From assembly GCA_024405875.1 (NCBI GenBank), contig JAKSOA010000018.1:1-37562 (forward strand): DNA of 37,562 nt, in the 5' to 3' direction. The translations under genes were made by a program, and so were the position numbers. Origin of the DNA: Paludibacteraceae bacterium. Its GTDB lineage: Bacteria > Bacteroidota > Bacteroidia > Bacteroidales > Paludibacteraceae. The notes beneath the pieces are model-generated. The model ran no database searches and had not been told where the DNA came from. It was given only the letters and a program-made list of their open reading frames with translations. Of the stretch, positions 1 through 37,562 are shown in pieces (the first letter of the stretch is position 1; each line of letters begins with the position of its first letter).

Positions 1-62
1 TCAGTTGGTAGAGCACTGGTCTCCAAAACCAGGTGTCGGGAGTTCGAGCCTCTCGACCCGTG
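1..62 (+). tRNA. tRNA-Trp (CCA anticodon), 5' end cut by the window
   Basis: The anticodon stem CTGGT/ACCAG (16-20 and 28-32) encloses the loop CTCCAAA, which places the anticodon CCA at 23-25 and so specifies tryptophan. The D-arm remainder (GTTGGTAGAGC) and the T-arm (stem GGGAG/CTCTC around TTCGAGC) follow canonically. The 3' acceptor strand GACCCGT with discriminator G ends at about 62, and CCA is not encoded. About 11 nt of the 5' acceptor and D-stem lie outside the window. The tRNA sits just upstream of secE and may be co-transcribed with it. Confidence 0.95.
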
Positions 63-87
63 CTAAAAAAAATAATAACAGGCTACT

Positions 88-279
88 ATGAAGATAGTAA
101 ATTATTGTAAAGAATCTTACAACGAACTCGTTCATAAAACAACATGGCCATCTTTAAAGGAGTTGACCAATAGTGCAGTGATTGTCTTAGTCGCTTCCCT
201 TATCCTTTCACTCATTATCTGGTTGATAGACCTTGGCTTTGAAGAGATTATGAAGTTCATTTATGGTTTGTTAGGTTAA
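88..279 (+). CDS. secE: Preprotein translocase subunit SecE
   Basis: This 63-residue protein is the small essential subunit of the SecYEG inner-membrane translocon. The N-terminal amphipathic part contains the conserved HKTTWPSLKEL segment, typical of single-spanning SecE (compare the E-x-x-K-V-x-W-P motif). One transmembrane helix follows at about residues 27-50. The length is normal for the short, one-helix SecE of most bacteria. It lies between tRNA-Trp and nusG, the classic secE-nusG order at the head of the rplKAJL-rpoBC cluster. The gap to nusG is 17 bp, so the two are surely co-transcribed. Confidence 0.95.
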   Translation: MKIVNYCKESYNELVHKTTWPSLKELTNSAVIVLVASLILSLIIWLIDLGFEEIMKFIYGLLG

Positions 280-296
280 CTTAGGAGGAATTGATT

Positions 297-851
297 ATGG
301 CTGACAAGTCTGAAAAATTGTGGTATGTGATTAAGGCAATCAGCGGGAAAGAAAACAAAGTACGCGAATACATTGAAGCGGAAAAAAGAAGAAATCCTGT
401 TGTTGACAGTCACGTTTCGCAGGTGTTGGTTCCAACTGAGAAAATCTTCACCACAAAAAACGGTAAGAAAGTTATCAAAGAACGCAACTCTATGCCGGGC
501 TATGTTCTCTTAGAGGCGGAACTGGAAGGTGAGACTGTTGGGATTATCCGCAACATTCCCAATGTTCTAGGTTACCTCGGAGGTAAAGACGGCAAGGCAG
601 TGCCACTCCGTCCGTCTGAGGTTAGCAGAATCTTAGGCAAGATGGATGAATCACTGGAGAGTGAGGAAGAGATAATTGTCCCTTACTATGTGGGAGAAAC
701 CGTAAAGGTTATTTCTGGTCCTTTCAACAACTTCTCAGGTACCATTGAAGAGGTTAACAATGAGAAGAAGAAGTTAAAGGTTATGGTTATGATCTTCGGA
801 CGTAAAACTCCGATAGAGCTTAGTTTTATGCAAGTTGAAAAGGAACAATAA
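297..851 (+). CDS. nusG: Transcription termination/antitermination factor NusG
   Basis: NusG binds the RNA polymerase clamp and couples transcription to termination or translation. The N-terminal NGN domain begins with [16 protein letters not shown] and contains the conserved [11 protein letters not shown] segment. A C-terminal KOW domain is visible around [20 protein letters not shown] chose the ATG at 297 because a strong AGGAGG Shine-Dalgarno sequence (283-288) lies 8 nt upstream. A TTG six bases earlier would add two residues but sits too close to that site. The resulting length of 184 aa is normal. A hairpin starts in the last codons of the gene and extends into the gap before rplK. Confidence 0.96.
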
Positions 852-872
852 GGTTACGCTTAAATTGTTCCT
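841..872 (+). promoter_or_regulatory. Hairpin across the nusG stop codon, upstream of rplK
   Basis: A perfect 9-bp inverted repeat, AGGAACAAT (841-849) and ATTGTTCCT (864-872), brackets the nusG stop. Inside it AAG/CTT (850-852 and 859-861) could pair, leaving a two-base AA bulge and a six-base loop. There is no T tract directly after the stem, so it is a poor Rho-independent terminator. Possible roles are an RNA-processing site or a ribosomal-protein L1 autoregulatory site in the rplK leader. Both are inference. Confidence 0.45.
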
Positions 873-912
873 CTTCCATATTTTATTTTATTAACGTTTA
901 GTATTTGATATT

Positions 913-1356
913 ATGGCAAAAGAAATTGCTGGACAAATCAAATTGCAAGTAAAAGGCGGAGCCGCAAATCCTGCTCCTCCGATTGGTCCTGCCTTGGGTT
1001 CCAAGGGTATCAACATAATGGACTTTTGCAAACAATTCAATGCTAAGACCCAGGACAAGGCTGGTAAAGTTCTTCCTGTTGTTATTACTTACTACACTGA
1101 CAAGTCATTTGACTTTATTGTCAAGACTCCTCCTGTAGCAATCCAACTTCTTGAGGCTTCAAAACAGAAGAGCGGTTCAGCAGAACCAAACCGCAAGAAA
1201 ATAGCTGAGATTACTTGGGAACAGGTAAAGACCATAGCAACAGACAAGATGCCTGACTTGAACTGCTTTACTGTTGAGTCTGCCATGAGATTGGTAGCCG
1301 GAACAGCCAGAAGTATGGGTATCGCCGTAAAAGGTGAGTTCCCTCAGAATGTTTAA
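913..1356 (+). CDS. rplK: 50S ribosomal protein L11
   Basis: L11 is part of the GTPase-associated centre of the large subunit and binds 23S rRNA. The N-terminal half shows the conserved [22 protein letters not shown] region with the proline-rich switch. The C-terminal RNA-binding domain includes [12 protein letters not shown]. The length of 147 aa is normal. The start ATGGCAAAAG follows a 61-bp gap after nusG, the largest in this part of the cluster. rplA follows after 21 bp. Confidence 0.98.
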
Positions 1357-1377
1357 TTTTTAACCGGTTTTTAAATT

Positions 1378-2070
1378 ATGAGTAAACTGACAAAAAAACA
1401 AAAAGAGGTTGCTTCTAAAGTTGAGACTGGTAAGAGTTACACACTTGCTGAAGCTTCTGCTCTTGTAAAGGAGATTACCACGACTAAATTCGATGCCTCT
1501 GTTGACATTGATGTACGTCTTGGTATAGACCCACGTAAATCAAACCAAATGGTAAGAGGTGTGGTATCTCTTCCAAATGGTACTGGTAAAGTAACAAGGG
1601 TACTTGCATTATGTACACCCGACGTCGCAGAGGAGGCTAAAGCCGCCGGTGCTGACTATGTCGGTCTTGAAGAGTATATAGAAAAGATAAAAGGCGGTTG
1701 GACTGACGTTGACGTTATCATCACTATGCCATCTATAATGGGTAAGATTGGTGCTCTGGGTCGTGTTCTTGGTCCACGTGGATTAATGCCTAATCCAAAG
1801 AGTGGTACTGTTACCAACGAGGTAGGCAAGGCTGTAAAAGAGGTTAAACAGGGTAAGATTGATTTCAAGGTTGATAAAGCCGGTATCGTTCACACATCAA
1901 TAGGCAAGGTGTCATTCACACCTGAGCAGATTGCTGAGAACGCAAAGGAGTTTATCTCTACAATCATCAAGCTCAAACCATCTTCAGCCAAGGGCGTTTA
2001 TATCAAGAGCATTTATCTTTCAAGCACAATGAGTAAGGGTATTAAAATTGACCCTAAATCAGCTGAATAA
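1378..2070 (+). CDS. rplA: 50S ribosomal protein L1
   Basis: L1 forms the mobile stalk near the ribosomal E site and in many bacteria represses its own rplK-rplA mRNA. The signature region [20 protein letters not shown] is present, as is the C-terminal TSIGKVSF segment that closes domain I. The length of 230 aa matches the family. It is followed after only 18 bp by rplJ, which leaves no room for the usual separate L10 leader RNA. Confidence 0.98.
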
Positions 2071-2088
2071 CCATAAAGGATTATTGTT

Positions 2089-2619
2089 ATGAAAAAGGAA
2101 GATAAATCAGCATTGATAAGCCAACTTAAAGAGACTATTTCAGCGTACGGCTGCTTCTATGTAACTGACGCATTCGGACTTGACGCGGAAAAGACTTTCA
2201 ACCTAAGAAAGAACTGCTTCAAATCAGATGTTAAGTTGATGGTTGTAAAGAATACTCTTTTCAAAAAGGCTCTAGAGGAACTTGGTGGCGATTTCACTCC
2301 ACTAAATGACACTCTTAAAGGTTCAACTGCAATAATGTTCTGTAACAACGCTAACGCCCCTGCGCGTCTTATCAAAGAGATGCAGAAGGACAAGGCTAAC
2401 AACGGAAAACCGGAACTGAAGGCAGCGTATGTGCAAGAGTGCTTCTATGTTGGTGCAGACCAACTTGACGCATTGGTAGCATTAAAATCAAAGGAACAGC
2501 TTCTTGGCGAGATCATCGGTATGTTGCAATCTCCAATGCAGAATGTTTTGTCTGCATTGCAATCAGGTGGCAATACTATTCACGGTGTGCTTAAGACTCT
2601 CGGCGAAAGAGCTGAATAA
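2089..2619 (+). CDS. rplJ: 50S ribosomal protein L10
   Basis: L10 anchors the L7/L12 dimers to the base of the ribosomal stalk. The N-terminal rRNA-binding domain contains FYVTDAFGLDAEKTFNLRK and VVKNTLFKKAL, typical of L10. The C-terminal helix (residues about 140-176) that binds L7/L12 is present. The length of 176 aa is normal for Bacteroidota. The gene lies directly between rplA and rplL. Confidence 0.97.
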   Translation: MKKEDKSALISQLKETISAYGCFYVTDAFGLDAEKTFNLRKNCFKSDVKLMVVKNTLFKKALEELGGDFTPLNDTLKGSTAIMFCNNANAPARLIKEMQKDKANNGKPELKAAYVQECFYVGADQLDALVALKSKEQLLGEIIGMLQSPMQNVLSALQSGGNTIHGVLKTLGERAE

Positions 2620-2658
2620 TTAAACAAAAAAAAGTAAAACTATTAAATTTATAAAAAA

Positions 2659-3042
2659 ATGGCAGATTTGAAAAAACTTGCAGAAGAGTTGGTAAACCTA
2701 ACTGTAAAAGACGTAAACGAGCTTGCTCAAATTCTTAAAGAAGAGTATGGTATTGAACCGGCAGCCGCTGCTGTAGCAGTAGCAGCAGGTCCTGCGGCAG
2801 GTGGTGCGGCAGCACCAGCAGCTGAGGAGAAGACATCATTTGATGTTGAGCTTAAATCAGCTGGCGCAGCCAAGCTTCAGGTTGTTAAACTTGTAAAAGA
2901 GTTGACAGGTCTTGGCTTGAAAGAGGCTAAGGACTTAGTTGACGCAGCTCCTTCTGTAATCAAGGAAGGTCTTTCTAAAGACGACGCTGAGAACATGAAG
3001 AAACAACTTACCGAGGCTGGTGCCGAGGTTGAGTTGAAGTAA
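2659..3042 (+). CDS. rplL: 50S ribosomal protein L7/L12
   Basis: This is the multicopy stalk protein that recruits translational GTPases. The N-terminal dimerisation domain (about residues 1-33) is followed by an Ala/Gly/Pro-rich hinge (about 34-57) and the compact C-terminal domain. The latter contains [20 protein letters not shown] and the terminal segment AGAEVELK. The length of 127 aa is normal. Two hairpins fill the 106-bp gap before rpoB, a common place to separate ribosomal-protein from polymerase-subunit expression. Confidence 0.98.
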
Positions 3043-3048
3043 TCTCAA

Positions 3049-3065
3049 GTCCTGGCAATCAGGAC
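3049..3065 (+). promoter_or_regulatory. Short hairpin after rplL
   Basis: GTCCTG (3049-3054) and CAGGAC (3060-3065) form a perfect 6-bp stem with a five-base loop, starting 7 nt after the rplL stop. It stands just upstream of a second, larger hairpin. It may help protect the rplL mRNA 3' end or serve as a processing site. The role is inferred. Confidence 0.4.
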
Positions 3066-3070
3066 ATTAC

Positions 3071-3117
3071 GGTTTAGAACCTTATAGAAAAAGGTTCTAA
3101 ACCTTTTCATGTTTTTT
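3071..3117 (+). terminator. Attenuator-like hairpin between rplL and rpoB
   Basis: GGTTTAGAACCTT (3071-3083) pairs perfectly with AAGGTTCTAAACC (3091-3103), a 13-bp stem with a seven-base loop. TTTT follows directly and a run of seven T begins eight bases after the stem. This fits a partial Rho-independent terminator, lowering rpoBC expression relative to the ribosomal proteins. In E. coli the rplL-rpoB gap also carries an attenuator and an RNase III site. No promoter of the TTTG/TAnnTTTG type was found between this hairpin and rpoB, so read-through seems required. Confidence 0.7.
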
Positions 3118-3148
3118 TCTTAGTGTAGTCAATTAATAACCCTCTTTT

Positions 3149-6100
3149 ATGAGTAATAACAATCAGAGAGTAAATTTCTCTTCAATAAAAAATCCACTGG
3201 AATACCCTGATTTCCTTGAGGTACAACTTAAATCATTCAAGGATTTCTTCCAATTGGACACTCCTCCTGAGAAAAGGAAAAACGAAGGTTTGTATAAAGT
3301 GTTCGCAGAAAACTTCCCTATTGCGGACACACGTAATAATTTCACCCTTGAGTTTTTGGATTACTATGTTGACCCTCCTCGTTACAGCATAGCCGAATGC
3401 ATTGACAGAGGTCTCACATACAGCGTACCCCTAAAGGCAAAACTGAAATTATACTGCACAGACCCTGATCACGAGGATTTTGACACTGTAATTCAAGATG
3501 TGTACCTTGGTCCTATTCCATATATGACCGAGAAGGGTACATTCGTTATAAATGGTGCCGAACGTGTTGTTGTATCACAACTTCACCGTTCTCCAGGCGT
3601 TTTCTTCGGACAGAGCCTGCACGCCAACGGCACTAAACTCTATTCAGCACGTATTATCCCGTTCCGCGGATCGTGGATTGAGTTCACTACTGACATTAAT
3701 AATGTAATGTTCGCTTACATTGACCGTAAGAAGAAGTTACCGGTAACAACACTTCTGCGTGCAATAGGATTTGAGACAGATAAAGACATTCTTGAAATAT
3801 TCAATCTTGCTGAAGAGGTTAAAGTTAACAAAGCCTCGCTAAAGAAAGTCATCGGCAGAACACTCGCAGCCCGTGTTCTTAGAACCTGGGTTGAAGACTT
3901 TGTTGATGAGGATACCGGCGAGGTTGTATCAATGGACCGTAATGAGATTGTAGTTGAGCGTGAGACCGTCTTGACTCAAGAGGATGTTGACAAGATTCTT
4001 GAGGCTGACGTGCCTGCAATTCTTCTGCACAAAGAAGAGGCCAACCAATCAGATTATGCGGCAATCTACAATTCATTGCAAAAAGACCCATCCAATTCAG
4101 AGAAGGAGGCTATAAACTATATTTACCGCCAACTTAGAAACGCAGAGCCAACTGATGACGCATCTGCCCGTGAGGTTATCACTAACCTGTTCTTCTCTGA
4201 AAAAAGATATGACCTTGGTGATGTAGGCCGTTACAGAATTAACAAGAAACTAGGGCTTAACATATCTCCTGATATCAAGGTATTGACGAAGGAGGATATA
4301 ATAGCCATCATACAATATCTTATCCAACTTCTTAACTCAAAAGCTGATGTGGACGATATTGACCACTTGAGCAACCGTAGAGTAAGAACAGTTGGAGAGC
4401 AACTCTACAACCAATTCGGTGTAGGTCTCGCACGTATGGCAAGGACAATCAGAGAGAGAATGAATGTGCGTGATAACGAGGTGTTCACACCTACTGAACT
4501 TATCAACGCAAAGACTATCTCATCTGTCATCAACTCATTCTTCGGCACTAACGCCCTCTCTCAATTTATGGACCAGACAAACCCGCTTGCTGAGATTACT
4601 CACAAGCGTCGTCTGTCAGCACTTGGTCCTGGTGGTCTGTCACGTGACAGAGCCGGATTTGAAGTTCGTGACGTGCACTACACACACTACGGACGTCTAT
4701 GTCCTATTGAGACTCCTGAAGGACCGAACATCGGACTTATCTCATCTCTTTGCGTTTATGCAAAGATTGATGACCTTGGATTTATTGAGACTCCGTATCG
4801 TAAGGCCGCCAACAAGCAGGTTAATCTTAACAAGGAGGACATAGTCTATATGACGGCGGAAGAGGAGGAGGGCAAGATTATTGCCCAAGGTAACGCTCCT
4901 CTTGATGATGATGGTAACTTCATTTTACCAAGAGTAAAATCCCGTCAAGACAGTGATTTCCCGGTTGTCGCTCCTGAAGAGGTTGAACTTATGGACGTAG
5001 CCCCACAACAGATAGCCTCAATAGCCGCCGCTCTTATTCCGTTCCTTGAGCACGATGACGCAAACCGTGCATTGATGGGTTCCAATATGATGCGTCAGGC
5101 GGTTCCACTACTCAGGACAGAGGCTCCTATTGTAGGAACAGGTCTTGAAAGCCAGCTTATCAGAGATTCAAGAACACAGATAACAGCGGAGAGAGATGGT
5201 GTTGTTGAGTATGTTGACGCGACAACAATCAAGATTAGATATGACTATACAGATGATGAGTTGTTTGTAATGTTTGACTCACCTGTAAAGGAATATACCC
5301 TTTCAAAATTCCAGAAAACCAACCAAAGTACAACTATTGATATGCGTCCTATTGTCCATAAGGGCGACAGCGTTGTCAAAGGTCAGATTCTTACCGAAGG
5401 TTACTCCACACAAAACGGAGAACTTGCTATTGGTAAGAACCTTAAGGTTGCGTTTATGCCTTGGAAGGGATACAACTATGAGGATGCCATTGTAATCAAT
5501 GAGAGACTTGTAAGTGAGGATATACTCACCTCTGTTCACGTTGATGAGTATCCGCTTGAGGTTCGTGAGACAAAACGTGGCAATGAGGAATTGACAAAAG
5601 ATATTCCTAATGTCAGCGATGACGCCACAAAAGACCTTGAGGATAATGGTATAGTTCGTGTAGGCGCTCTTATTGAGCCGGGAGATATACTTGTAGGTAA
5701 AATAACACCTAAAGGAGAGTCAGACCCTTCACCGGAAGAGAAACTTCTGCGTGCTATATTCGGAGACAAAGCCGGTGATGTTAAGGAGGCTTCTCTTAAG
5801 GCAACCCCGTCACTGCGTGGTGTTGTAATAGGAACAAGACTCTTCAGCCGCGTACAGAAGGGCAAAAAGACAAAGGCACAGGAGAAGGCCGATCTTGCGA
5901 AACTTGATGAGAATTTCAACAAGGAGGTTGGCGCTTTGAAGGAGATTCTTGCTAAAAAGTTAATGGAACTTACAGCAGGCAAGACCTCTCAAGGTGTAAA
6001 GGATTTCTTTGGCGCGGATGTCATTGCCAAGGGCAACAAGTTCACACAAAAGCAGTTGCTTGACATTGACTACACTCAGGTTCAACTGTCAAAGTGGACT

Positions 6101-6955
6101 ACAGACGCTCACAAGAATGATATGATTCGTGATGTAATACTTAACTTCCTTCGCAAATACAAGGAGATGGACGCTCGTCTTAAGAGAGACAAATACAATA
6201 TGACCATCGGTGATGAGCTTCCTTCAGGCATTATGAAGATTGCCAAAGTTTACATTGCAAAGAAACGTAAGATACGCGTGGGTGATAAGATGGCGGGACG
6301 TCACGGTAACAAGGGTATTGTAAGCCGTGTTGTAAGACGTGAGGATATGCCGTTCCTTGCAGACGGAACTCCTGTGGATATTGTTCTGAATCCGCTTGGC
6401 GTGCCATCCCGTATGAACCTCGGACAGATTTTTGAGACCGTCCTTGGCTGGGCTGGCAAAGAGTTGGGCGTAAAGTTCGCCACACCAATCTTTGATGGTG
6501 CCACACTTGATGATCTTAACACTTGGACAGACAAGGCCGGTGTACCACGTTACGGTAAGACATATCTATATGACGGCGGTACAGGTGAGCGTTTTGACCA
6601 ACCTGCCACAGTGGGTGTAATCTATATGCTTAAACTTGGACATATGGTTGAGGATAAGATGCACGCACGTTCAATAGGTCCTTACTCACTTATCACACAG
6701 CAACCTCTTGGTGGTAAAGCACAATTCGGAGGTCAGCGTTTCGGTGAAATGGAGGTATGGGCACTTGAGGCGTTTGGTGCGGCACATGTTCTACAAGAGA
6801 TTCTGACAATCAAGTCAGACGATGTCAAGGGCAGAGCCGACTCATACACGGCAATTGTCAAAGGAGAGCCAATGCCTAAACCTGGTATTCCTGAGTCACT
6901 TAATGTATTGCTGCACGAGATGAGAGGTTTGGGTCTGAACGTTAAATTAGAATAA
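3149..6955 (+). CDS. rpoB: DNA-directed RNA polymerase subunit beta
   Basis: This is the beta subunit of core RNA polymerase, 1268 aa, full length for Bacteroidota. The fork/rifampicin region begins at F465 ([12 protein letters not shown]...). The residues equivalent to E. coli D516, H526 and S531 are D475, H485 and S490, so the classic resistance positions are wild type. T477 replaces E. coli N518, which I take as lineage variation. Further hallmarks are [41 protein letters not shown] in the active-site region and the C-terminal [20 protein letters not shown], which contacts beta-prime. rpoC starts 10 bp downstream. Confidence 0.99.
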
Positions 6956-6965
6956 AATTTGAACT

Positions 6966-9900
6966 ATGGCATTTAGAAACGATAATATTAAGAAAGCGGA
7001 CAGTTTCAAGAAGATTTCAATATCACTTGCGTCTCCTGATGAGTTAAAGGGCAGCTCGTATGGTGAGGTAACAAAACCTGAGACAATCAACTACCGTACA
7101 TATAAGCCAGAACGCGACGGCCTATTCTGCGAGAAGATATTCGGTCCTACAAAGGACTATGAGTGTCACTGCGGAAAGTACAAACGCATCCGTTATAAAG
7201 GAATTGTATGTGACCGTTGCGGTGTTGAGGTAACAGAGAAGAAAGTTCGTAGAGAGAGAATGGGACACATTGAACTAGTTGTTCCCGTCGCTCACATCTG
7301 GTACTTCCGCTCACTACCTAACAAGATAGGTTATCTGCTTGGTCTTCCAACAAAGAAACTTGACGCTATAATCTATTATGAGAAGTATGTAGTTATACAA
7401 AGAGGTCCTCTGTCAGGTGAGAAAGACCCAATTGAGGGAGATCTTCTTTCTGAGGAGGAGTATCTTGACATACTTGACAGACTTCCTAAGGACAATCATC
7501 TTCTTGAAGACACTGACCCTAACAAGTTTATTGCTAAGATGGGTGCGGAGGCCATTTATGACCTTTTAAAGAAGATTGACCTTGACACTCTCTCATACGA
7601 ATTGAGAACAAAAGCGAGCACGGATTCCTCTCAACAGAGAAAGACCGAGGCTCTTAAGCGTCTGCAGGTTATTGAGTCATTCAGAGCATCAAAAGATGTA
7701 AACAAACCAGAGTGGATGATAATGACAATTATCCCTGTAATTCCACCTGATTTACGTCCTCTTGTGCCACTTGATGGCGGACGTTTCGCTACGTCTGACT
7801 TGAATGACCTCTATCGCCGTGTCATCATCCGTAACAACCGTCTTAAGAAACTTATTGAGATTAAGGCTCCTGAGGTCATCTTAAGAAATGAGAAGCGTAT
7901 GTTGCAGGAGGCAGTTGACTCACTGTTTGACAACACCCGCAAGTCCACCGCCGTCAAGGCTGACGCTAACAGACCTCTGAAGTCACTCTCAGACAGCCTG
8001 AAGGGTAAGCAAGGACGTTTCCGTCAGAACTTGCTTGGTAAACGTGTTGACTACTCCGCCCGTTCCGTAATTGTTGTGGGACCTGAATTGAGAATGCACG
8101 AGTGCGGACTTCCTAAAGATATGGCGGCGGAACTGTACAAACCGTTTATCATACGTAAACTTATTGAGCGTGGTATAGTTAAGACAGTAAAAACCGCTAA
8201 GAAGATTGTTGACCGTAAGGACCCTGTTGTATGGGATATTCTTGAACACGTTATGAAGGGACACCCTGTTCTGCTTAACCGTGCTCCTACCCTGCACCGT
8301 CTTGGTATCCAGGCCTTCCAACCTAAAATGATTGAGGGTAAGGCAATCCAACTGCACCCACTTGCCTGTACAGCGTTCAACGCTGACTTTGACGGTGACC
8401 AGATGGCTGTCCACCTTCCTCTTGGAAATGAGGCTATATTGGAGGCTCAGATTCTGATGCTTGCCTCACACAACATTCTGAACCCTGCAAATGGAGCCCC
8501 TATTACCGTTCCGTCTCAGGATATGGTGCTTGGTCTTTACTATATGACAAAGCCACGTCCGGGTGCGCTTGGCGAGGGTTACAAATTCTACTCTCCAAGA
8601 GAAGTTCAGATTGCATATAATGAGCGTAGAGTATCTTTGAACGCTAAAATCACAGTACGTACAACAGATGTTGAGAATGGTCAGATTGTTGAGAAACTGA
8701 TTGATACAACTGTTGGTAGAGTTATTGTGAATGAGTGCGTTCCTAAAGAGGTTGGCTATATAAACGAGGTGCTCTCAAAGAAATCACTTCGTTCAATAAT
8801 AAGCAAGGTTATCGCCACCTGCGGTGTTGCAAGAACAGCCGACTTCCTTGATGACATCAAGAACCTTGGTTACTATATGGCGTTCAAGGGTTGTCTTTCA
8901 TTTAACCTTGAGAACGTTATCATACCTAAGGAGAAACAGAACCTTGTACAAGAGGGTTATGACAAGGTTGAGGAGATTCTCAGCAACTATAGTATGGGAT
9001 TCATCACATACAATGAGCGTTACAACCAGATTATTGATGTATGGACACACGTTAACAGCAAACTGTCAAGCATCTTGATGAAAGAACTTTCTGAAGACGA
9101 CCAAGGATTCAACTCAGTGTTTATGATGCTGGATTCAGGTGCTCGTGGTTCAAAAGAGCAGATTAGTCAGTTATGCGGTATGCGTGGTCTTATGGCTAAA
9201 CCTCAAAAGGCCGGTGCAGAAGGCGGTCAGACAATTGAAAACCCAATTCTTGCAAACTTTAAGGAAGGTCTGTCAGTGCTTGAGTACTTTATCTCAACTC
9301 ACGGTGCCCGTAAAGGTTTGGCAGATACCGCTCTTAAAACCGCTGACGCTGGTTATCTGACACGTCGTCTTGTTGATGTCAGCCACGATGTAATTATTAC
9401 AGAAGAGGACTGCGGAACACTACGCGGACTTACCGCCACAGAACTTAAGAATAATGAAGAGGTTGTATCATCTCTTTATGATAGGATTCTCGGACGTGTA
9501 TCAGTGCACGATGTAATCCACCCAATCACAGGAGAACTTCTGGTAGCATCAGGTGAGGAGATTACTGAGGCCATAGCACAAAAGATTCAAGAATCTCCTA
9601 TTGAACGAGTTGATATACGTTCAGTTCTTACTTGTGAATCTAAGAGAGGTGTATGTGCTAAGTGTTACGGACGTAACCTTGCCACAAGCCGTATGGTTCA
9701 GAAGGGTGAGGCTGTTGGTGTTATAGCCGCTCAATCAATTGGTGAGCCTGGAACACAGTTGACACTGCGTACATTCCACGCTGGTGGTGTGGCATCCAAC
9801 ACAACAATTGAGAACAAACTCACCTCTCACTACGATGGTAAGATTGAAATTGATGAACTCAGAACTGTTCAAGATGAGAATGGTACAGAAGTGGTTGTAA

Positions 9901-11270
9901 GCCGTCTGACTGAGTTCAGAATAATTGAGCCTAATACAAAGATTGTACTCACCCAACAGAACATACCTTATGCATCAACAATATTCGTCAAGAATGGAGA
10001 TATGCTTAAGAAGGGTGATGTAATCTGCGAATGGGACCCATTTAACGCTGTAGTAATCGCAGAGGCAAAAGGTAAGATGATATTTGACAATATGATTGAG
10101 AATGTAACCTACAAGGCTGAGTCTGATGAGCAGACAGGTCTCAAGGAGAAACTCATAATTGAGTCAAAGGATAAGAGCAAAGTTCCGTCAGCACAGATTG
10201 TAAATGAGAAAGGCGATACTATCCGCACAATCTCACTGCCTGTAGGAGCGCACCTCTCAATTGATGAGAATGAGGAGGTAAAGGTTGGTCAGATAATCTT
10301 TAAGATACCTAGAGTTATTGGTAAGGTTGGTGACATTACCGGTGGTCTTCCTCGTGTAACAGAGTTGTTTGAGGCAAGAAATCCGTCTAACCCTGCAATT
10401 GTATCAGAAATTGATGGTGAGGTCTCATTCGGCAAAATTAAGAGAGGTCAGAAAGAGATTATCATTACATCAAGAAGTGGCGAGGAACGCAAATACCTGG
10501 TACCGCTTTCAAAGCAGATTCTCGTACAAGAGAATGACTTTGTACGTGCCGGAGGCGCTCTCTCAGACGGTGCTGTGACTCCGTCAGACATTCTTGCCAT
10601 CAAGGGACCTACCGCAGTACAGGAGTACATTGTGAACGAAGTTCAAGGTGTATATCGTATGCAGGGTGTTAAAATCAATGATAAGCACTTTGAGGTAATT
10701 GTACGTCAAATGATGCGTAAGGTTGAGATTGAAGACCCGGGTGACACACGTTTCCTTGAAAAACAGATTGTTGACAAACAGGAGTTTATGGCCGAGAATG
10801 ATAACATTTGGGGCAAGAAGGTTGTTATAGACCAAGGTGACTCAAAGGAACTCAAAAACGGTCAGATTGTAACAGCACGCCACCTGCGTGATGAGAACAG
10901 CCGCTTGAAACGTCAGGATTTACGTCTTGTTGAGACAAGAGACGCTGTTCCGGCAACATCACAGCAAATTCTGCAAGGTATCACACGTGCCGCTCTTCAG
11001 ACAACAAGCTTTATGAGTGCCGCTTCATTCCAGGAGACCACAAAGGTTCTGAATGACGCAGCCATCAACGGTAAGGTTGACAAACTTGAGGGAATGAAGG
11101 AGAATGTAATATGCGGACACCTGATTCCTGCCGGTACCGGTCTGTCAGACTTTGACAAGATTGTTGTAGCATCTCGTGAGGAGTATGAGAAAATAATGGA
11201 GGCTAAAAAAGGAACTGTTGAACTAACTTCTGATGAAGAGGATACTGCAAACAGTAACGCAAATGATTAA
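6966..11270 (+). CDS. rpoC: DNA-directed RNA polymerase subunit beta'
   Basis: This is the catalytic beta-prime subunit, 1434 aa. The zinc ribbon uses C67, C69, C82 and C85. The absolutely conserved Mg-binding motif NADFDGD lies at residues 472-478, with catalytic Asp474, Asp476 and Asp478. A second zinc site is seen in [13 protein letters not shown]. The trigger-loop neighbourhood reads [16 protein letters not shown]. The C-terminus is acidic ([10 protein letters not shown]). It is the last gene of the cluster and is followed within 25 bp by a strong terminator. Confidence 0.99.
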
Positions 11271-11292
11271 ATAAACCTCTCAATAAAAAAAG

Positions 11293-11328
11293 AGACCGCT
11301 TCATTCTTTGAAAGCGGTCTTTTTTTTT
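11293..11328 (+). terminator. Rho-independent terminator of the rpoBC operon
   Basis: AGACCGCTT (11293-11301) pairs perfectly with AAGCGGTCT (11312-11320), with a ten-base loop and a run of nine T from 11320. It lies 22 bp after the rpoC stop. The loop contains the TTTG that serves as the putative -33 element of the next gene's promoter. Confidence 0.92.
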
Positions 11329-11337
11329 ATACCTTTG
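11307..11337 (+). promoter_or_regulatory. Bacteroidota-type promoter of the GH97 gene
   Basis: TTTG (11307-11310), 19 bp, then TACCTTTG (11330-11337). This is a full match to the Bacteroidota consensus TTTG-N19-21-TAnnTTTG. The -33 element sits in the loop of the rpoC terminator, so terminator and promoter are interlocked. A start site a few bases after 11337 would leave a leader of only about 6-12 nt before the start codon. Confidence 0.7.
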
Positions 11338-11348
11338 AACATCAAACT

Positions 11349-13466
11349 ATGATTATGAAAAAAGCACTCTTCACTCTACTGCTAACGCTATCTTGCTTAG
11401 TATCAGTTGCCGTTGAGGTAAACTCTCCGTCAGGTAATCTATCACTCACATTTGATGTCAACAAAGTTGGCAAACCATTCTATTCACTGACATTTAAAGG
11501 GAAAGATGTCATTGAACCCAGTTATATGGGATTTAAATTCTCCGATGGAAAAGATTATTCAAATTGGTTTACAATTGTTAAGGTGGATACAACCTCATTT
11601 ACTGAGACTTGGAAGCCCGTATGGGGAGAGGTTGACTCAATAATTGACAACCACAATGAACTGACAGCGCTTTTGAAGCACGTGCCTACAAACACTTTTA
11701 TGATGATAAGGTTCAGGGTTTTTGATGACTGTGCCGCATTCCGTTATGAGTTTGACAGAAACTCTAATCACGCCTATATAAAAGTGGAGAATGAGGTGAG
11801 TGAGTTCAATCTGACAGGTGACCATAAGACATTTTGGATTCCCGGCAACCCTGATTCCAATGAGTACAAATATATGACCACTCCACTTAGCGGCATTGAC
11901 GCCTCTAAGGCTGACGGGGACGCAATTGGCACTCATATGATTGTGGCGGACAACTGCATTCAGTCTCCCGTTATGATGAAGAGTAGTGACGGACTATACA
12001 TAAACATTTTTGAGGCGGCACTCAGTGACTACCCTGCAATGATGCTTACAATTGACAAAAAGAATTTCCTCTTTACATCTTTGCTTGCCGGCGGTGCTGT
12101 AAAGGGAGTAGCGGCATTTCTGCAAACTCCTTGCAAAACACCTTGGCGTACAATAATTGTAAGTGACAAGGCAGAGGATATACTTGCCTCAAAATCAATT
12201 CTTAATCTAAATGAACCTTGTAAGATAGAGAATACTGATTTCATTAAACCATTTAAGATGGTTGGGGTATGGTGGGAGATGCACGTTCCAGCACACTCAT
12301 CGTGGAACTATGCTGATGAATGGAATCTGAAACTTGCAGGTACTGATTGGAACTCTTTGAAACCTAACGGACGTCACGGAGCAAACACAGAGAATGTGAA
12401 AAAATATATTGATTTTGCGGCTGATAACGGAATTGACGCGGTCTTGGTTGAGGGTTGGAATATTGGTTGGGAAGACTGGGCAGGCAACTGGAAAGAGGAG
12501 GTATTTGACTTTGTAACCCCCTACCCTGACTTTGACGTCAAGGAAATCACCTCCTACGCCGCATCAAAGGGTGTGAAAATGATAATGCATAATGAGACTT
12601 CATCATCTGTTACAAACTACGAACGTCGCATTGACAGTGCCATTGATTTTATGAAGAGATGGGGATACACAGGTGTGAAAACCGGATATGTAGGCTGGAT
12701 TATTCCTCGTGGAGAGACTCACGACGGACAGTGGATGGTAAACCATTATGAACGTGTGACTAAAAAGATGGCTGACGCCGGACTTATGCTTGACGCCCAC
12801 GAGGCGGTACGCCCTACAGGTCAGCATCGCACATACCCTAATCTGCTTGCCTGCGAGTCTGCAAGAGGCAATGAATTCAATGCCTGGAGTGACGGCAACC
12901 TTCCTGAGCACGAGACCATTCTGCCGTTCACAAGATTGATGGGCGGGCCTATGGATTACACACCTGGTATTTTCAAAATAAAAATGTCAGACTATCAAGG
13001 GGGTAACACCTGTCAGGTTCACACCACTCTTGCAAAGCAACTTGCCCTCTATGTTACAATGTTCAGCCCTATACAAATGGCTGCGGACCTTCCTGAAAAC
13101 TACAAGGAACACATGGATGCATTTCAATTCATTAAGGATGTTGCAGTAAACTGGGATGACACAAAAGTTTTGGAGGCTGAACCTGGAGACTACATAACAA
13201 TAGCCCGTAAGGCAAAAGGCAGTGAGAACTGGTTCATTGGCGCCATCACTGATGAGAACAGTCGTACCTCTGATATTAAGTTTGATTTCCTGGATGCTGG
13301 TAAAAAGTATATAGCAACAATCTATGCAGATGGCAAAGATGCCGATTGGTTCAGCAACCCAACCTCATACACAATATATAAGAAGTCTGTGAAAAAGGGA
13401 GACAAACTTAAAATCAAGATGGCTAACGGGGGTGGTTGCGCCATCTCTCTGAAGCCAGTGGAATAG
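11349..13466 (+). CDS. GH97 alpha-glucosidase, SusB-like inverting type
   Basis: This is a secreted, probably periplasmic, alpha-glucosidase acting on starch or related alpha-glucan oligosaccharides. A signal peptide (MKKALFTLLLTLSCLVSVA) is followed by the GH97 N-terminal beta-sandwich, a central (beta/alpha)8 barrel and a C-terminal beta domain. The region VKTGYVGWIIPRGETHDGQW carries Gly where retaining GH97 enzymes have the Asp nucleophile. The candidate general-base/Ca-binding Glu residues of SusB are kept: HEAVRPTG (Glu about 485), CESARG (about 503) and PEHETILPF (about 520 and 522). This supports the inverting mechanism. An in-frame ATG at 11355 (MKKALF...) is an equally good start. 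No susC, susD or other starch genes are adjacent. Confidence 0.9.
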   Translation: MIMKKALFTLLLTLSCLVSVAVEVNSPSGNLSLTFDVNKVGKPFYSLTFKGKDVIEPSYMGFKFSDGKDYSNWFTIVKVDTTSFTETWKPVWGEVDSIIDNHNELTALLKHVPTNTFMMIRFRVFDDCAAFRYEFDRNSNHAYIKVENEVSEFNLTGDHKTFWIPGNPDSNEYKYMTTPLSGIDASKADGDAIGTHMIVADNCIQSPVMMKSSDGLYINIFEAALSDYPAMMLTIDKKNFLFTSLLAGGAVKGVAAFLQTPCKTPWRTIIVSDKAEDILASKSILNLNEPCKIENTDFIKPFKMVGVWWEMHVPAHSSWNYADEWNLKLAGTDWNSLKPNGRHGANTENVKKYIDFAADNGIDAVLVEGWNIGWEDWAGNWKEEVFDFVTPYPDFDVKEITSYAASKGVKMIMHNETSSSVTNYERRIDSAIDFMKRWGYTGVKTGYVGWIIPRGETHDGQWMVNHYERVTKKMADAGLMLDAHEAVRPTGQHRTYPNLLACESARGNEFNAWSDGNLPEHETILPFTRLMGGPMDYTPGIFKIKMSDYQGGNTCQVHTTLAKQLALYVTMFSPIQMAADLPENYKEHMDAFQFIKDVAVNWDDTKVLEAEPGDYITIARKAKGSENWFIGAITDENSRTSDIKFDFLDAGKKYIATIYADGKDADWFSNPTSYTIYKKSVKKGDKLKIKMANGGGCAISLKPVE

Positions 13467-13469
13467 AGT

Positions 13470-14870
13470 CTATTTAGGAACGCCCCACTGTTTGTACTGT
13501 TCCCATTTTGACAGTACGTCATCAACATATTTGACGGTCTCCTCCCCTCTGCAGTAACCTGACTTGCAGATTGAATCTGTATAGTACTCAGGCTCTGATT
13601 TCAGCAATATGTAAGGCTCCACATTGCCCTCCCATACATCGGGGTTCTTTCCATACTTACGGGCGAAAGCACGCCCGTCAAGAATATGTCCCGGACCGGA
13701 ATTATATGCGGCAAGCGTGAACTTTATACGCTCGTTTTTATCATCTATATTTGAGAAAATTCTCTCAAGTTTTTTCAAATATTTGGTACCCGCCGCAATA
13801 CTTTTTTCAGGGTCAAACATATCTACCTCATTCTCAACACCTAATGACTTTGCGGTCTTTGGCATAAGTTGCATAAGTCCGCACGCCCCCGCCCAAGAGA
13901 CAGTGGCAGGATTGAATTTAGACTCCTTATACGCAACGGCTGCCACAAGACGCCAATCCCAATCTATCTGTCTTGCATATTTACGCAACAAGTCATCATA
14001 CGGTGATATTGAGTTCTTTCCGCCAATCTTTGGCAAACCGTTCGCCTCAAAGTATTTACTCTTCTCAAAATACTTCAAGTATATCTTCTTGAACGCTCTC
14101 TGTTTTGAGGCATCGGAGTACCATTCATTCACAAACCCACACAACTCTTTTGAATCAGTTCCGACCGCCCACGCCGCACGTTGCGGGAAACTTACATTTA
14201 CTGAGTAATCTATATTTGAGAAATATGTGCGACTCATAATTGCCATATCTTTGGTGGAGACTGTCCTCTCTGTCTCATTCATCGCAACAGAGGCAATCAG
14301 GTCTTCTGATGAGAGAGAGTCCGGAGCATATTTAATGGTGAGTCCGCCCCCTATCTCATTATTCAAATCACGCATACGCATATCATATATGCTCCCCTTA
14401 CGTACATAGACATCTTTACCGCATAGGTCAAGAACGTCCTTCACCATAGAGTCACTCTTACATTGAACAAGCACCTGATTAGTGACATACTCTTTTTCCG
14501 TAAATAATACCTGAGATTTGTTTTCTAATGAACAGGGAAGTTTATATGCAATGATATCACCCTTACCCTGCGTCAGCATCTCTATCATAGCACTCTCACT
14601 TGGGGCTATTATAAGTTGCATATTAACGCCCAATGCCTCACATAACAGTTTTGACATCTCATACTCGTAACCAAGTTCCTCATCCTTGTAAATAAAGTAT
14701 GATACAGGCCCATACATTGTCAGCACCCTGAGAGTGTCTGACGCCTGAATCTCAGCAAGGCTCCTGGATAAAGATTTCTTATGGGCTCCTGAGCAGGAGA
14801 CTAACAGAGAACATAACGCCAATAATAAGATTAGCACTATCCCCGTAGATTTTTTTAAGAAACAACGCAT
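13470..14870 (-). CDS. MltF-type membrane-bound lytic murein transglycosylase (lipoprotein)
   Basis: This 466-residue lipoprotein cleaves peptidoglycan glycan strands to 1,6-anhydroMurNAc products. The N-terminus is a lipoprotein signal with lipobox LVSC (lipidated Cys26). A periplasmic solute-binding (SBP_bac_3-like) domain spans about residues 47-265, then an SLT domain of about 295-420. The catalytic Glu is E316 in YKESKFNP, followed by the GACGLMQLMP motif and AYNSGPGH. This order (SBP then SLT) defines MltF. Its stop codon is only 3 bp from that of the convergent GH97 gene. The products feed cell-wall recycling, the process suggested for the kinase/MurU pair at 32.9-35.0 kb. Confidence 0.92.
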   Translation of the reverse strand: MRCFLKKSTGIVLILLLALCSLLVSCSGAHKKSLSRSLAEIQASDTLRVLTMYGPVSYFIYKDEELGYEYEMSKLLCEALGVNMQLIIAPSESAMIEMLTQGKGDIIAYKLPCSLENKSQVLFTEKEYVTNQVLVQCKSDSMVKDVLDLCGKDVYVRKGSIYDMRMRDLNNEIGGGLTIKYAPDSLSSEDLIASVAMNETERTVSTKDMAIMSRTYFSNIDYSVNVSFPQRAAWAVGTDSKELCGFVNEWYSDASKQRAFKKIYLKYFEKSKYFEANGLPKIGGKNSISPYDDLLRKYARQIDWDWRLVAAVAYKESKFNPATVSWAGACGLMQLMPKTAKSLGVENEVDMFDPEKSIAAGTKYLKKLERIFSNIDDKNERIKFTLAAYNSGPGHILDGRAFARKYGKNPDVWEGNVEPYILLKSEPEYYTDSICKSGYCRGEETVKYVDDVLSKWEQYKQWGVPK

Positions 14871-14887
14871 CTATTACGTTTTTTTGT

Positions 14888-14919
14888 TTTGTAAATATAG
14901 ACATTTTATTGTAGATTTG
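14888..14919 (+). promoter_or_regulatory. Bacteroidota-type promoter of ssb
   Basis: TTTG (14888-14891), 20 bp, then TAGATTTG (14912-14919), matching TTTG-N19-21-TAnnTTTG. The predicted leader before the ssb ATG is about 80 nt, the longest of the candidate promoters found here. It lies in the divergent gap between mltF and ssb. Confidence 0.7.
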
Positions 14920-15003
14920 CAAAAGAAAATACAAGAAACTGAAATACCGTCAATTTAAAGGGGTCTTATATTTTTAGTTTCTTAATTTTAAAAAAGCATT
15001 TTT

Positions 15004-15432
15004 ATGTCAGTTAACAAAGTAATTTTAGTAGGAAATGTGGGCGATGACCCACAAGTACGTTATTTAGAGAAAAATGTAGCAGTCGCTAATTTCTCTGTCG
15101 CAACCTCAGAAAGAGCATACACAAACAGCAATGGCACACAAGTACCGGAGCGTACTGAGTGGCATAGCATTGTCGCCTGGAGAGGTCTTGCGGAGATTGC
15201 CGAAAAGTATGTCAGAAAGGGCACTCAGGTTTACATTGAAGGTAGAATCCAGTCCCGCTCTTGGATGGACAAAGATGGCAACAAACGTTATTCATACGAG
15301 ATTATTGCCGACGCAATGCAACTTTTAGGAAGGAAAACGGACAGCGCAACGGCTAACGCCGCCGCCCCTGCCAAGAAGTCTGAAGAGACTCCTTTAGCAC
15401 CTGCAGGGCAAGAGGACGGGCTTCCTTTCTAA
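15004..15432 (+). CDS. ssb: Single-stranded DNA-binding protein
   Basis: SSB coats single-stranded DNA in replication, repair and recombination. The OB fold covers about residues 1-108, beginning MSVNKVILVGNVGDDPQVRY and containing the RTEWHSIVAWRGLAEIA segment. A flexible Ala/Pro-rich linker leads to the acidic tip EDGLPF, which recruits partner proteins. The length of 142 aa is normal. It is a single-gene unit with its own promoter, and its end faces nagB across a shared terminator. Confidence 0.97.
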   Translation: MSVNKVILVGNVGDDPQVRYLEKNVAVANFSVATSERAYTNSNGTQVPERTEWHSIVAWRGLAEIAEKYVRKGTQVYIEGRIQSRSWMDKDGNKRYSYEIIADAMQLLGRKTDSATANAAAPAKKSEETPLAPAGQEDGLPF

Positions 15433-15462
15433 TGCATTGATGCATTGACCCCTATTGACGGA

Positions 15463-15493
15463 AAACGCCTGCCCCATAACGGAGCAGGCGTTT
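15463..15493. terminator. Bidirectional terminator between ssb and nagB
   Basis: AAACGCCTGC (15463-15472) and GCAGGCGTTT (15484-15493) form a perfect 10-bp stem. Two further C-G pairs are possible inside the loop. The A/T ends give a short T run on either strand. It lies between two convergent genes and can serve both. Confidence 0.85.
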
Positions 15494-15515
15494 ACATTTG
15501 AAAAATCAACGCAAC

Positions 15516-16307
15516 TTATAGATTATTCTTTTCAATATCCTTGAAATATCTGTATGTACCTACCTTAAGTTCATCTGTAGCGGCATCATCACAAACAATA
15601 ATACCTTTACGGTGCATCTGCAAGGCTGATATAGTCCACATTTGAGTAACTCCACCCTCAACTGCGGCGGCAAGAGCACGCGCCTTGTTATGACCGTTTA
15701 CCAATATAAGCACCTCTTTTGCATCCATAACGGTGCCTACACCTACGGTGAGCGCTGTCTTAGGAACCTTGTTCACATCATTATCAAAGAAACGTGAATT
15801 TGCTATAATAGTGTCGGTTGTAAGAGTCTTGACCCTTGTGCGTGAAGCAAGAGATGAACCCGGCTCATTGAAAGCAATGTGACCGTCAGGTCCTATGCCA
15901 CCAAGGAAAAGGTCTATTCCACCAGCCGCCTTTATTCTTGCCTCGTATCCCTCACATTCAGCGGCAAGGTCTGCGGCATTTCCGTTAAGAATATTCACAT
16001 TATCCCTCTTAATATCAATGTGTGAGAAGAAGTTGTTCCACATAAATGAGTGGTAACTTTCAGGATGGTTCTCCGCCAAAGCGACATACTCGTCCATATT
16101 GAATGTTATAACATTGGCGAATGATACCTTACCCGCTTTGTTAAGTTCTATCAACGCCTTGTACATTCCAAGAGGTGATGAACCCGTAGGAAGTCCTAAT
16201 ACAAAAGGTTTTTCTGCTGTAGGCTTTGCGGCGTTAATCTTTGCAGCCACATAATTTGCCGCCCACTTTGACATACTGTCATAATCCGGTTCAATAATTA
16301 ATCTCAT
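15516..16307 (-). CDS. nagB: Glucosamine-6-phosphate deaminase
   Basis: NagB converts glucosamine-6-phosphate to fructose-6-phosphate and ammonia, linking aminosugar catabolism to glycolysis. Residue numbering coincides with E. coli NagB: catalytic D72 (FNMDEYV) and D141, H143 and E148 ([12 protein letters not shown]). The phosphate-binding [13 protein letters not shown] segment is at about 37-49. The length of 263 aa is normal. It is monocistronic, with no nagA beside it. Its substrate is the ligand known to bind the RapZ C-terminal domain, which is relevant to the fusion kinase at 32.9 kb. Confidence 0.97.
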
Positions 16308-16328
16308 ATTTCCATATTTTTAACATTA

Positions 16329-16336
16329 CAAAGGTA
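16329..16336 (-). promoter_or_regulatory. Putative -7 element of nagB
   Basis: CAAAGGTA on the + strand reads TACCTTTG on the - strand, a perfect TAnnTTTG. A possible -33 TTTG (CAAA, 16360-16363) is 23 bp away, slightly too far. The implied leader is about 16 nt. The AT-rich stretch from here to holB shows no ORF or clear RNA gene. Confidence 0.5.
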
Positions 16337-16538
16337 ACGGATTTACAATTATCATATAACAAAAGAAGCCACCATTTTCGCATTTTTTATTAATTTATTT
16401 ACTATTTTATTAATTTTATTACATTATGCTTACATTTTTCACATTATATTATTACATAAGTTTTATTTTATAACAATATTCATAAACAATGCGTTAATCA
16501 ATAACCATACTCAAATTCATCATCCTCATTCAAAAAAA

Positions 16539-16570
16539 ATTGGAACATTGCCCACTTTTTCGTAAATTTG
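16539..16570 (+). promoter_or_regulatory. Putative promoter of the holB-comM gene run
   Basis: TAAATTTG (16563-16570) is a full TAnnTTTG match, with ATTG (16539-16542) 20 bp upstream as a near -33 element. The holB ATG lies only 9 bp after it, so the transcript would be leaderless or nearly so. Confidence 0.55.
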
Positions 16571-16579
16571 TAGGTTATT

Positions 16580-17671
16580 ATGCAATTTAAGGATATCATA
16601 GGACAAGAAGATGTCAAAACTCTTATTTTAAAGAGTGCCAAAGAGGGCAGAATGCCACACGCCCAACTATTTTGGGGTGGCGAAGGTGTTGGCAAACTGG
16701 CTCTTGCGCTTGCCACCATTCAATATGTCAACTGTGAGCACCCCACAGATAGAGATTCCTGCGGAGAGTGCCCGAGTTGCCGTCTTATATCCAGGCTCAC
16801 CCACCCCGATGTCCATTTTGCATTTCCCATATACAAGGTAAAGTCAGACAGAGACTCCCTTTGTGACGATTTTATTGCAGATTGGAGAGAGATGGTTTTG
16901 AAGTCACCGTATTTCAATCTGAGACAGTGGATGAAATCAATTGACGGAGATGAGAAGGGAGGCACCATCTACACGGCGGAGAGCAGTGAAATATCAAGAA
17001 AACTGAGTCTTAAAAGTCTGAACGCCAAATACAAAAGCCTTATTATATGGCTCCCGGAAAAGATGCAGGCTCAGTGCGCCAACAAATTATTAAAACTTAT
17101 TGAGGAACCACCAGCGGGTACATTATTCTTTCTTATAAGTGAGAACCCTCAGCAACTGCTGCCAACCATAACATCAAGGACGCAAGCCCTTCACATAAAG
17201 AATCTTACAGAAGAAGAACTAAAAACCGTATTCCCTGAAGATGTGGCAAGAATAGCAGGAGGGAACATTATTAAGGCAAGGGAGATTTCTGACGGTATGG
17301 AGGAGACAAGGCAACTGGTGCAGAGATACAGAAATCTTATGGCTATTGTCTTTACAAAAGACCTTGTGGCGCTTAAAGAGTTTGCCGAAGAGGCGGCGGC
17401 AAGCAGAGCCGGCACATTGGAATTTCTCACATACGCAGGAGGCATAACACGTGAGGCGTTCATTGCCAATCTCTGCAACCCCGAACTTAATTACAGAACC
17501 TCCGATGAGGCGGCTTTCACAGAGAAATTCAAAAGGTTCGTCACCATTAATAATATTGAGGGGATTATTGACAACATAACAAGAGCACACAGAGATATAG
17601 AACGCAACGCCAACATAAAACTTACAATGTTTGATTTAGGCTTGCAATTACTAACACTAATAAAAAAATAA
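16580..17671 (+). CDS. holB: DNA polymerase III subunit delta' (clamp-loader)
   Basis: This AAA+ protein is the rigid stator of the clamp loader that places the beta clamp on DNA. It opens FKDIIGQEDVKTLI and PHAQLFWGGEGVGKL. The P-loop GGEGVGKL ends with Leu40 instead of Thr/Ser, as expected for a non-hydrolysing delta-prime. The zinc module uses C52, C61, C64 and C67. The sensor region KLLKLIEEPPAGTLFFLISE is typical of the DnaX/HolB family. The length of 363 aa is normal. It is the first gene of a ten-gene same-strand run; a 61-bp gap with heptamer repeats separates it from ricT. Confidence 0.93.
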   Translation: MQFKDIIGQEDVKTLILKSAKEGRMPHAQLFWGGEGVGKLALALATIQYVNCEHPTDRDSCGECPSCRLISRLTHPDVHFAFPIYKVKSDRDSLCDDFIADWREMVLKSPYFNLRQWMKSIDGDEKGGTIYTAESSEISRKLSLKSLNAKYKSLIIWLPEKMQAQCANKLLKLIEEPPAGTLFFLISENPQQLLPTITSRTQALHIKNLTEEELKTVFPEDVARIAGGNIIKAREISDGMEETRQLVQRYRNLMAIVFTKDLVALKEFAEEAAASRAGTLEFLTYAGGITREAFIANLCNPELNYRTSDEAAFTEKFKRFVTINNIEGIIDNITRAHRDIERNANIKLTMFDLGLQLLTLIKK

Positions 17672-17686
17672 TATCAAAATCAACAG

Positions 17687-17728
17687 TTAACTATTAATTG
17701 TTAATTGTTAATTATTAATTATTAATTG
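17687..17728 (+). repeat. Six tandem 7-bp repeats between holB and ricT
   Basis: Six consecutive heptamers fill 42 bp: TTAACTA, TTAATTG, TTAATTG, TTAATTA, TTAATTA, TTAATTG. They end 4 bp before the ricT start codon, so copy-number change would alter the ricT leader. The tract could be a slippage-prone spacer or simply AT-rich intergenic filler. Confidence 0.85.
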
Positions 17729-17732
17729 AACT

Positions 17733-18872
17733 ATGGATTACATACTAGATAAAGGAAACAACAGACTGACTGAGGCAGGATGCAGGAAAAGTTCCTGGCA
17801 GATGCTGAGCGTCTATGATTGGCTTGCCGACATACCTATTGACAGAGAGACAACCCAATATGTTGAGGTTCAGTTTAAAAACACACGCAAAGGGTATTAC
17901 CTGAACTCAAATAACCTGCCTCTTGAGAAAGGTGATATAGTGGCAGTGGAGTCAAATCCCGGCCACGATATAGGGACAGTCACACTACAAGGATACCTTG
18001 TGGCTCTGCAAATGAAGAAGAACGGTTATGATTTCTCACGCAATGAGGTGCGCCGCATATACCGTAAGGCGAAACAGGCCGATATTGAAAAGTGGGAGGA
18101 ATCAAAGGCTAAAGAGCACGACGCAATGCTCCGTTCCCGCCAAATTGCCAAAGACCTGAATCTGGATATGAAGATTGGTGATGTTGAGTATCAGGGAGAT
18201 GGGAATAAGGCAATATTCTATTACATTGCAGACCAAAGAGTTGACTTCAGGGAACTAATCAAGGTACTTGCAGACGCATTTCACGTTAGAATTGAGATGA
18301 AACAGATTGGAGCGCGTCAGGAGGCTGGCAGAATTGGAGGAACAGGCCCTTGCGGAAGAGAGTTATGCTGCTCCACATTTATGACCAACTTCCAATCAGT
18401 AGGCACAAACGCCGCACGTGTGCAGGATTTGTCAATGAATCCGCAGAAACTTGCCGGTCAGTGCGCAAAACTCAAGTGTTGCCTCAACTATGAGTTTGAC
18501 AACTATGTGGAGGCTCTGAAAGAGTTCCCAGGCAAAGATGTTGTACTTGACACCGCAAACGGTCCATACTACTTCTTCAAACTTGATGTCTTTGCAAGAA
18601 AGATGACATACTCCGCTGAGAAGAATTTTCCTAAAGACTTAATTGAAATTCCTCTTGATGAGGTATGGAACATAATCAGAGCCAACAAGAGCGGAAAGTC
18701 TGTCAGTGAGATTCAAACAACATCTGATTCAGCGGAACCTGAGATAAGTTTTGAGAACGCCGTTGGAGAGGGCAGCCTGACCAGATTTGACAGGGCTGGC
18801 AAGAAGAGAAAGAAGAACAGAAACCACAATCGTGGTCAAAGACCTCAAAACGGGGAGGAAGAGAGCAGATGA
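17733..18872 (+). CDS. ricT: RicT/YaaT-like PSP1-domain protein
   Basis: This 379-residue cytoplasmic protein belongs to the PSP1 (RicT/YaaT) family. In Bacillus RicT works with RicA and RicF in an Fe-S-containing complex that affects RNA processing by RNase Y. The signature cysteines are present: C207, C212 and C213 in GPCGRELCC, and C244, C249 and C250 in GQCAKLKCC. The last 60 or so residues are basic and low-complexity (KKRKKNRNHNRGQRP), suggesting RNA binding. The stop overlaps the gldH start (ATGA). No ricA- or ricF-like gene is in the window, so the partner set here is unknown. Confidence 0.85.
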   Translation: MDYILDKGNNRLTEAGCRKSSWQMLSVYDWLADIPIDRETTQYVEVQFKNTRKGYYLNSNNLPLEKGDIVAVESNPGHDIGTVTLQGYLVALQMKKNGYDFSRNEVRRIYRKAKQADIEKWEESKAKEHDAMLRSRQIAKDLNLDMKIGDVEYQGDGNKAIFYYIADQRVDFRELIKVLADAFHVRIEMKQIGARQEAGRIGGTGPCGRELCCSTFMTNFQSVGTNAARVQDLSMNPQKLAGQCAKLKCCLNYEFDNYVEALKEFPGKDVVLDTANGPYYFFKLDVFARKMTYSAEKNFPKDLIEIPLDEVWNIIRANKSGKSVSEIQTTSDSAEPEISFENAVGEGSLTRFDRAGKKRKKNRNHNRGQRPQNGEEESR

Positions 18873-19330
18873 GATTAGCAAGATTATTCATAACAGTTTT
18901 CATCATCGGGGTTTTGACAGCCTGTGGTGGCAATTATGTCTATAATGACTGCCGGGACATTGATGACAACGGCTGGCATATTGATTCCGCCGCCATATTC
19001 ACACCCCAAATATCTGACACCATAGGCAGATATGACATTCTGATGACCATAAGACATACATCAGAGTATGAGTATCAGAACTTCTGGACATTCATAGAGG
19101 TCACCTCTCCAGATGGATTGACGGCGTCAGACACAATTGAATGCTATCTTGCAGACAACAAGGGGCACTTCATTGGCAGTGGAATATCAATATATGAGAT
19201 GCCTGTACTTATCTCAAGAAACATTAAATTTGAGAAGGCGGGCAAATATGAGTTCAAAGTCATTCAAGGTATGAGAGATGAGAAGATTAAAGGCATTAAA
19301 AATATATGCCTCTCACTTGAAAAGAGATAG
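18869..19330 (+). CDS. gldH: GldH-like gliding motility lipoprotein
   Basis: This 153-residue lipoprotein has lipobox LTAC (Cys19) after a short hydrophobic segment. The body resembles the GldH family, including NFWTFIEVTSPDG and the final FKVIQGMRDEKIKGIKN segment. GldH is required for gliding in flavobacteria, but it is also found in non-gliding Bacteroidales, where its role is unclear. The start overlaps the ricT stop by 4 bp and the stop directly abuts the trmB start. Confidence 0.8.
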   Translation: MRLARLFITVFIIGVLTACGGNYVYNDCRDIDDNGWHIDSAAIFTPQISDTIGRYDILMTIRHTSEYEYQNFWTFIEVTSPDGLTASDTIECYLADNKGHFIGSGISIYEMPVLISRNIKFEKAGKYEFKVIQGMRDEKIKGIKNICLSLEKR

Positions 19331-20077
19331 ATGGGGAAGAACAAATTACAGAAATTCGCTGATATGGAGGGCTATAGCAATGTCTTCCAATACCCTTTCG
19401 CCCGTTTGAGAAGTGAGGGAGGATTCCCTATGAAGGGGCGTTGGGCGGAATTTTTCGGAAACAATAATGACATTGTCCTGGAACTTGGCTGCGGCAAGGG
19501 TGAATATACCGTAGGGCTTGCTTCCATCTACCCCGATAAGAATTTCATAGGGATTGACATTAAGGGTGCCCGTATGTGGACCGGGGCGAAGCAGTCAAAC
19601 ATTGACGGAATGAGGAATGTGGCGTTTCTGAGAACCGACATTGAACTAATTGACAGTTTTTTTGAAAAAGGAGAGGTCTCTGAGATATGGATAACATTTC
19701 CTGACCCTCAGATGAAAAAGGTTAGAAAACGCCTTACATCAACAAGATTTATGGCACTCTACCAGAACATTCTTAAAGAGAACGGCATTGTGCATCTTAA
19801 GACAGACAGCCCGTTCCTCTATACATACACCACTTTGATGGTAAGGCAGAATGGTTATAAGGAACTTGTGAACACTGATAACCTCTATGCCTCAGGGATA
19901 GCGGACAAAATATTGAGCATTCGCACATATTATGAAAGTCAGTGGATTGAGAGGGGAATGAACATAAAATACATTAAATTCGAACTATCACACAGAGACT
20001 CCTTCACAGAGCCTACGGAAGAGATAGAAGAAGACACATACAGAAGTTATAATAGAAGAAATAACAATACTAAATGA
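19331..20077 (+). CDS. trmB: tRNA (guanine-N7-)-methyltransferase
   Basis: TrmB uses S-adenosylmethionine to make m7G46 in the variable loop of tRNAs. The SAM-binding motif I is [10 protein letters not shown], starting at Glu51. The family signature [16 protein letters not shown] is at about residues 120-135. The length of 248 aa is slightly above E. coli TrmB, owing to N- and C-terminal additions. The acidic/basic tail is poorly conserved. It begins on the base after the gldH stop and overlaps mrp by the ATGA junction. Confidence 0.95.
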
Positions 20078-21129
20078 CAATCTATCCAAACCTTATATTA
20101 GACGCACTGCGCCACGTTAACCACCCTGCCACCGGCAAGAATATAGTGGAGTCCGGCATCGTGGAAGATGATATCCGCATTGAAGGTATGAAGGTATCCT
20201 TCTCCCTCAAACTAAGGAGCAATGACCCGCTTGCCAAATCATTAGTCAAAGCATCTGAGACGGCTATTCTTACATACGTAGGCCCCGATGTTGAGATAAA
20301 AGGGAACATTGCCGTAAAGAGTCCTGAGCAGCCTCAGCGGGAGCAAGAGGAACCGCTTAGAGGCGTTAGATGCAAGATAGCAATATCTTCAGGCAAAGGC
20401 GGAGTGGGAAAATCAACCGTCACGTCAAATCTTGCCATATCTCTGAGCAAATTGGGCTACAAAGTGGGAGTTCTTGACGCTGATATATTTGGACCATCCA
20501 TACCTAAGATGCTCGGCATTGAGGACGGTGTGCCATACGCCAATGAGGCTGGATTGATAATGCCCATAGAGAGATACGGAATAAAGATACTCTCAATAGG
20601 GTTCTTTGTTAACACAGATACCGCCATAGTATGGCGTGGGGCGATGGCATCAGGTGCTATAAAACAACTGCTTACAGAGGCGGACTGGGGAGAACTTGAT
20701 TTTCTTCTAATTGACCTGCCTCCCGGAACAAGTGACATACACCTGACTGTAGTCCAGACCATAAGACTTGACGGAGCCATCGTGGTAAGCACACCGCAGC
20801 AAGTGGCTCTCGCCGATGCCGTGAGAGGTATAGATATGTTCCAAAATGACAAAATCAATGTACCTGTACTCGGACTTATTGAGAATATGGCTTGGTTCAC
20901 GCCTAAGGAATTGCCTGAGAACAGATACTATATCTTTGGCAAGGAGGGCGTATCTAATCTCGCTCAAGAGAGAGGAATAGCGTTATTGGGACGGATTCCG
21001 TTGGTTCAAGGTATTTGTGAAGGTGGAGACAACGGCACTCCGGTTTCAATGACCGACACTATTACAGCCTCAGCTTTTGACAATGTGGCAAAAAAGAGTA
21101 TCTTTGCAGAATTATTAAAAGGAAAATGA
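20074..21129 (+). CDS. Mrp/ApbC/NBP35-family iron-sulfur carrier ATPase
   Basis: This P-loop ATPase probably carries Fe-S clusters. An N-terminal MIP18/DUF59 domain (about residues 1-85) precedes the ATPase. The deviant Walker [12 protein letters not shown] starts at about residue 106. Other motifs are [10 protein letters not shown] and [13 protein letters not shown]. The canonical C-terminal CxxC that bridges the cluster is replaced by a segment reading [17 protein letters not shown]. The length of 351 aa is normal for fused DUF59-Mrp. It overlaps trmB and rsfS by 4 bp each. Confidence 0.92.
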
Positions 21130-21491
21130 AAGAGATAACAACAAAAAAACTGTTAGACACCATAGTTGCCGGCATACAGGAACAAAAGGGCAAGAGAATA
21201 GTTGTGGCTGACCTTAAAAAGACAGGCAACTCCTTATGCTCATATCTTGTGATATGCGAGGGCACATCAAATACACAGGTGAACGCCATAGCCACCAAAC
21301 TCAAGGATTATGTCAGAGAGCAGATAAAGGTGAAGCCTCTGGCTATGGAGGGGTTTGAGAATTGTGAATGGATAGTGGCTGACTACTGTGACGTAATGGT
21401 ACACATAATGCAGCGTCCCGCACGTGAGTTCTATGATTTGGAGCACTTGTGGGCTGATGCCAAACTTAAAGAAATAGCTGATTTAGACTAA
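21126..21491 (+). CDS. rsfS: Ribosome silencing factor RsfS
   Basis: RsfS binds ribosomal protein L14 and blocks subunit joining when nutrients are scarce. The Iojap/DUF143 fold is visible in DLKKTGNSLCSYLVICEGTS, GFENCEWIVADYCDVMVHIM and the C-terminal FYDLEHLWADAK. The length of 121 aa is typical. It is translationally coupled to mrp through ATGA and ends 1 bp before the ftsH start. The rsfS-ftsH-cdsA order recurs across Bacteroidota. Confidence 0.95.
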   Translation: MKEITTKKLLDTIVAGIQEQKGKRIVVADLKKTGNSLCSYLVICEGTSNTQVNAIATKLKDYVREQIKVKPLAMEGFENCEWIVADYCDVMVHIMQRPAREFYDLEHLWADAKLKEIADLD

Positions 21492-21492
21492 T

Positions 21493-23496
21493 ATGGCAGA
21501 TAATAATCAAAATCAAAATCAAAATCAGAATAGGAATGGTTTCAATGACGGAGGGCAGAACAAACCTGGTTCCGGCTTCAGCCTGACGTGGTTGTATATA
21601 ATCATAGGCATAGCACTCTTGTTCATCACATTTTATGATACAAGCGTACCAACTAAAGAGGTGTCATACGCCAATCTACAAAACTACATTTGGGAAGGCT
21701 ATGTTGAGAAAATTGTAGTTGTCACAAATGAGAACCTTGCTGAAGTTAGTTTGGTGGACGACTCCGTGGTCATATCAGAGATTCTTGGCTCTGACGCTAA
21801 GAAATATACAAAGAAACCGCAGATTTCATCAAAAATTCCCTCTGCGGAGAAACTTGATGACCTTGTTACGGCAGCCACTACAGAAAAGGGTTATACTATT
21901 GATGTAACCTACGAGGAACGCAAAGACTATATGGGAACGTTCCTATGGTCATTCGGTCCGATTCTATTCTTTGTTATACTGTGGATTATAATGTCACGCA
22001 GAATGACAGGAGGTGGTGGAATCTTTTCTGTTGGCAAATCAAAGGCACAGGTCTTTGACAAAGGCTCAAACAAGATGAAGATAACATTCAAAGATGTTGC
22101 CGGACTTGCGGAAGCCAAACAGGAGGTTCAGGAGATAGTTGAGTTCCTTAAAAACCCTGTGAAATATACAAAGTTAGGAGGAAAAATCCCAAAAGGAGCG
22201 TTACTTGTAGGCCCTCCGGGAACAGGTAAGACACTGCTTGCAAAGGCGGTTGCCGGAGAGGCTAATGTACCCTTCTTCTCTCTTAGCGGTTCTGACTTTG
22301 TTGAGATGTTTGTAGGCGTGGGCGCCTCAAGAGTAAGAGATTTGTTCCGTCAGGCGAAAGAGAAATCACCTTGTATTATATTCATTGATGAGATTGACGC
22401 CGTGGGCAGAGCAAGAGGCAAGAACCCGTCATTCAACGCCAATGATGAGAGGGAGAACACTCTTAACCAACTGCTTACAGAGATGGACGGATTCGGCACA
22501 AACAGCGGAATTATTGTACTTGCAGCCACAAACCGTGCCGACATTCTTGACAAGGCGCTTCTGCGTGCGGGACGTTTTGACCGTCAGATAAGTGTTGACC
22601 TTCCTGATGTCCACGAGAGAAAAGAGATATTTGAAGTTCACCTAAGACCAATAAAACTTGCTGATGGTGTTGACCTTGACCTGATGGCAAGGCAGACTCC
22701 CGGATTCTCAGGGGCTGACATTGCCAATGTATGCAATGAAGCGGCTCTGATAGCGGCTCGCAGAAACAAGGAGGCTGTTGACAAACAAGATTTCCTTGAT
22801 GCGGTTGACCGCATAATAGGAGGTCTTGAGAAGAAGAACAAGATAACAACCGCTGAGGAAAAACGTTCCATTGCTATACACGAAGCGGGGCACGCCTCTG
22901 TAAGTTGGCTGCTTGAATACGCAAACCCGCTTGTCAAGGTGACGATAGTTCCACGAGGCAAGGCATTGGGAGCGGCGTGGTATCTGCCAGAGGAGAGGCA
23001 ACTCACAACAACGGAGCAGATGCTTGATGAGATGTGCGCTCTGCTGGGCGGACGTGCCGCTGAGCAAGTGGTACTCGGAAGAGTCTCAACTGGGGCGTTA
23101 AATGACCTTGAACGAGCCACAAAAATGGCATACTCTATGGTTGTCTATTATGGTATGAGTGAGAAACTCAAGAACATAAGTTACTATGACTCAACACAAT
23201 CAGACTATAGTTTTACAAAACCATACAGTGATAAGACATCAGAGTTGATTGACTCAGAGATTAAGTCAATAGTTCAAGGTCAGTTTGACAGGGCGGTTAA
23301 GATAATTAAAGAACATTTGAGCCAACACGCCGAACTTGCCGAACTACTTGTTGACAAAGAGGTCATCTTTGCTGATGATGTCACAAGAATTTTCGGCCCC
23401 CGACCTTGGAAGACCCGTATGGATGAATTGAATGAAGCGGAAGGGAATGAAGGAATTGAAGGAAATATAGATAAAACAAACGAGACTGATGAATAA
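21493..23496 (+). CDS. ftsH: ATP-dependent zinc metalloprotease FtsH
   Basis: FtsH is a membrane-anchored hexameric AAA+ protease that degrades misfolded membrane proteins and regulatory targets. The first 20 residues are Asn/Gln-rich. Transmembrane helices lie at about 29-47 and 152-170, flanking a periplasmic domain. The Walker A GPPGTGKT is at 240-247. [10 protein letters not shown] is Walker B, and [18 protein letters not shown] is the SRH. The zinc site HEAGH is at 463-467. The length of 667 aa is normal. The tail is acidic. The stop overlaps the cdsA start by 8 bp. Confidence 0.98.
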
Positions 23497-24313
23497 CCTC
23501 ATTAAAAGAACAATCACAGGAGCCATATTTGTAGCCGCAGTGGTCACAAGTATTCTCTTCCAGACGGAATATTATACATTCACCGCTCTCTTTGCCATTG
23601 TGAACATATTGGCTATGAAGGAGTTTTATGGAATTGTAAACGCAAAGAAGAACGTTAGTGTTCCAACTGTGTATATGCTGTTCTGTGGCACATTCCTATA
23701 CTTAGGATGTTTCTGGTGCGCTCTTATTGACAAGCCAGATGAGATTACAGGATTCTTATTCCTTATAATCTATATGCTCAGCATAGCCGCTCTCATAATA
23801 ATGGAGATATACAGGAAGAGGGAGCACCCGACGTATGACCTGGCATTCTCCATCTATGGACAAGTTGTAGTGGCGCTTCCGTTCGGACTTATGAACTTCA
23901 TAGCAAGAGAGCCCGAATACCTGCTTACACTGTTCCTGCTTATCTGGACATTTGACACCGGAGCATATCTTGTAGGCAGCACCTGTGGCAAACATAAGAT
24001 GATTGAGCGCATATCACCTAAGAAGTCTTGGGAGGGTGAGATAGGGGGAATCTGCCTTACAGTGCTTATCTCATCTCTTCTTGGAATCTACTTCTTCAAT
24101 GAACCCGTATGGAGATGGATTGTGTTCGGATTACTCGTATCTGTTTTCGGCACATACGGTGATTTGTCAGAATCAATGCTTAAGAGGGCATCGGGGTTGA
24201 AAGACTCAGGAAACATACTACCCGGACACGGCGGAATGCTTGACCGATTTGACAGTATGCTTCTTGCCGCCCCAATTATTTATGTATATATTGAAATATT
24301 AAAAGCAATTTAA
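23489..24313 (+). CDS. cdsA: Phosphatidate cytidylyltransferase (CDP-diacylglycerol synthase)
   Basis: CdsA makes CDP-diacylglycerol from phosphatidic acid and CTP, the branch point of phospholipid synthesis in the inner membrane. Several transmembrane helices are visible. The C-terminal signature contains GDLSESMLKRASGLKDSG followed by LPGHGGMLDRFDS, the catalytic cytidylyltransferase motif. The length of 274 aa is normal. The ATGAATAA junction overlaps the ftsH stop, implying coupled translation. psd, two steps downstream in the same pathway, follows after 7 bp. Confidence 0.95.
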   Translation: MNNLIKRTITGAIFVAAVVTSILFQTEYYTFTALFAIVNILAMKEFYGIVNAKKNVSVPTVYMLFCGTFLYLGCFWCALIDKPDEITGFLFLIIYMLSIAALIIMEIYRKREHPTYDLAFSIYGQVVVALPFGLMNFIAREPEYLLTLFLLIWTFDTGAYLVGSTCGKHKMIERISPKKSWEGEIGGICLTVLISSLLGIYFFNEPVWRWIVFGLLVSVFGTYGDLSESMLKRASGLKDSGNILPGHGGMLDRFDSMLLAAPIIYVYIEILKAI

Positions 24314-24320
24314 TACAACT

Positions 24321-24998
24321 ATGATGAAGATTCACAAAGAAGGACGGAATATGCTGCTAATACTGCTCTTTACGTTAATTCTTATTAACGGAGCTCTATT
24401 CATTCTTGCAGGAAACCTAATATTACCTATAATAGTAACCGCCATCTCCTGCGTTGTGTTCATATTCTTCACATACTTCTTCCGCATATCAAATCGTATT
24501 CTTATTGCAGATGACAACTATATAATAGCGCCAGCCGACGGAAACATAGTGGTCATAGAGCCGGTAATGGAAAATGACTACTTCCACGAGGAGAGGATGC
24601 AAGTCTCCATTTTTATGAGTGTCTTTGATGTTCACGCCAACTGGTTTCCCGTTTCAGGAAAGGTACTTCACGTATCACACCAGAACGGACGCAAGATGGC
24701 TGCCTATCTGCCAAAATCAAGCACAGAGAATGAACGCTCATCAGTGATAATAGAGGCCAGAAATGGTCAGAAGATACTTGTACGTCAGGTGGCTGGAGCG
24801 CTTGCACGCCGTATTGTGACATACGCAAAGGAGGGTACGGAATGCCATATCAACCAACAACTAGGGTTCATAAAATTCGGCTCACGTGTTGATATGTTCC
24901 TCCCGATGGACGCAGAGATACTCACAGAATTACACGAAGATACTATAGGAAACGAAACTATTATAGCGAAATTAAAACATCAAAGTGCCGAAGACTGA
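24321..24998 (+). CDS. psd: Phosphatidylserine decarboxylase proenzyme, short type
   Basis: Psd decarboxylates phosphatidylserine to phosphatidylethanolamine. The N-terminal half has two hydrophobic helices. The core shows APADGNIVVIEPV, MSVFDVHANWFPVSGKV and the self-cleavage motif FGSRVD. Ser188 should become the pyruvoyl group after cleavage at G187-S188, leaving an alpha chain of about 38 residues. The 225-aa length and the GSR motif (rather than LGST) mark the short, archaetidylserine-decarboxylase-like class. A second ATG follows immediately (24324). The synthase gene pssA is not in the window. Confidence 0.93.
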   Translation: MMKIHKEGRNMLLILLFTLILINGALFILAGNLILPIIVTAISCVVFIFFTYFFRISNRILIADDNYIIAPADGNIVVIEPVMENDYFHEERMQVSIFMSVFDVHANWFPVSGKVLHVSHQNGRKMAAYLPKSSTENERSSVIIEARNGQKILVRQVAGALARRIVTYAKEGTECHINQQLGFIKFGSRVDMFLPMDAEILTELHEDTIGNETIIAKLKHQSAED

Positions 24999-25019
24999 GA
25001 TCTCTTTTAATTTCAAAAT

Positions 25020-26552
25020 ATGTTAGTAAAATCATTTGGTGCGGCGGTGCAAGGCATTGACGCAACCATTATCACTGTGGAGGTGAACATCTCCAGTGGT
25101 ATAAAGTTCTTTATGGTGGGACTCCCTGATGTCGCCATAAAGGAGAGTCACGAACGTATCCTTTCAGCATTCAACCACAGAGGGTACAAGTTTCCAAGAA
25201 AGCAGGTTATAATAAATATGTCACCAGCGGATATACGCAAGGCTGGCTCGGCGTATGACCTCACCATTGCTATGGGCATACTTGCCGCATCAGAGGAGAT
25301 AAAGTGTGACAAACTTAAAGAGTATGCCATAATGGGAGAACTCTCTCTTGATGGCTCCGTAGTTCCAATAAAAGGGGCTCTGCCTATTGCTCTGAAAGTT
25401 AAGGAAGCAGGATTCAAAGGCTTAATAATACCTAAGGCTAACGCAGGAGAGGCGGCGGTAGTTGGCGGATTGGACGTATTGGGGGTTTCTGACATATCTG
25501 AGGTGGTGGGGTTTCTCAATGACACCATTGATATTACCCCCACAAAGCCCGACATCACCACCTGTTACGCAACAAACGCCATAGAGTGTCTGCCAGACTT
25601 TGCTGAGGTGAAGGGTCAGGAATTTGCAAAGCGAGCCATAGAGGTGGCTGCCGCCGGCAGTCATAACATACTTCTCATAGGCTCTCCCGGAGCGGGCAAA
25701 TCAATGCTTGCAAAGAGGATTCCCTCAATACTTCCCCCGATGACTATTGATGAGGCGTTGGAATCTACAAAAATACATTCAGTGGCAGGGTTGCTACGTG
25801 AAGGCAGCGCCCTGTTGCACAACAGGCCATTCAGAACTCCTCATCATACAATCTCAAACATAGCATTAGTTGGAGGCGGAACATTCCCCCAACCTGGGGA
25901 GATATCACTCGCACACAACGGAGTACTATATCTTGATGAGTTGCCGGAATTCAACCATTCAGCACTTGAAGTGCTCAGGCAGCCACTTGAAGATAGGAAA
26001 ATTACGGTGACACGAGTAAACTGTACGGTTGAATACCCTGCGAACTTTATGTTGGTGGCGTCAATGAATCCCTGCCCCTGCGGATATTACGGGCACCCTG
26101 ACAAGGAGTGCACTTGCCTGCCTAATCAGGTAAGACGCTATATGAATCGAATTTCAGGTCCGCTACTTGACAGAATGGACATTCAAATTGATGTGGCTCC
26201 ACTCAGTTTCAGTGAGATGAGCGGGCAAGCCAAAGCCGAATCAAGTGAGATGATTAAAAGACGTGTCATTGCTGCAAGGCAGATTCAGAACGTGAGGTTT
26301 AAAAAAGAGAAGAATATACATAGCAATGCTCAGATGACCACAAAACTGATACATAAATATGCCCCACTTGATGATAAGTGCCTGCAAATGATGCAAATGG
26401 CTATGGAAAAACTTAATCTGTCAGCACGTGCGTATGACAGAATTTTGAAAGTGAGCCGTACAGTCGCGGATTTGGATGGGTCTGAGACAATAAAGCCCCC
26501 GCATATTGCGGAGGCTATAACATACAGGACACTTGACAGAAACAAATATTAA
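25020..26552 (+). CDS. comM: YifB/ComM family Mg-chelatase-like AAA ATPase
   Basis: This 510-residue AAA+ protein resembles ComM, a hexameric helicase promoting branch migration during natural transformation. The family is also widespread in non-transformable bacteria. The N-terminal domain reads [18 protein letters not shown]. The Walker [10 protein letters not shown] is at 221-229. The Mg-chelatase-like core includes [31 protein letters not shown] and [12 protein letters not shown], a cysteine-rich insert. The C-terminal domain ends [20 protein letters not shown]. It ends the same-strand run from holB, and its stop overlaps that of the convergent punA. Confidence 0.95.
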
Positions 26553-27361
26553 ATTTCCGCTATCAACTCCTTCATAATGGCGGTCATAAGAGGCTGCACT
26601 TTGTTAGCGGCCTCTTGTACCTCCTTGTGTGAGACCTCAGTAACCTTGCCTGGCACTCCCAAATCAGTTATTATAGACATTGCAAAGACTCTTATACCTG
26701 CGTGTACCGCAACAATCACCTCTGGAACTGTTGACATACCAACTGCATCGCCTCCTATTGCGGCAAAGAACCCGTATTCAGCAGGAGTCTCAAATGTAGG
26801 ACCCTGAGTACCTACATAAACACCCTCTTTGACACATATCCCATTTCTTGCGGCAATTTTCTTTGCCTTTTCCCTTAATGTGGCGTCATACGCCTTGCTC
26901 ATATCGGGGAAACGAGTGCCAAGTTCATCGTAGTTTTCACCCCTTAACGGATGCTCCGGAAATAGGTTTATATGGTCTTTTATTATCATCAGTTCACCTA
27001 TCTTAAAATCAGGATTCATTCCTCCGGCGGCGTTTGAGAGCAGTAGTGTCTCCACACCCAACTCTTTCATAACCCTTACAGGAAAGGTTACCTCCTTCAT
27101 TGAATAGCCCTCATAAAAGTGAAAACGTCCCTGCATTGCAAGAACCCTTGTCTCACCAAGTTTGCCTATTATAAGTTTGCCACTATGACCTTCCACTGTT
27201 GAGACCGGGAAATTAGGAATTTCTTGATAAGGAATCTCCTGACACTCAGTTATCTGAGTAGCAAGTTCACCCAACCCTGTTCCAAGCACTATGCCAACCT
27301 TGGGCATATACTGCATCTTACTTTGCAAATAAGATGCTGTTTCTTTTATTTTTTTCAACAT
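26549..27361 (-). CDS. punA: Purine nucleoside phosphorylase (trimeric, PNP family)
   Basis: This enzyme phosphorolyses purine nucleosides to free base plus (deoxy)ribose-1-phosphate. The phosphate site is GIVLGTGLG near the N-terminus, then VEGHSGKL and GRFHFYEGY. The base/ribose site includes [10 protein letters not shown] and [11 protein letters not shown]. At the position of human PNP Asn243 there is Asp233 (SIITDLG), which may change base preference. I chose the start MLKKIKETA at 27361. The longer frame adds 20 unrelated residues that lie entirely in lpxK. Even so, the gene overlaps the lpxK 3' end by 44 bp. The length is 270 aa. Confidence 0.93.
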
Positions 27362-28406
27362 AATCAATAATCTTTTTTGAGAATTCAGCACCATCTCCAA
27401 AAAGGAAATCAATCTCAACATCTATGACATAGATTGATTGGGACAATGCGTCAGAGATATTCATATCCACAATTTTAGCCTCATCTTTTGCTGTTATTAT
27501 TATAACCTTGTTCTCATTTGGAATGGAGTCAAACCTGCCTTGAATATATGCAATGTCTTTTTTTGTATAGTTATGATGATCCTCATAGATTATCTGGTCA
27601 AGTGAACCGGCGTTCTTACCTATAAACTCTTTAAGCGGGGAAGGGTTCGCTATGGAAGTAATCAGCAGAACCTCCATACCCGCCAAAGATTCAAGCGGAG
27701 CGCCATCAACCATTCGTCTTGGCGTTGAATACTTCAAAGTGGAGAAATATAGATTTTGATAGGCGTGCAAATCAAGAATATTCTTAATTTCACGGGCATC
27801 AAAAGCATTCATAGAGGCAGGACACTTTGTCACAACCACAATATCGGCTCTGTACCGGCTTGCCGCACTCTCTCTCAAATCTCCATACGGAAGAATGGAA
27901 TCAGAGATTATTGGTCTGTTATAATCAATCAGAAGTATTGATATTCCCGGATTTACATATCTGTGTTGGAAAGCGTCATCAAGAATAAAGACATCAGTGT
28001 CTGAGTATCTTGTCTCCAACTCCCCGATAGCCTGGCATCTGTTAGCGCAAGCCACTACCCTGACATCGGGGAACTTTCTGAATATCTGATATGGCTCATC
28101 ACCTATCGTGGCAGCGGTACAACCTATTACAGCCTCTTGCAAACCCTTAGTCTTGCGTTTATAACCACGACTGAGTTCTATTACCTTATAATTGTCCTTG
28201 AGAATGCGGATTAAAAATTCCACAAACGGAGTCTTACCAGTGCCGCCGACCGTAATATTACCAACAGAAATTACAGCGGTCTTGAATGTCCGGCTCTTTA
28301 AAATCTCACTGTTAAAGAGATAGTTTCTTATACAGACACATAATCCGTAAAGCCAACCTACGGGATATGATAATTTTCTAAAAAAAGATACAAGCGCCGG
28401 TTTCAT
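27318..28406 (-). CDS. lpxK: Tetraacyldisaccharide 4'-kinase
   Basis: LpxK phosphorylates the 4' position of the lipid A precursor at the inner membrane, showing that this organism makes lipopolysaccharide. The P-loop GGTGKTP is at residues 54-60, after an N-terminal membrane-associated helix and [10 protein letters not shown]. The DXH-type catalytic region reads [13 protein letters not shown]. The length of 362 aa is normal. It is the promoter-proximal gene of an lpxK-punA pair and lies divergent to ilvE. Confidence 0.95.
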
Positions 28407-28437
28407 CTTTAAAAGGTTTATCGGTTTAATACCAAAT

Positions 28438-28445
28438 CAAATGTA
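28438..28445 (-). promoter_or_regulatory. Putative -7 element of lpxK
   Basis: CAAATGTA on the + strand reads TACATTTG on the - strand, matching TAnnTTTG, 31 bp upstream of the lpxK ATG. No clear -33 element is seen at the right spacing. It lies back to back with the ilvE -7 element. Confidence 0.45.
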
Positions 28446-28463
28446 AATATAGCAATATTTTTG

Positions 28464-28471
28464 TATATTTG
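28464..28471 (+). promoter_or_regulatory. Putative -7 element of ilvE
   Basis: TATATTTG matches TAnnTTTG, 40 bp before the ilvE start. The upstream region gives only a weak -33 match. It shares a 105-bp divergent gap with the lpxK promoter. Confidence 0.5.
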
Positions 28472-28511
28472 CACACTCTAAAGGAATATTTAACAAAAAA
28501 TCTATAAAACA

Positions 28512-29528
28512 ATGGAAAACATCAATTGGTCAGAACTTGGTTTCGGATATATGAAAACCAATGGAAACGTACGTTGTGAGTACCACGATGGCAGTTGGGG
28601 TAAACTGGAGTGGCACACCGACGAGTATATACAAATGCATATGGCGGCCACCTGCCTTCACTACGGGCAAGAGGCGTTTGAAGGTCTTAAGGCATTCCGT
28701 GGCAAAGATAACAAAATACGCATTTTCCGTCTTGATGAGAACGCAAAACGACTTGACTCATCTTGTGACGGAATATGTATGCCTAAACTTCCCGAAGGAA
28801 TGTTTAAGGAGGCTGTTATTGAGGTTGTAAAAAAGAATGTTGAGTTTGTACCACCATATGAGAGCGGTGCGGCACTCTACATAAGACCTGTTCTATTCGG
28901 TTACACACCACAAATTGGTGTTAATCCCGCAAAAGATTACCTCTTCATTATATTTGTTTCTCCTGTAGGACCATACTTCAAGGGTGGTTTCTCAACCAAC
29001 CCATACGTAATAACTCGTAAGTATGACCGTTCAGCACCTCTGGGCACAGGAATTTACAAGGTAGGCGGAAACTATGCCGCAAGCCTGAGAGCACACGAAG
29101 AGGCACATAAGGCAGGTTACTCATCTGAATTCTACTTAGATGCAAAAGAGAAGAGATATATTGACGAGTGCGGTGCGGCAAACTTCTTTGGAATAAAGGA
29201 CAACACCTACGTAACACCAAAATCAACATCAATTCTTCCTTCTATCACCAACAAGAGCCTTATGCAACTTGCTGAGGATTTGGGTCTGAAAGTTGAACGC
29301 CGTCCTATCCCGGAAGAGGAACTCTCAACGTTTGAAGAGGCAGGAGCCTGTGGTACAGCGGCTGTGATAAGCCCAATCTCACGTCTTGATGACCTTGATA
29401 ACAACAAGTCATACATATTCTCTAAAGATGGCAAGCCAGGTCCTTGGAGCACAAAACTCTATCAGAAACTGCGTGCTATCCAATATGGAGATGAGCCTGA
29501 CACACATAATTGGGTCACGATTTTATAA
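28512..29528 (+). CDS. ilvE: Branched-chain-amino-acid aminotransferase
   Basis: IlvE is a PLP enzyme that transfers the amino group between glutamate and the 2-oxo acids of leucine, isoleucine and valine. The fold-type IV motif GIYKVGGNYAAS places the PLP lysine at K183, and the FFGIKDN and ECGAANFFG segments are typical. The sequence resembles the class II (eukaryote-like) enzymes, starting with the LGFGYMKTNGNVR segment, and has the usual 338 aa. It stands alone, away from other ilv or leu genes. A hairpin that could end its transcript overlaps the start of the next gene. Confidence 0.95.
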   Translation: MENINWSELGFGYMKTNGNVRCEYHDGSWGKLEWHTDEYIQMHMAATCLHYGQEAFEGLKAFRGKDNKIRIFRLDENAKRLDSSCDGICMPKLPEGMFKEAVIEVVKKNVEFVPPYESGAALYIRPVLFGYTPQIGVNPAKDYLFIIFVSPVGPYFKGGFSTNPYVITRKYDRSAPLGTGIYKVGGNYAASLRAHEEAHKAGYSSEFYLDAKEKRYIDECGAANFFGIKDNTYVTPKSTSILPSITNKSLMQLAEDLGLKVERRPIPEEELSTFEEAGACGTAAVISPISRLDDLDNNKSYIFSKDGKPGPWSTKLYQKLRAIQYGDEPDTHNWVTIL

Positions 29529-29559
29529 AATATGCATTGCCCTATTAAACACATTTATA

Positions 29560-29617
29560 AGAGAACCGTCTAACATCAATTACTAAGAAATTATGAAAAA
29601 GACGGCTCTCTTTTTTT
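29560..29617 (+). terminator. Terminator-like hairpin covering the start of the outer-membrane protein gene
   Basis: AGAGAACCGTCT (29560-29571) pairs with AGACGGCTCTCT (29600-29611) at 11 of 12 positions. It is followed by a T run through 29617. The 28-base loop contains the ATG at 29593, and the 3' arm lies in codons 3-7 of the downstream gene. It may terminate ilvE transcription, or act as an attenuator that also hides the start site. Confidence 0.55.
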
Positions 29618-32040
29618 GTTCTCTGCTTACTTCAATCAGTGTCTCCGCACTGACTGTATCAGGCAAAATAATGGATGGTTCATCTGCCACTCCGCTTGAC
29701 TTTGTAAATGTCACACTATATAAGATTGGCTCAAGCACACCTGTTGTAGGAGGATTCTCCGATTCAAACGGAAAGTTCAAACTTGAGGCACCTGACGGAG
29801 ACTACACATTCAAGGCTACCTTTGTAGGCTACACAGAGTACAGCAAAAACATTTCAAAAGAGAAAAATTCCGTAAGACTTGGTTTGATAACCTTAAAAGA
29901 GGACTCCAAGCAAATTGCAGAGATTGAGGTTATAGGTCAAAAGTCAGGAATGACACTTGACATAGACAAGAAGATTTTCAATGTTGACCAAAGCGCTATA
30001 AGTGCCGGCTCCACCGCCGCTGAGATTCTTGAGAACATACCATCTGTGAACATAGACATAGAGGGCAATGTGACTTTGAGAAACAGTTCCTCAGTTGAGA
30101 TATGGATTAACGGGAAACCATCGGGGCTATCAGACACTGACAAGGGGCAGATTCTTGAGATGTTGCCCGCTGATGCCGTCAAATCTGTTGAAGTCATAAC
30201 CAACCCGTCAGCCAAATACAACCCTGAGGGCAATGCCGGCATAATAAACATAGTTATGAGAGATGATGCCAAAGGCGGTTATTTTGGAAACGCCAATATT
30301 GGTCTGAACTATAAGGAGGGTTCCCCCTACCCTGGAGGACAAGCCGGATTAAACCTCAACTACAGCAAAAGCAAGTTGGACTTTAACATAAGCGCTAATG
30401 TCAGAAGCAACAGGAATGACCAAAGTTCCATCTTAAACAGAGCGAATTACACAGCCAATGACACAACATACCTTAACCAAAGCAACAAAGGATTCAGTGA
30501 CAGAGTAAACGGATTTATGCGTGCGGGATTCAACTATCGGATTACTGACAATGACGAGATTGGAGTGCAGGCGTTTGGAATGGTTGGTAAGAATTGGAAC
30601 AACAGAGAGATTGACTACATAGAACTAGACCGTCACAAAGATACAACCCAGACAAGAGACCGTTATATGCATTCTGAAGGGTTGATGGCATTCTACAATG
30701 TTACAGCGTCATACAAGCACTCATTCATAAAGGACGCTCATTTTATCTCCGCAGACCTCAACTATTCAGGAAACCAAAGAAAATCAGAGAGCAAATACGC
30801 CACAAACGCATATCTGCCTGACCACACACCCGTCCCCGATAAAAAAGTCAGGGAACTGCAAACTCTTAACAGCCCTGCCAACAGAGCATCCGCCCAAGTG
30901 GACTACTCAAACAAAATTACCAAAGACCACAAAATAGAGGCGGGAATAAAGGCGAGTATGGATATTCAGGATAGTTATGACCACACCTTTGACTCCATTC
31001 CAGGCACAACGGATATAAAGGAGGATATGTCAAAATACAATCCCTTCCACTACTCTGAACAAATATATGCGGCATACATAAATTACGCAGGCAAATTCAA
31101 TTGGTTCTCACTTCAGGCAGGACTCAGGTGTGAGGAGACCATAACAAACACAAGTTCGCTTGTTGACGGAAAAACAGAGAACTACCATCGTAGTTATTTC
31201 CAACCGTTCCCTTCTGTATATTTGGGCTTTGAGATAGACAAGACAAACACCCTTCAACTTAATTATACAAGACGAATAAACCGCCCTCGTGGCAGAATGC
31301 TTAACAGTTACGTTGACCGTGGTGACCCCGCCAACATTTCACAAGGAAACCCGTGGCTTATGCCTGAATTCGGAAACTCCGTTGAGTTAAACTATTTGAA
31401 GACCTGGGATATGCACACACTAAGCGCGGGCTTGTTCTATAACTATACAGAGAATGTGATACAACGTGTAAGCAAACTGCAGTCTGACGGAACTATGTAC
31501 AACACCTTTGAAAACATAACATACTCCCATAACGCAGGAGCAGAGATTGTGGCCAAGAACAGGCTCTTTCATAACTACCTTGACCTAACCACATCACTCT
31601 CAGCCTACTACTATCAATTAGGAGAGAACAAAGAGTACAACATTAAGAGAACCGACACATTCTCCTGGAATGCGAGAATCAACGCCAATGTGAAGATTAT
31701 AGACAATCTTGCCACCCAGGTCAGTGCTTTTTATGACTCTCCAAGAATAGTGGCGCAAGGCTCTGAAGACCACTCCTACGGTTTAGACCTTGGTTTGAAA
31801 GCAACCTTCCTGGCAAAAGCGCTGACAATAAACTTTGCCGTGCGTGATGTGCTTAACTCACGCAGAACAAATAATAAAATAACCCAAAGTGACAATTTCT
31901 ACCAGGAGAACAGGAATACAGACTGCGGCAGACGGTATCGTCTGACAATAACCTACAACTTCGGGAATATGAAGAGCAACAATAAAATGAAGAACCGGGA
32001 TAATAATTCTGAAAATGATTTCCTAGATGAAGAATTTTGA
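29593..32040 (+). CDS. Outer-membrane beta-barrel protein (TonB-receptor-like, OMP_b-brl_3)
   Basis: This 815-residue outer-membrane protein has a signal peptide (cleavage probably after SVSA, near residue 20). A carboxypeptidase-regulatory-like beta-sandwich domain covers about 21-100 (VSGKIMDGSSATPLDFVNV). A plug-like domain covers about 115-225 (AAEILENIPSVNIDIEGNV, SVEVITNPSAKYNPEGNAG). A large barrel of the PF14905 type follows, ending RYRLTITYNFG. A hydrophilic tail of about 25 residues trails the last strand. The substrate cannot be told from sequence, and no SusD partner is adjacent. The next gene starts 26 bp later, so it may be co-transcribed with the coiled-coil protein and the kinase/MurU pair. 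Confidence 0.88.
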   Translation: MKKTALFFCSLLTSISVSALTVSGKIMDGSSATPLDFVNVTLYKIGSSTPVVGGFSDSNGKFKLEAPDGDYTFKATFVGYTEYSKNISKEKNSVRLGLITLKEDSKQIAEIEVIGQKSGMTLDIDKKIFNVDQSAISAGSTAAEILENIPSVNIDIEGNVTLRNSSSVEIWINGKPSGLSDTDKGQILEMLPADAVKSVEVITNPSAKYNPEGNAGIINIVMRDDAKGGYFGNANIGLNYKEGSPYPGGQAGLNLNYSKSKLDFNISANVRSNRNDQSSILNRANYTANDTTYLNQSNKGFSDRVNGFMRAGFNYRITDNDEIGVQAFGMVGKNWNNREIDYIELDRHKDTTQTRDRYMHSEGLMAFYNVTASYKHSFIKDAHFISADLNYSGNQRKSESKYATNAYLPDHTPVPDKKVRELQTLNSPANRASAQVDYSNKITKDHKIEAGIKASMDIQDSYDHTFDSIPGTTDIKEDMSKYNPFHYSEQIYAAYINYAGKFNWFSLQAGLRCEETITNTSSLVDGKTENYHRSYFQPFPSVYLGFEIDKTNTLQLNYTRRINRPRGRMLNSYVDRGDPANISQGNPWLMPEFGNSVELNYLKTWDMHTLSAGLFYNYTENVIQRVSKLQSDGTMYNTFENITYSHNAGAEIVAKNRLFHNYLDLTTSLSAYYYQLGENKEYNIKRTDTFSWNARINANVKIIDNLATQVSAFYDSPRIVAQGSEDHSYGLDLGLKATFLAKALTINFAVRDVLNSRRTNNKITQSDNFYQENRNTDCGRRYRLTITYNFGNMKSNNKMKNRDNNSENDFLDEEF

Positions 32041-32066
32041 GTATCTTTACAAAAAATTTTAAAGCA

Positions 32067-32861
32067 ATGAAAAAACTACTATTGACATTAACCACAGTGC
32101 TGCTGACCTTTGGTGTATCAGCATTCGCCGCTGATGACGAAAACAATTCTGAGAAAGTATCTTTCGCAATCCAAAAGACCGACGGTCCTAACAAGGAGGG
32201 CGTGATGGCATTCACAAAAACCTATCAATACCCTGCAGAAGAGATAGAGGATGCCATACTTGAGAGACTTAAAGGAGAGGGAATCACCGGCAAGAAAGCA
32301 AGCAACAACTACTACGCATTCAAAGGCGTTAAATATAACAACCTCTGGAACCGCACCTGTGATATTTACATAGCGGTTAACGGCTCTCAGAAATCAGGCA
32401 CAATGTATCTGCTTATCTCAACAGGATATGACAACTACATTACAGACAATGACCCTGAAGAGAACAAGAAAATCTCAGATTGGATGGATTCATTAGAGGA
32501 GAACATCAAGAACCACCTCTACAACCACCAACTTGAGAATCAGGAGAAAGAGACCGAAGAGGCTGTAAAGGATTTAAAGGGTATTAAGAAAGAGAAAGAG
32601 AAGATAGAGAAGAAGATTGCAGATAATGAAAAGGATATAAAGACATTGGAGGCTACACGCACCGTGGTTGATGAGACTAACGCAAACACCGTAGATGCCA
32701 ACGTATTGAAAAAGGAGCAAAAACTGTATGACAAACTTATGGACAAACGTAACAAGCTCCAATATGACCTTGACAATATCAACTCTAAACTTGAGGCGGC
32801 AAGAGACAAATTCAGTTCAAAGAAAGAGGAGTTGAAAAAACTGAAAGAAAACCGTCCATAA
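32067..32861 (+). CDS. Secreted protein of unknown function with C-terminal coiled coil
   Basis: I do not recognise this protein. It has a clear signal peptide (MKKLLLTLTTVLLTFGVSAFA) and is predicted to be periplasmic. Residues about 28-150 form a mixed domain with aromatic-rich segments (NNYYAFKGVKYNNLWNRTC) and one cysteine. From about 155 to the end, a highly charged Lys/Glu-rich helix (KKEKEKIEKKIADNEKDIK) strongly suggests a coiled coil. I chose the ATG at 32067. An upstream TTG would add ten residues before the signal peptide and overlap the preceding gene. It lies 10 bp before the fusion kinase. Confidence 0.8.
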   Translation: MKKLLLTLTTVLLTFGVSAFAADDENNSEKVSFAIQKTDGPNKEGVMAFTKTYQYPAEEIEDAILERLKGEGITGKKASNNYYAFKGVKYNNLWNRTCDIYIAVNGSQKSGTMYLLISTGYDNYITDNDPEENKKISDWMDSLEENIKNHLYNHQLENQEKETEEAVKDLKGIKKEKEKIEKKIADNEKDIKTLEATRTVVDETNANTVDANVLKKEQKLYDKLMDKRNKLQYDLDNINSKLEAARDKFSSKKEELKKLKENRP

Positions 32862-32871
32862 GAGAACATTT

Positions 32872-34284
32872 ATGAATGAGCTTCTGAAACTATTATCCCC
32901 GACAGGTGATACAATTCAGAAAACAGAGGTAATCTCCGGTTCAGGTTCAAACAGAAAATATTACAGATTCTATGGTTTGAACAAGAGTTATATCGGGGTT
33001 TACGGGAAAGATGTTCAGGAGAACAAGACATTCATAGAGCTATCATCACATTTTAGGAGACACAATATTAAAGTTCCTCAGGTACTTGCTGTATCTGAGG
33101 ATTTTCATTACTACATAACTGAGGATTTAGGAAGCACTGACCTATTTTCAATAATAGGGTCAAGTGAGGTGTTGGATTTGCTTGTAAAAACCATTAAGGC
33201 ACTGCCTGAAATTCAGTTTGCGGCAGGTGCGGATATGAACTACAATATCTGCTATCCACAAAAAGAGTTTGATTTCCACACTGTATTCTGGGACCTCAAC
33301 TATTTCAAATATGAATTTCTGAAACCTGCAGGCATTGAGTTTGACGAACTGCGGTTGGAGTCAGATTTTGAACATTTCGCCTCAATACTCCTCTCTGTAC
33401 ACACAAACACATTTATGTATAGAGATTTCCAATCACGTAACATAATGATAAAAGACAATGAGCCCTGGTTCATTGACTTTCAAGGCGGTAGAAAAGGTCC
33501 TTACTACTATGATTTAGCCTCATTTGTATATCAGGCGAAGGCTAAATACAGCAAAGAGACAAAAGAACTGCTCATTAACACCTACATTGACTCTGCATCA
33601 AAGTACATAGATATAAAGCCTGCTGATTTCCGTAAGACATTCGGATATTTTGTCCTATTCAGAGCATTACAAACACTTGGAGCCTACGGATTCAGAGGAC
33701 TTGTGGAGCATAAGGCGCACTTTATACAGAGTATTCCGTTTGCAATTGATAACCTCTCAGAGATACTTCAAGAGTATGACTACTCCAAACTGCCATACCT
33801 GACTGAGATATTGAATGAACTAATTGACGGATATAAGAGACCATTTATAAACAACACAGCCGAACTTGTAGTAAAAGTATTCAGCTTCTCATATAAAAAA
33901 GGAATACCTATGGACTATTCAGGTAATGGCGGAGGATTTGTATTTGACTGCCGCGCCGTTCATAATCCTGGAAAATACCCCGAATACAAAGATAAGACCG
34001 GACTTGACAAAGAGGTGATAGATTTTGTTGAAAAGAACGGAGAGTTGGCTGTTTTCCTTGATAGCGTCTATAAGTTAGCAGATGCCTCAGTAAGCAGATA
34101 CCTGAAAAGAGGATTTACAGACCTTATGTTCTCATTTGGTTGCACAGGTGGACAACACCGCTCTGTTTATGCCGCGCAACACTTGGCAGAGCATATAAAT
34201 AATAAGTTTGGAGTAAAAGTAATTCTTGAACATACCGCCAGACAAATATCGTCTGTATTGGAGACAAAGGAGGTTAAGCAATGA
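32872..34284 (+). CDS. AmgK-like sugar kinase domain fused to a RapZ C-terminal domain
   Basis: Residues about 1-310 form an aminoglycoside-phosphotransferase/choline-kinase fold. The catalytic loop YRDFQSRNIM has Asp185 and Asn190, and the Mg-binding Asp202 is in WFIDFQGG. The family includes AmgK, which phosphorylates MurNAc and GlcNAc at C1. Residues about 334-462 match the C-terminal domain of RapZ: FVFDCRAVHNPG, KTGLDKEVIDFVE and GCTGGQHRSVY (from G423). In E. coli that domain binds glucosamine-6-phosphate, and this loop lines the pocket. The RapZ ATPase domain is absent. The stop overlaps the MurU-like gene by ATGA. The kinase substrate is inferred; other sugars or choline are possible. 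Confidence 0.8.
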   Translation: MNELLKLLSPTGDTIQKTEVISGSGSNRKYYRFYGLNKSYIGVYGKDVQENKTFIELSSHFRRHNIKVPQVLAVSEDFHYYITEDLGSTDLFSIIGSSEVLDLLVKTIKALPEIQFAAGADMNYNICYPQKEFDFHTVFWDLNYFKYEFLKPAGIEFDELRLESDFEHFASILLSVHTNTFMYRDFQSRNIMIKDNEPWFIDFQGGRKGPYYYDLASFVYQAKAKYSKETKELLINTYIDSASKYIDIKPADFRKTFGYFVLFRALQTLGAYGFRGLVEHKAHFIQSIPFAIDNLSEILQEYDYSKLPYLTEILNELIDGYKRPFINNTAELVVKVFSFSYKKGIPMDYSGNGGGFVFDCRAVHNPGKYPEYKDKTGLDKEVIDFVEKNGELAVFLDSVYKLADASVSRYLKRGFTDLMFSFGCTGGQHRSVYAAQHLAEHINNKFGVKVILEHTARQISSVLETKEVKQ

Positions 34285-35015
34285 AAGCAATGATATTTGC
34301 GGCAGGTCTTGGAACACGCCTTAAACCGCTCACTGATACAATGTCAAAGGCACTCGTACCCATTGCCGGTAAGACACTGCTTGAACACACAATCTGTAGA
34401 TTAAAAAATGAAGGATTCTTTGACATTGTAATAAATGTGCACCACTTTGCAGAGCAGATAATAACATTTCTTGACACCAACAATAATTTTGGATTGAACA
34501 TTTCAATCTCTGATGAGAGAGGAATGCTTCTTGAAACAGGCGGAGGAATACGCAAGGCGGAGCCACTACTCGGCTCAGAACCGTTCCTTATACATAATGT
34601 GGATATAATATCAAACGCCCCGCTGAGAGATTTATATGCAACTCATTTGGCCTCTAAGGCAGACGCCACACTACTTGTAAGTGAGCGTAAATCATCCAGA
34701 GCGCTTCTATTTGATTCAGAGAACAAATTAAAGGCATGGAAGAACAAACAGACAGGTGAAATTAAAACACCTTTCAAAAATTTGGATACAAATTCTCTTG
34801 AAGAATACGCTTTTAGCGGAATCCACATCTTTTCCCCTAAACTATTCCCACTTATGCAGAAATACCCTGCAAAATTTCCTATTATGGACTTCTACCTTGA
34901 TGTCTGCAAAACAGCAAACATCAAAGCTTCTGTTTCATCAGACTTAAAACTTATAGATGTAGGTAAGTTAGATTCACTTGCAGAAGCGGAGAGACTAACT
35001 GAAAGCTTAGGGTGA
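34281..35015 (+). CDS. murU: MurU-like sugar-1-phosphate nucleotidyltransferase
   Basis: This 244-residue protein has the NTP-transferase fold. The N-terminal signature is MKAMIFAAGLGTRLKPLT with Lys in SKALVPIAGK. The motif GMLLETGGGIRKAEPLLG closely resembles MurU, which makes UDP-MurNAc from MurNAc-1-phosphate and UTP. Glucose- or mannose-1-phosphate enzymes usually have a different sequence there. The metal-binding Asp is in LIHNVDIIS. No C-terminal hexapeptide (acetyltransferase) domain is present. The 4-bp overlap with the upstream kinase supports a two-step kinase/uridylyltransferase route, as in Pseudomonas and Tannerella. A heptose or other sugar route is the main alternative. Confidence 0.78.
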   Translation: MKAMIFAAGLGTRLKPLTDTMSKALVPIAGKTLLEHTICRLKNEGFFDIVINVHHFAEQIITFLDTNNNFGLNISISDERGMLLETGGGIRKAEPLLGSEPFLIHNVDIISNAPLRDLYATHLASKADATLLVSERKSSRALLFDSENKLKAWKNKQTGEIKTPFKNLDTNSLEEYAFSGIHIFSPKLFPLMQKYPAKFPIMDFYLDVCKTANIKASVSSDLKLIDVGKLDSLAEAERLTESLG

Positions 35016-35063
35016 ATTTACGCCTTCCTGAGCGTAGCTAAGGAACTCGTAATCATTCCTACT

Positions 35064-35132
35064 CGTCATGTTGAGCGTTAGCGAAACATCTCAGAATGTT
35101 TAGTAGATTCTTCGCTATCGCTCAGAATGACG
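35064..35132. repeat. Palindromic intergenic repeat (two inverted copies)
   Basis: The 5' arm (CGTCAT..TGAGCG.TAGCGAA..ATC, from 35064) and the 3' arm (GAT..TTCGCTA.CGCTCA..ATGACG, ending 35132) are inverted copies of one unit. Paired, they give a stem of about 27 positions with five mismatches. A degenerate third copy (CGCTTGAGATGACG) follows at 35140-35153, and the same family recurs near 37432. It resembles the REP/MITE-like palindromes common in Bacteroidota genomes and may help end the murU transcript. Confidence 0.75.
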
Positions 35133-35196
35133 GGTGGAGACGCTTGAGATGACGATATGTGAGGGCTGATTAATGTCGTGACTCGGCTTAACACAA

Positions 35197-36345
35197 TTAA
35201 ATATTTTTATATGATTTAAATGTTCCATATTCAGTGGAATAATCAATATTTCCACCATATATGACCGCAGTCCTATCAATTTCTAAATTCGCAAATTTGC
35301 GAAATTTTATTAACTCATCATAAAAACCTCTGTTTATTGTCTCTGATGATTTAATTTCATACGCTACTATGTCTGCATCAAAACCCGTAATCAAGTCCAC
35401 CTCATCACCATTACTCTCACGCCAATACCAAATTTGAGGCTCTTTTCCAGCATTTGTATATGATTTGCGAAATTCAGAAACAACCATATTCTCAAACAGA
35501 TGACCTTTCATATAATGAGTGCTCAACTGCTCAAAATCTGTAACACCAAGCAAATATGAAGCCAATCCGGTATCTTGGAAATAGAGTTTTGGAGATTTAA
35601 TCAGTCTCTTGTTATAATTTTTAAAGTATGGTTGCAGTTGAAACACTATATAACTTGTCTCAAGTATTGAGAGCCAAGCCTTTACTGTTGGCACACTTAT
35701 ATCACAGTCATTAGCGAGAGCCGCTATATTAAGCACTTGACCAATTCTTCCGGCACACAACCTTAAAAATTTATTGAATTGCATTATATCACCCACATTA
35801 CGCAATGTACGTACGTCACGGTCAAGATAAGTGCTGACATAATTTGAATAATATACGGTGGCTGGTATCCCTTTATCATATATTCTTGGATAACCGCCAT
35901 TAAAAAGCCAACTATTTGTGTTTTCATTCATCAGCCCCGATTCCTCAAGCTCACACACCGAAAAAGGAGACAACTGCACTACCGCAACCCTACCTGCCAA
36001 ACTCTGAGATATGCGTTCCATCATTAAAAAATTCTGAGAGCCTGAAAGTATATACATACCTACGTCATTTATTTCATCAACCTTAGTTTGTATGTAAGAG
36101 AACAAATCAGGAGAGTACTGTGCCTCATCAATAATTAATCTGCGACCAAAATTAGACAAAAAACCACGAGGGTCATCTATTGCCATCCGTCTTATATCTG
36201 TATCTTCCAACGATACATATCTGTAATCAGGGAAAACCATTTTAAGCAACGTGGATTTTCCACATTGCCTTGCCCCCGTTACAGAAACAACAGGGAACAA
36301 TGTTGACATTTTGCGTATATGTTCCGCAAGAGTTCTATTAACCAT
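35197..36345 (-). CDS. AAA ATPase with C-terminal DUF4143 domain
   Basis: This 382-residue protein belongs to the AAA_14/DUF4143 group of P-loop ATPases, of unknown exact function and often found in accessory regions. The Walker A GARQCGKST is at residues 24-32, and Walker B is LIIDEAQ with D73-E74. A winged-helix-like middle region reads ISVPTVKAWLSILE. The DUF4143 end carries a PD-(D/E)XK-like set (ESNGDEVDLI, then AYEIKSS), so a nuclease activity is possible but unproven. I chose the ATG at 36345 (MVNRTLAEHI). The frame also opens with a TTG seven codons earlier. It is AT-rich, stands alone and has repeats on both sides. Confidence 0.88.
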   Translation of the reverse strand: MVNRTLAEHIRKMSTLFPVVSVTGARQCGKSTLLKMVFPDYRYVSLEDTDIRRMAIDDPRGFLSNFGRRLIIDEAQYSPDLFSYIQTKVDEINDVGMYILSGSQNFLMMERISQSLAGRVAVVQLSPFSVCELEESGLMNENTNSWLFNGGYPRIYDKGIPATVYYSNYVSTYLDRDVRTLRNVGDIMQFNKFLRLCAGRIGQVLNIAALANDCDISVPTVKAWLSILETSYIVFQLQPYFKNYNKRLIKSPKLYFQDTGLASYLLGVTDFEQLSTHYMKGHLFENMVVSEFRKSYTNAGKEPQIWYWRESNGDEVDLITGFDADIVAYEIKSSETINRGFYDELIKFRKFANLEIDRTAVIYGGNIDYSTEYGTFKSYKNI

Positions 36346-36363
36346 ATACTCTGATATTTTATG

Positions 36364-36371
36364 CAAATATA
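36364..36371 (-). promoter_or_regulatory. Putative -7 element of the DUF4143 ATPase gene
   Basis: CAAATATA on the + strand reads TATATTTG on the - strand, matching TAnnTTTG. The ATG at 36345 is 18 bp downstream, so the leader would be about 13 nt. This also argues against the TTG at 36366, which lies inside the element. No clear -33 TTTG is seen. Confidence 0.45.
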
Positions 36372-36448
36372 TAAATTAATTTTCATATTTACATAAAACT
36401 TATGGTACTTTTTTACATAGTGTATAAATGCGGGCGAACTACCCTTAT

Positions 36449-36486
36449 ATCATCAGACTTTGGCATTCCGCCCGAAGTCTGATGAT
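36449..36486 (-). terminator. Hairpin after the FISUMP lipoprotein gene
   Basis: ATCATCAGACTT (36449-36460) and AAGTCTGATGAT (36475-36486) form a perfect 12-bp stem with a 14-base loop, 7 bp past the lipoprotein stop. No T run follows on the - strand, so termination would be Rho-independent only in part. CGGGCG (36431-36436) could pair instead with CGCCCG in the loop (36469-36474), giving a second conformation. Confidence 0.6.
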
Positions 36487-36492
36487 TCAAAA

Positions 36493-37317
36493 TTAATCCC
36501 TTAGACAACGCACAGAATGTCCGTAGTACTTATTGCTGTAGTAGTCGTACAAGTTGTCATAGTTGTAACAGATGTCCCTGTAGTAAGCGTAGTTGCTATT
36601 GGTCTCATCTGGAGTAGCCGTCCAGAAATAGGTAATGTCGCCAACAGTGAACACACTACTTCCATCTGCGTCGCCTGCCGGCAGAGCCGCAAAACCATAC
36701 GTATCCAAGCCGTTGCCATCGCTGTACCAACCAGAGGTGGTCTTCAGATATTTGCCGACAGTGTTTGTGGTGAGCGTTTGATCACTGTATATGTAATCAT
36801 ACAGCGTCTGCCACTCCGCTCTTGACGGTACGTGCCAACCGTTGGGGCAGATGCCCTGACGCTTGCCACTGAATGGCTTTGTCCCATATTCATACCCATC
36901 TGCAACACCTACCGCGGCAGCCCAGTTGTAGAAGTAGCCCAACTTCTTTACCTGTGCGTCGGTAAGATTTACTCCGTATTCCTTGCTATAACTAGTCCAC
37001 TTGCTCTTGTCTGAAGCATCAGTGTAGTATGGGGTGTATACTCTACTGCTTGATGTAGGTATGGTGTTATTTGTAAGCCAAGAGGCATTGTATGCCTCTG
37101 ACTTATTTGCGTACTTGTTACACTTAAGGTTCTCAGCCATCCAATACTGCTCCCCTATCTTTACTACTGGATAGGTGATGCCACAGGCATCTGTGACATG
37201 TTCTGTTGGGGTTGGTCCGGGTGTTGGACTTGGCTCATTACCATTGTCTTTCTTGCACGCACTAAGCACCAGCAACGCTCCTGCCAATGCAATTGAAATT
37301 AGTTTAAGTGTTTTCAT
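36493..37317 (-). CDS. FISUMP-domain lipoprotein
   Basis: This 274-residue surface or periplasmic lipoprotein has lipobox LSAC (Cys21). A Pro/Thr-rich spacer (PSPTPGPTPTEH) leads to a Fibrobacter succinogenes major paralogous (FISUMP, TIGR02145) domain. Its hallmarks are YPVVKIGEQYWMAENLK, GYFYNWAAAV, CPNGWHVPSRAEWQTLYDYI, YGFAALPAG, FWTATPDE and the end SVRCLRD. The function of the domain is not known. Such genes are often present in many divergent copies per genome. It has its own upstream region with direct repeats and is followed by a hairpin. Confidence 0.9.
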   Translation of the reverse strand: MKTLKLISIALAGALLVLSACKKDNGNEPSPTPGPTPTEHVTDACGITYPVVKIGEQYWMAENLKCNKYANKSEAYNASWLTNNTIPTSSSRVYTPYYTDASDKSKWTSYSKEYGVNLTDAQVKKLGYFYNWAAAVGVADGYEYGTKPFSGKRQGICPNGWHVPSRAEWQTLYDYIYSDQTLTTNTVGKYLKTTSGWYSDGNGLDTYGFAALPAGDADGSSVFTVGDITYFWTATPDETNSNYAYYRDICYNYDNLYDYYSNKYYGHSVRCLRD

Positions 37318-37333
37318 AATATAGTTGTTTAAT

Positions 37334-37362
37334 CGGTGATTCGGTTATGCGGTGATTTGGTT
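37334..37362. repeat. Direct repeat upstream of the FISUMP gene
   Basis: CGGTGATTCGGTT (37334-37346) and CGGTGATTTGGTT (37350-37362) agree at 12 of 13 positions with a 16-bp period, starting 16 bp upstream of the start codon. The spacing of about 1.5 helical turns does not favour a same-face operator. It may be a leader repeat. A TAAATTTG (- strand, 37389-37396) further upstream is a possible -7 element. Confidence 0.55.
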
Positions 37363-37431
37363 TAAATTACACGGAGAGGATAATAATGCAAATTTACATG
37401 TTATTTTTTGCTATGAAAAATTTTTTATAAA

Positions 37432-37468
37432 GATTTTTCGCTACGTTCCACTTCGCTCAAAATGACGG
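37432..37468 (+). repeat. Second copy of the TTCGCT..CGCTCA..ATGACGG repeat
   Basis: GATTTTTCGCTA, an insert, then CGCTCAAAATGACGG repeats the unit seen at 35106-35133. It places members of one repeat family on both sides of the ATPase and FISUMP genes. Confidence 0.6.
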
Positions 37469-37474
37469 AAGAGA

Positions 37475-37552
37475 TACGCACCGTTAATGGAGTGCGTAAG
37501 CCGCCATTTTCAAAAAATCGCTTGTCGCGGGGGATTGGGGGTGTCCCCCAAT
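37475..37552. repeat. Two small inverted repeats at the window end
   Basis: TACGCAC/GTGCGTA (37475-37481 and 37492-37498) form a 7-bp stem. ATTGGGGG/CCCCCAAT (37534-37541 and 37545-37552) form an 8-bp stem around TGT. CTTGT (37521-37525) and ACAAG (37555-37559) could pair outside the latter. The G/C-rich tract differs from the AT-rich surroundings and may be the edge of a repeat or mobile element running out of the window. Confidence 0.5.
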
Positions 37553-37562
37553 AAACAAGGTG

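Follow-up and report, generated by a model that had tools for sequence, protein, structure and literature searches.

A kinase of the AmgK type fused to a RapZ C-terminal domain and paired with a MurU-like uridylyltransferase in Bacteroidota: a possible amino-sugar-6-phosphate phosphatase in cell-wall salvage

Two overlapping genes of a gut-type Paludibacteraceae bacterium raise the question of why a kinase related to those of cell-wall sugar salvage should carry the C-terminal domain of RapZ, and what this domain does there. The window, i.e. the whole stretch of DNA analysed, comprises 37,562 nucleotides (contig JAKSOA010000018.1). We put the probability that the salvage pair carries the RapZ-type domain as an amino-sugar-6-phosphate phosphatase feeding the kinase at about 40%. 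The genes and their parts are located as follows:

32872..34284, + strand: fusion gene, AmgK-like anomeric amino-sugar kinase plus RapZ C-terminal domain, 470 aa
32872..33837, + strand: kinase domain, residues 1-322, APH fold; R184, D185, N190 and D202 invariant
33838..33861, + strand: interdomain linker, approximately residues 323-330; model confidence is low at 326-328
33862..34281, + strand: RapZ C-terminal domain, residues 331-470; aligned to PDB 5o5s over 331-459
33922..33954, + strand: glycine-rich insert and VFDCR, residues 351-361; G353-G355, D359 and R361 invariant
33964..33972, + strand: Asn-Pro-Gly, residues 365-367; Gly at the place of the E. coli RapZ pocket residue H190
34141..34164, + strand: C-X5-R-S loop CTGGQHRS, putatively phosphate-binding, residues 424-431, corresponding to E. 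coli C247-S254
34281..35015, + strand: MurU-like N-acetylmuramate-1-phosphate uridylyltransferase, 244 aa; ATGA is shared by its start and the stop of the fusion gene

The original prediction of a sugar kinase joined to a RapZ-type domain was borne out by Pfam, NCBIfam and PDB matches. Pfam assigned APH to residues 49-223 of the fusion protein (3.8e-10) and the RapZ C-terminal domain PF22740 to residues 333-455 (2.9e-32, over the cut-off). The relevant best NCBIfam model for the kinase part was AmgK NF045759 (6.5e-13), whose equivalog cut-off of 550 was not reached with 48.5 bits; the Tannerella forsythia relative scored 66.3. With 324 and 360 positions, the AmgK models of NCBIfam correspond to the kinase part only, and the RapZ domain is extra in the window. 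The catalytic Asp and Asn of the APH fold are kept, as had been claimed. The whole-protein RapZ model NF003828 gave 98.1 bits, below its cut-off of 244, and the match starts at profile position 155, which agrees with the predicted loss of the RapZ ATPase domain; in comparison with E. coli RapZ (5o5s), the kinase stands in its place. The closest solved sequences in a PDB search were RapZ for the tail and 3csv, a putative aminoglycoside phosphotransferase, for the kinase. The comparison of the C-terminal part with the E. coli RapZ structure, which had been proposed as a check, gave the RapZ fold as the best match, with others such as the phosphofructokinase sugar domain far below. Linked RecA constructs (3cmu, 3.7e-7) that appeared in the PDB search with the domain only were rejected as a repeat artefact, no stretch passing alone. 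A single copy of PF22740 was found in the genome of the window (1.85 Mb, 78.7% complete).

The MurU-like nature of the next gene and the ATGA overlap were likewise confirmed by profile, PDB matches and coordinates. Its product matched nucleotidyl transferase in Pfam (3.2e-21) and MurU NF045761 over residues 1-238 of 244 (3.5e-41; 141.5 with an equivalog cut-off of 250, not reached). Its closest solved structures are PDB 4y7t (1.1e-23), listed as a nucleotidyl transferase, which we take to be P. putida MurU, and 8hhd (1.3e-20), named MurU. The same combination of an APH-fold kinase and a MurU-like uridylyltransferase in one operon is known as the AmgK-MurU pair of Pseudomonas; a fused RapZ domain goes unmentioned in the passages of the AmgK-MurU literature examined.

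Several other features of the window were recorded. A gene at 32037-32861 (+), ending 10 bases upstream of the fusion gene, encodes a protein of 274 residues that begins with a signal-like segment, ends in a coiled-coil-like tail rich in Lys and Glu, and has no Pfam match; it may share the transcript. The intergenic region downstream of the MurU-like gene (35016-35190) contains repeat-like motifs around GTCATGTTGAGCGTTAGCGAAACATCTCAGAAT, seen by eye only, and a promoter and terminator scan gave sites no more numerous than in shuffles. Farther away, on the minus strand, lie a protein of the glucosamine-6-phosphate isomerase/6-phosphogluconolactonase family (15516-16307, PF01182, 3.1e-22), which, if it is NagB, acts on the metabolite sensed by RapZ in E. 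coli, and a lytic transglycosylase with solute-binding and SLT domains (13470-14870), presumably MltF-like by its architecture and a source of anhydro-muropeptides.

A survey of Bacteroidota for the fusion and its murU neighbour, suggested together with the original prediction, found both to be widely conserved. Among 296 phylum genomes drawn evenly, 36 had PF22740. At the 30 phylum loci examined, the window's own among them, kinase and domain form one fused gene in 27, are followed by MurU as three consecutive genes in one (L014), and in two the domain has no kinase within 1.5 kb; a MurU-like gene lies in the flank of 22/30. The remaining six carriers belong to one family (f5), in which kinase and domain are side by side by coordinates in 6/6, and both f5 loci that were examined contain kinase, domain and MurU in a row. 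As the kinases of these two rows nest with support within the fused clade of the kinase tree, a later split of the fusion is the simpler reading for them. The position of L014 is unresolved in this tree, and its genus-mate G124 has the fused form. The kinase profile, built from 28 carriers, matched 36/36 carriers, 28 of them by construction. Matches better than 1e-70 were found in 37 phylum genomes, among which only G009 is without the domain. Within the window's order, an even draw of 148 genomes had the domain in 124, namely in frames of at least 398 residues in 116 and in frames below 300 in eight.

Loci in named genome records were ranked by their similarity to the window; the best 80 of at least 594 include T. 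forsythia ATCC 43037 (L071), Phocaeicola vulgatus ATCC 8482 (L090) and Parabacteroides species. Seventy-nine of these best 80 are fused, and a contig end interrupts the remaining one. MurU follows downstream on the same strand in 78, at a distance of at most 250 bases in 77. When the neighbours of these best 80 of at least 594 loci were clustered, the MurU cluster was found in 73 and every other cluster in at most seven, which makes MurU the sole recurring neighbour of the fusion in this set. The nearest relative among the matches listed belongs to a horse-faeces genome of Paludibacteraceae and is 76% identical over the kinase. A Parabacteroides distasonis copy of 476 aa (WP_005858754.1) carries the annotation 'RNase adapter RapZ'; its gene (L163, 2981-4411) lies near a site-specific integrase on NZ_OY725790.1, a 278 kb record labelled as a plasmid. 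The fusion of known parts is thus real and conserved. This architecture is without description in the open-licence PubMed Central literature searched, in which no report linking RapZ to AmgK was found.

Two other arrangements were observed in the phylum. In genomes G180 (L146 4935-5336) and G271 (L148 6083-6493), the RapZ C-terminal domain is a gene of its own, of 133 and 136 residues respectively, and the stretch examined around it contains no match to the kinase or to MurU; the neighbours (a nuclease with a sorting tail, DUF4349, an MFS transporter, BNR repeats) have no common theme. AnmK is present in both genomes, with no strong MurQ match. Their kinase matches, on long branches and with no MurU in the stretch examined, may not be true AmgK. 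In family f18, a distant AmgK-like kinase gene overlaps a MurU-like gene (L151 2687-4680, L152 5934-7894) in a lineage without the RapZ domain and without AnmK.

The activity of the kinase part can be approached through T. forsythia, which has been assigned the AmgK-MurU route (passage in PMC7670621) and whose AmgK and MurU were used in an E. coli strain to take up MurNAc probes (passage in PMC13041923). The only AmgK-MurU pair seen in T. forsythia ATCC 43037 is the fusion at L071, the same as in the window and with a 4-base overlap with MurU. The fusion architecture is therefore probably active as a MurNAc 1-kinase, assuming that L071 corresponds to the cloned T. forsythia gene.

The domain itself was compared with E. 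coli RapZ, in which the anion pocket consists of H190, T248, G249, H252 and R253, with C247 nearby (passages in PMC5737377 and PMC9841335). We confirmed this numbering on the E. coli RapZ sequence; the equivalents of H190, T248, G249, H252, R253 and C247 in the window are G367, T425, G426, H429, R430 and C424, respectively. T248, G249, H252 and R253 are thus kept in the fusion domain, whereas the full E. coli-type pocket is absent: the H190 position is Gly in 30/30 phylum loci and 74/74 order sequences. Canonical RapZ domains (11, drawn from 52 matching records via a spread listing of 15) have His, Tyr or Phe there. The glycine-rich insert before VFD is found in the fusion type only and is absent from the 11 canonical domains, and the two sets separate with full support in the domain tree. 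For these comparisons, alignment A2 comprised the window and 73 of the 79 fused loci (L046, L054, L066, L069, L072 and L089 were thinned; L084 is incomplete), and A3 was A2 minus L092 as well, in which the domain start is misplaced. The fusion domain would accordingly have the same chemistry in a roomier pocket, perhaps with another ligand; the invariant Gly and the insert are the reason why the ligand may differ from that of E. coli RapZ. Our guess would be MurNAc-6-phosphate, with its lactyl group.

The RapZ-type loop predicted in the C-terminal third is indeed present, and its C, T, G, G, H, R and S are invariant in 30/30 phylum loci and 74/74 order sequences. Its Cys, Arg and Ser are invariant also in 11/11 canonical RapZ domains, one of which has Ser at the T425 position. 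Residues constant across 11 canonical and 11 fusion-type domains include D359, R361, N365, P366, C424, G426, G427, H429, R430, S431 and H454. C-X5-R-S is the phosphate-loop signature of cysteine phosphatases. HCX5R is given as the motif of this class in a passage of PMC6355987. The pattern C-X5-R-[ST] appeared in 1.3% of 20,000 shuffles of the fusion protein. In the predicted structure, a strand leads to the Cys, after which come the loop, the Arg and a helix, so that the signature lies between strand and helix as in cysteine phosphatases, and the matching site of E. coli RapZ binds sulphate or malonate. In contrast, the overall fold of these enzymes, protein-tyrosine-phosphatase included, was not encountered among the 50 Foldseek and 50 VIA-align matches listed for the domain.

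On these grounds we propose that the gene pair would form the final section of an anabolic route for the salvage of cell-wall sugars. As suggested by its family and gene pair, the kinase would phosphorylate N-acetylmuramic acid, perhaps GlcNAc too, at C1, and the MurU-like enzyme would convert the product to UDP-MurNAc. The fused domain would bind an amino-sugar 6-phosphate, most likely MurNAc-6-phosphate, in the C-X5-R-S loop, its invariant Cys would take the phosphate off, and free MurNAc would be passed to the kinase. This would be the step of MupP in Pseudomonas, where AnmK makes MurNAc-6P, which MupP must dephosphorylate before AmgK acts (passage in PMC5371407). The proposed function is the same, although MupP belongs to the HAD family according to that source and the fusion protein has no HAD match in Pfam. 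The wider proposal is more doubtful: that the RapZ C-terminal domain in general is a cysteine-dependent amino-sugar-6-phosphate phosphatase, which in Bacteroidota has become an AmgK-fused bifunctional MurNAc-6-phosphate phosphatase/MurNAc 1-kinase replacing MupP, and from which the E. coli sensor descends.

Data on other RapZ proteins bear on this proposal in both directions. In E. coli RapZ, both C247A and C247S abolish activity, a catalytic role of the thiol was suggested, and density of probably transformed GlcN6P is mentioned (passages in PMC9841335). Since the cysteine is essential there and a catalytic role has been suggested, an enzyme fits at least as well as a sensor. However, the pocket and C247 variants tested did not bring down GlmZ (same source), and lost GlmZ binding alone could explain their inactivity. 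YvcJ, the B. subtilis homologue, 'exhibits NTPase and phosphatase activities', and a Xanthomonas protein with both activities is cited by title (passages in PMC7525490), but the phosphatase activity of YvcJ may reside in its ATPase domain and not in the C-terminal one. A link between RapZ, phosphatase and CX5R was not found in the open-licence PubMed Central literature.

If the domain does the work of MupP, it should co-occur with AnmK. In the 148 genomes of the order, both were present in 93, the domain only in 31, AnmK only in six and neither in 18, i.e. the domain was found in 93/99 genomes with AnmK and in 31/49 without it (p 5e-6, deeper kinship ignored). With one genome per family, the corresponding numbers were 70, 20, 4 and 13, i.e. 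70/74 and 20/33 (p 3e-5, deeper kinship ignored). Across the 296 phylum genomes there was no association (AnmK in 25/36 genomes with the domain and 182/260 without it; odds ratio 0.97). None of the 62 phylum genomes with the kinase but without the domain is among the 207 AnmK matches; we give this no weight because 61/62 belong to family f18 with its distant kinase. AnmK lies at most 17 kb from the domain in 2/25 genomes (G005 and G271) and otherwise farther away or on other contigs.

In the order, AnmK was not detected in 31/124 carriers in all; carriers in which it was not detected include the incomplete genome of the window, the two other sampled members of its family, T. forsythia, P. vulgatus and Bacteroidales F22. 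MurQ, which also consumes MurNAc-6P and so counts against a phosphatase, was found in 16/36 phylum carriers (14 over the curated cut-off, one of them with an internal stop, and two just under); P. vulgatus and T. forsythia have it as well. The need for a phosphatase would be greatest where AnmK is present and MurQ is not, as in 12/36 phylum carriers. Among carriers with a completeness of 99% or more, 7/7 of those with neither AnmK nor MurQ gave strong matches to MurK-like kinases (PF01869), so that a source of the 6-phosphate may exist there; the search is insensitive, since T. forsythia, with a published MurK, gave no match. T. forsythia makes MurNAc-6P by MurK (passage in PMC5790795), and there a phosphatase beside AmgK would bring it back into anabolic salvage. 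The MupP model NF009696 gave 0/40 genomes over its cut-off, which cannot show that MupP is absent because the controls, Caulobacter included, also gave 0/14. In the single-contig genome G281, three HAD_2 proteins score best on models other than MupP.

The strongest alternative, which we regard as a serious possibility with the odds somewhat against it, is a sensor that binds GlcN6P or MurNAc-6P, both amino-sugar 6-phosphates, without turnover and switches the kinase on or off, so that salvage follows the precursor pool. The C-terminal domain of E. coli RapZ binds GlcN6P at 10 nM and signals (passage in PMC7073468). The original prediction was of this kind, with glucosamine-6-phosphate gating the kinase: the four retained pocket residues speak for it, whereas the invariant Gly at H190 and the glycine-rich insert speak against the same ligand. 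A sensor also accounts for the carriers without AnmK, since practically all bacteria produce GlcN6P. On the other hand, mere binding needs no invariant cysteine, the linker is of low confidence, and some lineages have kept the domain as a gene of its own, which in two is not linked to a kinase. The separate gene beside the kinase in f5, for which a later split is the simpler reading at the two loci examined, indicates that tethering is not required.

An assembly role, in which the domain would chiefly serve to dimerise the kinase or to dock MurU so that MurNAc-1-phosphate is channelled, its pocket being a relic, is improbable: the C-terminal domain of E. coli RapZ forms a dimer (passage in PMC5737377) and the pairing with MurU is tight, but a relic would hardly keep D359, R361, C424, H429, R430, S431 and H454 invariant. 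RNA binding as in E. coli, tying the level or activity of the kinase to RNA, is very improbable: RapZ there contacts GlmZ through the same pocket (passage in PMC9841335), but its basic RNA-binding tail, restricted to Enterobacteriaceae (passage in PMC7073468), is not seen in the alignment of the fusion domain, and the position of the RNA-contacting K251 is Gln in 69/74 and Arg in 5/74, though canonical RapZ domains vary there too. As this tail is not seen, action without a small RNA, as originally proposed, is plausible.

The phosphatase is narrowly favoured over the sensor; the probability left by the four explanations goes to something else. We counted for the phosphatase the domain and fold assignments, the MurU pairing, the invariant loop, the AnmK link in the order, the separate gene in f5 and the low-confidence linker. 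Against it we counted the missing AnmK link across the phylum, MurQ in many carriers, the lack of a phosphatase fold match and the GlcN6P-binding sensor of E. coli.

The domain is present in gut and oral species, and the label carried by the Parabacteroides copy hides a probable cell-wall enzyme. T. forsythia is described as being without MurA and MurB (passage in PMC7670621), and its UDP-MurNAc would come mainly or solely through the AmgK-MurU route. As a sensor, the domain would be a direct metabolite switch on cell-wall recycling. If it is a phosphatase, the MupP step would be supplied in Bacteroidota, and RapZ, a textbook RNA regulator, would be recast as a former enzyme.
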